Positions 1 to 64,000 of a stretch of DNA of 64,000 nucleotides are shown here, in pieces. Each line of letters starts with the position of its first letter. Positions within the stretch are counted from its first letter, which is position 1. The translations under genes were made by a program, and so were the position numbers. The notes beneath the pieces are model-generated. The model saw only the letters and a list, made by a program, of their open reading frames with translations. It was not told the origin of the DNA and made no database searches. Source of the DNA: Sphaerolaimus hirsutus (taxonomy: Eukaryota > Nematoda > Chromadorea > Monhysterida > Sphaerolaimidae); NCBI GenBank assembly GCA_964036195.1, contig OZ038454.1, forward strand, positions 26,522,315 through 26,586,314. Reading direction: 5' to 3'.

Positions 1-483
1 CGCGGTGGCCGACGCTCGTTGACCGAGTCGTCGTCGTTGGACAACGTGCGCCGGCTGTCGGGCGCCGCGCCATCCGGCGACATGCACGGCGCGTCGCAGG
101 AGTGTCGGACGGCCGCGTGCGGCGCCCTGCAGTCGGCCACGCACCGGCAGTCGCCGTACGCGCGCGGCGGCGGCGTCGATCACGAGGACGGCGGGCCGCC
201 CGACAACACGCCCGCCGCCGGCACGCCCACGCGCGCCGTGCTCGAGTCCATGTCGAGCATCGGCCTGGACGCGATGAGCGTGGCCGCGCTGGGCGACCAG
301 TCGACTAGCAGCGCGCGGTCGCTGCCCTTCGGCCGGGCGTCGCCCGCAGCGAACGCCTTCCGGCCGTTCGGCGCGTCGCCGGCGACCAGCGCCACTGAAG
401 GCAGACGGCACGCGGATGGCCGGCGCCGGCCGCTCAGCGCAGCGAACACTGCAGATGCTCTTGAGATTATCGCTAATATTTGA
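1..483 (+). CDS. 3'-terminal exon of an unidentified gene (5' end outside window)
   Basis: The frame is open from the first base of the window and ends at a TGA at 481-483, giving about 160 residues. The stretch is GC-rich, like the other real exons here and unlike the AT-rich sequence that follows, which is why I take it as coding. The protein is low in hydrophobic residues and rich in Ser, Ala, Gly, Arg and Pro, with a Ser cluster (TESSSLDNVRR) near the start; it looks disordered, such as a C-terminal tail. I see no domain, membrane segment or signal peptide. The TTG at 19 is not a real start, because the frame continues upstream. It could be the cytoplasmic tail of a receptor, since the GPCR at 14.7-22 kb has a similar Ser/Arg-rich tail, but that is only a guess. 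Confidence 0.6.
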   Translation, partial: RGGRRSLTESSSLDNVRRLSGAAPSGDMHGASQECRTAACGALQSATHRQSPYARGGGVDHEDGGPPDNTPAAGTPTRAVLESMSSIGLDAMSVAALGDQSTSSARSLPFGRASPAANAFRPFGASPATSATEGRRHADGRRRPLSAANTADALEIIANI

Positions 484-487
484 GTCG

Positions 488-690
488 GTTTGCGATCCCG
501 CACTTTGTCAAGTGCTTCGTAAAGTGACAAATTTCAAGTGTAGTTTTTAAATGGGTGTTAAGTGACAGGTAAATGTTCAAGTTCCTTCTTAGTTAGTTTA
601 TGTCAGAAGTCGGTTGACTCTGTAAAAAATGTCTAGGAAAACTTTTTTCGTGCTGTCACTTGACAAAGTGCGGGACTGGCCTCTGTCTGT
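488..690. repeat. Foldback element, CWG-family relative, in the 3' flank of the first gene
   Basis: The left arm reads ATCCCGCACTTTGTCAAGTG and the right arm, reversed, reads CAGTCCCGCACTTTGTCAAG, so the ends form a clear inverted repeat only a few bases past the stop codon. The right terminus matches the CAGTCCC-type ends of the introner-like family found in the GPCR introns. If the first gene is transcribed past its stop, this hairpin lies in its 3' UTR. Exact ends and target duplication are not clear. Confidence 0.5.
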
Positions 691-1018
691 AAACACTGAA
701 ACGCTGCGTTCACATTGATCTGATGATTGCACTAGGCTGTCTACTTGCGGGCCCCCGTGCGGGCGGAGTTATGCATCGAGCTTACGTTTACTCTGTGCGA
801 CACTTTTCACTGGTTGATTTCACAGTTGAGGCGGTATTTGAGATTGAAAAACATAGCTGACACAGGTACGCCGTAGTCAGGAAAAACATTTTTACATATT
901 TATTATCCTCTGGAAAAGAAATAATTGGGTACTTGATGCAATACTTGTAAGTATTACTAGATAGCTGTATATTATCTAGGTACATAAATATTTATATACC
1001 TAGGTGAATATGTGATGT

Positions 1019-1024
1019 AATAAA
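1019..1024 (+). promoter_or_regulatory. Candidate polyadenylation signal AATAAA
   Basis: An AATAAA hexamer about 540 bases downstream of the stop at 483 is followed by a GT-rich stretch (GTGTCACACATTGTAGTG). It is the first clear signal after the exon. AATAAA is common by chance in such AT-rich DNA, so the assignment is tentative. Confidence 0.3.
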
Positions 1025-1609
1025 GTGTCACACATTGTAGTGCTGCGTATGTATTTATCTACATATATTTATGGATATATAACAAGTACATATAACGATG
1101 TATTGATATGTAAATATGTATTTTGCTTTCACGATGTCTATAAAAATATTATATGAAGCACACGAAAAACCTTGAAATTTGGCGAATTATCAGTTAGCCA
1201 TGCACAGATGATCCTAAATTCAATTTCTACGACAGATTTTCTCGGGCAGATCGACATGCCCTGATTAATTTCATTTATGGCGTCAGATATGAATTTGTCA
1301 TCGAAAGAAAGATCACACCATGTTAAATTTTTGCTGACTACTCTCATTTGTAATTTTTTAAACTTACCCATATCCCACGAAATTTATAATAAGGCCACCG
1401 TCCAAAATCTGACCCCAATGATAGGCCACGTTGAATGTTGGAAACCTGGCAAAAATGAAAGAAATACAGCAATAAAAATACCATAATTCCTAATATATTT
1501 TATGAGAATTGCTAAAAATCAAAGTATTTACCCAACGTTTGGTACTTCTATAAACTCTCTAGCCCCCAGCCGATCTAACAATATCACCAATGTGGCATTC
1601 TCTCCCCCT
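1025..1609. other. AT-rich intergenic DNA, nothing recognised
   Basis: Short open frames on both strands here have no coding composition or known domain. I see no repeat termini. Confidence 0.5.
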
Positions 1610-1617
1610 CCCTCATG

Positions 1618-2462
1618 TAGTGATGGAATGGCGCCATGGCGCTGGCGCCATTTGAGGGCGCCAAAGGGCGCCGCGCCATGGCGCCATTGGCGCTTGGCGC
1701 CCTTTTTCTGTGGCGCCCTTGGCGCGTGGCGCCCTTTTTCCGTGGCGCCCTGCTTTAGAAGGGCGCCAAAAAGGCGCCAGTAGGGTTTCACGGTCAGTGC
1801 TGTGTAAACAAAAAAAATGAAAAACGCATCCGTGGATGATCTAAATTCGCCAGAAAAATGGACGGAGTGGTGTGAGTGGTTGGAAATCTTTCGTCCAACG
1901 GTTCATCAGATCTGTCTGACGGATCAGAAGACAAGAATGATGGATCGTTAACTTGCAAAATCATAAATAAACGGATTTAAATCGTTGCAATTAGGAAACA
2001 TTGTTTGGAAAGGTCTATTTGTAATGAATGGATTGTTGTCAAATGACAATTTCCATTGCGTTTGAATTCGTCATGTGGATTTTATTCAAAAAATTTTTGT
2101 TGCTAGCCTTGTTTTTGTTCATTACATCCTGGAGAACGCGAATTTAGAAGTGAATGCGCGTACAATGGTGCTGTAGCAACATTTTTAGCACACGCATGGT
2201 GTTGTAGGCACTTTTTTATCCTGGCGCCCTTGGCGCCTGGCGCCCTATTTTCCAAATGGCGCCATGGCGCCCTTGGCGCTTAACGCCCTCTTTCCGTGGC
2301 GCCCCTGGCGCCTGGCGCCCACTTTCTGAATGGCGCCATGGCGCCCTTGGCGCCTGGCGCCCTTTTTCTGTGGCGCCCTTGGCGCTTGGCGCCCGCTTTC
2401 CGAATGGCGCCATGGCGCCCTTGGCGCCTGGCGCCATTTTTTCTGGCGCTTTTCCATCACTA
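1618..2462. mobile_element. hAT-like non-autonomous element, TAGTGATGGAA ends, GGCGCC arrays
   Basis: Terminal inverted repeats TAGTGATGGAA / TTCCATCACTA are flanked by a perfect 8-bp direct repeat, CCCTCATG, at 1610-1617 and 2463-2470. An 8-bp duplication and this type of terminus are typical of the hAT superfamily. Both subterminal regions (1626-1785 and 2221-2450) are dense arrays of GGCGCC-containing units on both strands; the middle, about 430 bp, is AT-rich without a transposase. The long ORFs rich in Trp, Ala, Pro and Arg across the arrays are by-products of the repeat. The arrays probably serve as transposase-binding sites, by analogy with subterminal repeats in hAT elements. Confidence 0.85.
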
Positions 2463-2498
2463 CCCTCATGTCAGCAGATTTTTCAGCTGAATTGACAC

Positions 2499-3000
2499 TA
2501 ACGATGGCAAACCCTCTAGAAAAAAGTATTTATTTTTTGTGTTTTTTTCCAAAATGACTTTTCGAATTTTTATTTTATTCGTGTAAATAGTTTTCGAATT
2601 TCGAGGTTAGTTTCCGAATTTTTTAGATTACTTTTCAAGTTTTCACACCTTCATTAAGCCTTTTAGAATTTTTTGAATCAAATTACTGCATTTTTCGAAT
2701 TTTTCTGGTGAATTTTCAATGCACTTTCATGTTTCACTGCCTTCCGAGCTGTCATCGCGTACATGTCTGTAAAATACATGTTTTGTACTGTTGCTACAAA
2801 AAATTATGTAAAACTGATGTATTGAACTGCGAGCAGTTTTGCATTTTCTGCCTAAAATAGTGAAAAATATAGAACATTCGAAAACGTTTTCGGATTATTC
2901 AGTGTTTTTTCTAGGGGTGAAATGAAAATTCGAAAACTTCTAGAAAATTTGAAAATTCGAAAACGTTAACGAATTTTCTAATTTTCGTTTGCCATCGTTA
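2499..3000. mobile_element. hAT-like MITE, TAACGATGGC ends
   Basis: TIRs TAACGATGGCAAAC / GTTTGCCATCGTTA are flanked by ATTGACAC (2491-2498) and GTTGACAC (3001-3008), a 7/8 match for an 8-bp target duplication. The interior consists of TTCGAATTTT / AAAATTCGAA units in both orientations. It has no coding capacity. Confidence 0.8.
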
Positions 3001-3036
3001 GTTGACACTAGTTGCCGGCAGTATATATGGGCAGGC

Positions 3037-3374
3037 CTGATACGCACATCTGCCCGTTACGCACATTTGCCCGTTTTTTTCTCTTGACACTTTTTCAAGT
3101 GATTTTCAGATACATTACTGAACTTTTTTCACTTCACTCATATCTGAAAATCACTTGAAAACGTGTCAAGTGAAAAAAACAGTGAAAAATAGCCATCTTT
3201 CACTGTTTTTCACTTGACACATTTTCAAGTGATTTTCAGATATGAGTGAAGTGAAAAAAGTTCACTAATGTTATTGCGCAGCGTTTTTCACTTCACTCAT
3301 ATCTGAAAATCACTTGAAAAAGTGTCAAGTAAAAAAACGGGCAAATGTGCGTAACGGGCAGATGTGCGTATCAG
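3037..3374. repeat. Foldback element with CTGATACGCACATCTGCCCG ends
   Basis: Near-perfect inverted termini (CTGATACGCACATCTGCCCG and its complement at 3356-3374) enclose several copies of CACTTGACAC and TTTCAAGTGATTTTCAGATA units in both orientations, so the whole segment can fold into a long hairpin. No target duplication is obvious. Confidence 0.65.
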
Positions 3375-3469
3375 TGCACCCCCGTGTTTACCTAGCTAAT
3401 TCATTTTGGTCTCGATGAGATGCTTTAGTTTGCCTCGGGCGGTTAATTTCCCTAGTTGCATCATTTAGA

Positions 3470-3868
3470 TACCGTATTTCTTCTAATAGAAGGACAGATC
3501 TCCAATTGAAGGGCGTCTCCAATAGACGTTACACTTTTTTGACTTAATTTGGGCCACGAAATAAATAGAACGACGGTCTCCAATAGAAGGTACACGAAGT
3601 GCTGTAATTGTGCCAAATGCATAAAAAATATATCAGCGGACGCTGCGATTTAATGACTTTGGTCCATTGATTTTGTGCTATTTTAACAAATGTTGAATGA
3701 ACTCCATGTATCGTCATTCTATGCACTGTCTGTGACGTAAAACTTCAAAAACCTTGGCGGAACTTGAAAAAGATTGGCTGTAAAGTTGACGAAAACTCCA
3801 ATAGAAAGGCAGGTAAAAAAGTTGACGAAAAAATACAAGGGCGCCCTTCTATTAGGAAAAATACGGTA
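3470..3868. mobile_element. TA-site foldback element, TACCGTATTTCTTCTAATAG subfamily
   Basis: Inverted ends TACCGTATTTCTTCTAATAG / CTATTAGGAAAAATACGGTA enclose repeated CTCCAATAGAAGG-type units. The outermost TA on both sides fits a TA target duplication as in Tc1/mariner-type elements. The same subfamily recurs at about 28990-29496. Confidence 0.65.
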
Positions 3869-4419
3869 ACATAGTTACATCCGTATACTTGATATTCTCA
3901 TATATTCTATCTACTCATTTTCTGTATGATATGTGATATTTACTATTATCAGTGGGTATAAAAGTCTAGCTGCGGAGGTCCGAAATTCCTTAGCTCTGAT
4001 ACCCGGCAGTGATAAAAACAGGAAGTGCCAATCAAAGCTGTGAGGAAAAGCTGTATGATCCAATGACCAATGTTTTTTTGTTGTTTTTTTGAGAATGCTT
4101 TCTGTTTGTTTTTTAGTTTTTCATAAATAAATACATTATATTACACTGTTTTTATTTCTGTGTTTTGTGTGAAAACTGGAGGGTTTTTATACAGAAAACT
4201 GTTTATGTGGATACATAGATTCACTGCAAAAAGGCGGTTGTATTTAAATATGTCACAAGTTTGCTTTATGCATGTTCAAATCAAAATCGATGCACCATAT
4301 CGATTTGAATGTAGCAGAAAAGTGTAGAATTGAATAAACAGCAATGTTGAAAAAGCAATAAATTTTATTTAGGATAGACACCACAATTGCAATTGTATGT
4401 TTCGTTAAAAATGGAGCCA
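3869..4419. other. AT-rich intergenic DNA, nothing recognised
   Basis: No repeat termini or coding signal seen. Contains AATAAA-like motifs near 4125, but no upstream gene to go with them. Confidence 0.4.
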
Positions 4420-5052
4420 GGGGCCAGATTTAATTCTCCCTACAGATTTGTAGGGTAGGGCGTACGCCCGATAGATTTTTTAAAGTTCAGCCGCATCGAC
4501 GCACATGCACCAAGAGCAAGGCGGTTTGTAAAATATACGAAACCATCCCTTAAGGTCGCCGATTTTGCAATATGACACATATCACTTCGCTTTTGGCACG
4601 GAAATCATGATTTCGTCATTTCTTGGCCGTCGGCCAATTCGTTTTTTATTTTATTTTGTCGGGCGCGTTACTCGCATAATTCGCGCTTTTGTGTAGTCAG
4701 GTGGTCACTTTTTTAGTGTTCACTGTCTGCAACCGAAACCATGGGGGCAGCGACAAGAAAGAAATGCATGCACGAGCGTACAAAAGCGCGACTTATGCGA
4801 GTAACCCGCCCGACAAAATAAAATAAAAAACGAATTGGCAGACGGCCAAGAAATGACGAAATAGTGATTTCCGGGCCAAAATCGAGGCGATATACGTCAT
4901 ATTGCAATATCGGCGACCTTAAGGGATGGTTTCGTATATTTTAAAAACCACCTTGCTCTCGGTGCATGTGCGTCGATGCGGCTGAACTTTAAAAAATCTA
5001 TCGGGCGTACGCCCTACTCTACAAATCTGTAGGGAGAATGAAATTAGGCCCC
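4420..5052. repeat. Large near-perfect inverted repeat, arms about 310 bp
   Basis: The sequence from GGGGCC at 4420 reads inward as the complement of the sequence ending GGCCCC at 5052, with few differences across about 310 bp per arm: shared blocks include GGGCGTACGCCC, GCCGCATCGACGCACATGCA and CGAAACCATCCCTTAAGGTC. The short unpaired centre is around 4700-4740. It is a single huge hairpin, so probably a foldback transposon. No clear target duplication. Confidence 0.75.
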
Positions 5053-5436
5053 AGGGGAATTTATTTGAGCTGTAACTATTCTTGAACATGTATGTTCATT
5101 GGAACCTTCATAGTAAATCTTGAATTTACTTACCAGTCTCCAAACACCTCAATTCAGTTTCAACAAAAAATAGCATTCAAAATATGGATTTGTATGAAAA
5201 CGCCAATAATGCAAAATGTCCAATATCACTTGGCACTAGCTTGGATACAGACAAAAATACAGGCATCTAATGTATGCGTCATTGATATGTTAAGCATAAT
5301 TACCTATTTATATGTAAGGTTTAATATGTATATTAAGGTTCCTTGTTTCTCTGTAAAACAAAAACCGAACGAGTTTCTGTGTTTCAAATGTGTGTTTTGC
5401 AATCACTTCCTTCTAGCGACATTGCATCGCACACAA
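5053..5436. other. AT-rich DNA, open frame of unclear status
   Basis: A 133-codon frame spans 5092-5493 on + but runs into the neighbouring transposon and has no recognisable domain, so I do not call it a gene. Confidence 0.35.
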
Positions 5437-6708
5437 CATGTTAAAACGTATTTACTTTTACTCAATAAATATGTATACTCGAGTACAGAGTAAATACGTT
5501 TACATTTCCCCCGGAAAAAGTTCCTGTACTCGCTTTTACGTATACTTTTTCAAAATACGCGAGTACAGAAAACGTATTTCAGATGGTGTTTTATATAGAC
5601 TTTTGAAAGTCTTAAAAGGGAAAAAGGAAGAAAATAGGTTAAGAATAAGGAACCATAGTTGAAAAAAGGTATATACACACGCATGTATAGCAGAGTTGCG
5701 AAAGCGTATTTACGCTTACCCAAAATACCCGGGTAAATGGGTATTTATATTTACGCTTACGCTTACGCTTTCGTAAAATACCCGTACGCTTTATTACGCT
5801 TTCCTGGCTGAAATACCCGGGTACTAAAAGCGTAAAAAGACTTTTCATACGGTCCAGTTGTACGCTTTTGAAAAAGCGTAAAACCACAAAAAAAGTGAAC
5901 GAGAAGAGAATGAGGTGTAACAAAAATAAATGACTGCATGAATGCAGTAGCGTACCGTACATAGCGGCACATGTAAATACAAAGGTGTCGAAATACGAAC
6001 GTCTGGCCTAAATTGTGTTGTCTAGCAAAGGTTTAGATTAAAAAAATTTTTTGACCAACAATGGATTCTGACGACAATGTGCTCGCCGTCGACATCGCTA
6101 ACTCCGAGTTAGAAGATGGATTAAGTGTCACTGTTGATGAATTGCATTGACATACAAGAGCAGATACCAAGTGGGCATCGGAAAAATCTTGCTGAAAGCT
6201 TGTGTTGATGAGAAAAATTTGAAATTATGAATGGATATGATAAATAAATACATCTAAATGTAAAAGCACGCGTTTTTCCCATGCTCAACAAGCAAGAGCA
6301 CTTTCAAAAAAAAAATTACGCTTACGCTTTTTTTTACGCTTTCCTAGGTATTTGAAAAATACCTTACGCTTTGAGTATCCATACTCAAAATCTGGAAAGT
6401 GTATTTACGCTTACGCTTACGCTTCCCAAAAATACCGGTATTTTAACAACTCTGATGTATAGACAAAAATTGCTGAAAACAGGCAAACAGTTATGAAAAT
6501 TAATGATTTTGATTGAAGATTAGGGCGAAATTTCTCAAAAATACACACTGTTACGTTTTCTGGGGAGGAAAATACATTTACTCACGTGTACTTATGAGTA
6601 AAAGTAAAAATGTTTACTTTACGTTTTCAGTACTCAGGGGGTGAGTAAAAAGTCATACTTTACGTTTACGGATACTTTGAAAAATGTTCAGTACTCTTAA
6701 CAACTCTG
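5437..6708. mobile_element. hAT-like element, CAGAGTTGTTAAAA family (outer copy)
   Basis: Starts CATGTTAAAACG and ends TTAACAACTCTG, flanked by GCACACAA (5429-5436) and GCACACAG (6709-6716), a 7/8 match. Subterminal repeats are of the TACTCGAGTA / AAACGTATTTAC type. A second member of the family is nested inside at 5691-6454. No transposase is encoded. Confidence 0.75.
5691..6454. mobile_element. hAT-like element, CAGAGTTG family, TACGCTT-repeat variant (nested)
   Basis: TIRs CAGAGTTG / CAACTCTG with a perfect 8-bp duplication ATGTATAG (5683-5690 and 6455-6462). Subterminal arrays are TTACGCTTACGCTT and GGGTATTT units, different from the TACTC arrays of the element it sits in although the termini are shared. 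Confidence 0.85.
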
Positions 6709-6959
6709 GCACACAGTGCCACATTTTTCAGCGCCAAAAATATCCACCGATTTGCCCCTCACGCCTTAAGAAATCTAAAATGGGCACTGGCAAAAACAAT
6801 TTTGTCACACCTCCCCTCCCTTTCTTCAACAATTGCAGTGCGATTAAGTTGAACACAATTGAACGCGACTCAAAATATCATGTTGGTTCGCGTGCGGTGC
6901 GCTGCATTTTGAGCCACGTAAATAGCTGAATCTATTTGTTTATTCGGATAAGGCGGGGT

Positions 6960-7871
6960 TTGCGATGGCAAACTTTCTGGATATTAGAAATTTTTATTAA
7001 GTTTTAAAGTGTCTTTTCTGAATACGGAGTTTTGTCACTTTTCTTTCCCACCAAAAACTGCATCACAATTTGGAAAATATTTTAACGGTAGATTCTGCAG
7101 GTAGGGATGGGTGAGGCGTGTCCGATTTAAGTCTTTGTCTGTACATTGGACTTTGGAAAATGTCAATTAATTGGATTTTTTTATTTTATATATGTGCTCT
7201 TTCACGTTAGCAGATTTTACTCGAGTGTGTCTACCCCGGCATCCATGTTTCTGACATTTGTGAAAAGGTGATTGGTAAACGGGTCAGATTTCTTCTTATT
7301 TTTGTGTTTCGAATTGTTTTCCAAACACCGAAAATTCTAATCCAGTTTTTGAATTTTTGGATTTTCTGAAATACCTGGTTCAAATGTTTTCTCCAAGATT
7401 TAGATTTTTCGATTTTTGGGCTATTTTGAATACATCTGAATATTTTGCTTCCAAGCTGTTGCATCATGTTATATTTTCACATTTTTGTTTTTCTAACACG
7501 AACGGACCTGTGTGTAAAGCGGAATGTAAAACGTATAATGTAAAATGATGACGTGAAATGACGTCGTGAAATTAATTACACGAGTGTGGATCATGCTACG
7601 GGTCTACAATTTTCTAAGGATAATATATGAATCAATACCTTAATCGTGTCCAATACTGAGTGTTATCAGCCACAACTAGAGCGAATTGAAAAATTCAATT
7701 TTTATCATTTCACGTCATCATCATTTCACGTCGAATCGACGCTGAGCTCTAATTCCCGCTTAATTGACGATTCCTATTCTGTTACTGCATTTTGCATGTA
7801 TTTTCAATTAAAGATCCACTTAAAAAATAGAAGATTCAAAAACATTTTCAAAATCTATGTTGCCATCTTTA
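6960..7871. mobile_element. hAT-like element, GCGATGGCAAAC ends
   Basis: Left end TTGCGATGGCAAACTTTC and right end GTTGCCATCTTTA belong to the TAACGATGGC family; flanks GGCGGGGT (6952-6959) and GGTAGGGT (7872-7879) match at 6 of 8 positions, so this is an older copy. A PIF/Harbinger-like MITE is nested at 7518-7760. Confidence 0.65.
7518..7760. mobile_element. PIF/Harbinger-like MITE, AGCGGGAATTAGAGCTC ends
   Basis: Flanked by TAA on both sides (7515-7517, 7761-7763), the 3-bp TWA duplication of PIF/Harbinger elements. Right end GAGCTCTAATTCCCGCT; the left end is partly deleted. It carries the ACACGAGTGTGGATCATGCT segment and ATTTCACGTCATC units, nearly identical to the copies at 20805 and 43714. 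Confidence 0.75.
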
Positions 7872-8143
7872 GGTAGGGTACTAATACTAGCATGCTCACG
7901 CGCAAAGTGCTTTACTCAAACTTGGCATAAAGTGCACATTTTTGAATAAGTCCCACCAAAAATGGTGCAATTTATTAAATGGTTTTAATGGGTAACTTAT
8001 TCGAGGCGGCATTTAAGGGAGCAGTTTTTTCACGTGGACGTTTGTAACATATTTAAGTGATATGACTAAAAACTTTTGCGCAAACCTCACCTTTTAAATC
8101 AAATAGCCTTGTGCACTTGCAGGAGATTTCCTGATTCCTATAA

Positions 8144-8561
8144 AGCCGAAATTACAGCTCAGCGGCGTTTGACGTTAAATGATGACGTCGTAAAATTGAT
8201 TACATCAAAATAGACATAGGTACAGCGTTGAAATTTCAGAATTTGATAGTTCCTGTAATTGTGTGTAATGTCCACAAAAAAATTAAGAAAATAATTATTA
8301 TTTAATAAGTTATTGATTTTACATCAAAATTTACACATTCTACATAAATATTTCACGTCAAACGTTTTACATCACCAAAAAAATTTGACGTTAAATTAAT
8401 AACTACTTAAATAATGATTATTTGATAAAATTTTTTGGGACATTACACACAATTACTAGAACTATCTCATTCTGAAATTTCAATGATGTACCTTTGTCTA
8501 TTTTGATGTAATCAATTTTACGCCAATTTCAATCAAATGCCACTGAGCTGTAATTCCGGCT
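8144..8561. mobile_element. PIF/Harbinger-like hairpin MITE, AGCCGAAATTACAGCTC ends
   Basis: TAA duplication at 8141-8143 and 8562-8564. The two halves are inverted copies (AATTACAGCTC ... GAGCTGTAATT; TTGATTACATCAAAATAGAC and complement), making a hairpin of about 200 bp per arm. Confidence 0.75.
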
Positions 8562-8701
8562 TAATACACAAATTTCTAACAATTTTCAAATTTGAATTTG
8601 CATTTGAGTTGAGACCTTTTCAATATGCAGAGGTTCTTTGCATAGGTTCTTTGCACAAGTTGCACACAACTAGAATTCAGGCATAGGTAAATATTCACTA
8701 A

Positions 8702-9208
8702 TGGAGCAATTACAGCTCGGACGTAAAATTCCAGTGTAAAATTCCAGTGTAAAATTCCATCGCAGAATTGATTACATGAAAGTGGATGATGATACAGGTC
8801 TGCAATTTTCCATGGACAATATGTTTATCAATACCTTCATTGTGACCAAGGGTCATCGTCCACGGTCACTTCTATTTGATTCTGAAAATTCAAAAATTTC
8901 GATTTTACGCTGCAATTTTACGCCATCTGAAGAAAAATCAATCGATAAAATCAGCTACGCCAGGTGATTGCATGCACTGACATAGCGTAGAATTGATTTT
9001 TTATCAGCTGACGTAAAATTGCAGCGTAAATCGAAATTTTTGAATTTTCAGAATCAAATAGATGTGACCGACCTTGGTCACAATGAAGGTATTGATAAAC
9101 ATATTGTCACTGAAACATTGTAGACCTTAATCATCATCCACTTTCATGTAATCAATTTTGCGATGGAATTTTACGCTAGAATTTAACGTCCGAGCTGTAA
9201 TCGCAGCA
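8702..9208. mobile_element. PIF/Harbinger-like hairpin MITE, TGGAGCAATTACAGCTCGG ends
   Basis: TAA duplication at 8699-8701 and 9209-9211; ends TGGAGCAATTACAGCTCGGA / TCCGAGCTGTAATCGCAGCA. The arms, about 240 bp each, are close to exact complements, including GGTATTGATAAACATATTGT and GAAATTTTTGAATTTTCAGA blocks. Confidence 0.8.
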
Positions 9209-11671
9209 TAAATATTATTTTGTTTAGCTGTTCCATTTATATTCAAGGTTTCTGAGATTGGCTCTCAGATGGATTAATGTAATTAATATATTTTTTGTAA
9301 GATTTTCTAAAATTATGTTTCATTATATTTTCGAAAAATCACCCATTTCCAATGAATAGTGCCAAATCCAATGCAATTTTCTTCATCACAATACTTTGGT
9401 TCAGCCTGAATATGAGTTGAATCTAGAACTACTTAGTACATACCTAAAAATAAAAAAGTTGACGCCTAAAAGCCCCAAATGTAGGCTCTTGTGTTTTGTC
9501 TGTTCTATGCAAATCGATTTGCACATGTAAATATGAGATGATATAGGAAATGTAGGATTAGGATTTTATATAGGATTTTCAGTACATAGACTGTCACATA
9601 ACATTTTGTTACTACATTTTTTCCCCTGACAATGTAATGTATCCTCGGCCAGAGCACTAACAAACTGCTAAGTTGATTATATGAGCAAAGATATGGACTT
9701 GGCACTGCTTACTTACACTCGCCCTTCAATAGATTGCCTAGAAATGAAATAGAATGGATCTAGGTACATAAATAACAAATATTCTTATGCTAAATCATTG
9801 ATGCTTATCAAAAATTAATTTATGCATTCAATACATCTGACTTTTCCTATAAATCACTGATCCTTTTATTATCTAAGTAGGTTCATTAGGTGAGTGTGTA
9901 AATCATTTTTCAAGCCAGTTACTGGCTGTAAAAATTCATGAGTAATGTTGTCATAAATACAGAAAATCATGGCTTATATAAGAGACCCACTGTTTTTGCA
10001 TTGGATAACCATTTCGCTGTGAAAACTCAGTGTATTTATGCCAAAAAAACTTGAAACAGAAACAGAAGACATGAGCTATCAATGAGGTGGCTGTCAACCA
10101 GTGTTGATGGACATAAGAAATAACTCATTCTGGTAAACTCAATTTTGAATTATGAGTTTTCTAAATTTCTGTAGAAAACTGGTGGGCGCATTCACAATGA
10201 CACCATAGTAATTTATCTACATAACTGTGTGAGATTCTGTGGGCACTGTGCGAGCAATTTATTCCTTCCAAAACGGATGGTAGATATCATGCCTTTAAAA
10301 TGGACCCCAAAGTAGCACATTAAAAATTTATGTCTATCCTTCAACAGCAGACAGACACGGCACTATACGTATACCTATCAACTTACAGTTTTGTAAAAAT
10401 CATAAAAGTTTCCCATACAGATGACAACTAATTACGTTCATCAACGTGTCAGGAGTATCTTTAACAATCTTAAAATAATAGGTATAATTGGTATTTTTAG
10501 CTTTTAATTGCGTTTACTAGACTGAGGTATCCGTCAGCGTGAACTACCTAATTTGGTACAAATAGCAGATTTCCACTGGCACTGTGAATGTAGCTCATCT
10601 AATTCAGCTCATTAGGCATTTTATCATCTAAAAAGACAGTTACACCGTTGCACTATGCAAAAATATGCTTCAAGGGCTATGTCGAGCCACAACTGTGTAC
10701 TGATTAGAAGTCACCAGTGCAGATACAAAAATTCTATCTAAAATGGATAAATTATACATCAAGACGATGAAACGCTGCGTGCACTTGCCAAACACATGTA
10801 GCTCAGCGAGTTTAACACTTAACCTGGGCGGGAATTTACCCTCTGACAAATATCACCAAATGGTCATAACATATCACAGATACATGCATTTACTAGATAA
10901 TTCAAGACTCCTCAGAATATCGCTTAATTCAGACAAAAATTATGTGGGAATGCCCAACTCTCAAAAACATGTGAAACATCAGAAAGTCAATTCAGGGGGG
11001 CATGTAAACATGTAAGAATCACTAACTAAGATGTGGAAATACACACTTTTGGGGGCGGATTGATCAAATTCCTAACAACGCTATTCTGCCCAAACTAAAT
11101 ATTTTGAAAAAAATTTTGATTCAATATTTTGAACAAATCTTTGATTAATTCCAACGGTGTTTTCCATGTGATCATGCACAATACCTCGATAAATTATATC
11201 AGTTGCAGCACATTATTTTTCAGATCATGGGATGAACGTCATTTTCCGGGTCATAAATCACTTTGGATTTGGGTGGTGTGCCATTGGCAAGTTGCTTGAT
11301 GTTAGGTGACGTTCTTCATGTTTTTTGTTGACATTGGAATTTTATTCATTCTTGTGTTGACATTGAATATATATTTCCTATATACTGTATCCTGTGTGGA
11401 AGGACCAGACCTTATCTTGGCTGTCCCTTATGTATGAGTAAATTTTTTTAAATTGCTTTTACGTTGATCCGCTGTACCCTTAAATCAAATTAAATTAAAT
11501 GTAGGTTTGTAAGGAATTGATTTTATAAATAACAATGGTCAACTATGTACGATACTCTCAGTGAAAATTAATACCCACATGACTTCCTGAGGCAATTATC
11601 TGAGGGAAACACTCCATCACGATGTCGTCATTAATAATAATTAATGCTTTCATGCAATAAACATAAATATG
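9209..11671. other. Long AT-rich intergenic stretch; only a partial foldback seen
   Basis: About 2.4 kb without a supported gene. A segment near 10120-10150 (AATAACTCATTCTGGTAAACTC) resembles foldback sequences at 29600-29830 and 41180-41240, so a relic of that family is present. A 90-codon frame at 10743-11015 on + has no recognisable features. The 9505-9705 minus frame is likewise unsupported. Confidence 0.4.
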
Positions 11672-12012
11672 TACCATATTTCCTCGAAATACCCCACCCC
11701 CCCTTGAATTAACCCCCCCCCCCTTGAATTAACCCCGCCCCCCCCCCTCAGAATACCCCCAGGTGTTTTCGAGCTGGGGAAACATAAACCCCCCTTGAAA
11801 TACCCCCATCTGGAAGAAAGTACATCATGTATACGATATACATGATGTATAAATTGGGACCAATTTGCATCGCTGGTACACACAGACTGGTTCGTGTAGC
11901 GATACAGGCTGATAAGTTCAAGTATAACCTCGTTCGCAGCATTTATTACCAGTTTGGGGGTATGAAATAGAGCATTCTTTACTACGATCCGTCTCGAAAA
12001 CTTCTGGCGAAA

Positions 12013-12422
12013 TACCATATTTACTCGAATAATTCCCCCGGGGAATTATTTTTTCGTCAGACATTTTTGAGGGGGGAACTATTCAAGGGGGAATTATTCA
12101 AGTGGGGGAATTATAATTTCCTCAAAATTTTCAATATCTTTCCGTCACACAACATACACATGTACGTTCAATTTCCATTCGTAGTGCACATTCCTTTGCA
12201 TCCTTACACACCGAATGTGCTGCATTTGTATTCGATGAATCAAACGAGGCACTGCTATTTTGCTTGGTTTGATTTCATCGATTGTCTTTTTAATAAATGT
12301 GCATTATTTATTCTCCATCATCGTGGGGGGATTATTCAAGTGGGGTAATTATTTTTTCCTCACTCGTCTAGCAGGGGGGAATTATTCAATTGTGGGGGGA
12401 ATTATTCGAGTAAATACGGTAA
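12013..12422. mobile_element. TA foldback, ACTCGAATAATTCCCC subfamily (nested)
   Basis: Ends TACCATATTTACTCGAATAA / TTATTCGAGTAAATACGGTA; the interior holds GGGGGAATTATTCAAG units in both orientations. It interrupts the outer element within its GAAATACCCC repeat, at a TA. Confidence 0.7.
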
Positions 12423-12436
12423 TACCCCCCCCCCCC

Positions 12437-13490
12437 GGCATCTGGACATTTTGACACAGGTCATTTTGACACTGCATATGTTGCCACAGATGACTCGTCA
12501 CAGGACCCACTTTGACACAAGACCATATTGACACATGGCCATTTTGACACAGACATAATTTGCCACTTGACCATCTTGTCACAGAACACTTTACATTCAT
12601 CATGCATTGTTTATTCTCTTAAAACTGATTTTGTCATCATTTCATTTTTATTGCACTTGAAACTGCAAACAATGTAAAATAAAAGACAGAATACAAACAT
12701 AAATACATAAGTAACGAAATGAATGGATAAATAGGTGTGTACAGATACACCTTTTTATGGACACAAGAGATGGATGGTGCATAAATGAAGTTGCTGCCAG
12801 AGTGAGCCATGCCACGCTTCCACCTCATTGTTTGAGCGCGGCAAAGCGTATTATGTAACAGACGTCAGTCAAAGATAAATACCACAATATCGCGTCTGGT
12901 GTAATATTTTTGCTGCTTAAGATATGCATACTAATTGTCTTATAAGTGGACGGATTTTGACGTGTAAAGTGTCATTAGATGCGGACTTTTTGCCCTTTAA
13001 GATGAATAGTATTTCGGTTTCACATTTGGACCACAAATACAATGGTTCGTATAAAAACATAAAGCCTGTGAACATCGATGGTAGATACAAAATCCATCCA
13101 CTTATAAGTTAATGATGCATATCGCAAACAGCAAAAATATTACACCAGACGCGATATTGTGGTATTTATCGTTGACTGCGATGGGATAATTCACATCACA
13201 AAACGTCTGTTACATCAAAGGGTTTGCCACGCTCAAACCCACAAAAAATTGAAAAACAATTAGTGCTGCAACTAACTTACGTTTTGCATGAGGCCTGCAT
13301 TTGTTTGCACATGAGTGGTGCATGTGTTTGTGTGCAAGAAGCGGTATTCCTATTGTGACAAGATGGTACATGTGACTTATTTTATGTGTGTCGTTCTGGA
13401 CATGTGTCCAGTCATCCCCGTGTCGGGTTGTCTCTTGTGTCAAAGTGGCTGTGTCAAAGTGTCCTGTGTCAAGTTTCCTTGTGGCAATTC
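12437..13490. repeat. Foldback with TTTGACACA-type repeat arms, nested foldback inside
   Basis: The left arm (12437-12600) is an array of CATTTTGACACAGG / TTTGCCACTTGACC units; the right arm (about 13335-13490) carries the complementary GTGTCAAAGTG units. The arms are separated by the independent foldback at 12827-13240, so they look like one hairpin element split by another. Confidence 0.55.
12827..13240. repeat. Foldback element, GTTTGAGCGCGGCAAAG ends
   Basis: Left end GTTTGAGCGCGGCAAAGCG and right end TTTGCCACGCTCAAAC are inverted; inner blocks TAACAGACGT, ATACCACAATATCGCGTCTG and CTTATAAGTGGACGGATTTT recur as complements. No target duplication identified. Confidence 0.6.
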
Positions 13491-13602
13491 ATACACCAAC
13501 CACCCCCCCCCCCCCTCGAATAATCCCACCTTCGGAATATCCCCCCTCACAATTTCCACTCTGAAAAATAAACATCCTGGGGTATTTCGAGGAAATACGG
13601 TA

Positions 13603-14410
13603 TATTGATTGGACTCGACTCCGTTTTTTTCTTATAAATTTTTTCTTTTCTTTTTTTGTGAAAGTGTGCAAATAGGTAAGTATTATGCACAATAATTTTT
13701 TTCAAGTGAATCGGAAAAATTTAATATCTTCAAAAATTTCACAGAAATCGAAAAATGAAATAGCCAAAAGAATGGCCTTGTGTGGACTATTGTTTTCAAA
13801 ATGAGCAATAAATGTTTATAGTTAACATATGTGTTATATTTTCTTATTATACCTATTCATTTTTTATTGCATTTTTCATTTTTTTCATTGAATTGTGCAT
13901 GGCTAATAACACTTTACTTTGCTCGCTATGATTACAAAAAATATATGTAAAAATATACCCAGGTAGTCAGAATGTTCGACCATTCAAGCTGATGATAATA
14001 ACTCTAAGGCGATCACTGCTATCAAAATTTCATCTTTTCATCCAGGATTCAAACTTTCAGTGCACTTTATTATGATCGTTTTAAATCAAATTTTAAACAA
14101 ATTGAAGATTCCCATTGAAATCTCTAGTATCTTGTATCACTTGAATTTAGAATATTTATGTACTTTTCGTTCAAAATAATTTACCTAGATCACAATTTTT
14201 CTAAAGCCGCACACAAATAAATACACAATTACATTACGCTAATTGAGGCGGTTTGCCGACAGTGCCGATAATTTCACAAGAGGACAGTGGAAAGGAAATT
14301 GGTATGTGGCAGTGTTGTGGGTGTTTATCAAAAATGATTAGTAAATACACAGTAAGTTAAGTCAAAGTGACAAGTAAATCTATAAGTGACAACCAAATTT
14401 TCACTGCAAA
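13603..14410. other. AT-rich sequence upstream of the GPCR gene
   Basis: No repeat termini or coding signal recognised. This is where a promoter or 5' UTR exon of the GPCR gene could lie, but I see no convincing TATA or initiator. Confidence 0.35.
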
Positions 14411-14545
14411 TACCGTATTTACTCATACGATTTCCCCTGACCCTGAGGAATTATTTTTTCATCACACTTTTGAGGGGGGTCTATTCGATGTGGGGAGTTG
14501 TTCAAAAGTGGAAATTATTCGGGAAGTTATTCAAGCGAATACGGT
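14411..14545. mobile_element. Short TA foldback, TACCGTATTTACTC subfamily
   Basis: TACCGTATTTACTCATACGA at the left and CAAGCGAATACGGT at the right, with GAATTATT/AATTATTC units between. It lies about 120 bp before the probable first splice acceptor of the GPCR gene. Confidence 0.6.
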
Positions 14546-14664
14546 CCATTGTTATCACCAAAATGGTATTTTCCACTTGACTAACCTCTCACAACTTCAC
14601 CAACCACTCCCCACCTTTCTAGCCACTTATCCACTCACTCACACAAAAATCCCTGGTCCCTCAG

Positions 14665-14863
14665 GCCGCCTTGACGACACTATGCTCGCGGCCAACTCCA
14701 CCTTGAACGACAGCGACGCGGCCGCGTGCAGCTACGACCGGCAGTACTCGCCGCTGCAGACCGCCCTGCGCGTGTACATCATCGCGCCCGTGGCCGTGCT
14801 CGGCCTGGTCGCCAACGCCGCCAACATGCTCGTGTTCGCCGACGCCGGCATGAGACGCGCCAG
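14665..14863 (+). CDS. GPCR exon 1: N-terminus and TM1
   Basis: A splice-acceptor-like CCCTCAG ends at 14664, suggesting an upstream 5' UTR exon; coding starts at ATG 14682. The extracellular part has NST and NDS (possible N-glycosylation at NST) and a Cys, then TM1 (ALRVYIIAPVAVLGLVANAA). The exon ends ...MRRA plus two bases at CCAG|GTTGGA (phase 2). Confidence 0.75.
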
Positions 14864-17800
14864 GTTGGAGGTGGGGATGAGTGGTTTTGGAGTTTTGGAT
14901 AAGTGATTTGGAAAGGGGTAAGTGATTGGGAAGTTATAAGTGGTAAGTTAACTGATGAGTGTATTTCAATGACTATACTTGACACTTTACTTGACTAACC
15001 AGTTATAATTTGGCTTACCGCCTATGACATTGCATGCCTAATTGTCACTTTTCAACTAGCGGAAATGGCGCATAAACTCAAAAATCAGCTCTGAACACAC
15101 TCGAGTTGACTGGAATGAGTTTGTTGATCCCCATCAACTGGAGTTGACCAACATTTCATTTCAGTAAACTCAACTGTGTTTTCAAACCCTCTGTTCAAAA
15201 CTAGCATACATGCAGCCAAAGCACATTCACCTCCAAAAACTCGCATCTCAGAATCAACTGGTTCCTCCTCTCGCTGGCCGCCAGCGACACGGCCCTGCTC
15301 CTGTGCACGCTGGTCATGCTGCCCTCCCCGGTGGTGTCCGAGCGCCTCGAGCGGCCCTCCCTCATACAACACGCCGCCGTGCTTACCAGGGGCCTATCCC
15401 AGTCTCTGGAAAGTGATGTGTAAAGTGTAAAGTGTCATGTTAAGTGGCAAATGTTATGTAAAATGTCCTGGGAAATGTCAAACGGCCAGTCATAAAATTT
15501 TGACATTTGACAAAGGTTTGACATTTTTCAAGGCATTTTACATGACTTTAGACACTTTGCATGACATTTGACATTTTGTCATGGCCATTTCTCATCACTT
15601 TAGACACTTTGCATGATACTTAACACTTTACAAGGCACTTCACAGGGTCTGGGAGTAGCGCCAGATGGATGTATCCAATGGCGCACACGGTGCAGACGTG
15701 CAGCGTGTACCTGACGGTGGCGCTGAGCGTGTACAGGTACCTGGGCGTGTGCCGCCCTTTTTGGGCGCAGAGGAACGTCACTGCCGGTGGGGTCAGGTCT
15801 GTTGTTTGGGAATTGTGAGTTATGCTTTGTTGAAAATATGGTCCGCGCCCGCGGACAGCATAGCCTACATCCGCGCATACGACTTTATGCTCTAGCGACT
15901 TTACACCTTGCACCTTGAACCCTGGACACGTGCCAACTATATTTAACGCTCGATTTTCATAAAAAGTTGTAAAAATTCATTGTTGTTATAAAATTGTAAA
16001 TAGGTACCTATGTATAACTGGGCATTCACAACATGACTTTAAAAATCGCACGCTTTGATTTCCATTGGCACGATTCCAACGTGACATGAGCCAACCAACT
16101 TCCATCCGTTTCCAACAGACTGTCGCTGTGTCTTCTCTGCTCGCTTTCGGTGCTATACAACCTGCCGTGCTGGCTCGAGGTGGACACGCGCTGGTGCTAC
16201 TCCCAGACCCTGTAAAATGCCATGTGAAATGTGAAATGTCATGCAAAGTTTCTAAAGTTATGGAAAATTGCCAGCAAAATGTCAAATATCATGCAATGTG
16301 TCAAAAGTCATGTTAAATGCCCTGGAAATTGTCAAACTAACCTTTATTTTGTTACTGTCAGTTTGACATTTTCCAGAGCATTTTACATGACTTTTGACAC
16401 TTAGCATTACACCTGACATTTTCCAGGGCATTTTACATGACTTTTGACACTTTGCATAAACCTGACATTTTTCAGGGCATTTTACATGACTTTTGACACT
16501 TTGCATAACACTTGACATTTCCCAGGGCATTTTACATGACTTTTGACACTTTGCATAACACTTGACATTTTCCAGGACATTTTACAGTGTCTGGGAGTGC
16601 GCCCAGGTGCTACTCGGTCACCTACAACACGTCCATGCTGGAAGTGGTGCCGACCGCGCTGGCGGCGAACGCCATCTTTTTCGCGTCTTACCGAGTTTAC
16701 AGCTACATAGCCGTCATGTTTTGCGTCCCATTTGGGCTGCACATCATTTTGGGCTCTTGTATAATCAGTGCAGTTTTTCGATCTCGCGCGTGCCGTCGAA
16801 AAATGACCGGTACACCAAGAGATTTGGCTGTTAATGTGATACCGGTAAGTTTTGTGGTTTGCGTGCGTTTGGCTACAAATACAGTGATTTTTTCAATGCT
16901 ACTTAATAGCGATGTGGAATGTGCCAATAAAAATTTTGGCGGCGGGGCAGTTCGCTGGGTCGCACCCTGGAAAATATCAGAAACTGACAAAAGAAATTTG
17001 TGAAATGTGATGTGAAATGTAAAATGACATCTAAAGCCAAAAATTGTCCGTTTGACATTTGACGTTTGCCAAATCGCCGGAAGTTTAATATTTTACGTGG
17101 CGAGAAACTAGAACAATTCAATTTAGGTCGAACAATTCAGTAGGACCTCATCATTGAATCAGTCATCTGTTTTAAATCACTTCAAATCGCACGAAACGCA
17201 GGAAAATGCGTGCCTAAGCGGCGGCGTGAGTTTGGCGGCCAGCGACCAGGTGTCAATTTCTCAAGTGGACAAGAGACATGGAAAGTGGCAAGAAAAGTGA
17301 TAGGTTGTATTTCAAGACAAGTGACTAGTGTCATGGTGACAAGTAAATTTGTCACAGAATTGACTTGTCACTTGACTTGACCTACCACTTAACTTCACTA
17401 GCCACTTTCCCTGTCACTTGTTCACTTGCGGAATTAGCCCGGTGTGCTCGGCGATAGTGGGCCGGACGCACTCGAGCATTAGTCAACCAGCCGCCGCCGC
17501 GGCACAAAATCAAAGCACCAGTCAAGAAGCCAGGTGCCACTCCCGGACCCTGTGAAGTGTCCTGTAACATGTCAAATATCATGCAAAGTGTACAAAAGTC
17601 ATGTAAAATGTCCTGGAAAATGGGAAATCCCATGAAAAGTGTCCTCTCATCATGTAAAATACTCTGTAAAACGTTTGTCAATTTCCCGTACATTTCACAT
17701 GACTTTGGACACTTTGCATGGCATTTTACATTTTACATGACACTTTACATGGTTAGGGAGTGCCCCCAGTATCACGACCATGCTGCTCGCGGTCGCCGCG

Positions 17801-20800
17801 TTATTTCTCATGTGCAATTTACTCGCGTTTGTCAACAATATATACGAGATGGTCGCCAGGTGGGTTTGAGAATTTTGAGAATTGTTTTTTTTTGGGAATC
17901 GTGGGAACAAGTGATGTATTATAACGGCACTGGGAACCGGGAACTGAAGCTTGAAACTGAAGCCCTGATTACAGAATATGCAAAGTGAGAAAATTACTTT
18001 TAAGCATGAGTAAAAGTAGTAAAAGATACTGTTTTCTGGGAAATTTTTCCCGAGTAGGTACTTTTCCCTAGAATGTGTAAAAGCAAGGTACTTTCTTCAT
18101 ATAAAATTTCAAAGTAAGTACTTTTTCAAATAATTTAAAAGCAGGTATATTTTGGTGGAAAATGTTAAGTGAGTACTTTTGATATTTTTACACTGGATGC
18201 TTACCAGATATATTGTTGTATTCATTATGAGCACTTCTAGAGAATACATAACAGTGTAGTCACCTTATATGTCCTATATTGAAATTTTTGGAGGATATTT
18301 CCTGTACTCAGGTACTTGCCAACAGCAAATATGTGTAAAAGTGTGCACAGGTACTTATTCACAAAAAACGTACCGTATTACCTCTACTATAAGGTATACC
18401 TTATATTGTTTTCGTCAGATTTTTCGAGCCAAAAGTTATGCCTTGTATTAGAGGGTACCTTATATTTATTTCATCGCGTTCAAAATAGCCAAAAGTTATA
18501 CCTTATATTAGAGGGTACCTTACCGTATTACCTCGAATTATCCCCCCCCCTTGAATTAACCCCCCCTCGAATTAACCCCCCCTCAAAATGGGCTGGGGAA
18601 ATAATAAACCCCCCCCTCGAAATACCCCCCCTAAAATTGAGTGTAACGTGAACGTACATGACAAATACTGCAGTTTGTGATCTGTACAATGCAGAACACA
18701 CGTTAAAACTGATGGTTAAGTGACGTTAGGGAAGGGTTTTTGTGTATATACAGTTATATATGCCTATAAACACATATACATCTATGTAATTGTTCGATTT
18801 TTCTACGTCTGCGTATGGGAAATTTCCGAAAATTTCTGGCGAAATAATAGACCCCCCCCCCTCGAATAAACCCCCCCCTCGAATTATCCCCCCCTCAAAT
18901 TTTGCTGGCGAAATAATAAACCCCCTGGGGGTATTTCGAGGTAATACGGTAGTTTGTGTAGCTATCTACGTTTTTATGTCCAAGTATATCCTGTTTGGAC
19001 ACATTTATTACCTATTTTGGGTACGCAAATGCCTACTATTTACTACGATCCTTACGAAAATTTCTGACGAAATAATAAAACCCCCCCTCGAATAAACCCC
19101 CCCCTCGAATAAACCCCCCTCAAATTTTGCTGGCAAAATAATAAACCCCCATGGGGGTATTTCGAGGTAATACGGTATATTAGAGGGATGCCTTATATTG
19201 GAGGTAATACGGTGAGTGTATTTATCGAGTACTCGAGTATATGTATTTTTAGAGTAAATGTAAATATATTTAAACAACTAGGTATGTGGGCGTCGCAGAC
19301 ATTTACCGTATTTCCTCGAAATACCCCCGGGGGGTTTATTGTTTCAGAGTGAGAATTTTGAGGGGGGGTTAAACGAGGGGGGGGTATTTCGAGGGGGGGT
19401 TTATTATTTCGGCAGAAATTTTTTGAAAACCAAGTACTTAATTGTCGTCTGAAACGTACGCAGACGTCGAAAATGCAACAAAAATCGCCATTTACAAGAC
19501 TCTAAAGACTTGTATAAGTGTGTAGACGAATAATCACTGTTCTCACATAACAGAGTCATCGTTTTTAACGTGTGTTCTGCATTGCCCGGATGACAAACCG
19601 CAGCCTTTGTCATTTAAGTTCTCTATACACTCAATTGGGGGGGGGGGTATTTCGAGGGGGGGGGGGCTTTATAAGTTCATAGTGTCCATTTTGAGGGGGG
19701 GGGGTATTTCGAGGGTGGGGGTATTTCGAGGGGGGCGGTATTTCGAGGAAATACGGTATATGTGTTAAACTTCCCGTTGACTTGACATTGTCAAAGACAA
19801 GTAAAATTGAATCAACGCCTACAGTAAGACCTCTGCTCTTCGCAGAAAGAGCATTGCGCGCAGGTACAACGAGCAGCTGCAGATCATGTTGTACGGCGGC
19901 GACGCGTTCACCATGCTCGTCGAGCTGAGCAACCTGCTCGTCACTTTGAACGCTTCCGGAACGGCGCTTATTTATTACACTTTCATTGCCAAGTATAGGT
20001 TTGTTTTTGGGTGAGAATGTAGTCTACCTATGTTGTTTTATGGAACCTATTTTAGATGTTGTCTTGTTGAAGTGGCTGGAAAAGTTGCAAGTTACGAGAA
20101 TGCTTCTAACCGAGAAGAACAATTTGCATGGAGACTTTTATTCTAACATTGAAATTAACAATAAACTATTCTGCTGTTTAAACATTTATTTGTCACTCAA
20201 TCAAGTGTTGTAGCCCACTTTAAAGCAAATTATTTATTTTTAAAGTTTTTGTTGTACCACTGTTGTTTATTATAGGTTACAAGTGTTACAATGATAACCT
20301 TTTCAAGTTTTGCATGTATTTTGAATACCTATAAATCGTCAAATGTTTTTAACACTTTAGAACAGAAAAAACCCTCGAAATTACCCACAAAGTAAGTAAA
20401 ACCGGGTAAGTGCACATTTCCCACCCCCAAAAACACTCAAACCCCCAAAAACTCTTCCAATCAGAACAATAGTTCGGCGGCAGCTACAACGTGCCGCGTG
20501 CATGCATCTGTGGAAAAAGCGGCCATCGATAGACTCGGCGACGCCCGCGGACAGGAAAATCACCACCATGAGCATGTTGAACAGGAGCAAGAGCCTCGAG
20601 TCGGTCACCAGGGACCAGATTAAATTGGATGGATTTTTTGGGACTGCTCAAATGAGTGGCAATGGAATTGGGGGGATTTTGGATGGGTTTTTTAGAACGA
20701 GTCTTGGCAAGTGTCTTGCATTTTGCAAAATTGCGTACCGGCGTCAATACATAAATCCACATAGGACATCCGAATTTTTTCATAAAATTATTATTTATTC

Positions 20801-22046
20801 TTAAAGCGGGAATTAGAGCTCAGCGTCGATTCGACGTGAAATGACGACGTGAAATGATGTCGTGAAATTAATTACACGAGTGTGGATCATGCTACGGGTC
20901 TACAATTTTCTAAGGATAATATATGAATCAATACCTTAATCGTGTCCAATACTGAGTGTTATCAGCCACAACTAGAGCAAATTGAAAAATTCAATTTTTA
21001 TCATTTCACGTCATCATCATTTCACGTCATCATCATTTCACGTCACAGTGTCAGGGAACAACTTGACATTTCACGTCAGACTATTGCAAGCAATAGTCTG
21101 ACGTGAAATGTCAAGTTGTTCCCTGACGTAAAATGATGACGTGGAATGATAAAAATTGAATTTTTCAATTTGCTCTAGTTGTGGCTGATAACACTCAGTA
21201 TTGGACACGATTAAGGTATTGATTCATATATTATCCTTAGAAAATTGTAGACCCGTAGCATGATCCACACTCGTGTAATTAATTTCACGACATCATTTCA
21301 CGTCATCATTTCACGTCGAATCGACGCTGAGCTCTAATTCCCGCTAATTCGTCGACTCAAAATAACCCATCCAATAAATTCATCCACTTTTACCCGCCCA
21401 CGCAGAGCGGACGTGGGAACGAGCGCCGTGCGCGGGGGGCTGGGCGAGGGGCTGCAGCGAGGGGGTACACTCGGGGCGAAGCGACGCACCGCCCTTCCAG
21501 TGCGTTGAAATAACGGGGGGTGGGGGGGGGGGTTGTCGGCAGTTTTTGTATTTTGTTTATGGGTCTGCGCGCGGCACAAGAGTGGCCAGCTACCATGTTT
21601 TCAACGTTTTCCTTTTTTAAATGAACAGGTGAAAAACGCGTCCCGGCACTTTTCCAACAAGCGTAGTTTTTTCACTTTCTGTTTTACGTTTTCTGGCGGC
21701 CGAAATTTTTGAGTCTTTTCATTTTTCAATCTTCAATGAAGTTTTTTGACACCCTGATGTGACCCCCCCTCCCAACCATTCCAAACGATCGAGCAAAAAC
21801 AGGAACGAAAAATTCACACGAAGAAGCCCAAATCCATTCCTTCAGCCCTCATCCTCTCATCGGGAACGCCACCAGCACAACAGCACCCACCCGACCCCCC
21901 TGCCCACGTTAGCCGTGCCCGACTCCGAGCTGGACGACGACAGCGACTCGACGTCGGCTTGCGACCAGTCGCCCAGCTGGCCGGCCGGCGGCGACGTCGC
22001 GCTGCTCGAGCGACACCGCGACAGTTATTACGCCGCGCTGCAGTGA
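14665..22046 (+). CDS. Class A (rhodopsin-like) peptide GPCR, FMRFamide-receptor-like; whole gene, about 12 exons
   Basis: Seven-transmembrane receptor for a neuropeptide, expected at the plasma membrane and coupling to G proteins. My exon set is 14665(ATG 14682)-14863, 15252-15389, 15665-15796, 16119-16193, 16607-16844, 17202-17284 (tentative), 17438-17533, 17770-17859, 19846-19998, 20465-20686, 21406-21464 and 21913-22046; its phases join into one frame of 534 codons including the stop. TM1 has GLVANAANMLVF, TM2 LAASD, TM3 SVYLTV...YRYLGVCRPF, TM4 ends VLYNLPCWLE, TM5 has FCVPFGLHII, TM6 FLMCNLLAFVNNIYE and TM7 SNLLVTLNASGTALIYYTF. The TM3, TM4 and TM7 wording matches the FMRFamide/peptide-receptor branch. 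Oddities: the DRY Asp is replaced (YRY), the TM6 CWxP Pro and the NPxxY Pro are missing. Three introns are whole transposon copies. The exact ligand cannot be inferred. Confidence 0.8.
15252..15389 (+). CDS. GPCR exon 2: TM2
   Basis: Acceptor CATCTCAG|A completes the Arg codon of exon 1. The protein is INWFLLSLAASDTALLLCTL then a short first extracellular loop to VLT. The natural junction, where the transposon begins, is ACCAG|GGGCC at 15389, a non-GT donor. A canonical GTAAAG at 15420 in the same phase would add ten residues read from the transposon end (GLSQSLESDV). Both keep the frame. Confidence 0.7.
15390..15664. mobile_element. Introner-like foldback element filling GPCR intron 2
   Basis: Left terminus GGGCCTATCCCAGTCTCTGG, right terminus CAGGGTCTGGGAGTAGCGCC followed by AG: an inverted pair of the CWG family. 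The interior is AAAGTGTCATG / CATGACTTTAGACACTTTGC units in both orientations. Exon sequence resumes immediately after the right CAG. CAG is present on both sides (15387-15389, 15662-15664), consistent with a 3-bp target duplication. Confidence 0.75.
15665..15796 (+). CDS. GPCR exon 3: TM3 and second intracellular loop
   Basis: WMYPMAHTVQTCSVYLTVAL followed by SVYRYLGVCRPFWAQRNVTA. The position of the DRY motif reads YRY. The exon starts directly after the transposon terminus and ends at GTCAG|GTCTGT (phase 2). Confidence 0.85.
15900..16090. repeat. Foldback repeat in GPCR intron 3
   Basis: Left part CACGTGCCAACTATATTTAA...CGATTTTCATAAAAAGTTG and right part TAAAAATCGCACGC...TTGGCACGATTCCAACGTGA form inverted arms. 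The same family recurs at 25040-25250 and 37745-37965, where ends read GGCACGCTTCCAACGTGAGA. Unlike intron 4, this repeat does not coincide with the splice sites. Confidence 0.6.
16119..16193 (+). CDS. GPCR exon 4: TM4
   Basis: Acceptor TTTCCAACAG|A; protein LSLCLLCSLSVLYNLPCWLE then VDTRW. The ending ...CGCTG|GTGCTA is a GT donor that is the first dinucleotide of the transposon terminus (phase 2). Confidence 0.85.
16194..16606. mobile_element. Introner-like foldback element filling GPCR intron 4
   Basis: Left terminus GTGCTACTCCCAGACCCTGT, right terminus CAGTGTCTGGGAGTGCGCCC then AG. Both splice dinucleotides lie at the element ends. The right half contains about 4.5 tandem copies of a roughly 50-bp unit (TGACATTTTCCAGGGCATTT then TACATGACTTTTGACACTTT; 16362-16590), with inverted versions in the left half, so the intron can fold on itself. 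The downstream exon begins GTGCTACTCGG, repeating nine bases of the left element end. Confidence 0.8.
16607..16844 (+). CDS. GPCR exon 5: second extracellular loop, TM5, start of third intracellular loop
   Basis: CYSVTYNTSMLEVVPTALAA supplies the conserved loop cysteine and an NTS glycosylation site; YSYIAVMFCVPFGLHIILGS is TM5 with its Pro; a basic stretch RSRACRRKMTGTPRDLAVNV follows. Ends at ATACCG|GTAAGT, a strong donor, phase 0. Confidence 0.85.
17202..17284 (+). CDS. Tentative GPCR exon 6 in the third intracellular loop
   Basis: Exon 5 ends in phase 0, while the next certain exon needs two preceding bases, so an extra exon of length 3n+2 is required. A GC-rich island with acceptor ACGCAG|GAAAAT and donor GGAAA|GTGGCA gives 83 bases and the frame ENACLSGGVSLAASDQVSIS then QVDKRHG, restoring the phase. 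An alternative donor at 17297 also fits. The island is short and part of it is AT-rich, so confidence is modest. Confidence 0.4.
17290..17437. repeat. GTGACAAGT/ACTTGTCAC foldback in GPCR intron
   Basis: Units GACAAGTGACTAGT and GACAAGTAAATTTGTCAC on one side are mirrored by TGACTTGTCACTTGACTTGA and CACTAGCCACTTTCCC on the other. Similar units occur at 14340-14390/14575-14640 and 39230-39350/39616-39670, near other introns. Confidence 0.45.
17438..17533 (+). CDS. GPCR exon 7: third intracellular loop
   Basis: PVCSAIVGRTHSSISQ followed by PAAAAAQNQSTSQEA, a Ser/Ala/Gln-rich cytoplasmic loop. Acceptor GGAATTAG|C at 17437; ends GAAGCCAG|GTGCCA, a canonical donor whose GT is the start of the transposon. 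Confidence 0.75.
17534..17769. mobile_element. Introner-like foldback element filling GPCR intron 7
   Basis: The clearest case: left terminus GTGCCACTCCCGGACCCTGT, right terminus TGGTTAGGGAGTGCCCCC then AG. CAG flanks both ends (17531-17533 and 17767-17769), so removing the element plus one CAG gives an uninterrupted exon, ...GCCAG|TATCACG. Interior units are AAATGTCCTG...CATGCAAAGTGT and their complements. Confidence 0.85.
17770..17859 (+). CDS. GPCR exon 8: TM6
   Basis: ITTMLLAVAALFLMCNLLAF followed by VNNIYEMVA. The usual TM6 CWxP motif reads CNLL with no Pro. Starts directly at the transposon end and finishes at GCCAG|GTGGGT (phase 2). Confidence 0.85.
18371..19214. mobile_element. Nested TA foldbacks (TACCGTATTACCTC subfamily) in GPCR intron 8
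   Basis: Outer ends TACCGTATTACCTCTACTAT and TTGGAGGTAATACGGT; a second copy (18521 to 18951 or 19177) starts TACCGTATTACCTCGAATTA and ends TATTTCGAGGTAATACGGTA. The interior has C-rich CGAATTATCCCCCC and CGAAATACCCCC units. Intron 8 (17860-19845) is the longest of the gene and is filled mainly by repeats; 17990-18200 and 19215-19285 look like CAGAGTTG-family remnants (GTATTTATCGAGTACTCGAG). Confidence 0.6.
19304..19758. mobile_element. TA foldback, TACCGTATTTCCTCGAAATAC subfamily, in GPCR intron 8
   Basis: Ends TACCGTATTTCCTCGAAATA and TATTTCGAGGAAATACGGTA; G-rich GGTATTTCGAGGGGG arrays on both sides and the shared core (CTGCATTGCCCGG, CGTACGCAGACGTCG) seen in other copies. Confidence 0.75.
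19846..19998 (+). CDS. GPCR exon 9: TM7
   Basis: KSIARRYNEQLQIMLYGGDA followed by FTMLVELSNLLVTLNASGTA then LIYYTFIAKY. The SNLLVTLNAS...IYYTF pattern stands where NPxxY usually lies and is typical of peptide receptors of this branch. Acceptor CTTCGCAG|A, donor TATAG|GTTTGT (phase 2). Confidence 0.85.
   Translation, partial: KEHCAQVQRAAADHVVRRRRVHHARRAEQPARHFERFRNGAYLLHFHCQV
20465..20686 (+). CDS. GPCR exon 10: helix 8 and cytoplasmic tail
   Basis: Acceptor CCAATCAG|A; protein TIVRRQLQRAACMHLWKKRP followed by SIDSATPADRKITTMSMLNR and SKSLESVTRDQIK, basic and Ser/Thr-rich with Cys residues usable for palmitoylation. The 3' end is uncertain: a GT donor in the right phase occurs at 20687, but coding composition fades after ACCAG at 20611, where the next bases are GG. 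Confidence 0.65.
20805..21343. mobile_element. PIF/Harbinger-like hairpin MITE in GPCR intron 10
   Basis: Ends AGCGGGAATTAGAGCTCAGC / GCTGAGCTCTAATTCCCGC next to TAA (20802-20804; 21344-21346). Arms of about 250 bp are near-perfect complements. The sequence is almost identical to copies at 7518 and 43714. Confidence 0.8.
21406..21464 (+). CDS. GPCR exon 11: cytoplasmic tail (short)
   Basis: Acceptor CCCACGCAG|A and donor GGGG|GTACAC; the frame gives ADVGTSAVRGGLGEGLQRG. Phases match both neighbours (2 in, 1 out), and the segment is GC-rich, but it is short and low in complexity. Confidence 0.5.
21913..22046 (+). CDS. GPCR last exon: C-terminus
   Basis: Acceptor CCCACGTTAG|CC; protein VPDSELDDDSDSTSACDQ then SPSWPAGGDVALLERHRDSY and YAALQ, stop TGA at 22044-22046. 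An acidic Ser-rich patch such as this is a common kinase/arrestin site in receptor tails. Confidence 0.7.
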
Positions 22047-22190
22047 CGCGTTTCGGTGATGTGATGACCTCAGATTTTACCAGGCTGTTGTTATTTACGT
22101 TGTTCGGTCGTTTATGGTATTATTTAATACCACATTCATGGTACCACGTATGACGTCACTCACCACTTGACATTTTTGTTGACCCTTATG

Positions 22191-22310
22191 TAGTGATGAA
22201 ATGGCGCCATTTGAAAGCGCCAAGGAGCGCCGCGCCATGGCGCCGTTGCTTATAGCACTGATAAATGGCCCCAGCGCCATTTTTTCTGACTCTTCCGATT
22301 TTCATCACTA
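22191..22310. mobile_element. Short hAT-like element, TAGTGATGAAA ends, GGCGCC units
   Basis: TIRs TAGTGATGAAA / TTTTCATCACTA about 145 bp past the GPCR stop codon. Flanks CCCTTATG and CACTTGTC match at only 5 of 8 positions, so this is an old or damaged copy. Confidence 0.6.
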
Positions 22311-22388
22311 CACTTGTCCCCGTGCAGAATTGGCCCTATAAGCGTGGCCACAATGTGCAATGACTCCTGCCATTTTATCGCATGCATT

Positions 22389-22873
22389 CATAGTTGTTAA
22401 AACGTATTTACTCGATAAATAGGAATACTCGAGTACTGCGTAAATACGTTTACGTTTCCTCCTGAAAAAAACCCTGGTATTCACAAACTAGCGTACTTTT
22501 TGAAAGTACGCGAGTACATAAAACGTCTTTCAGATTACATAGGCTTTTACATAGGCTTTTTCAAAAAAAGGGGAGGAAAAAAACAGGGAAAAATATGCAA
22601 AATAGCTTAAAACAAAGCATAAACACATTAACTAGTGAATTTAAGAGTAAAATGTTTGAAAATTAGTGATTTTGAGGGACAATTGTGGCAAAATTTCTGA
22701 AAAATACCCACTTTTACATTTTCCAGGGACAAAAGTAATTTACTAACGTTTGCTCATGAGTAAGAGTATAGAAAAAATTTACTTTACGTTTTCTGTACAC
22801 AACGGTGAGTAAACAATTAATACTTTACATTTACGTTTACTTTCAAAAAAGATCAGTACTTTTAACAACTCTG
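22389..22873. mobile_element. hAT-like element, CATAGTTGTTAAAACG/CAACTCTG ends
   Basis: Perfect 8-bp duplication CATGCATT at 22381-22388 and 22874-22881. Subterminal units are ACTCGAGTAC and AAACGT, with no transposase. Confidence 0.85.
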
Positions 22874-22881
22874 CATGCATT

Positions 22882-23365
22882 CATCATCAACGTTGTGCAA
22901 TTTAACTCATCTGGAATTTTTTGTGTTTTTTATCGACCAAGCTGTTTCCCTAGATAATTACAGTTTTAATTCGGCGAGCTTGCGGCAACATTACGAATGA
23001 TGAAACTAAATTAAAATGAACTTTTATTGATTTCGTTTTCGACATAAATATACTCGGCGTCGACGGACCGCAAAGTATGTCTACAAAATTACTTATGTCT
23101 TAGTCGCAAGCAGGATGCTTATGCATATGCACACACTTTCACAAAAGTAACAATACTTAAAAAGGCGGATTCGCGTACAAGGGACGAACGATTTTTTCCT
23201 GAAACTTTTTTCTTTTTGGTTTCAACAACTTAAATTTTTTTGATCATTACGCCAAGATGGAGTGTTTCCATAAAAAAATGCATAGCATGCGGTCAAAAGA
23301 ATATGTATAGGTGATTAAAAAGAATCGCTCAAAGGGGGCCTAATCGAAGATATACGGTATTTAGA
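22882..23365. other. AT-rich intergenic DNA, nothing recognised
   Basis: No gene or repeat terminus identified. Confidence 0.4.
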
Positions 23366-23610
23366 TACCGTATTTCCTCGAAATACCCCCCTCAAAATCG
23401 GCACTATGAATTTGTGGTCCGGGAAATGCATAACAGATGTTCAAAAGACTTACTGTGTCACGTTAGAACATCGTTTATACCATCTACATCCTTATATAAG
23501 GCTGTAAAAACTTATAAAGGGTGGTTATTGTTGCATTTTTCACGTTTCTCTCTCAAAATTCTCACTCTGAAACAATCACCCCCCGGGGGGTATTTCGAGG
23601 AAATACGGTA
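23366..23610. mobile_element. TA foldback, TACCGTATTTCCTCGAAATAC subfamily
   Basis: Ends TACCGTATTTCCTCGAAATA and TATTTCGAGGAAATACGGTA. Contains half of the shared core (TTTATACCATCTACATCCTT, CTTATAAAGGGTGG). Confidence 0.75.
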
Positions 23611-23931
23611 TATATTATCTAAAAACACCCCACGCGCACGTGAAAAAAATCAACGGAGTACAAAATTGTTCCTCCCACGCTTCTATTGGCTAATGTATCT
23701 TATCCCATGGTTTGTAAGCAGATGATTACCATGCGCGCCCTCGCTGAAGAGAAAAACGCAATTTTATGTATTGAAAACATTTGCAAGGTGTCGTTTTCGC
23801 ATTTGGGTTCATATATCTTGCTGACTGAACAGTTTACGTTGAGATCTACCGTATACCATCCGAATAATGGACCAAATATTCAATAATTTTTATCGCAAGG
23901 CAATACACATTCTCCTGTGCTACAGATGTTA

Positions 23932-24083
23932 AAAGTACCGAACTCATTTCAAAGTATACGTAAACGCAAAGTATTTATTTTTTTCCTCGCCCTCGTGTAG
24001 TACAGAAAACTTGTAGTAAATTTCTTAAAGTACATTACTTTGATAGTAAAAATGTGAAAGTAAAAACGATTGACCAACTTTAT
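23932..24083. mobile_element. Short hAT-like MITE of the GTTAAAAGTAC family
   Basis: CAGATGTTAAAAGTACCGAA at the left and GATTGACCAACTTTAT at the right, flanked by CCTGTGCT (23924-23931) and GCTGTGCT (24084-24091), 7/8. Confidence 0.55.
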
Positions 24084-24141
24084 GCTGTGCTAAAAATTAG
24101 CGCACAATTTATTCATCAAATTATGGTAAGATTGTGTGTAA

Positions 24142-24583
24142 TGCTGCAATTACAGCTCGGGTGTAAAATTGACCAGGCGTAAAATTGAATTTGGGCGTAA
24201 AATTAATTACAGATGAATGGATAAAGATACGACATTGTTATGTCAGTCAAAGAAAGCTTAGATGCAGATGTTTCTTGTGTCCAAAGCTCATGAGTTTATT
24301 TTAATCGTACTAGGAGTTATGAATTTTAGCACAATTTTGTCAATTATGCGCTGTAAGTGGCGTAAAATTAGGGTGTAAAATTAAAAAAATTTGCGCCAAA
24401 ATTCATAACTTCTAGTGCAATTAAAATAAACTGATGAGCTTTGGACACAAGCAACATCTGCATGTGCGCTTTCTTTGACTGAACTTACAACGCCATATCT
24501 TTATCCATTCACCTGTAATTTATTTTACACCCAAAAATCAATTTTACGCTGGTCAATTTTACGCCCGAGCTGTAATCGCAGCA
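24142..24583. mobile_element. PIF/Harbinger-like hairpin MITE, TGCTGCAATTACAGCTCGG ends
   Basis: TAA on both sides (24139-24141, 24584-24586). Arms with GTAAAATTGACCAGGCG-type units and AAACTCATGAGCTTTGGACA are complementary. Close relative at 38147-38588. Confidence 0.8.
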
Positions 24584-24780
24584 TAAATCATGTATCCCGG
24601 TCATAAATAACATTTTGTATACGTGTTATCGTAAACATCTCTGTTCTTGAAACAGTCTTCTACCGTAAGCAGAGCTAAAATAATGTAAATATGGTTTGTG
24701 CCGCCCGTAAATGTAGATGTAAATAAGTATACCCGCCAACAATCCATCGAAGTTTTCACGGAATTGAGATCCCTTCTCAG

Positions 24781-24964
24781 GTGCCAGTCCCGCGCCCTGT
24801 AAGTAGAGTGTCAAACGTCATGTAACGTATCATACAAATTTGACAAACTTCATGTAAAATGACAAATGTTCAGTATTGAAATCTTTTTTTATTTTTTTTA
24901 TTGCCATTTTACACGACATCTAACACATTACTTAACACTTTCCAGGGTGCGGCACTGCCCCCAG
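24781..24964. mobile_element. Intergenic copy of the introner-like CWG family
   Basis: Left terminus GTGCCAGTCCCGCGCCCTGT preceded by CAG (24778-24780); right terminus CAGGGTGCGGCACTGCCCC followed by CAG (24962-24964). Same layout as the GPCR intron copies, including a GT start and CAG end, but I see no exons on either side. Confidence 0.75.
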
Positions 24965-25039
24965 AAATAAATTTACAATGTACCAAAATGGTTCCACATT
25001 CAAGAACTACCATCATTACTAAAGATTGAAGTTTCCAAT

Positions 25040-25250
25040 GTATACTCGCATGGTTCCTGTTGGAACGATTTTTTGATTTGCGATTTTCATAAAAAAGTTG
25101 AAAAAAGTCATCTCTGTTATAACGCTATACGTTAACTTTTTCACAGCAATGATTATTTATCATTTTTTATACAAAAGTCGCATGCTTTATTATCATTGGC
25201 ACGCTTCCAACGTGAGACATAAATGAGTGCGAGGGCAGAGTATCATGTCC
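25040..25250. repeat. Foldback repeat, TTTTCATAAAAAAGTTG family
   Basis: TTGCGATTTTCATAAAAAAG at the left and AAAAGTCGCATGCTTTATTA then TTGGCACGCTTCCAACGTGA at the right. Same family as 15900-16090 and 37745-37965. Confidence 0.6.
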
Positions 25251-26186
25251 GCCCAGATACACCCTGTCCCTGACATCATTCCAAAGATTCCAGCATTCTG
25301 TTTTTTTGTTCATCGTTACTCCTATCTTCCCATTTTTTCCCCAACGGAAATCAATCTCAGTGCGATTCTACTATGACGGCAAAAAACTAAATTTTGCTAC
25401 TCGAATAACCTTAAAGATTACAATTTTTTAAATCTTCATATTGTTCATTTCTTCAAATATATGCAAAATCTTCAAGTGTTTTAAGTATATTTATGTGTAA
25501 AGTGTTTAAGTGTTCATTATTGTTTTTCAACAGTCCACAATTAACAATAAAAATTAGAAGATTAAAAATCGTTTCCGAATTGCCGTTTGCCATCGTAACG
25601 AACGAAAACGGCAACATGTCTTTGTATCTATCTCGAAATTTCAATTTATTCAAATTTGTAGTGCCTCCATTCTCTCTAAAAATACATACAGAAACATCAT
25701 TCAACAGATACTTCTTCTCAATTCACAATGGTGCCAATCACTTTTGATGAATGTGTAGTTTGTGTACAAAACATAGGTAGGTAAATATTGCCTAGCGGAA
25801 TCGCTATACAAAATTAAAATAGAATATATGGTCGATGTATGGCGGCACAATATCATGAAAAGGTTGCAGATATTAGAATTGGGTTATTTCAAAATTTTCG
25901 GATTTGGGTATCGGGTCCAATAAAGTTCGGGATGATTATCGGTTCCAATTTCTTTGGCGGGTATTCGGTTTAGAGTACGGGACCCCGCACCCGAATTTTT
26001 TGTGATTTTACAGTCCCGATCCTAATCCCAATTCCAAAATTTCATTCCCAATCACGAAATCTGAAAATTCCAAAAAAACGTTTAATATCAAAACTGTGTC
26101 AAAATCCTGATTACTTTCCCACCTTGATCCTGAAAACAAAACAAACAACTACCTAATCCCGATCCCGATTCCAACAACCCAATCCC
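25251..26186. other. AT-rich intergenic DNA with two overlapping frames of unclear status
   Basis: Frames of 83 and 84 codons on opposite strands at 25453-25747 overlap each other, which argues against either being a gene. 25890-26186 is rich in CGGGTCC / ATCCCGATTCC units leading into the tandem repeat. Confidence 0.35.
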
Positions 26187-26269
26187 TCGGGTCGGGTCGG
26201 GTCGGGTCGGGTCGGATCGGGTCGGGTCGGGTCGGATCGGGTCGGGTCGGGTCGGGTCGGGTCGGGTTT
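26187..26269. repeat. (GGGTC)n microsatellite
   Basis: About 16 tandem pentamers GGGTC with interspersed GGATC variants. The repetitive Pro-Asp-Thr-Arg reading frame over it is an artefact of the repeat. Confidence 0.9.
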
Positions 26270-26503
26270 CCAACTCTCACAATATACACTCATATTGATG
26301 GCATTGATCATACACGTCCGATTTATTTACAGCAAATTCTGGTGAAGAGCCCCGTTGGGAGCTGACGTTTTATCATTGTCCAATGTTTATACATCTTTAT
26401 ATTTTACGGGGTTTTTTATCAGGCGGGCGCTTTTTTCGCGATAATTCACATTTAATTGGTTGAATGGGCAATTCTATTCGGAATAAAGTTATGGTATTGT
26501 AAA

Positions 26504-26884
26504 TACCGTACCTATATCCTCGAAATATCCCCTCAAAATGACACTATGAATTTATAAACCCCCTCGAAATACCCCCCCCCCCCCCCCAATTGAGTGTAAA
26601 GAGATCGTGATTGACAAAAGCTGCAGTTTGTGATACGGGCAGGGCAATGCAGAACACTCGTTAAAAACAAAACAATGTCTTTGTTACTTTAGTAGAACAT
26701 GATTTATACCATTGATTTTCTACGTCTGCGTACGTTACAACCAACAAATTAGTACTGGGAGTTAAAAAATTTCTGGCGAAAAATTAAAACCCCCCTCGAA
26801 ATACCCTCCCCCTCGTTTAAGCCCAATTCAAAATATTCACACCGAGAAAAAAACTCCCTGGGGGTATTTCGAGGAAATACGGTA
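26504..26884. mobile_element. TA foldback, TACCGTACCTATATCCTCG variant
   Basis: Degenerate left end and good right end (TATTTCGAGGAAATACGGTA); interior C-rich CGAAATACCCC and shared core (GCAGTTTGTGATACGG, CAGAACACTCGTTAAAA). Confidence 0.65.
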
Positions 26885-27066
26885 GTTGGTTTACCGCTTT
26901 ATAAGAACTATAGGTATTTAAGTATATTGAACATCGAATTATTGGACATTGGGAGAGATATCTAGATATAACTAATATCAAATTTCAAATTATCCTCAGT
27001 CTATTGTACGTAACCTACATCTGAGTTGAGAACGATCAAAAATGTTCGCGTTACTATTTCTTTACA

Positions 27067-27311
27067 TACCGTATTTCCTCGAAATACCCCCAGGGGGTTT
27101 ATTTTTTTGGTATTTCGAGGGGGTGTATTATTTTGCCAGAAATTTTCGAGAAGGATCGTAGTAAAGAATGGGCTATTTCATATATGGTATACGTCATGTA
27201 CCTTCTTCCAGACAGGGGGGGGTATTTCGAGGGGGGGGGGGGTATTTTTTTCCCAGCTCGAAAACACCTGGGGGTAATTCGAGGGGGGGGGGGGTTCGAG
27301 GAAATACGGTA
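27067..27311. mobile_element. TA foldback, TACCGTATTTCCTCGAAATAC subfamily
   Basis: Ends TACCGTATTTCCTCGAAATA and TTCGAGGAAATACGGTA with G-rich GGTATTTCGAGGGGG arrays between. Short copy lacking most of the core. Confidence 0.75.
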
Positions 27312-27641
27312 GATAGGGGGCAGGGTGTTATTCAGGGGGGGGGGGGCATTTTTGCACTTGGATGAAAACGCACAATAACTCCACCTACCTACAATTGGAT
27401 CGGTGATTCGATTAAACCGACACGTTTTTCCGAAACCCATTCTAACCAAATTTATTTTGAATTTTTGCAGCGCACAAATTTGGATGCAATAATTACAATA
27501 ATCGGGACGCCGATAAAAAACCTGTCGGAAAAATTAATTTTCGCAAATGGCGGTAACAGCGCATTTTCTGACAAAAGCAAAAAGAAGCCATCCATTCATG
27601 TTTTCTTTACCGCACATTCTTCATGTATTTGCGCTACTATG
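27312..27641. other. Intergenic, G-run then AT-rich, nothing recognised
   Basis: A G-run near 27338-27350 looks like a broken foldback fragment. No gene found. Confidence 0.35.
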
Positions 27642-28762
27642 CAGAGTTGTTAAAAGTCCCGAATTTAATCAAAGTAAAGTAAATGTAAATGTTAAGTATT
27701 TATTTTTTACTCTTAACGTAGTAAATGTACGTTTCCCCAAAAAAGTAAAATGATGTATTTATGATGGATTTTGCCTCAATTGTCAGTCAAAAAACCTATT
27801 TTCTGGTTCTTTTGCACATTTTCACCTTCACAATTCACTGTTTCTTTGCCTATTTTGAGTTATTTTTGCTTATATATGTGTTAATACACCCATTTTAGGA
27901 TATTTCCACATTCTTAGGTTTTTCTCTTGAATGTCTTGAAAAAGCTACATAACATTAAAGCCTCAGCCGCAGATTTTATATTAGATAAATTTTGGGAAAG
28001 TGTATTAAACATATAAATGACTCAAACAGATCAAAATGGCTGTGTCAACACTGTTCCGCTTTTTACCTTTTCCAGAAAAGGAGTAATGTTATACTCCGCA
28101 GACCAGTATGTCCAGTATTTTTAGCAACTCTTTGTAAAAGCCTATATGAAATACGTTTTCTGTACACAAGTACTTTCAAAAAGTATATGTAAATGCGACT
28201 GCAGGTACTTTTTCTGAGAAAAAGTAAACGTATTTACCTACCGTATTTCCTCGAAATACCCCCCCCCCCTCGAAATACCCCCCCCCCCCCTCGTTTGACC
28301 CCCCCCCCTCTCGAGACCACTATGAAACAATCACCCCCCCCTCGAAATACCCCCCCCAAATTGAGTGTAAAGAGAACGTACATCACAAATATGGCAGTTT
28401 GTGTTCTGCGTAGTGCAGAACACACGTTAAAACAATGTCGGAATCACGTTAGAACAGTGTACATACCATCTACATACTAATATTAGTCTACAGAACCTTA
28501 TAAATAGCGGTTTTTGTTGCATTTTCGACGTCTGCGTACGTTTCAGACGACAATTTCGTACTTGGTTTTCAAAAAATTTTCTTGTGAAATAATAACCCCC
28601 CCCCCCCTCGAAATACCCCCCCCCCCTCGTTTAACCCCCCCCCCCCTCTCGGGACCACTATGAAACAATCACCCCCCGGGGGGTATTTCGAGGAAATACG
28701 GTAGTACTCGAGCTCGAACTTACGTCTTTTTCGAATAAACGTAAATACGTTTAACAACTATG
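27642..28762. mobile_element. hAT-like CAGAGTTG-family element with a TA foldback inside
   Basis: Starts CAGAGTTGTTAAAAGTCC and ends CGTTTAACAACTATG, with TACTTTAC/ACGT subterminal units. No 8-bp duplication is visible (CTACTATG against CAATTTTT), so the two ends may belong to different insertions. A TA foldback occupies 28239-28703. Confidence 0.5.
28239..28703. mobile_element. TA foldback, TACCGTATTTCCTCGAAATAC subfamily (nested)
   Basis: Ends TACCGTATTTCCTCGAAATA / TATTTCGAGGAAATACGGTA, with CCCCCTCGTTTGACCCC and TCTCGAGACCACTATGAAAC units repeated on both sides and the common core (CAGTTTGTGTTCTGCGTAGT). Confidence 0.75.
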
Positions 28763-28989
28763 CAATTTTTACAAGTAGAACTCATTCGCGGGGGCGTTAC
28801 TGTACATGTTTAATGCGCTAGCTCTCTGGCATCTGAAATCCTTCTTTGTACAAATTTAGAGTCTACCGGTAGCATATCTTACAATGAGATCTACCATATC
28901 CTATCTGAATGAACGAACAAACATTAAAAATCTTCTCATCACATCACATTGCACCCACTTCGGGTGAATTTGGTGCTCAATTTTTCACG

Positions 28990-29496
28990 TGACTATTTCT
29001 TTTAATAGAACGGCGCCGTTCTATTTTTTCGTCAACTTTTTTTACCTGCCGTTCTATTGGAGGTACCGTTCTATTGGAGGTGCCGCTCTATTTTTTCATC
29101 AAACTTTTTCACACAATTTTCATTTGAACATAGTATTTTTAGTGAAACATGAGCGACATTTTAATATCAGAGCATCAATAAATACAAACAAAACCAATTG
29201 TGAAAACAATCCCTCTATCTTTGTTCTGAAAGCCTTGGATGTTCTTAACAACAATTTTTCAAATATTTTTGTGTTTTGGCACTCTTACAACGTTATTTTT
29301 ACCTGCTGTTCTATTGGAGGTGCCGTTCTATTGGAGGTGCCGTTCTATTAGAGGTGCCGTTCTATTGGAGGTGCCGTTCTATTGGAGGCTGCCGCTCTAT
29401 TCTTTTCATGGGTGTGAAAAAGTGCCAAAACCTGCCGTTCTATTGGAGGTGCCGTTCTATTGGAGGTATGCCGTTCTATTAGAAGAAGTACGGTAT
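28990..29496. mobile_element. Foldback of the TTCTTCTAATAG subfamily with a GAGGTGCCGTTCTATTG minisatellite
   Basis: Related to 3470-3868: right end CTATTAGAAGAAGTACGGTA. The second half (29305-29475) is a tandem array of a 17-18-bp unit, GAGGTGCCGTTCTATTG, at least seven copies. The Tyr/Trp/Arg/Gly-rich frames here come from the repeat. Confidence 0.65.
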
Positions 29497-29589
29497 TCAT
29501 CAAAATATGGTATCGTTGCTTGTATAGCGTTCTGTCCTTCCAGTTCCCCAGTTAACAGTCAGCTATTGTACCAAGTGACATAACGGTAC

Positions 29590-29830
29590 AGCCAAAAGTT
29601 TGGCCCTTAAACTCAGTAAACCAGTAAACTGAGATCTTGGTAAACTCATAAATCAGCTGTAAATGCATTTAAGTTTACCAGAATGAGGTGTCTCTTAGCT
29701 AGAGTTCACAAAGGTTTAAAATAACTCATTCCGGTAAACTGAAATGTGTTCATACTATTACTATTACTTTCATAGCTGATTTACGAGCACCTGATTTGAG
29801 TTCACCTGTGATAGTAATTAAGTAATAAAA
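29590..29830. repeat. Foldback with GGTAAACTC / GAGTTTACC arms
   Basis: AACTCAGTAAACCAGTAAAC and TCATAAATCAGCTG at the left are mirrored by CATAGCTGATTTACGAGC and GAGTTCACC at the right, with a central AACTCATTCCGGTAAACT. Similar pieces at 10120-10150 and 41110-41270. Confidence 0.5.
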
Positions 29831-29988
29831 CTATGTGCTAGTGCGTGCAGTAACATTGCATTGACCCAAAAAAATATTCTGTCATGCTACATAAATTTGA
29901 CTGTTTTTTTTTTAAATGGTCTCAATGCTCACTATTTTAAAAAATGGTTGAAAAAGATGCCAGCGATACCTAGATGTACCATTTAGAA

Positions 29989-30176
29989 TACCGTATTACC
30001 TCGAAATACCCCCATGGGGGTTTATTATTTCGCCAGCAAATTTTGAGGGGGTTTATTCGAGGGGGGCTTATTATTTCGTTAGAAATTTGTGTGATGGATC
30101 AAAGTAAAGTATTGGCTTTTACATGCCCCCCACTGCTAATAAATGTGACAAAACAGGATATATTTGGAAATAGACC
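29989..30176. mobile_element. Truncated TA foldback, TACCGTATTACCTCGAAATAC
   Basis: Only the left half is recognisable (TACCGTATTACCTCGAAATA, then TTATTATTTCGCCAGC); it abuts a second copy. Confidence 0.5.
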
Positions 30177-30569
30177 TACCGTATTTCCTCGAAATACCCC
30201 CAGGGTTTTTTTTCAGAGTGAGAATTTTGAGGGGGTATTTGGAGGGGGGGGGGAGTAATTCGAGGGGGTTTATTTTTTAGCCAGGAATTAGTTGAACACC
30301 CAGTACTAATAACGTACGCAGACGTAGGAAAATGCAACAAAATCCAGCATGTATAAGTCTCTACAGCCTTATATAAGTATGTAGATGGTATAAACCATGT
30401 TCTAACGTAACACAATCATTGTTTTTAACGTGTGTTATGCATTGCCCGCGTCATAAACCACAGCTTTTGACGTTCTCTTTACACTCAATTTGGGGGGGGG
30501 GGGTTATTAATTCATAGTGCCCATTTTGATGGGGGTATTTTGAGGGGGGTAATTCGAGGAAATACGGTA
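30177..30569. mobile_element. TA foldback, TACCGTATTTCCTCGAAATAC subfamily
   Basis: Ends TACCGTATTTCCTCGAAATA / AATTCGAGGAAATACGGTA with the full core (CAGCCTTATATAAGTATGTA, ATGCATTGCCCGCGTC). Confidence 0.75.
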
Positions 30570-32609
30570 TGTATAAATATATTTTTACTCAAACTAGCAT
30601 AGTACATAAACTACCCTGCGTGCTTGGCCAAATATTTAGGCATTTGTTTGCCGCGAGTACACCATACCGGAACAAACCAGTACATATACACTTGTCATGA
30701 ATCCGTGTATTCAGCTGTTTTTCGACTACACGATTCACGAGGTTTTTTACCGCACTTTTCCCTCAATTCCCACCTCACCGGCCGCTTGCCGCTGCAGTGC
30801 ACTGCACTGGGCCCGAAGGTCCAGGTTATAAATGCGTGTTGTAAATTTTAAGGAAACGTGTCCGAAGACTGTAGGTTTTTCAGAACGTGCGATGAACCAC
30901 TCGGTGGCTCACGCTGTTCCGTTTCACGCGGCACGCACAGCACTCACACTCAGCATAAGCAGCGCGGTAATTAGAGCAGTTGTTAATTAGCTAACTAAGG
31001 GAAATCGGTTAGTACTTAGTGTCAATACAAAAGGGGGTCCAAGTTGGGTTGAGAAGAGAGTTTATTTTTTGGGGTGATGGAAGAACAGTAGCGGCAGAGT
31101 AGAAGCAAAATCAGCTTACGTCGCATCGACGAAGTTGGAGGAAAACAATTTCGGCTACTTATAAGGCAATCAAGACTACCATAATCAACTTGAATAAAAA
31201 GCTAAAAAAGACATAAAATTGCGAGGTTACAAAATCACTTTCAAATCACATAAGCTCTGATGTAAGCACTTAGTAAAATCGTACGTAACACAGCTGCTTA
31301 TAAAAAAGGAGCACTAGTTAACAAAAGTAATTAAAAAGCTTCATGTGACATGGGGCTTAATCTATAATTTACAAGTTTACTTGATATGACAATTACTCAC
31401 TTCCATAATTACCTACAAATCCCTACTTAACATAGAACAACTTAAAACAGATAACAGTGCAGTGCAACGCATATTTACAAAAACAGAATGAACAAAGTAT
31501 GTACAAAGGCGATTACGGCATCATAGTTCAACACGGCAATTTAAGCTAATCAATAATTAGACAGCTAACACAAGCTTACAACTAATGTTAATTAATTAAG
31601 ATACAGAACGATTAATTAAGCTCGTGGGAATGAAAGGCATTGGCGTGAAACGATATATACAACAATTTCTACATGTCACATGGAAACTTTGTTTGGGGGT
31701 TTTGTATTCATAAGTTACGGTAGCCAGAAAATGCTCGCGGGCGCGAAATGCTTATCACCTCCAACCCCGCGACCCACTATTGTGACTATCCGGTCAGCTA
31801 GCGCCCGTGAGAAAGGTTTCAGCCCGATGGCCACACCCTTCCGAGCGCGAGGAGATATTTATGCTAGGGCGGCGGAAAAATATTTTTTTGGACTGCGACT
31901 TGTCACTTGGGGCGTTATCAGAAGCTGTTCCTACCACCCACCGATACTAGATGACGCACGACAATCTAGTCAACATGGGGAGGAACACGGAACAGTACTT
32001 TTGTATTTTTTGAGTGAAATTCATTGTTCCTGGCTTCCGGTCGCCACCTACCTATCAGCCGTCAGTCTCCGCCTCTGCCCAAAGATAAGTAAAGGGTAGA
32101 ATGTGCTTTAGACCGCCCAGAGAGTCACAACAGTGTGCCGGCGAGCCCAAAGGCGGCCACACGCCGCGCCGCGGCATTTCAAAGTGAAAAATGTGAAATT
32201 CCCCTCTCACCTTATGCCATGTGGAATGCAGTTACGCCTAAGCTAGACATAACCTAGCCAATTTGACTTAAATAGATTTAGCGCACAAAACAGCAATTAA
32301 AATTGGGGGGGCAAGGAAACGAAATTGTGCAGAGCACTACAACCACTAAAAAACATGGCGAACTCGGTCAGCCCATGTAGCGGCGTCGATCTTGCGATGC
32401 AGTGCTCTGACGGGGTACTGCGCAGCCCACTGCAGGGCTGTGCATGCCATGCAGTCCCCGTTGCCGTCGAAAAGCCGTCGTAATGTCTGAGAAAGTTTAC
32501 CCAAATTTGATTCACAAAATACATAGTAGTTTACGTTCCGTGAATTATCATCGCATTTGTTTGTCTAAAATTTTGTGGGGTGGTGTTTTTCCCATCGTAA
32601 AAACGCTCT
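30570..32609. other. Repeat-poor island with locally higher GC; function unknown
   Basis: About 2 kb with none of the foldback families. GC rises at 30770-30980 and 31730-32220. A 139-codon frame runs 31680-32099 on + and a 42-codon one starts at ATG 32355 in a fair initiation context, but neither shows a domain. GTTATAAATG at about 30824 could be a TATA box. Possible explanations are exons or UTR of a gene I cannot reconstruct, or an old LTR-type element. I do not call a gene. Confidence 0.3.
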
Positions 32610-32611
32610 TA

Positions 32612-33890
32612 CACACTCCTGGAAAAATGTCTTTATCCCTTTGATTTATTTGGTTCAATGGTGAACCAAACATTAAATATGGGTCACTGAGGGGTGGAAC
32701 TCATACATAGAAGGGGTAATTATGTCAACAACCCACACTAGAAGTATGGCCTCCCTAGTGCGTATATGGTCAATATATCATTAATCGCAGCGCGAATGCA
32801 GTGCCTTCCGCAATTTTTTCTTGCTTTTTTACATTTTTTTGCTTAATGCGCGTAGTCGTGTGCTGGCACGGTGCCAACATTTCGTTTTGTTGATAAATTC
32901 AAAAATATGAACCATGCCGGGTCGATATTTGTCTGCCAACCGACCGCAGACGATTTTGAACATGATGCGAAATCAATGTGAGTGCAGAGCAGAGTTGTTA
33001 AAAGTACCAAACTTTTTTGAAAGTATACGTAAATGTAAAGTATTTATTTTATACTCACCCCCTGAGTACAGAAAACGTAAAGTAAATTTTTTTATTTTAC
33101 TCATGAGTCAATATGGGTAAACGTACTTTTCCCTCAGAAAACGTAAACATGAGTACTTTTGAGAAATGTCGCCAAAATTTTCGCTCAAAATCACCCATTT
33201 TTGTAACTTTTTGCCTGTTTATGCAATTTTTGACTATATATATGGTTCTATTCCCATTTTCGACTAGTTTCACATATTTTTGCATATTTTCTCCTATTTC
33301 TTCCTTCTATGCCTTTAAAAATCTATATAAAAGACGATCTGAAAAACGTTTTCTGTACTCGAGTACTTTCAAAAGTATACGTAAAAGCGAGTACCGAAAC
33401 TTTTTTCAGAGGAAACGTAAACGTATTTACTGTGTACTCGAGTATACGTATTTATAGAGTAAAAGTAAATACGTTTTAACAACTATGGTGCAGAGTATAC
33501 CATTTTGTCCACTGCGTATACCACTGCTTGCAAAGTCCTCTGCGTATACCATTTTTAATACCAATTGGCAAAGTGATAAATATTTGGGCAGTGCATTGTT
33601 TTTTTTACATCGCATTGCAGTTTTTTTCATCGTTTTACCATGTTTTCTTCTTTGTTTTAACATTTTAGGAAAAGGGATAAAGACTTTTTTCCACTGGAAA
33701 TTTGACTTTGGATCGCTGCCAAACGAGCAGCAAAGCACCCAGAAACCTAAAAATCGACATGTGGCATAAAGGCACCTTTATCTACAAGAATTCATCCCAT
33801 GTATATCCCGACACAGGTTGCACGTTAGCGGGGGAGACATCGAATTTTTTTGTTCCTGATCAGGAAGATAAAGACATTTTTCCAGGGGTG
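32612..33890. mobile_element. Mariner-like element, CAC(A)CTCCTGGAAAAATGTC ends, TA duplication
   Basis: Left end CACACTCCTGGAAAAATGTC, right end GACATTTTTCCAGGGGTG, flanked by TA at 32610-32611 and 33891-33892; TIRs agree for about 25 bp with one gap. The interior has no intact transposase. A hAT-like element is inserted at 32990-33487. Confidence 0.7.
32990..33487. mobile_element. hAT-like element, CAGAGTTGTTAAAA/CAACTATG ends (nested)
   Basis: Perfect 8-bp duplication GTGCAGAG (32982-32989, 33488-33495). Subterminal units AAAGTATACGTAAA and ACTCGAGTAC. Confidence 0.9.
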
Positions 33891-33892
33891 TA

Positions 33893-34458
33893 GGTATCTT
33901 TCTAAAATAGACACTCATTTAATCATCTAGGACACTCATCAACCTAACAAAACAACTTCAACGCCCCCAGGGTGTCACTACGTATGCAGGCTGGGGATCA
34001 GTAAATAAATGCATCATTCAATCTAAATAGCCCGGTTTAATTGGGCGTCATGTGACCGCACAACGGGTAGGTTGTTTGCGCGCCGCGTGGCGTTCCGACA
34101 CTATTATTTGAAAAGTATTTCTGCAACACCGCGTCGAAACACTACACGTCCTGCAGCCCCGACGACGGTCTGCACAACAAAAAGTACAGGGTGCGTCGGT
34201 TTGAGTGGCACTTTTTGTCTTGTTTTGTCTGTGTTTCGCGGTAGACAGGGGTCGCAGAGAAATGAGGGGTTGCGCTACTACTGTGTTTGGAAGTGGGCAG
34301 GATGTGTGTGAGGCTGCGCGTTGCCACACGCTTCCAACAGAATTTTTTCCTGAATTTTTTGGCACGTCTCTACACCACATGTTTGAGATAGCTAGATGCA
34401 CTTCACGTGCTTCCAAAATTGTGGAAACCACTTCCCATACTGACTGGGGTTTCTATAC
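33893..34458. other. Intergenic segment with moderately GC-rich core, unassigned
   Basis: 34040-34350 is richer in GC than its surroundings and has open frames on both strands, the longest 127 codons on minus (34048-34431) with many Cys and Arg. I recognise no domain; it may be the decayed coding part of a transposon. Confidence 0.3.
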
Positions 34459-34546
34459 TAGTGATGTTAAAAGCGCCAGGACTTTGGCGCCAAGCGCCAA
34501 AAACGGCGTGGCGCTTTTCCCACACCCTCCCAACACCAAGCGCCAA

Positions 34547-36003
34547 TGGCACCACACAAGCTGGTTTTCAATGATCCCTCTGTAAAAACCCATTATTTAG
34601 TTTTCAATATCATTTAAACACTATGTGTAATCACAAAAATGGCCACCATCTTTGTTTTTTAAATATTTTTCCACCGGAAGAACACATATTTGAAAACTCT
34701 GGTAAAATGCTGCAGACAAAATATTTGTTTGTGGAATAAGTATGCATTTGTAGGACAAGCTGTAAGCGGCATGTGATGCAGAAAATTATGCTTTATTTTG
34801 TGGACTGTATTGTATATTTTTACCGCTGTGATACATTTTTTCAAAAAATTAATTCATTTTCTAACTATAAATATTTATATTTTCTAACTATAAATATATA
34901 AATATATAAATATGTGTGGCTTTTCATTTCCTTCCTTGTCAAAGTGATCCAATACATTTTTGCCATGCAATTCTTTGATAAAATTGTGCAAATAACATGC
35001 AGCCATAACCAGTTTGCTGACCCTGTGTAGTTCCATTAAAATTTTCATTAGCAGGATGCGCCACTGAGCAGCCAAAATCCCAAAAATGCATACTACACAG
35101 TGGCATGCATGGGACAACCTGTAATGCAAGATCATTCATAGTCATTGCATGGTCCACATAAATTTCACAAAGAGAAATTTAACTGGTAGTTGTGCCTTTG
35201 AACCCTTTGTAACAGTAGTACCAAGTCCAAGATTCTGTGTTGTTGATAAATGCATGAATTCTTTCATTTTATATATACTTTTCAAAATTAGTAATAAGTT
35301 ATGGAAACAGGTGACATATGCAGTTGTCGCCTGAAACGTTGCCACAGCAACATAATTAAAATTTTTTTTTTCGTTTTATATTAATCCCAAGTTTTCTACG
35401 ACCCTATCATTAGATGCTGCAAAAAATACAGCATCTACAGTGCCAATTTTACATGAACCCATTCATCCAGTGGTTTTTAAAGGAGTTTGGAGTAAGTTGA
35501 CAAAATTTTGTAAACTGGTGATGCAGGGCGACAATTTTGCTACTTTTGGTGTGTACAGCGATGCATTTTCACATATGTTCCACAGATATTGAAAACTGGC
35601 AGCAGTCTGGCTGGCTGAAAACGTACAGCAATGTCACCATACGTCGCTGTACATCACCCTCCAGTTACATCAGTTTTCAAAAATGTTTATACATTTGAAA
35701 ACTGGAATGTACATTTTTGAAAACTACATTATTCAATTTGAAGTTTTCAAAATTGTCTTCAGAGTATTATGTTGGTGACACGTCGCCGCTACAGAGGCGA
35801 CGGGTCGCCCTACAGTTTTCAAAAATGTTCTGCAAATGTGAACTTTGAATGGCAAATGTGACTTGCCAAAACCAATATTCACATATGCTTTCACTTATTG
35901 AAAAATAAAAGTGCAAATTGCACACTTTTGAAAACCGTACAGCAACGCGTCGCCCAGAAGAGTTTTCAAAAAGGAACATTGAAAACCAGCTTGTGTAGCC
36001 ACA
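34547..36003. mobile_element. Element with CCACACAAGCTGGTTTTCA ends carrying a decayed PIF/Harbinger transposase
   Basis: Left CCACACAAGCTGGTTTTCAA and right TTGAAAACCAGCTTGTGTAG are inverted. Relatives lie at 41088-41289 and 53070-54487. The interior carries transposase remnants on minus (34884-35345), plus TTTTCAAAAATGTT units toward the right. Confidence 0.6.
34884..35345 (-). pseudogene. PIF/Harbinger transposase remnant (C-terminal DDE region)
   Basis: The minus frame at 35135-34884 contains HYRLSHACHCVVCIFGILAA then QWRILL and, further on, MAACYLHNFIKE. The pattern of a YRLSRAR-like segment, FGILxxRWRI and CxLHNF is the hallmark of the C-terminal part of PIF/Harbinger (DDE_Tnp_4-type) transposases. 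Upstream, another frame (35345-35142) may hold the preceding part, separated by stops and shifts. The N-terminal catalytic part is not recognisable, so this is a broken copy; it is the only transposase trace seen for the TAA-flanked MITEs. Confidence 0.6.
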
Positions 36004-36297
36004 TTGGTGCCAGAGCAAAATGGCGACAAGCGCCAGAAGAGCCATGATGCTTTTTGCTTTGGCGCTAGTGCCAAGCGCCAGCGCCAGGCATTTTTTCCTG
36101 GTGCCGGGAAAAAATAGCGCCAAGTGCCAAAAGCGCCATAGCGCTTTTCATGGGTGTGGCGCCAAGTCCCAATGGCACCACAGCAAAAGAGTGCCAAGCG
36201 TCAAAAGCGCCATGGCGATTTTTGCTTTATTGGCGTTAGCGCCAGGCGCCAGCGCCATGGCTCTTTTACATCACTATTCTACACACATCACCGACAT

Positions 36298-36601
36298 TAC
36301 TGTATTTGCTCAAATAATTTCCCATCTTGAATAGTTCCCCCGTGTCCGATCCGTGAGGAAAAACCAATGCCCCCTTGAATAATTCCCCTGTTTAGGCGTG
36401 TGATAACTTCAATGTTAAATTTGATTAAAAAATGCTAACGTGACATTCATTAACAAAGCATAAATATTTTATGGAATGAGTTGCCTGTAGGCATATGTTC
36501 GAAAAGTTTCACGAAATAATAATCCCCCTCGAATAAACCCCCCCTTGAAAGTCCAATGAAAAAAAATATTCCACAGAGGGACTATTCCCTCGGATACAGT
36601 A
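36298..36601. mobile_element. TA foldback, TACTGTATTTGCTCAAATAA variant
   Basis: Left TACTGTATTTGCTC and right GATACAGTA with TTGAATAATTCCCC units. Degenerate copy just past the hAT element. Confidence 0.5.
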
Positions 36602-36685
36602 CACCTACATTTGTTTGCCAGTGCCATATTGACAAGCGTGAGGAAGCATTTCAAGTTTGCAAATCAGCGTGAAGGCACTTCATGG

Positions 36686-36958
36686 TACCGTATTTCCTCG
36701 AAACTTTGAAACGAATAACTGAGTGAAGTCAGGGCAGGGTTTATGCGTATAAGTATACGGTTATACATTTACGTCTATAAAAACATAAACATCTAGGTAA
36801 TTGTTTTGATTTTTCTGCGTTTGAGTATGTGGTCTTTCACAAATTTCTGGGGAAATAATAGACGCCCCGTTGAATAAGACCCCCCTCCTCGAATTAACCC
36901 CCAGAAAATTTGCTGGCGAAATAATACCCCCCTGGGGGTATTTCGAGGTAACACGGTA
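36686..36958. mobile_element. TA foldback, TACCGTATTTCCTCGAAA, partly deleted
   Basis: Left end TACCGTATTTCCTCGAAA, right TATTTCGAGGTAACACGGTA. The right half (GACGCCCC ... GCTGGCGAAATAATA) matches the TTACCTCG subfamily. Confidence 0.6.
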
Positions 36959-37598
36959 TATTTATTTCATGGGAAGAGAAAATAAAAAATACCTCATTTA
37001 GGTATATTTATTTATATTTTATTATATCTTCTCTGGGTTTCTTTCAGCATTTTGAATTTTTTAGATTCTGAGATTTTATTTTCTTAATTTTTACATTGGA
37101 ATTTCTGAAAACCACCAATTTTCGAACGATAAATTTAATGGCACGTTGCCAGCAAAAATCTGGACCGATTCGATCACCTGACGTGCACCTGGGGCGATCT
37201 GGGCTACGCCTTGATTATCCAAAGTCATTAGTAAAGTAAATAACATTGTTAACCTAATCCTCGTTCGGTAGAATAATAGGTCACGATGAATATTGGAAAC
37301 GGCAACGGTTTTTAATGGTGCCAAAGGGGGCCAGTACTAGGGCAGTCGCCTTCTGAAATCCTATATGGGCTGAAACCTGGGCTGAGTAATGCAACACTGT
37401 CAGCGACATTCTTGCACCTGGCGCAGTATAAAGCGCCCGGTGCCTTTTACAGCACCATTTTTCGCTGGCGTCTTATGACTGGTGTGAAATGGCGCGATTT
37501 CATGGCTATGGCGCCATGGTTTTTTGCGGACGTTTTTCAATCACTGCTTATCCCGCTAAAGGCGACCATTTAATGAGTAATGCTTGTAAATATTTAAC
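36959..37598. other. Intergenic DNA with GGCGCC-type relics
   Basis: 37420-37540 has GGCGCAGTATAAAGCGCC and GGCGCCATGG motifs, probably a decayed hAT-like element ending about 37545 (CAATCACTGC). No gene seen. Confidence 0.35.
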
Positions 37599-37650
37599 TA
37601 CCGTATTTCCTCGAAATACCCCCCAGGGGGTATTTCGAGGAAATACGGTA
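37599..37650. repeat. 52-bp perfect palindrome: minimal TA foldback element
   Basis: TACCGTATTTCCTCGAAATA followed by CCCCCC, then AGGGGG and TATTTCGAGGAAATACGGTA: both terminal arms with nothing between them. It is the smallest copy of the family and shows exactly where the terminal repeat is. Confidence 0.9.
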
Positions 37651-37744
37651 GTGACACCCTGACTAAAGTGCTAAATACAAAAAAAAGTTCCAACACAACA
37701 AACAACCACAAATTAGCTTCATATAATCCAGTGACTTCACACCT

Positions 37745-37965
37745 TGCACCTGTGGTTCACACTGGAAGCGTGCCAACGATACTTGAAGCATGCGATTTTC
37801 ATAAAGCTTGAAAAAATTTATTGCTGTTATAACTTTACAAGTAAGTGTACGTATGTACCCACAACATTAAATTTGTGATAATTTTTAAAAAATCGCATGC
37901 TTTTATTATAATTGGCACGCTTCCAACGTGAGACATAAGTCAATGCGAGTGCAGGGTATCAAGTC
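37745..37965. repeat. Foldback repeat, CGATTTTCATAAAGCTTG family
   Basis: ACTGGAAGCGTGCCAACGAT and GCATGCGATTTTCATAAAGC at the left; AAAAAATCGCATGC and TTGGCACGCTTCCAACGTGA at the right. Confidence 0.6.
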
Positions 37966-37985
37966 CGCCGCGTATACACAACGAT

Positions 37986-38763
37986 TACCGTATTTGCTTG
38001 AATAATCCCCCTGGGGGATTATTATTTTGTCAGACATTTTTGAGGGGGGAACTATTCGAGGGGGGGAATTATTCAAGGGGGGAATTATTATTGCGTCAAA
38101 ATTTTCAAGCATGTTTCCATCAACTCATTTCCCAAATGATGCCTTATGCTGCGATTACAGCTCGGGCGTAAAATTGACCAGCGTAAAATTGATTTTTGGG
38201 CGTAAAATTAATTACAGGTGAATGGATAAAGATATGGCATTGTAATTTCAGTCAAAGAAAGCGCACATGCAGATGTTGCTTGTGTCCAAAGCTCATCAGT
38301 TTATTTTAATTGCACTAGAAGTTATGAGTTTTGGCACAAATTTTTTTAATTTTACACCCAAATTTTACGCCACTTACAGCGCATAATTGACAAAATTGTG
38401 CTAAAATTCATAACTCCCAGTACGATTAAAATAAACTCATGAGCTTTGGACACAAGAAACGTCTGCATCTAAGCTATCTTTGACTGAAATAACAATGTCA
38501 TATCGTTATCCATTCATCTGTAATTAATTTTATGCCCAAAATCAATTTTACGCCCGGTCAATTTTACGCCCGAGCTGTAATCGCAGCATAATAAACACAA
38601 TAACGTGCCATTTTTGTTAAAATTAGGTAGAACAGATCAATCAAATCTTTAAACGGGGGGATTATTCGAGGGGGGGAATTATTATTTCCCCACTCGTCTT
38701 ACAGGGGGGGATTATTCGAGGGAGGGAATTATTCAAGGGGTGAACTATTCAAGCAAATACGGT
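37986..38763. mobile_element. TA foldback, TACCGTATTTGCTTGAATAA subfamily, with nested MITE
   Basis: Ends TACCGTATTTGCTTGAATAA / TTCAAGCAAATACGGTA with GGGGGGAATTATT units. A PIF/Harbinger-like MITE sits in its middle (38147-38588). Confidence 0.75.
38147..38588. mobile_element. PIF/Harbinger-like hairpin MITE, TGCTGCGATTACAGCTCGG ends (nested)
   Basis: TTA (38144-38146) and TAA (38589-38591) flank inverted ends TGCTGCGATTACAGCTCGGG / CCCGAGCTGTAATCGCAGCA. Arms are about 215 bp. Confidence 0.8.
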
Positions 38764-38926
38764 ATATAAAAAGTCACGCTACATCTGCGCCAACAATCTA
38801 CCCAAACACAAATAGTGGCATTTAAATCGGCACACCCTGTACATCAGGCCAGCCATTCATAACGCCGCCAGCGTCACAAACTAAACGCAGTCAGCTATCG
38901 TTCGGCAGCTGCGGCGGCGCGACGAC

Positions 38927-38992
38927 ATGCAGCCGAGACGCGGCGACTTGTGCTGCATCGTGTGCGGCCTGGTCCTGGTGGCTGTGGCATTG
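38927..38992 (+). CDS. Cys-rich protein exon 1: signal peptide
   Basis: ATG at 38927 preceded by GACGAC; 22 codons of which LCCIVCGLVLVAVAL is the hydrophobic core. Donor GCATTG|GTCAGT, phase 0. Confidence 0.7.
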
Positions 38993-41790
38993 GTCAGTTG
39001 TCTTTGTTGGGAGGTGGGATTGGGATACTCTGCAGAGGGTACGGTATGAAAAATTTTTTATAAAAAATAAAATTAATCGAATAAAATTGAAATTAAATGC
39101 AATTTTTATACAATTTGTGTACACTTAAAGAAAAATGAATTTTATACAACAACGCCTGGTCATAGTGTGTTTCGTTCAGAAAAATGCATAGCACACTGTT
39201 GAGTATATTTAAGCAGCATTTTGGTGAGATAGAGTTGAAGAGTGATGGTTAAAGTGACATGTAAACTCATATGGGAAAAATATATAAATTGATAAATTCC
39301 TCTACAAGTTCCCCGTCGCTTGAATTGACTTGTCACGTGTCCAACTTACGACTTACCGTATTTCCTCGAAATACCCCCCCCCCTCGAAATACCCCCCTCA
39401 AAATGGGCATTATAAATTTGTGGTCCGGGAAATGCATAACAGACCTTCAAAACACATACTGTGTTACGTTAGAACATCGTTTATACCATCTACATCCTTA
39501 TATAAGGCTGTAAAAACTTATAAATGGTGGTTATTGTTGCATTTTTCACGTTTTTCTCTCAAAATGTTCACTCTGAAAAAATAAACCCCCGGGGGGTAAT
39601 TCGAGGAAATACGGTATTCACACTTCACTTGTCATCTGCCACTTTTCTCGTCCTATGTCCACTATTTACTAATCCACACCAGAAGGGCAGAAAATCCCCA
39701 CGCACGCAGGAGGCATCGATCTCGGGTGTGGGCGGCGCATTCAAACTGCGATCATGCGCCCCATCCGAGGCGTGCGCCTACCGCTTGCCCATGCCCGGCC
39801 TGCCGCCGTTCGCCCAGTGCAGCTGCGACGAGCGGCACGAGCCGCGCTGCGAAAGGTCGCCGCACCACCGCTACGCCGGCGGCATGAACTTCACGGTCGG
39901 TCGGGGTGATGGGAAAGTGAACAGAAGATTACTTGTACCTGGACAGAAAACGGAAAAATGAAATGCCGGAAAACGGAAAGCGAAAACAGAAAACGGAAAA
40001 TGGGAATTTTGTGGAAACGGAAAAAATGCAAAAAAAAGTTGATGAAAAACGAAAATATATGAGAAAATTTGCTGGAAACAGTAAAACGAATGAAAAATGA
40101 GGTGGTAAAAATAACAGAAAAAAACGGAAATTAAGAAAATTAGTGGCCGGAAATCGGAAACAGAAAAAAATTTGCCATCCGGAAAATGGAAACAGAAAAA
40201 CGGAAAACAAAAACGGAAGGTTGACACCCTAATTTGATTCCAACTCTCACAATCCCACCCCACATCAGTTCTGCTCGGCGCCGGCCAGCCGGTCGTGCGC
40301 CACGGGCGAGCTGTCGGCGCAGCGGCGCGGCTGGAGCTACGTGCACGCGTGCAGCTGCGACGCCGGCCGGCAGCTGCTCAGCGCCGCCGCGGCAAAATGG
40401 ACGCCCGACGGCTTGCCGCCGCTCACTGAGGACGCGGCCAACTATTTTTGCTTTAAAGTCAGTTCGGGGGCGGCACTGATTTGATACTGTGTTCCAGAGT
40501 TGTTAAAAGTACCGAACTTTTGTCAAAGTATACGTAAACGTAAAGTATTTTATTTTTACTCACCCCTTGAATACAGAAAACGTAAAGTAAAAAGTTTTTA
40601 CTTTTACTCATGAGTAAACGTGAGTAAACGTACTTTTTCACACCGAAAACGTAAACGTGAGTACTTTCGAGAAATGTCGCCAAAATTTTCGAGAAATGTC
40701 ACTCAAAATCAATCATTTTCATCACTTTTTGCCTATTTTACGCAATTTTTGACTATATTTTTCGTTGTATACTCATTTTCGACTAGTTTCCCGTATTTTG
40801 TGCTCATTTTCTCCCTTTTTCCCTTCTATGCCTTTAAAAACCTATATAGAAAATGATCTAAAGTACATTTTCTGTACTCGAGTACTTTCAAAAAGTATAC
40901 GTAAAAGCGAGTACCAGAACTTTTTTCAGAGGAAACGTAAACGTATTTACTTTGTACTCGAGTATAAGTATTTATCGAGTAAAAGTAAATACGTTTTAAC
41001 AACTATGCCGTGTTCATGAATATCTGTCTTTTTGTGTCATACATACACGTTTACGTTGGCAGTGTGCCAGCAATCACTGCAGTATTGTGGCCACACAAGC
41101 TAGTTTTCAACCGAAAATTTGAAAACTCGTAAATCAGAATTGAACGCATTTGAGTCTTCTAGACTGAGATACCCGCCATCTACAGTTGATGGAGGGTAAA
41201 AATGACTCATTCTAAAGAAAACTCAAATGCATTCAATGCAAATTTACGACGTTTCATAATTTCGGTTGAAAACTATCTTGTGTGGCCACATTCCGGCTAT
41301 TCATGCGACCGTTCTTCGTCGACGTACCAAAAAAATGCGAAGCCGTTTAAACAGTAAAAAAATTTTGTTGCGTCACACTTTTCCCGAGATTCCAGATGTT
41401 CTGGTTGGCATGCTGCCAATGTGAAATGTGTATTAATAGCCTGCGCATGCACCGTATCCGTAAGCCCCCTGGGTAAGCACTCATATCAATTTGATTAAAA
41501 TCATTCCAATTAGTAGAAATAATCCACACCATTTACTAGACACTGAAATAACAACCAATTATTTCCACTCGTCCCAGAAGCGACGCGCGTGCAGCGCGGG
41601 CGACATGTGCGCGGTGCGGCGGCGCGGCACGTGGCCCACCAAGGCGGGCGCGACGCCGCTCAGCAGCTGGGCGGCGCTGTGCCTGTGCGGCGGCGGCTAC
41701 ACGTGCAGCGGCGACCGGCCGCGGCACGGCGGCAAAGCGACGAAAAACTTCCGCGTGATAAATGACTGGGCGTTCTGTCGTAGCGCGTGA
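38927..41790 (+). CDS. Small secreted cysteine-rich protein, four exons, three repeats
   Basis: Exons 38927-38992, 39683-39895, 40269-40457 and 41578-41790 all join in phase 0 with GT-AG junctions, giving 226 residues. Exon 1 is a signal peptide (MQPRRGDLCCIVCGLVLVAV). Each later exon holds one related unit: two cysteines about 5 apart (CAPSEAC; SCATGEL; CSAGDMC), a middle CxC (CSC, CSC, CLC) and a closing aromatic-Cys (NFTFC, NYFCF, WAFC). This one-exon-per-repeat layout suggests growth by exon duplication. Codons are strongly GC-rich, unlike the flanks. I do not recognise the family and do not assign a function; it should be extracellular and disulfide-bonded. Confidence 0.75.
39354..39615. 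mobile_element. TA foldback in intron 1 of the Cys-rich gene
   Basis: Ends TACCGTATTTCCTCGAAATA / TAATTCGAGGAAATACGGTA; interior nearly identical to the copy at 23366-23610 (TTGTGGTCCGGGAAATGCAT). Confidence 0.8.
39683..39895 (+). CDS. Cys-rich protein exon 2: first repeat
   Basis: Acceptor CCACACCAG|AAG; KGRKSPRTQEASISGVGG, then RSCAPSEACAYRLPMPGLPP and FAQCSCDERHEPRCE...GGMNFT. 71 codons, donor TTCACG|GTCGGT, phase 0 to 0. NFT is a possible glycosylation site. Confidence 0.75.
39915..40232. repeat. GGAAAACGGAAA-rich element with GTTGACACCCTA right end, in intron 2
   Basis: A run of purine-rich GGAAAACGG units ends in GGTTGACACCCTA at 40222-40232, the terminus of the TAGGGTGTCAA hAT-like family (intact copy at 56890-57075). 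The left terminus is not visible. Confidence 0.5.
40269..40457 (+). CDS. Cys-rich protein exon 3: second repeat
   Basis: Acceptor CCACATCAG|TTC; FCSAPASRSCATGELSAQRR, GWSYVHACSCDAGRQ, LPPLTEDAANYFCFK. 63 codons, donor TTTAAA|GTCAGT, phase 0 to 0, so it can be duplicated or skipped without frame change. Confidence 0.75.
40495..41007. mobile_element. hAT-like element, CAGAGTTGTTAAAA/CAACTATG, in intron 3 of the Cys-rich gene
   Basis: Flanks CTGTGTTC (40487-40494) and CCGTGTTC (41008-41015), 7/8. It begins 37 bases after the splice donor. Closely resembles 32990-33487 in the interior (CCTTCTATGCCTTTAAAAA). Confidence 0.85.
41088..41289. mobile_element. Short foldback, GTGGCCACACAAGCTAGTTTTCA ends
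   Basis: Left GTGGCCACACAAGCTAGTTT and right GAAAACTATCTTGTGTGGCC are inverted, as are inner CGTAAATC and AACGCATTTGAG blocks. Same family as 34547-36003 and 53070-54487. Target duplication unclear. Confidence 0.65.
41578..41790 (+). CDS. Cys-rich protein exon 4: third repeat and C-terminus
   Basis: Acceptor CTCGTCCCAG|AAG; KRRACSAGDMCAVRRRGTWP, LCLCGGGYTCSGDRP, FRVINDWAFCRSA, stop TGA. Strongly basic. Confidence 0.75.
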   Translation, partial: KRRACSAGDMCAVRRRGTWPTKAGATPLSSWAALCLCGGGYTCSGDRPRHGGKATKNFRVINDWAFCRSA

Positions 41791-42315
41791 ATTGAAACGG
41801 TCGCTTTGTTTACATACCATGAATCCTCGGATGGGTACCCTGGTGGGCTATTTTTTTGTCAGATATTTTTAATTGGGGAGATATTCAAGGAAATTGGTTG
41901 TTGCCTGTGTGGGTTTCTTTGCATTAATGCCATGATGCCATATTGAACACATATTTTTGTATGGGCTGTCACTGTGAGTAAAACACTTTTACCATTGCAC
42001 ATGTCGCATATCTATCTCATTTGCATTTCATGAATCAGAAATCATGCTTGATCGTATTGTTTAAAAAAACATTCAGCAGCTATTTTCCACCAACCACAGA
42101 TAACAGGGAGGAATTTTTAACACCTAGTCAACTCAATCAACCTATTTAAGCTAGAAATCATAAAATGAAAATTAGCAAAATTTTGCGCATGTCAAGAAAT
42201 ATGGGAAATTTCAGAAAAACGGGAAACGGAACGTGAAATTTGCTTGGAAAAGAAAAAAATGCAGAAATTTTTCCCCACAATTTAAAGAAAACCTCAAACA
42301 AAGTTACTTTCCAAC
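41791..42315. other. 3' flank of the Cys-rich gene, AT-rich
   Basis: No convincing AATAAA close to the stop and no repeat termini recognised, apart from a short GGTGGGCTATTTTTTTGTC fragment resembling TA foldbacks. Confidence 0.35.
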
Positions 42316-42318
42316 CAT

Positions 42319-42526
42319 TGGGCAGTGACCCTGTGAAATGCCTTGTAAAATGTCAGCATAGTGTCAAAAGTCATATAAAATGGAAAATGTCATGCAAAGT
42401 GTCAAAAGTCATGTAAAATGCCCTGAAAAACAACAGTCGTACGTTCCATCCCAGTGCATTTTATAAATATGATTTTAGACACTCTGCGTGACATTTGACA
42501 TTTTACAGGGTCCGGGATTGTCCCAT
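42319..42526. mobile_element. Intergenic copy of the introner-like family, CAT-flanked
   Basis: Left TGGGCAGTGACCCTGTGAAA, right ACAGGGTCCGGGATTGTCC, flanked by CAT (42316-42318 and 42524-42526). The interior has GTCAAAAGTCATGTAAAATG units like the GPCR intron copies. Confidence 0.65.
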
Positions 42527-43019
42527 GTCTTCGGATATGTGGGCCCCGTGTCGTAGTTTCTGTGTAATTTGGTTGTAAATAGTCCCTGTGTTGACCCACA
42601 TTGATTCTAGGTTTATTCTATGCTGGTGGGCTGTTCAAGAATTTCTGGTATGTAAATACCTAAAAGTTTGGCCAATATTTCCCACCCAGCTACTCTGTGA
42701 TTCAACAAGACACCTTGTTATTTTGTATACGGTGATGCACCCCTTGGGTATTTTTAAATAAAAGTTATTGCTGTCAGTTTGTCAATGTTGTCAATGTTGT
42801 TAGCGTTGTCTGTGATTTTTTGTCTCCTCAGGGACCAGTCCCGCAAGTTGACAAGTACAAGTACTCTACTTTACTTTTAACTTTGCTCTTGAGAGCTTTA
42901 TAATCAACATGTACCTATTTTAACAGCTGTGTACTTATGTACACATTGGTTATGGCAGCAATCAGGTTGATTAGCAAATTAATCCGCCTACCTACGGACA
43001 AACTGTAAAGTGTATTGTA
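42527..43019. other. AT-rich intergenic DNA, nothing recognised
   Basis: No gene or transposon ends identified. Confidence 0.4.
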
Positions 43020-43249
43020 CACCGTATTCCCTCGAAATACCCCCAGGGGGGTTATTTTTTCAGACTGAGAATTTTGAGGGGGGTATTTCGAGGGGTGTAA
43101 TTCGAGGGGGGTAACTCGAGGGGGGGTTAATTATTTCGCCAGAAATTTTTTGAAATCCCAGTACTAATCCGTTGTTTGTAACGTACACAGACATAGAAAA
43201 ATGCAACGATAATCAACAAGAATAAGTGTTTATATATTGGCTTGATGCA
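43020..43249. mobile_element. TA foldback, truncated on the right
   Basis: Left end TACCGTATTCCCTCGAAATA followed by GGGTATTTCGAGG units and part of the core; the next copy begins immediately. Confidence 0.5.
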
Positions 43250-43698
43250 TACCGTATTTCCTCGAAATACCCCCCGTGGGGTGATTGTTTCATAGTGCTC
43301 CTGAGAGGGCGGAGGGGTTAAACGAGGGGGGTATTTCGAGGGGGCGGGGGTTATTATTTCACAAGAACTTTTTCGAAATCCTAGTACAAAATCGTTGTTT
43401 GTGATGTGCGAGAAAAATGCATCACTAACTGACATGTAAAGACTCCTGTAGACTAATATTAGTACGTAGATGGTATAAACACTGTTCTAACGTGATTCCA
43501 ACATTGTTGTAACGTGTGTTCTGCACTACGCAGAACACAAACTGCAGTATTTGTCATGTAATTACGTTCTCTTTACACTCAATTTGGGGGGGGGTATTTC
43601 GAGGGGGGGGGGGTTGATTGTTTCATAGTGGTTTCGAGAGGGGGGGTTAAACGAGGGGGGGTATTTCGAGGAGGGGGATATTTCGAGGAAATACGGTA
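43250..43698. mobile_element. TA foldback, TACCGTATTTCCTCGAAATAC subfamily
   Basis: Ends TACCGTATTTCCTCGAAATA / TATTTCGAGGAAATACGGTA. Full core (AGACTAATATTAGTACGTAG; GTTCTGCACTACGCAGAACA). Confidence 0.75.
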
Positions 43699-43713
43699 AG
43701 TTTTTGCCGTATG

Positions 43714-44221
43714 GCCGGAATTAGAGCTCAGCGTCGATTCGACGTGAAATGATGACGTGAAATGTTGTCGTGAAATTAATTACACGAGTGTGGATCATGC
43801 TACGGGTCTACAATTTTCTAAGGATAATATATGAATCAATACCTTAATCGTGTCCAATACTGAGTGTTATCAGCCACAACTAGAGCGAATTGAAAAATTC
43901 AATTTTTATCATTTCACGTCATCATCATTTCACGTCACAGTGTCAGGGAACAACTTGACATTTCACGTCAGACTATTGCAAGTTGTTCTCTGACACTGTG
44001 ACGTGAAACGATGATGACGTGGAATGATAAAAATTGAATTTTTCAATTCACTCTAGTTGTGGCTGATAACACTCAGTATTGGACACGATTAAGGTATTGA
44101 TTCATATATTATCCTTAGAAAATTGTAGACCCGTAGCATGATCCACACTCGTGTAATTAATTCACGAAAACATTTCACGTCATCATTTCACGTCGAATCG
44201 ACGCTGAGCTCTAATTCCCGC
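43714..44221. mobile_element. PIF/Harbinger-like hairpin MITE, GGAATTAGAGCTCAGC ends
   Basis: Inverted ends CCGGAATTAGAGCTCAGCGT / ACGCTGAGCTCTAATTCCCG, with TTA right of it at 44222-44224; left flank altered. Near-identical to 20805-21343. Confidence 0.75.
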
Positions 44222-44226
44222 TTATA

Positions 44227-44371
44227 AGCCGACCAGCTCTTCCGCCTGAGGGATACGCTGATGAGGTTTCAGCGGGGGTATAAATAGGCCCGTCGTGGCT
44301 GTCTTTTCAAATCTGTCGTCTTTCTGTCGCCATCATCATGTCTCTCAGGCGGAAGGTGGTGGTCGGCTTGG
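44227..44371 (+). promoter_or_regulatory. TATA-type promoter candidate enclosed by a long inverted repeat
   Basis: GCCGACCA and CTTCCGCCTGAG at 44227-44253 are mirrored by CTCAGGCGGAAG and TGGTCGGC at 44346-44371. Between them lie a small hairpin (CGCTGA...TCAGCG), GGTATAAATAG at about 44278-44288 and a pyrimidine-rich stretch leading to ATG at 44338. The ATG opens a frame of 56 codons that runs into a transposon. The layout looks like a TATA promoter with a short leader; what it drives is unknown. Confidence 0.35.
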
Positions 44372-44407
44372 AAACCGCAAAACTTATGCATCACGCCAAT
44401 ACTGTTA

Positions 44408-45649
44408 CACTACTGTGCAGAATAGTTGGGACTTTTCACCATAGAGAAATGTGGGGCTGCAGGTTCATAACACTTTTGTCGCTTCCCACTCCATTGAACC
44501 TTGCCAAAATTTGATGCCCTTCGAGTATGTTGGGGTTTGAGGTTGGAGCTATGACTAAAATTATTTGTTTGCTTGAGTAATCCCCCGCACCCGAGATACG
44601 GGGGTCTATAAAAAGGTGATTGATAAAAATACAAAAATGGTCAATCTGCATGATAGAATTTGAAGCTTAATAAGTCAGCCATTTCTGGGCCTATTTGGCT
44701 CAATCAACACTTAAAATGATCGTTAAAACCTGAAAATTCCATTGTTGATGTTATAAAAGTGATGTCTAAATTCTGTATGTCGATTTGACCCAGTATTTCA
44801 ACATGAAACATAAATTTTTCTGACCATGCTTTCATATACTTTAGACAACAAGAATTCACATAAACAAAAATGAGTTCAATATCTCTTTCCAATCAAAAGT
44901 TATGGCACTTCAAACTTATCAGTGGTGTCTAATTTCCTTATGCTGATTTAACTGATATGGTTTCCAACATAAAGAATTTCTCAGCATGCTATCATATACT
45001 TAAGACAAACAGAATTCATATGCAGAAAAAATTATTTCAATATCTCTTTCCAATCACAAGTTATAGCACCTCAAAGTTCTATCTTCTTTCCATACAAAAT
45101 ACTTGCATATTAGATATTGACAGTTGAGCCAAGTTTTCTCCTCAATCTCAAATTTCCTCACCAAATAGCTACACCGACCACTATGCCTGCCTCCATTTCC
45201 AAGTGGCTGGCAGTGGATGCAAAACTGCAGCTGATAAAAACATGCCACAATCTTACATACACATAACCATTTGCTCTTCATGCTCAGAATGTTCCTTGCT
45301 GCTCACAGAGCTCAGCAACACAGGCAGACAGTTGCCATATTGAAAATTTTGTTTAAAAATGAACATGTGTATTGTATACTGACTATAAAATATGATACAA
45401 GGCGCAGCTACTGCCCAAAACAAGGAAAGTCCCAACTATTCTGAAACACAAACAAACTGAGTGAATTTTGTTACTACACTAAGAATATGTGCACATACAA
45501 ACTTGAGGGGTGGTCATTGTGGGCACATGCAGCCAACTCCTCATAGTACCCACCAATGGTATCCAAACATTTTCCACATTCAACATTTTCAAATTTTGGC
45601 TATGTTTATCCTGCACCATGTACAGTCCCAACTAATCTGCACGCTAGTG
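44408..45649. mobile_element. Mariner-like element, CACTACTGTGCAGAATAGTTGGGAC ends, TA duplication
   Basis: Left CACTACTGTGCAGAATAGTT and right AACTAATCTGCACGCTAGTG are inverted and flanked by TA (44406-44407, 45650-45651). A second, better inner match to the left end lies at about 45429-45445 (GTCCCAACTATTCTG), so the right part may be a duplicated end. Two internal copies of AATATCTCTTTCCAATCA are present. No transposase is readable. Confidence 0.6.
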
Positions 45650-45698
45650 TATAAGTATGTACCTAGATGGTATAAACACTGTTCTAACGTAACACAGT

Positions 45699-46519
45699 CA
45701 ACGATGGGTAAGTTCTCCAAAAAAAAACACTTTCTGTGTTTTGAGGTTTTCAAAAATGAATACCTGTGTTTTGAGTTTTTTTATCAAAAAAAACTTGAGT
45801 AACTCTGTTTTTATTTATGTGTTTTTTTGTTAAAACTCGAGTTTTTTGAGTTTTTTCTAAAAAACTCAAGTTTTTGTCCAAAAAACTCGAGTTTCCCCCC
45901 CAAAAATTCTGATTTACAGCATTTTGATGTGGAAACAGCGGTTTTCTTATAAAATATTGGTTTTGAACATGTTTAACCCCACATAACATGTGTATTCATT
46001 CAAGTGTCGAAAAAGTCCATAAAAATGTCCTCAATGAGGACATCCACCCACATCACAGCACCAGCATCAACAAAATGCTCACAAACGACAATTTACGCAG
46101 TACTCCAAAATTCTTCAATAGATGTGCACTGTATGGAAGACTACAGAATTGATTTGAACTACAACTATATTTAAACCTGTCCACCAGGAGATGTGCATGC
46201 CATCTTTAATTTATTTTTTGTTCCATCATAAAATATGAATACATTATGTACATATTTACATGCTATACGTGCATATCTTATCTTGTTTAGTTTAACTGAA
46301 TTCATGTGCATTCTGAAAATGTGTTCAACCACTTCGCTGAAAAAAACTCAAAAACTCAAAAAAACTTTTCTGTGTTACTGTGTTTCTGTGTTCTCCAAAA
46401 AAAACTCATTTGAGTTTTGAGTTTTTCAAAATTTGTGAGTTTCCGTGTTTCTGTGTAAAACAAAAACACAGAAACTCAATGAGTTTTTGTGTTCAATTTC
46501 TGTGTTTTTTCCATCGTTG
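45699..46519. mobile_element. hAT-like element, CAACGATGG/CCATCGTTG ends
   Basis: Perfect 8-bp duplication AACACAGT (45691-45698, 46520-46527). The ends are filled with AAAAAACTCGAGTTTTT and TTTCTGTGTTTT units. It has interrupted an older TA foldback, whose core reads TAACGTAACACAGTCAT...CTGTGTTCTGCATTGCC on the two sides. Confidence 0.85.
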
Positions 46520-46695
46520 AACACAGTCATTATTTTAACCTGTGTTCTGCATTGCCTGTATAACAAACGGCAGCTTTTGTGATGTACGTTCTGTTTACAC
46601 TCAATTTGGGGGGGGGGTATTTCGAGGGGGGTATTTCGAGGGGGGTATTTCGAGGGGGGGGGTATTTCTAGGGGGGTAATTCAAGGAAATACGGT
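46520..46695. mobile_element. Right part of a TA foldback split by the preceding element
   Basis: Continues the core and ends TAATTCAAGGAAATACGGTA after GGTATTTCGAGGGGG units. The left part is about 45651-45698. Confidence 0.6.
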
Positions 46696-46938
46696 ATCTG
46701 CAAAAAAGTCCCCGGGGAAGTTGAGCTTCGTCATAATTTTTGAGGTGGAGTTATTCGACACGCGGTTATTTTTTCCTCACACTTGAGAGTTATTCAAGGG
46801 GGACTTATTCGAAGGGACTTACTTGGGGAACTTATTCGCGGGACGGGGTAAATTGAGAATATACGGTATTTGAGTGGTTAGAGTTTCGAGATTAGCGTTT
46901 GTTCATACTGTTGCATTAGTCGTCAAATACTCAACAAC

Positions 46939-47080
46939 AGAGTTGTTAAAATACCGGTATTTTTGGAGAACATGAACTAAATACATTTTCTGAATTTCGC
47001 TCATTTATATTAAATGTAATTTTTTTAGAACACCAAGGAAAAAGGAAAATAAAACATAAACGTAATTTTTTGTAGTGCTG
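46939..47080. mobile_element. Left fragment of a CAGAGTTG-family hAT-like element
   Basis: CAGAGTTGTTAAAATACCGG at the left, as in 53456-54247. The LTR retrotransposon begins at 47085; no right end is found beyond it. Confidence 0.5.
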
Positions 47081-47084
47081 CCAG

Positions 47085-47526
47085 TGTTATGGCCGCTTAA
47101 TTGCGGTCATAAATATTTAAATTTAAGTTTGTGATTTTTAGGGAGCCAAGGCCAACTGGGTCCAGATCGGCGCTTTATTCAGCGATATCGATCCATAGGA
47201 TATAAGTTGGGGGGCGAAAATCAAATAGAATAGTTTTTAGGGCAATCAGCGAGTCAAAATTACATAAACATTGACTGCCAGCCGATGAGAAAAATCGGCT
47301 GGCGATTGAAAGAAAATGGGGGCACACGTAAATGCCTAAAAAACACACGCAACAATAAGAGATGCCCTTGTGTGCGGGCACTTATTTAAATCACACGAGA
47401 AGTCGCAACGCTACGCGGCGTGTGTGAAACAAGCGAGGGGGGCATGAAACCGGAAATTCAAACCTTACCGTAGGAAAATGAATGTAAATACACCTAAAAT
47501 AAATGGCGCCGAACAGCGGCATAACA
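47085..47526 (-). repeat. 3' LTR of the retrotransposon
   Basis: TG...CA termini within an inverted TGTTATG/CATAACA. Same sequence as 51296-51737. Contains a hairpin-forming CAGCCGATGAGAAAAATCGG then CTGG. In sense orientation TTATTT and AATAAAGCGCC motifs lie where a polyadenylation signal is expected. Confidence 0.9.
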
Positions 47527-47540
47527 GCCCCTCCCATGAC
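47527..47540 (-). promoter_or_regulatory. Polypurine tract candidate
   Basis: On the minus strand the bases just upstream of the 3' LTR read GTCATGGGAGGGGC, the expected place and composition for the plus-strand primer. Confidence 0.6.
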
Positions 47541-47799
47541 AACAGTTACACTACTTAACAAAGTAACATTAGTGGAACTGGAAGTCAGATAAAAGCTTAC
47601 ATAAAGAAGCTACCAAAAAGTCAACCATGTAAAATTCAGTGGAATTCTAAGTTACCCAAATGGAAACGCAAGCATTCAAATTAAAAGCATAATCCAGATA
47701 CACAAATGGATCAGATTGCAGTGTAATTATAAAAAAACAATTTGAAAGGTACATTTTCAAAATGGACACATGCACACCCTACAATCATGGCGGCACTCT

Positions 47800-50403
47800 T
47801 TAGCCTGGATTCCACTGGGTGCTGGAGCTAAGCCTTGCCTTGTGCTTGCGGCGCATGCAGGGCTCGCCCCGAAAGTTGGTCACCAGTTGACCATCGGATT
47901 TTCCAGGGTTCACCAACACGAACTCGGCATGTGGTGAAACGCGTTTGGCAGAATTGCGAAAACATTTGGAGGCAGACTTTTTGCGTGGGGGCCTGCCGTA
48001 GACCTTGCTGCCCTTGGCGCGTGGCAGTGTAGCGGGCTTCGACGAGTGCGATTTCCGAATGCCAGTAATTGGCGCCAATTCACGATGTGATAGTTTAGTG
48101 ACCACCGATTGTGTTAGCATTTCCCCCTTAGTTGGAGACCGGCAGGCGCGAATCGATTCACCCATGGCCCTGGGCGTGAAATTGGCTTCGAGTCGCTGGA
48201 GCTCAGAAATAGCTGTGCGATTCATTTTTAGAGTGCCATAGAGTGCCTCGTGGCCAAATAAAAGCGGGCTCAATGTGCGCGGGAAGTGTGATTTCCGTTT
48301 AACCACAGCCCAGATGTCTGCCGATTGCTGTTGTCCACCAGGTGTGGTATGCAACAAATGCATTCTGTAGAGCTCCAGGTGATGCCCTGGAATCGGCTTG
48401 CCGGCAGTCCCCAAAGCTGAATCAGGGTATGACCGGTACTTTGCCTTCTCCATGCTGGCATTGCACTGTGCTCGTTTCCAAACATCCTCGAGCAGGTGCT
48501 CCTCGATGATGATCCCCTCCTCACAGCCACTATCGAGTGTGCCTGTGAGCGTGCAGCCCATGAAGTCCACCTTGGCCAGTGGGCGATCACAGTGGGCGTG
48601 TTGCACACTTGACGGGTTCATGGTGCAACCCATCTGCTTGTGAGCTGCGTAGCCGCTAGGGAACCACGTTTCAAAATCATCGGGCTCGGGCTCGGAATCG
48701 GATGGCGGATTAGAAACATTTTTAGTCAATTTAGTAGACGGATTACCACTAGGTTCAGTGTCAGATTCAGGGGCACTATAGATGTGCTCATCCACTTTCA
48801 GATTGAGTTTGCCACACTCAATGCGCATATTTTTCTGAGCATCGTGCTCAGTCTTGCCGGCCTTACGCAGGAAGTCTCGGGCTCGTTCCGCCCGATCCAG
48901 TCGATAGGCAGGAGAATCAGGATTCAAATAGCATTTTGCCGGCTCATGCGGCATGGGTGCACGATGCATGAAATAGGTGCACCATGGACCCTGATGCGTC
49001 ATTGGGTCAAATTTTGACTGCCTATCCCAGCCATCATTTCGACTGCCAGATCGACCCGAGGCATTTCTGGATGCAGCCACAGCTGGTGGGTTGTTGGACC
49101 ATGCAGTATTTCCACCGTTCGATGGATTCGGTGCACGATTAGCATTACGCTGCTCATTTTGTTCAGCCCGATAATGCAGATTTTCCTCTCGCGTGATGTC
49201 GAGGCGTCCAACGGCATCAGCCAATTCGATCTGACCATCTTGCCATTTCTCGCGCCACGGATACCAAAGAGACATTGGCAACATTCCTCCAATCTCAAGG
49301 AACAATTTATCGCCAATCATTTTCTCACGTTGTGAGTCGTCAATCTGCTCACTAATATAGTGGAATGTGCTGCACAATCTGCTGTACAGGGTGGCCACAG
49401 AATCAGTAGGTTTAGCCGAAATTCGATACCACTCAGCGACCGAATGCGCCTTGCGGTCCACTTGAAAAACACGAGCCAATTTGTCGAGAACATAAAGCAC
49501 GGTGTTGCGCTTGTCCAGGCGAATAGAAATGTAGTGCGCCTGTGCGCTTCCCTTCAAACATTGCTGGAAAACATTGGTCCAGAACAAATGTTGGTATGGC
49601 GGGGGAACGTTCAGAGCCTGTAGCGCCACATTGTGAAGCCAAAATTTAAAGGGCCCCGATGGCGCGCTCGAATCCCCGTTGAATGGTGTCTGCTTGCTAG
49701 CGACGGTGGCTACATGGCCGCCACTCATGCGATCACTGGAGGAAATTTGTGCCAGCGCATCCACGAGCGACGGAAAGCCATCAGCCGGGACCATGACATA
49801 TTGGTCAATGTAGGCAGCAATTTGACCAATCAAACCGCCAGGCGATGATGACACAGCCTGCAACCTCGCTTCAGTTGAATCAAGTGGCTGGTTATTAGAT
49901 GTAGTAGCGGGGGTCCTCAATGGACAATGATTGTTTGCGCCAGGTACCGGTATTGAGTGCGAACCCGCGGGCGCATTTTGGACCAGTGCCGTATGTGCCG
50001 GCACCTCTTGTGAAGCCAATTGTTGGGCGATTGCAGCCGGGAGTTGTTGGATAGCTGACAAAAGATCGACCATTGTCGGTGCTGCAGTTGGCTGGACAGC
50101 GGCGACACCTTGAGGCAGCATGGGGTCGTCCCCAATGCCTCTGGGTGGTACTTGATCATCCAGGTCAAGCACCAATTCTAATACGGTGTTTGCATCTGTG
50201 AAATATAGATCCATGCACTGCCACACATGCCGAATCAATGGCCCAGTTCCGAGGTGGGGTGGATCACTAATCGTAGGCCACTCATTGTCATCAACTCGAA
50301 ACTGCAAAAGCACGCTTAGCAAACGCAGCAATTTCTGCCGCTCAGTGTGCTCAACCCACGACTCGACGATCGGTTCCAGTTCCACTCGCGTATATTGCGA
50401 CAT
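47800..50403 (-). CDS. Retrotransposon gag-protease polyprotein (867 aa)
   Basis: Structural protein of the LTR element with a fused protease. Residues about 250-420 fit a retrotransposon gag core (KFWLHNVALQAL...WYPWREKWQDG). A zinc-knuckle-like CX4HX5HX4C follows at 475-491 (CTYFMH...HEPAKC). At about 610-640 lies a retropepsin-like active site, GTLDSGCEEGIIIEEHLL, where the usual Ala after DSG is Cys; Gly-rich and basic segments close the protein. The frame is intact. ATG at 50403 is the first in frame, after a leader of nearly 900 bases. No reverse transcriptase motif is present in any frame of the element. Confidence 0.85.
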   Translation of the reverse strand: MSQYTRVELEPIVESWVEHTERQKLLRLLSVLLQFRVDDNEWPTISDPPHLGTGPLIRHVWQCMDLYFTDANTVLELVLDLDDQVPPRGIGDDPMLPQGVAAVQPTAAPTMVDLLSAIQQLPAAIAQQLASQEVPAHTALVQNAPAGSHSIPVPGANNHCPLRTPATTSNNQPLDSTEARLQAVSSSPGGLIGQIAAYIDQYVMVPADGFPSLVDALAQISSSDRMSGGHVATVASKQTPFNGDSSAPSGPFKFWLHNVALQALNVPPPYQHLFWTNVFQQCLKGSAQAHYISIRLDKRNTVLYVLDKLARVFQVDRKAHSVAEWYRISAKPTDSVATLYSRLCSTFHYISEQIDDSQREKMIGDKLFLEIGGMLPMSLWYPWREKWQDGQIELADAVGRLDITREENLHYRAEQNEQRNANRAPNPSNGGNTAWSNNPPAVAASRNASGRSGSRNDGWDRQSKFDPMTHQGPWCTYFMHRAPMPHEPAKCYLNPDSPAYRLDRAERARDFLRKAGKTEHDAQKNMRIECGKLNLKVDEHIYSAPESDTEPSGNPSTKLTKNVSNPPSDSEPEPDDFETWFPSGYAAHKQMGCTMNPSSVQHAHCDRPLAKVDFMGCTLTGTLDSGCEEGIIIEEHLLEDVWKRAQCNASMEKAKYRSYPDSALGTAGKPIPGHHLELYRMHLLHTTPGGQQQSADIWAVVKRKSHFPRTLSPLLFGHEALYGTLKMNRTAISELQRLEANFTPRAMGESIRACRSPTKGEMLTQSVVTKLSHRELAPITGIRKSHSSKPATLPRAKGSKVYGRPPRKKSASKCFRNSAKRVSPHAEFVLVNPGKSDGQLVTNFRGEPCMRRKHKARLSSSTQWNPG

Positions 50404-50649
50404 GTTAGAAAATGTGGGGTCACTAAATCTGCACTAGCACAATTTGGTGCAAATATGGTGCAGGAGTGGCCACACACAACTGGAGCAGTCGAGCATTTGA
50501 GTGGCAAAGTACACTCAAAATTGATGCAACAATTGGCGCGTCCAGTGGCGCACTGCGGCCAGCAAGTGGGCGTGCAATTCCGTCACGCTGACGCAGCAAA
50601 AACGTTTGGCGCCAATGGCCAACAAATTGGAACAGGGCCAAGCGCCTAC

Positions 50650-51152
50650 GAAATTTGAAACTGGCCCCAGTGGCCAGTTAACGGGATGGCACTCAGCGCA
50701 GTGGCAAAATGTCGCTGGCCCCAGTGGCTCAGCGACAGGGAAAACCGAAAATTTCCGATCAACCCCAGTGGCTGATCGGGGTCGGAAAATGTGCGGCAAA
50801 AACGTGCCGCGAAAACCGGGCAGAAATTGATCAGGGGGCCCGTCGAGTTGCGTGTCGCTGGCCCCAGTGGCTCAGCGACAAAAACGAAATTTTCCGGCCA
50901 GCCCCAGCGGCTGATCGGAATAATGGTGCAGCACCTCGCTGGTCATTCGCTGGCCCCAGTGGCACAGCGAATACCGTTGGGTTCGATCCGCCCCAGTGGC
51001 TGATCGAGTTGATAAAGCGGCGCGAAGCTGCGCCGCAATGTCGCTAGCCCCAGTGGCAAAGCGACACGGAAAAACGATTTCGATCAGCCCCAGTGGCTGA
51101 TCGAAAGAAGTGGTCGGCCGGCCGCGCAGCCCCAGTGGCTGATAAGCGGTCG
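50650..51152 (-). repeat. Leader array of about ten CCCCAGTGG hairpins
   Basis: Between the 5' LTR and gag lie repeated stem-loops with conserved GCC-CCAGT-GGC tops: 50659-50679, 50711-50736, 50755-50779, 50853-50880, 50894-50918, 50945-50972, 50984-51008, 51039-51066, 51078-51106 and a weaker one near 51121-51150. Stems alternate between a GTCGCTG/CAGCGAC type and a CGATCAG/CTGATCG type, and change on both strands together (for example ATTCGCTG with CAGCGAAT). This argues for selection on RNA or DNA structure, perhaps for packaging or dimerisation. Confidence 0.75.
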
Positions 51153-51275
51153 GCGGCAGGCGGCGACGAATGCCGCGGTGTTGCCGAAATTTGGCACCAC
51201 AAAACGCGGCGAAATTTGCCGCTAGGCCGGGCGAAACAGGAGGCCCGGGGTCGATTATTTGGGAGCGAAATTAAT

Positions 51276-51295
51276 CGCTCCCAGTACAGTCACCA
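51276..51295 (-). promoter_or_regulatory. tRNA primer-binding site candidate
   Basis: Directly next to the 5' LTR, the minus strand reads TGGTGACTGTACTGGGAGCG. The TGG start complements the CCA end of a tRNA. I cannot identify the tRNA by eye. Confidence 0.65.
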
Positions 51296-51737
51296 TGTTA
51301 TGGCCGCTTAATTGCGGTCATAAATATTTAAATTTAAGTTTGTGATTTTTAGGGAGCCAAGGCCAACTGGGTCCAGATCGGCGCTTTATTCAGCGATATC
51401 GATCCATAGGATATAAGTTGGGGGGCGAAAATCAAATAGAATAGTTTTTAGGGCAATCAGCGAGTCAAAATTACATAAACATTGACTGCCAGCCGATGAG
51501 AAAAATCGGCTGGCGATTGAAAGAAAATGGGGGCACACGTAAATGCCTAAAAAACACACGCAACAATAAGAGATGCCCTTGTGTGCGGGCACTTATTTAA
51601 ATCACACGAGAAGTCGCAACGCTACGCGGCGTGTGTGAAACAAGCGAGGGGGGCATGAAACCGGAAATTCAAACCTTACCGTAGGAAAATGAATGTAAAT
51701 ACACCTAAAATAAATGGCGCCGAACAGCGGCATAACA
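51296..51737 (-). repeat. 5' LTR of the retrotransposon
   Basis: Second copy of the 442-bp LTR, with no difference from the other copy that I can see. Confidence 0.9.
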
Positions 51738-51796
51738 CCAGTTCCACTTAGTGCGTCAAAAAAATGGAAAACAGAAAATGGAAAGGTTGACACCAG

Positions 51797-52165
51797 GGGG
51801 AATCACAAGCCCAGTATAATGTAAAGTAAAGTGTGAAATGTAAAGTCAAATGTAAAGTCAATCGTCATTTGTCATGCAAAGCGTCAAATGTTAAGTCAAA
51901 TGTAAAGTAAAGTGTCAATTGTACAAATTTTTTTGTAAAGTTAAGTGTTAATTATACAAATCTTTTTTGTATCCAAATCTAATATTTTGTATCGAAATCT
52001 TACTATTCGACATAAGATTTTGATACAAAAACAAGATTTGGATACACATTTGACACTTTACTTTACATTTGACATTTCACTGTACATTTGACACTTGACT
52101 TTGCACTTTACTTCACATTTGAAACTTTAATTTACACTTTACAGGGCTTGGGGGATTGCAACCAG
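51797..52165. mobile_element. Intergenic copy of the introner-like family
   Basis: Left end GGGGAATCACAAGCCC after CAG (51794-51796), right end GGGCTTGGGGGATTGCAAC before CAG (52163-52165). The interior has AAATGTAAAGTCAA arrays and a central inverted TTGTATCCAAATCT / AGATTTGGATACA pair, also found at 63770-63890. Confidence 0.65.
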
Positions 52166-52743
52166 TTGTCTGCGGAGTATATGTGATGAAAGACAAGATC
52201 TCTTTCATCAGACATTTCACACAGAGACAAAGCTGCTATCCATTTATTGCGTGCACACCGTTTGTTTGGCTTGCGGAAGCAAGAATGTCAGAATGTTCGA
52301 ACACGACTTGATATCTAAACCTTGCACAGTGCACACCACAGTTGTTAACGCGTATTTACTTTTACTCAAAAAGTACACATACTTTAGTACGGAGTTAATA
52401 TGCATATGAATCCTTTGAAAAAAGTATCTGTACTCGTCTGCACGCCTTTTTTTGAGAGTACTCGAGTACAGTAGAGTAATGAGTATGTAATATTTCTATC
52501 GAAAAATCGTAAAATTTCTGGCGGAATAATAACCCCCCTCGAATAAGCACCTATTGAATGAACTGGTCTCAAATTTTGCTACGAAAAATTTAACCCCAGG
52601 GGGTATTTCAAGAAAATACGATATACAAAGTGAATTGAATTGAACTAATATAGCTACTTGTCTAAACATGTTTTTATAATGTTTGGCATTGAAAACAGCA
52701 CAGGGGCAATAAATTCATCATGCATTTGATTGAACCTCCGAGG
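52166..52743. other. Repeat fragments: CAGAGTTG-family left end and truncated TA foldback
   Basis: CACAGTTGTTAACGCGTATT at about 52341 starts a hAT-like remnant with ACTCGAGTAC units; 52498-52624 carries TAACCCCCCTCGAATAAG and GGGGTATTTCAAGAAAATAC, a decayed TA foldback. No gene seen. Confidence 0.5.
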
Positions 52744-52999
52744 TAGTGATGTAAAAGAGCCGCGGCGCTGGCGCTTGGCGCTAGCGGCAATGCAAAATGC
52801 GCCATGGTTCTTTTGGCGCTTTGCGCGGTTTTTACCCGGCGCCAGGAACAAAATGCCTGGCGCTGGCGCATGGCGCAAGCGCCAAAGCAAAAAACGCCAT
52901 GGCGCTTCTGCCGCTTGGCGCCATTTTGCTGGGGATCGGAAAAGCGCCATGGCGCTATAGGCGCTTGGCGCCAACGTTCTGGCGCTTTTCGCATCACTA
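52744..52999. mobile_element. hAT-like element, TAGTGATGTAAAAG ends, GGCGC units
   Basis: TIRs TAGTGATGTAAAAGAGCC / GGCGCTTTTCGCATCACTA; flanks CTCCGAGG and CTCCAGTG share 5 of 8 bases. The interior is entirely GGCGCTTGGCGC-type repeats. Confidence 0.65.
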
Positions 53000-53069
53000 C
53001 TCCAGTGGCAACAAATTGATCACGTAATGAACCTCCTGGTGACAACAGATTCATCATACGTTTGAGCTC

Positions 53070-54487
53070 AATGGCGACACACGAGCTAGTTTTCATGGTT
53101 CCAATGTGAAAACTCGACCGAAAACTTGTCGATATCGTTAAACAGTAGTTCATGGACTGATCATTTCTGAGAACTGATAATTGAGGCGTCTAATTCTAAT
53201 AGTCGACAAGTCCACAAAATGCGATTTTGAGTAAATCGCATTTTAAGGTTTAGACCCAATTCCAGGCCCGTGGTGCGTGTCCAATTTGGCTCTCTCATGT
53301 TTTCCAGTAAGTTCCATATGTTGACAATAAAGTGTCGTATTTTCAGCCCCTGCTCTCAACGTAGATGTGATAAATGGGGTGTCCATAAAATTCCATTCGG
53401 TCAGAGCAAAACTGTTTCGGGGAGGGAAATGGACTTGTCACCTTATAGTAATCGGCAGAGTTGTTAAAATACCGGTATTTTTGGAAAGTGTAAGTGTAAG
53501 TGTAAATACACTTTCCAAATTTTGAGTATGGATACCAAAAGTGTAAGGTATTTTAAAAATACCTAGGAAAGTGTAAAAAAAGTGTAAGTGTAAAAAAAAT
53601 TTTTAGAAAGAGCTCTCACTGTTGAGCATTAGAATACACCACTGTTTTCACCTGTAGATCAATATATTCGTCATTTTTATTCATCATTTCACATTTTACT
53701 GCCTTTTATGAAACATTTCAGACTGTAGCATATACTGTAGTGGTATGAAGTTCACTAATAATGGCAGTTTTTCAGTGTTGATATTTACTGATTAAGCAAT
53801 GCGATACACACTGCTTAAATGCAAGATTGGACATGCAGCAAATGTCAATGCAAAAGCCAGTTGACTTTGTGTCCAGCTGGTGAATTTCCATTGATCTTGT
53901 CCTTTTTACAAAAGTATGATGAAACTGTATAATACCATGAGTACTGATCAAAGGTTGGAGATCAAAGGCCAGTTTGTACATTTGCCATATTTTCTACATT
54001 CAATGCATAACTGCATGTGTGCACTGTGCAGTTATTTTTTGTACATGACCCTATTTTATGCTTTGACAAAAGCATAAAACAGGGCCATCTGAAAGAAAAA
54101 AATACACTTTCTGTACCCGGGTATTTTGCTCAGGAAAGTGTAAAAAAAGTGTATGGGTATTTTATGAAAGTGTAAGTGTAAGTGTAAATATAAATACCCG
54201 TTTACCCGGGTATTTCGGGTAAGTGTAAAAACACTTTCGCAACTCTGGTAATCGGTGCCCACAGTAGACTTATCACATTTATTGCGTTTTTTCCAATAAA
54301 AAAGAATACGGAGGATGGACTTGTCGACTTTTAGCCCAAAACTAAATGGACTTGTCGAATTCTTGCCCAAACTTTTTGAACTTTTCCGCAAAAATGTAAA
54401 TTTTATGGTGGAAGCGTCGATCAGCGTTGAATCAGTTTTTGAATGAGTTTTCAAATTGGAACCATGAAAACTAGCTTGTCTGGCCAT
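53070..54487. mobile_element. CACACAAGCTAGTTTTCA-family element, split by a hAT-like insertion
   Basis: Left TGGCGACACACGAGCTAGTT then TTCATGGTTCCAATGTGAAA; right GGAACCATGAAAACTAGCTT then GTCTGGCCA. A younger element occupies 53456-54247. Inner stretches repeat GGACTTGTC and TCGACAAGTCCA. Confidence 0.65.
53456..54247. mobile_element. hAT-like element, CAGAGTTGTTAAAATACCGG ends, GTGTAAG repeats
   Basis: Perfect 8-bp duplication GTAATCGG (53448-53455, 54248-54255). Ends CAGAGTTG / CAACTCTG; subterminal units AAGTGTAAGTGTAAAT. Compared with 5691-6454 it has GTGTAAG where that copy has ACGCTTA-type units, in the same places. Confidence 0.9.
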
Positions 54488-54662
54488 AATAGCACGAACA
54501 GGTACTCTCATTTGAGTTTCCTCAATATACTTAGCGAACCAAAATAGCTCACATTTTTTAAATGATGTGGGTCCGTTTGTTTGGATTTATTTTTTGGTCC
54601 AACAGTAAACAAGTGATATTTTGTGGTTCCAATGATTTGGGTTCAATCCATTGGCCTACCTG

Positions 54663-55251
54663 CATAGCTGTTAAAACGCATTCACTTTTACTCGATAAAT
54701 AAGTTAACGTTTCTATTAAAAAAGTACCTGTTCTCACTTTATATATACTTTTTGAAATTATAATACTTGAGTACAGAAAACACATTTCAGGGGCCAGTTC
54801 CGCAAAATGAGAAGTGAGAAGTGAAATGGCAAAGGCGAAGTAAAAGCACAAAGGCGGAGTGAAACGGCAAGTGAATTGGCAAAAGTTAAAAAAAGTATAA
54901 AAAATAATAATAATAATGTCTCTTCGCTTTCGCCCTTTCACTTGCCGTTTTACTTCGCCTTTGCCATTTCACTTCTCACGTCTCATTTCGCAGAACTGGC
55001 AACTGATAAGTGTTTGAGGTATACCTATACGTTTTTCAAAGCCTAGAAAAAAGCTAAAAGTAGGGCAATAAATAGGTACCTACATTAACACATAAGACAA
55101 AAATAGCTGAAAATAGGCAAAAAGCATATTAACAAGTGAATTTGAAAGTGAAAATGTGCAAAAAGGCATGAAACTTAATGATTTTTGGCAAATTTTTATC
55201 ACTTTTACATTTTCTGGGGGGAAAATACGTTTACTCTTGTTCACCCCCCTC
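54663..55251. mobile_element. Left part of a CATAGCTGTTAAAACG hAT-like element
   Basis: Starts CATAGCTGTTAAAACGCATT with ACTTTTACTCG units; interrupted at 55252 by another element. The right end may be TTTTAACAACACTA at 56861-56872. No matching duplication found. Confidence 0.45.
54790..55002. repeat. Foldback, GGGGCCAGTTCCGCAAAATG ends
   Basis: Left GGCCAGTTCCGCAAAATGAG and right CTCATTTCGCAGAACTGGC are inverted, with GAAGTGAAATGGCAAAGGCG and complement inside. The ends resemble those at 63612-63735. Confidence 0.6.
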
Positions 55252-56707
55252 TTATGATGGCAAACCCTCTTGAAAAAAGTATTTGAATTTTAAGTGTTTT
55301 TTTCTAAAACGCATTTTATTTTTTTATTTTTTTTTCTTAAAATAGTTTTCAAATTTTTGAATTTATTTTTTGAATCTTTGAATTTTTTTGATAGCTTTTA
55401 AAATTTTTGAACCTTTTTACTACTTTTCAAATATTTTTGCCTCCAATTATTGCATTTTCTTATTTTTCTTGTGAATTTAGCATACATCATTATGTTTTAC
55501 AGCCTTCCATGCTGTTACCACAGGTAGTGATGTTAAAGGCACCGGGAAAAATGGCACCGCACCGCACCGGCACCTTTGCCAACGCATGGAAAGGGCACCT
55601 GGCACCCTGGGGCACCGGCCAGAAAATGGCACCGCACCGCACCGGCACCGGTGCCTTTTGGAAAAAATGGCACCGGCACCGAAGGGCACCGGCGGGTTGC
55701 CGGTGCTAGCACCGAAAGGCACCGCACCGGGCTGGAATTTCTGAAGTAAATATCGGGCAGTTTCTCAGTGGTCTCACCTTTGAAAGTGCATATATCCATG
55801 AATTTTCAACCGATTTTGATGGTTGAGCACTTAAAATGATCAGAATGATGTGGCAATCACTTTTATGAAGCAATTACAATGATGACAAATGAAAGATAAA
55901 ATATTTAATTCACTACAATGTTCATAGCCACTATTGTCTACTGATCGTAGTCGTTGCTGTACAGAGAATGGAATTATCTCTGTCATAAACTGACAACAAA
56001 TTTTGAACAAAAAAGTAAGATAAAAATAAAATATAAAAATGATTCACAATTCAACAAAATTTTAGATTCGCTCATCAGATCACATATCGGGTATAATGGA
56101 TTTCACAGTAGGTATATTTATTTGATGGGAGGTTTACAAAATAGGCAAAAACGGTTGGGTAAATATATCGCTGTTTTTTGAAATATGAATAAGCACATAC
56201 TATGGACAAAATTGCACAGCACATGAAGCCTTGGCCGGTGCCTTTCCCGGTGCCTTTTACTTTGGCCTGGTGCTAGCACCTTTGGCACCGGCAAAAAAAT
56301 GGCACCGCACCGCACCGGCACCGGTGCTATTCAGAAAAAAATGGCACCGGCACCGGCATGGCACCCCTGAAGATTCCAATGGCACCGCACCAGCACCGGT
56401 GCTGGTGCCGTTCGGTGCCCAGCACCGGGGCACCGGTGCCCCGGTGCCTTAACATCACTAACCACAGGCGCAGACATATTTGCACATATCTGACTTGCCG
56501 CTACAAAATGGTCCACATGAAATTGATGTTTTGAATTGGTTTTCTGCATTTTGTACTCATTTTCAGCCAAAAATACCCAAAAAATTCGAAAATTCGAAAG
56601 CGATTTTCAAGTGTTTTTTCTGAAGGTAAAATAAAAATTCGAGAACTACAAAAAATCAAAAATTTGAAAATGTTTTTGAATTTTTGAATTTTTCTTTGCC
56701 ATCGTTA
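55252..56707. mobile_element. TAACGATGGC-family hAT-like element with another hAT-like element nested
   Basis: Left TTATGATGGCAAACCCTC, right CTTTGCCATCGTTA; flanks CCCCCCTC and CTCCCTCC match at 5 of 8. Interior is AAATTTTTGAATTT units; split by the element at 55525-56460. Confidence 0.6.
55525..56460. mobile_element. hAT-like element, TAGTGATGTTAAAGGCACCGG ends, GGCACCG arrays
   Basis: Perfect 8-bp duplication ACCACAGG (55517-55524, 56461-56468). TIRs TAGTGATGTTAA(A)GGCACCGG match the GGCGCC elements for the first bases but the arrays are GGCACCGGCACC. The middle is AT-rich. Confidence 0.9.
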
Positions 56708-56889
56708 CTCCCTCCAGGTCTTATTCCAGCACACATGGCCTGTTTATTTAACGTTTTCTCCGGTTTTTAGAAAATATTTTACACTTGAGAAAAAATACTC
56801 ACAATTAAGAATATGTATTTATTTTTAGGTAATTTTACGTTTTCCAAATCTACCGGTATTTTAACAACACTAGCATTGTGTGTATTAGA

Positions 56890-57075
56890 TAGGGTGTCAA
56901 ATTTCCGTTTCCGTTTTCCGTTTCCGCCTTTCCGCAGGAAAATTTTTTACCTTTCCGTTTTCCGTTTTCCGGCAGAAATTTTTTTTTTACCTTTCCGTTT
57001 TCCGTTTTCCGTAAAGTAAAAAAATTTTACCTTTCCGTTTTCCGTTTTCCGTAAAAAAAATTTTTTGACACCCTA
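56890..57075. mobile_element. hAT-like MITE, TAGGGTGTCAA/TTGACACCCTA ends
   Basis: Perfect 8-bp duplication GTATTAGA (56882-56889, 57076-57083). The interior is TTTCCGTTTTCCG repeats. Confidence 0.9.
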
Positions 57076-57083
57076 GTATTAGA

Positions 57084-57660
57084 TAAATGCAGAATGTTTA
57101 CGCTCGCTAAAATTTACATCTTCTGAGCCGATACAGGAGTTTCGTCATTATATACTACCCGCTCGCTGTCTGCCAATAAGTAGGCAGATTTATTAATCAT
57201 CCAACTTTACATTTAGCCAATGCATGGATAGGCAAACTGCATTTGCATATTAGAATTTTAATGTTTTCAGCCGCATGAAAGCGGAACGGGCACTCATCAG
57301 CAGAAAAATGCATTTTCAACAGAAAATGTATAGTGGATAAAGTGAAAGCGGGTGAAAATATTTAGATATACGCGGCGGACATCACACTTAGTATGAAAAC
57401 CTACCATAAACCATCTGAATAATGAACTAAAAATTATACAGTTTTTCATCATAATATTTCGTTTTTTGCTATGGAATAATAAATTATGAAATTTATCACA
57501 AGATTTTATTCATATTTACTAGGTGTGCTGTCCGCTGAGTATAACAAAAGATAAGCTAACGTTTAAACGTTATGGTGACTTACGTTTTTGTGGATTGACA
57601 TCGTTCAGTTCCAATCACTTGCTCCGTTTTTGGCGAACAATGTTCCGATTACATATTTAT
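57084..57660. other. AT-rich intergenic DNA, nothing firm
   Basis: Short resemblance to 23820-23880 and 28850-28920 (CTACCATA...CATCTGAATAATGAAC) hints at an unnamed dispersed repeat. No gene seen. Confidence 0.35.
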
Positions 57661-57663
57661 GGC

Positions 57664-57745
57664 TCTGGTGCCAATCTCAGACACTGTAAAATGCCTTGTT
57701 TAATGGAAAACGTACGTTTGCCATTTTCCAGGGCGTTGTACATGA
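57664..57745. repeat. Truncated copy of the introner-like family
   Basis: CTGGTGCCAATCTCAGACACTG then TAAAATGCC at the left, GCCATTTTCCAGGGCG and TACATGACTTT after it; no right terminus. Confidence 0.5.
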
Positions 57746-57781
57746 CTTTGATATAAATATGACTATTTTCTTCTATTTTTT

Positions 57782-58283
57782 CAGAGTTGTTAAAAGTACT
57801 GAACTTTTGCAAAAGTAAACATAAACGTAAAGTATTTATTTTTTACTCACGGTTGAGTACCAAAAAATGTAAAGTATTTATTTTTTACTTTTACTCATGA
57901 AAAAACATTTGGACTTTTGTCCCCTGAAAACGTAAAAGTAGGTAGGTATTTTTGAGAAATTTTGCCCCAATTTTCGCTCGAAATAACTAATTTCCAAACT
58001 TTTTCATCATGAAATTCACTAGTAAATGAGTTTTGGCCTATTTTTATGCCATTTTAGATATTTCAACTCTATTTTGAACTATTCTTTCCTTTTGTTTCCT
58101 TATGCCTAGAAAAAGCCCATAAAAGAGCCTGTTTAAAATGCGTTTTCTGTACTCGCGTTCTTTCAAAAAGTACGCGAGTAAGTGAGTACCTGTATTTTTT
58201 CGGGGGGGAAACGTAAACGTATTTACGCAGTACTCGAGTATCCGTATTTATTGAGTAAACGTAAGTACGTTTTAACAACTATG
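57782..58283. mobile_element. hAT-like element, CAGAGTTGTTAAAAG/CAACTATG ends
   Basis: Flanks TATTTTTT and ATTTTTTT are T-rich and match at 6 of 8. Subterminal ACTCGCG/ACTCGAGTA and AACGTAAA units as in 32990 and 40495. Confidence 0.7.
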
Positions 58284-58629
58284 ATTTTTTTCGCCGTTTT
58301 TTCAGCCATTTTTTAAAAGTTCTGCCATGGTTTTACAATGTTTTATGTACATCACATGACATCACAGACGATTCATAGAATGACGATTCGTTCATTAGAA
58401 TTTATTGAACATTTTATCTTCAAATGGCACCAAATCAACGGACCAAAGTCACTAAATACCTATATTATTTTTAATGCATTTTTCAGCCTTTGATCCGTAT
58501 CTGTGAAATCCCCCTTATATTTGTTTCGTGGTGTAAATAAAGTCGATTTGTTCCCCATCACAGTTTGTTTTCTTGACCTTAATGATTTTACTTGACAATT
58601 TACTTCTCGACACAAAAGTTTATGGACAC

Positions 58630-59813
58630 TAACGATGGCAAAAAAAGATTCGAAAATTCGAAAACATTTTCGAATTTTCAAATTTTTTCGGAATTTTCGA
58701 ATTTTTATTTCGCCCCTAGAAAAAACACTTAAAAATCGATTTATTTTTCAAAAAATTCGAAAATTCGAAAATTCAAAAATTCGAAAATAGTTTTCGAATT
58801 TTTTAAGGAATTCAAGGCAACAAAACACACTGTTAAGTTCAACGTGCTAAATAAATCAACAATTGATACGCGGCGCGTATGGAAAAGTGAAACGTAACAA
58901 AAAAACGTTGAAATGTCGCCATGGCGGAAGAGGCGGACTTCGACACATCCGTTTTTTATACTGTATTTACTCGAAATATCCCCCCCCTCGAAATACCCAC
59001 CTCAAAATTTACACTATTAATTTATAAACCCCGCTCGAAATACCACCCCCCCCCCCCAATTTGGTGTATAGAGAACGTAATGCAGTTTGTGATCTGGGAA
59101 ACACAGAACACACGTTAAAAACAATGACTGTGTTGTGTAGAACAGGGTTTGTACCATCTACGTATAAGTATATAGAGTCTTATAAAAGGCAGTTTTTGTT
59201 GCATTTTTTGACATTTGTGTTACCTACAAACAACAATTTAGTACTGGGATTTTGAAAAATTGCTGGCAAAGCAATACACCCCCCTCGAAATACCCATCCT
59301 CGTTTACCCCCCCCCCCCCAAGTTTCCACTCTGAAAAAATAATACAGTATTTAAAGCCAATTTTGTATGTTATGCTGATATTTTATTTGACGTCAATTTT
59401 TAAATTGTTGTTTTTATTGCCTTCGCTCTGTTAATGAATTAATGTATCAATGTGTTAATTAAATGAAGAAGCAGCACACTGGTTTGCATAACTCATTCCA
59501 CCATTTTTTATGCTAATTTATGGTTAAAATAAGGTCATAACAACTGGGCAGAACATGAAGACAGTCCAAATTCTGTGTTTAAAGCTTAAGATTCAATATT
59601 TTTCCAAAAAGATTCGAAAATTATTTGAAAAAATTCGAAAAGTAGCCAAAAAAATTCGAAAATTGCCAAAAAAGATTCGAAAATTTGAAATTCGAAAATT
59701 AGATTCGAAATTCGAAAATTATTTTTAGGAAAAATTCGAAAATTCGAAAATTCACTTCAGAAAAAACACTTAAAAATTTAAATACTTTTTTTTTCGACTG
59801 TTTGCCATCGTTA
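58630..59813. mobile_element. hAT-like element, TAACGATGGC ends, TTCGAAAATTCG arrays
   Basis: Perfect 8-bp duplication ATGGACAC (58622-58629, 59814-59821). A TA foldback is nested at 58959-59349. Confidence 0.9.
58959..59349. mobile_element. TA foldback, TACTGTATTTACTCGAAATA variant (nested)
   Basis: Left TACTGTATTTACTCGAAATA, right AATAATACAGTA; common core (AATGCAGTTTGTGATCTGGG, ACCATCTACGTATAAGTATA). Confidence 0.65.
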
Positions 59814-59895
59814 ATGGACACAGAAGACTGAAATTTGTCACTTTGAGTGTTTGACAGTTTTTGCGATTGAATATCTTGGCTATTACGTTTAAACT

Positions 59896-60213
59896 TACCG
59901 TATTTGCTTGAATAATCCCACTTGAATAAAACCATCTCTTGAATAAGAGGAGTACCTCTCCCCTGTAAGACGAGTAGGTAAAAATTATACCCCTTGAACA
60001 ATTTCCCACTTAAGGCATACTATCAATATTCTTGTGTCCAATTTGGATAAAAATAGCATTTTTTGTGTTAATAAATCATATTTCGTAAAGAGTTGATAGG
60101 AACACGCCGTAAAAATTTTACAAAGTAATAATTCCTCCCAATAAATCTCCCCTCGAAATACATAGTTCCCATTCAATCTAGAATATATCGGATTTGTTCT
60201 AGGAAATATGGTA
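59896..60213. mobile_element. Degenerate TA foldback, TACCGTATTTGCTTGAATAA
   Basis: Left TACCGTATTTGCTTGAATAA; the right end AGGAAATATGGTA belongs to the TTTCCTCG subfamily, so this may be a mosaic of two copies. Confidence 0.45.
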
Positions 60214-60944
60214 TAAACACTTGGGATTCCTAATATATATTTAGGACTGAGAACATAGGCTATACATGAGAAACATCGGTTTTAATATGCCACGCACGCT
60301 ACACATTTATTGCAATGAAGTTGAGTTGATGACAGAATTGCATATATTTACGCACAGCCACAAACATTTTCCATTTACCTATAAGCCAGAGCCACATCAC
60401 CGCATGTTCCTTCTGTAAATATTTCCTTTGGTAGAATTCAGAGTTGTAAAAGGGTGTTTACGCTTACCCAAAGTACTCAGGGTATTTATATTAATTCTTT
60501 CTCTTTCATAAAATACCCTTACGCTTTGTTATGCTTTCCTGGCCAAAATACCTGGGCACTAGAAAAGAGTTAAAAAATTTTGCAAATAGCCCTATTTTAC
60601 AAACATTGTACCCCAAATGTACAAAAAAACAGTTATGCACTGAAAAAAGCAACATATAATTTTCCCCAAACACTCCCCTTGAATAACCCCCTTGAAATAA
60701 CCCCAGATCTGAGAAAGCTGGGCAAATCTTAAACCCCCCCCCCCCTGAAATAGCCCCGGTTGGATTGAGCATAAGGAAAATGTAAATGAGCAAAAATGCA
60801 GTTTCAATCCATGTAAACCATAGCAAAAATTGAAAAGGACTTAATTTGCATTAGGACATTACTGATGGCGATATCTCGGCCGTAAAGTAAATCCGGCTGT
60901 AATGCAGTTGTACAAACGTATTTACGTTTACTCGATAAATATGT
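60214..60944. other. Repeat fragments and AT-rich DNA
   Basis: 60439-60560 carries AGAGTTGTAAAAGGGTGTTT and TTACGCTTTG, a fragment of the TACGCTT variant; 60660-60770 holds C-rich GAAATAACCCC units of a TA foldback. 60911-60944 (ACAAACGTATTTACGTTTAC) belongs to a CAGAGTTG-family copy interrupted by the next element. Confidence 0.45.
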
Positions 60945-61376
60945 ATACCGTATTACCTCGAATTATCCCCCCCCTTGAATTAACCCCCCCCCCTCGAAAT
61001 ACCCCCCCTAAATTTCGGCTGAGGAAATAATAAACCCCCCCCCCCTCGAAATACCCCCCCTAAAATTTAGTGTAATGTGAACGTACATAACAAATACCGC
61101 AGTTTGTGATCTGTACAAGCAGAACACACCTAAAAACTGATGATAAAGTGACGTTAGGGTAGGGTTACTGTGTATATACAATTTTTAATGCTTATAAACA
61201 CGTATACATCCATGTAATTGCTTGTTTTTTCTACGTCTGAGTATGGGGGATTTCAGAAATTTTTTGGCGAAATAATAGACCCCCCCTCGAATAAACCCCC
61301 CCCTCGAATTATCCCCCCCTAAAATTTTGCTGGCGAAATAATAAACCCCCTGGGGGTATTTCGAGGTAATACGGTA
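60945..61376. mobile_element. TA foldback, TACCGTATTACCTCGAATTA subfamily
   Basis: Ends TACCGTATTACCTCGAATTA / TATTTCGAGGTAATACGGTA. The interior closely follows 18521-18951 (AGTTTGTGATCTGTACAA). Confidence 0.75.
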
Positions 61377-61849
61377 CTTGAGTGCTGCGTAAATACGTTT
61401 ACGTTTCCTCCCGAAAAAATACCGGTACTCAGTTACTCGCGTACTCGCATTATCTATTGTGCATTATTGTGTAATCTATAAATATTAATTATTGTTCCAT
61501 GTAATGGGGTCGATCAAATAATGATCAATTGAGGAGTCCGATCTATCTACTAATTGGTTTTCATCCCAAAATATGGTTGACAAAATCACAATTTTTGTCG
61601 TCACAAAGAATCCGTGTAAACACCGCCTTAAATATTTAGAATCTAAACACACTGCTATTAGTAAAAAATCAAATATATTTAGGCCCCTTTCACACTGCAT
61701 TTGTGTGACGACAATGGATCTTACTCGTCACAGACCGTTTTGTGATGACAAATTTATCTTCTAGCAGATTTTCATGAGTGTGACCACTGGTCGGCCTCAT
61801 TATTGGCGACAAGTAGCGACCCTTTTTTAACCATGCTCATTGTGACGAC
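61377..61849. other. AT-rich intergenic DNA
   Basis: The first 60 bases are the right part of the interrupted CAGAGTTG-family copy. Nothing else recognised. Confidence 0.4.
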
Positions 61850-62192
61850 TACCGTATTTCCTCGAAATACCCCCCCCCCTTGAAATACCCCCCCCCTCGT
61901 TTGACCCCCCCCCCTCTCTATACCACTATGAAACAATCACCCCCCCCCTCGAAATACCCCCCCCCCCAAATTGAGTGTAAAGGGAACGTACATGACAATA
62001 ACTGTAGTTTGTGTTCAGTGTACTGCAGAACACACGTTAAAACAATGTCGGTGTCACTTCTCTTTACACTCAATTTGGGGGGGGGGGGTATTTCGAGGGG
62101 GGGGGTGATTGTTTCATAGTGGTCTCGAGAGGGGGGGGGTCAAACGAGGGGGGGGGTATTTCAAGGGGGGGGTATTTCGAGGAAATACGGTA
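61850..62192. mobile_element. TA foldback, TACCGTATTTCCTCGAAATAC subfamily
   Basis: Nearly symmetrical: ends TACCGTATTTCCTCGAAATA / TATTTCGAGGAAATACGGTA, then CCCCTTGAAATACCCC, CTCGTTTGACCCC and ACCACTATGAAACAATCACC mirrored on the other side; little unpaired core. Confidence 0.8.
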
Positions 62193-62427
62193 TTTATTTC
62201 TTAAACTTCGATATGTCTAATTAAGAAAAGTAATTTCCACTTTCCCCCTAAAGCCATTGGCTCGTAAGATGGGTGTTTTTGTCTCCCAGTAAACACATCA
62301 TTACAGGTAAAAGTAAATCATTATTAACATCACAGATTTAGCTCACATTACCTCGCCAAGCTGACCAATTAAGCAGCAAAACATGAAATGATAAGTATAG
62401 ACTTGGAAGTGGACACTGTAAACAACC

Positions 62428-62830
62428 TACCGTATTTAGTGCAATCTTTCACCCCCCCACTTGAATAATTCCCCTACTTGAAAAATGGTCCCCTGTTAGA
62501 CGAGTGAGGCAAAATTTTTCCATCACTTGAATACCCCCCCCCCCCCAATGATGGAACAACGACATTTCTTTTAAAAAACAATGAATGGAAAGATGCAAAT
62601 GAATGTGGTCCTAAACGGACACAAAAACATAAACATAAATTTATTCTACAAATTTGTTTTACATATTTTTAAACACATGTGTAAATATGTATGTGTTATG
62701 GATACATGCTTAACAAATTTGATGAAAAAATAATTCCTCCACTTGAACCCCCCCCCCTGAATAGTCCCCCCCTCAAAAACGACTGACGAAAAACTAATTC
62801 CCCAGGGGAATTACAAGAATAAATACGGTA
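62428..62830. mobile_element. TA foldback, TACCGTATTTAGTGC/GAATAAATACGGTA
   Basis: TTGAATAATTCCCC and GGGGAATTACAAG units; matches the 12013-12422 subfamily. Confidence 0.65.
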
Positions 62831-63611
62831 TGTTTGAACAGCGCGCCTGCTTTTGCAGAATCAATCATATTAGCTTAATTTGTACAGAAAAATCCTTGTT
62901 TTCGTTAAAACGCATGTTGCCTTTCCAGAAATTGAATGTGACTGCATGTTATATGAAGACGCATTCATTTTTCGTTTTTCATGTCTACTGATAACTGACA
63001 AGTAAAAATTGGTGATGTTTTTCGTGCGTCGCAAATAGCTAAAAGCTTCCGACACTATTTATTTCCCACAAAAGAGATGCAGCTGTGGCTCAAGCTCAAG
63101 CAGCTAACAAAATAACATGAATGTTCCGCTGTACTTATTAGCATAAGAATAATTCAAGTGGAAACTAAATAAATGGGTACACACATTATTTTAACACTGC
63201 ATTGAGATCGTGTTTGATTTTACCCCCATTTTATTCTGCTTACTAGAGGAATATGATTTTTGACGTGTAATAATGTGGAGACATGTTATTTACGTGATTG
63301 TGCCAGCGTTGGCTTTTAAAAAGTACGCGGATGGGTAAAAATACTTTGATTTTTACCCGTGCTCATAAAATACCCCTGGTAAAATCCATGTTTTTTACCC
63401 AGTACAGCGAAACAGTCGTCACAATTTGAGTCCATAAATACATGTAGGTATTTATCTATGCCTGCATTCTAAAACAGAAGTGCAATACGTGAATTCTTGT
63501 GTTTGAATGGAGGCATAGACAGTCAGTTTTTTGGCTTTCTGTGTGCATCCCATGAATTTTCTGAAACACTCTGAAGTACCCAGCCCAGCACTCATGAAAA
63601 AATACGCGTAC
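62831..63611. other. AT-rich intergenic DNA, nothing recognised
   Basis: Near 63320-63410 TTTTACCCG units resemble the GGGTATTT variant of the CAGAGTTG family. No gene seen. Confidence 0.4.
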
Positions 63612-64000
63612 TGGAGCCGGTTCCGCAATTGGTAGAGTAAAAAGGAAAACTTTCCTCTCCACTCTCCACTCTATTCTTTACTCTATTCCTTACGTTTTAC
63701 TCTACTCTTAACTTTTCCACTTGTGGAACCAGCACCAGAGAGCAGTAGCAAAATGTCAACGGTGTATCTAAATCTTACGTTTTTTGTATCCAAATCTTAT
63801 GTTTTTGTATCCAGATCTTATGCTTTTGTATCTATATCGTATGTTTGATAATAAGGTTTGGATACAAAACATAAGATTTGGATACACAGTTGACACTTTG
63901 GGACTGCCCCCTGGTGCTGGTTCCACAAGTGGAAAAGTAAAGAGTAGAGTAAAACGTATAGAGAAGAGTAAAGAATAGATAGTGGAGAGTGGAGAGGAAA
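63612..64000. mobile_element. GAGCCGGTTCC foldback interrupted by an introner-like copy; runs off the window
   Basis: 63612-63735 runs GAGCCGGTTCCGCAATTGG ... CCACTTGTGGAACCAGCACC; 63915-64000 carries the inverse GGTGCTGGTTCCACAAGTGG with AGAGTAGAGTAAAACG units. Between them, 63736-63911 has GCAGTAGCAAAATGTCAACG at the left and TTGACACTTTGGGACTGCCC at the right, ends of the CWG family, with TTGTATCCAAATCTTATG units inside. Confidence 0.55.

Follow-up and report, generated by a model that had tools for sequence, protein, structure and literature searches.

Candidate introners in a nematode: three introns of a GPCR gene coincide with copies of one foldback transposon family

Three introns of a modelled GPCR gene in Sphaerolaimus hirsutus are, with a probability that we estimate at about 0.9, insertions of short non-autonomous foldback MITEs acting as introners. 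The gene lies in a stretch of 64,000 nucleotides, here called the window, in which whole foldback transposons had been proposed from the sequence as candidate introners in an animal. We show the anatomy of the elements, their target duplication and the exact borders that they have in the gene models. Further support for the proposal came from copies with CWG (CAG or CTG) flanks throughout the genome, from modelled introns in other genes and from paralogues that are intron-free at the corresponding sites, all of which we show as well. Our confidence was slightly lowered because exact borders elsewhere were tested in one way only.

We propose that a transposase acting in trans would insert the element at CWG and thereby duplicate these three bases. 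The element is usually polar, having one GT end and one GG end, and one orientation alone could supply a donor. Where the coding strand reads CAG and the GT end lies upstream, the transcript would read CAG/GT...CAG/ (slashes marking splice borders), with the 5' splice site taken from the element and the acceptor AG from the second target copy. Splicing would then remove the element plus one target copy and restore the earlier coding sequence, whatever the phase. From the gene models we infer that splicing takes place at the modelled borders, and the element may be moved by a PHIS/NuwaI-like transposase.

The GPCR gene and its product

The FMRFamide-receptor-like GPCR gene was modelled at 14682-20702 on the plus strand, with ten exons and nine introns; the end of the last exon is provisional. 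Exons 1-5 are located at 14682-14863, 15252-15389, 15665-15796, 16119-16193 and 16607-16844, and exons 6-10 at 17202-17251, 17438-17533, 17770-17859, 19846-19998 and 20465-20702. When the three elements, named E1, E2 and E3, were cut out exactly, this ten-exon model resulted in a product of 464 aa that matched the Pfam family 7tm_1 (E 4.2e-15). The product shared 32-33% identity with two nematode proteins, the sole two at E <= 0.001 among 7991 candidates scored. In the alignment to these relatives the seams of E1, E2 and E3 were free of indels, the closest gap being situated five residues upstream of E3. After excision the seam residues read EAS/ITTM (E1), TRW/CYSV (E2) and LTR/WMYP (E3), just as predicted, and the coding frame is joined. 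A Pfam search with a single 43-aa exon gave no matches, nor did an Rfam search of the window.

Phase 2, usually the rarest intron phase, was observed in eight of the nine modelled GPCR introns, and AG ends most of the upstream exons. Several of the introns in this gene are possibly decayed insertions at CAG.

Anatomy of the three element-introns

All three elements were read on the plus strand. E1 occupies 15390-15661 and is a foldback element with its GG-type end upstream; together with the CAG at its 3' side (15662-15664) it forms the intron 15390-15664, and the exon-side copy of the CAG is found at 15387-15389. E2 occupies 16194-16603 (intron 16194-16606) between a CTG on the exon side (16191-16193) and a CAG on the acceptor side (16604-16606), while E3 at 17534-17766 (intron 17534-17769) has CAG on both the exon side (17531-17533) and the acceptor side (17767-17769). 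The intron coordinates in the original prediction were exact to the base. E1, E2 and E3 belong to one family of foldback elements; all three are complete and have common terminal inverted repeats and AAATGTC/GACATTT interiors, a likeness that had been noticed beforehand and was confirmed here. Once the 3-bp duplicate was set apart, the six termini aligned without gaps over 65 nt and had a common end base, which agrees with the earlier claim that element ends fall on the exon junctions and fits the GPCR model.

To score the inverted repeats, the two 60-nt ends of every one of the nine GPCR introns were compared with each other, using 500 shuffles. The end inverted repeat scored above all 500 shuffles in four of the nine, namely E1 (30), E2 (35), E3 (35) and the intron 17252-17437 (30), with shuffle maxima of 15-19. 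Intron 16845-17201 was borderline with a score of 15, equalled by 2/500 shuffles; for intron 14864-15251 the repeat was equalled by 17/500, and the remaining three introns had ordinary ends. The RNA folding z-scores were -17.0 for E2, -11.3 for E1 and -10.3 for E3.

The predicted splice sites held for E2 and E3, in both of which the first dinucleotide of the element is the donor GT. For E1 the donor dinucleotide was corrected to GG. An in-frame canonical GT is present at 15400, and its use would add four codons; according to the gene model the E1 intron would either use the donor at 15400 or be a non-canonical GG-AG intron. Measured against GTRAGT, the usual standard, GTGCCA is a weak donor. 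The claim that the family inserts at CAG was right about the duplication and too narrow about the target, which is CWG: CAG suits splicing, and E2 is flanked by CTG and CAG. The simplest inference from this mismatch is a base change after the insertion. It was also observed that the nine bases GTGCTACTC with which E2 starts (16194-16202) recur at the start of the next exon (16607-16615), an identity that may come from chance, target choice or conversion.

Copies, target and polarity across the genome

Allowing up to 3 mismatches, the terminus pattern had 15,700 matches (7912 + 7788) in the 348.5-Mb assembly, and the reversed pattern had 1. A scan of the viral contigs with the terminus pattern gave no matches. 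We sampled 30 loci by their similarity to E2 and then twenty stretches of 9.9 kb (13 new matches and 7 enlarged loci); with the window included and contained loci dropped, the sample consisted of 43 sequences with 334,575 bp. The first pairing of ends gave 41 elements and missed one copy in locus L037, and a looser pairing gave 53. Both sets contain repeats, as loci L003 and L005 overlap, so that one copy occurs twice, and some copies lie in duplicated DNA; three non-genic repeats were dropped in the comparison of CAG orientation only. The 53 complete elements from the 43 sequences, window included, were 122-782 bp long with a median of 314.

Identical 3-mers flanked 32/53 elements at the predicted boundary, as compared with a mean of 15.1 and a maximum of 25 in 2000 permutations; the other 21/53 were without identical flanking 3-mers. 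CWG accounted for 29 of the 32 identical pairs, i.e. 29/53, and where both flanks were CWG they were concordant in 29/32. In the 41-element set 21/41 had CWG on both sides at offset 0, and none did at any of the 12 other offsets. At offset -5, a position within the inverted repeats, identical 3-mers were found in 31/41 and none of them was CWG. One GT end and one GG end were combined in 37/53 elements. Among the 92 termini, which were picked by their match to the model, position 1 was G in 92/92, position 2 was T in 54 and G in 38, and position 3 was G in 92/92. The GT end begins GTGCCACTCCC.

These data bear on the question whether the introns spread as RNA by reverse splicing and not by DNA transposition, an idea that the coincidence of copies with modelled introns in several genes would fit. 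Yet 44 of the 53 copies, those not recognised as genic in a Pfam scan covering 9/98 joined frames, have ends and CWG duplicates of the same kind, on either strand, and the inverted repeats together with the polarity fit a cut-and-paste element. Furthermore, the fungal introner-like elements that have been read as RNA-based are without inverted repeats and duplications, according to the part of PMC9860276 available here. We give hardly any credence to reverse splicing and retain DNA insertion as the explanation.

The tandem duplicates L051 and L044:4630-5618 have a common element-intron that differs mainly by an internal repeat of about 200 bp. Judged from the sequences, interior repeat arrays seem to expand or contract after insertion.

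Introns in other genes

To find element-introns in other genes, each element was removed together with one duplicate and the joined frame was searched with Pfam. Ten proteins chosen by eye were scanned (9/98 spanning frames and one cut-down frame) and 3/10 matched above the cut-off; the genic counts are therefore minimums. In an inward-rectifier (Kir) channel in L032 the IRK domain was continuous across the excised element (E 8e-27). The same was found for Neur_chan_LBD in a Cys-loop receptor in L044 (E 1.5e-14) and for MFS_1 in a VMAT-like transporter in L028, which was named by eye (E 2.9e-17). A TIL-like frame in L045 matched weakly, below the cut-off (E 0.009), and an ADAM-like gene in L037, also named by eye and containing two elements, had no Pfam match in its segments. 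The two ADAM-like segments align only weakly (E 0.001), giving a hint that each may be without the other's intron. On the basis of these models introns would account for at least 3 and perhaps as many as 6 among the 49 complete elements located outside the window.

Six copies outside the window were taken as genic, three of them being supported by Pfam weakly or not at all, and in 6/6 the GT end is upstream and the arrangement is CAG/GT...CAG/. For five copies outside the GPCR gene the intron phases were 2, 0, 0, 1 and 1. Since the phases differ, the place of insertion depends on the target rather than on the codon. Copies that have a single GT end and concordant CWG flanks were read with the GT end first; their flanks are then CAG in 6/6 genic against 6/15 non-genic copies (Fisher one-sided p 0.017), 3/6 of the genic copies being poorly supported. 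Such an excess is expected if CAG alone yields an acceptor. The orientation and CAG pattern among the copies taken as genic would also result if there were no adaptation to splicing at all, i.e. if a high-copy CWG transposon inserted in exons and the splice-compatible insertions alone survived. Nothing decisive speaks against this view, which is compatible with insertion of introner-like MITEs, and we consider the odds for it to be even.

In the non-GPCR genes exact excision was the sole join tested for borders. The length of the open frame was tried as an unbiased coding test and rejected, as it poorly separated correct from shifted joins. Frames of at least 80 aa across the join were found in 37/53 correct joins versus 29 and 29 shifted ones; the corresponding numbers were 22/53 versus 21 and 22 for at least 100 aa, and 19/53 versus 11 and 14 for at least 120 aa. 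As this test was nearly uninformative, we turned to Pfam and to the comparison of paralogues.

Paralogues and intron gain

With the Cys-loop query (83 aa), 9/9 other loci were continuous at the site, one of them with an internal stop, and the DNA lengths leave no room for an intron. The sequence of the Cys-loop paralogue L052 was read and is continuous at the site, and the tandem duplicate C2:8776018 (96% identity) has an intron at the same place. For Kir 5/5 other loci were continuous, one with an internal stop, and L053 was read; for the VMAT-like gene 1/1 paralogue was continuous. At the E2 site 4/4 paralogous loci were continuous (two with internal stops), and at the E3 site 2/2, of which C14 was read and has kept the CAG at the same codon position. 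Since stop codons occur in several of these paralogues, some may be pseudogenes. The sequence comparisons indicate that the introns at the E2, E3, Kir, Cys-loop and VMAT-like sites are gains; absence from the paralogues could in principle also be intron loss.

At the E1 site the C14 paralogue contains the unbroken sequence ACCAGATGG, identical to the joined flanks of E1, and six loci (C14 and five further matches) are uninterrupted. The C16 paralogue has an apparent intron that ends at the E1 codon and phase, and the match at C9:27348859 likewise begins at codon 106. By nhmmer no element was found in the stretch of about 140 nt read upstream of this C16 site. An intron at the same position without the element had been named as evidence against the original prediction, and it was encountered in part, for E1 only. 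Because of this apparent C16 intron, a clean gain cannot be asserted for E1; the element may have inserted in parallel, at a proto-splice site that was used more than once, or may have taken over an intron already present there.

More generally, the three introns could be ordinary old introns, later invaded by a transposon that expanded to fill them. The C16 paralogue, in which an apparent intron occupies the E1 position and the search near the 3' end of that intron gave no element, fits this explanation, as does the non-canonical donor of E1. In contrast, the ends of each of the three elements coincide with both exon borders in the GPCR model, target duplicates form the flanks, and paralogues are intron-free at the E2, E3, Kir, Cys-loop and VMAT-like sites. 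We consider the invasion of old introns very unlikely and prefer insertion of the element into the exon.

Comparison with known systems

Foldback and MITE elements are short, have long inverted repeats and are present in many copies. The element studied here is alike in shortness, long inverted repeats and copy number, and no coding capacity was seen in it. Insertion of an ordinary MITE disrupts a coding exon, whereas the copies here are placed so as to be spliceable.

Introners are described, in the part of Gozashti et al. 2022 (PMC9860276) available here, as introns in many genes that are similar up to the splice borders and have inverted repeats and target duplications. Those of Chrysochromulina carry one splice site and co-opt the other at the insertion site (PMC9860276). 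In the same text introners are known in two animal groups only, and copepods were the sole match among the animal names searched (PMC9860276). Our elements are like these introners in their borders, inverted repeats, duplications, carried donor and co-opted acceptor, and they differ in the CWG duplication and the polarity of GT end and GG end. Likeness from border to border across genes was found in gene models for the three GPCR introns, Kir, Cys-loop and VMAT-like, and it is possible that the ADAM-like and TIL-like genes have exact element-introns as well. The signature of mobility, consisting of inverted repeats and target duplication, is present. An assignment of the family to introners is supported.

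For the origin of the family NuwaI is a lead. This member of PHIS (PIF/Harbinger-ISL2EU-Spy) has a 3-bp CWG duplication and a terminal inverted repeat that usually begins GGG, and in that survey it occurs in animals only, as given in the part of PMC4482050 available here. Compared by ends and duplication, the target of our family resembles that of PHIS/NuwaI: the CWG duplication is alike, and the GGG-like ends may be. Different from NuwaI, one end here is GTG, and the making of introns is absent from the description of NuwaI in that part of PMC4482050. The word Harbinger is absent from the main text of PMC9860276, as far as available, and no Harbinger or NuwaI introner was noticed in the literature searched, subscription journals and preprints lying outside it. 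DDE_Tnp_4, the transposase domain of PIF/Harbinger type, had 163 matches in the genome, with 150 of 306 candidates scored. Dozens of DDE_Tnp_4 copies across the assembly have nearly identical scores. These sequences suggest that a PIF/Harbinger-type family has recently been active in the genome.

Scale and significance

By extrapolation, introns derived from this family may number about a thousand or more, if 6-12% of the copies are introns, as estimated from a small sample similar to E2, and if the terminus matches approximate the number of elements. We tentatively suggest, and with more doubt than conviction, that a polar family of PHIS/NuwaI type, whose CWG target equals the exon-side splice consensus, has made about a thousand introns and that several transposon families drive intron gain. 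The intron 17252-17437 is an instance of a second transposon family in the same gene.

Introners are found in many protists, algae and fungi and in very few animal groups, according to the part of PMC9860276 available here. In this one genome the route from transposon to intron can be followed base by base, through target motif, polarity, filled site and empty paralogue site. The preference of the transposase would give a simple reason for new introns at CAG/G, namely that it inserts there. With thousands of copies, intron gain, the orientation filter and the cost of a new intron would be testable in an animal.

Other elements in the window

Further copies of the family were found on the plus strand of the window. 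A complete copy at 24781-24961 lies in surroundings that are gene-free as far as recognised and has CAG flanks on both sides (24778-24780 and 24962-24964). A diverged copy at 51797-52162, with no gene recognised nearby, has CAG on both sides as read by eye and is outside the 53-element set. The left end of a truncated copy is present at 57668-57710 with a CTG flank, and a degraded copy at 42318-42524 has approximate borders without clear CWG flanks. A further diverged stretch of AAATGT/ACATTT type was seen at about 16999-17085 in intron 5 of the GPCR gene (16845-17201). An 877-aa open frame on the minus strand at 47800-50433 is possibly retroelement-derived and had no Pfam matches above the cut-off.

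The modelled intron 6 of the GPCR gene (17252-17437, plus strand) consists of a foldback element from another family, located at about 17254-17437. An imperfect repeat of 8 bp lies on its two sides, CCAGGTGT (17246-17253) and CCCGGTGT (17438-17445). In this candidate target duplication, which would be a hAT-like trait, 7/8 bases agree, as observed for a single copy. When intron 6 is spliced in the in-frame model, the product has two codons more than the inferred empty site. Three further matches to the terminus of intron 6 were found, in loci L033 and L044.
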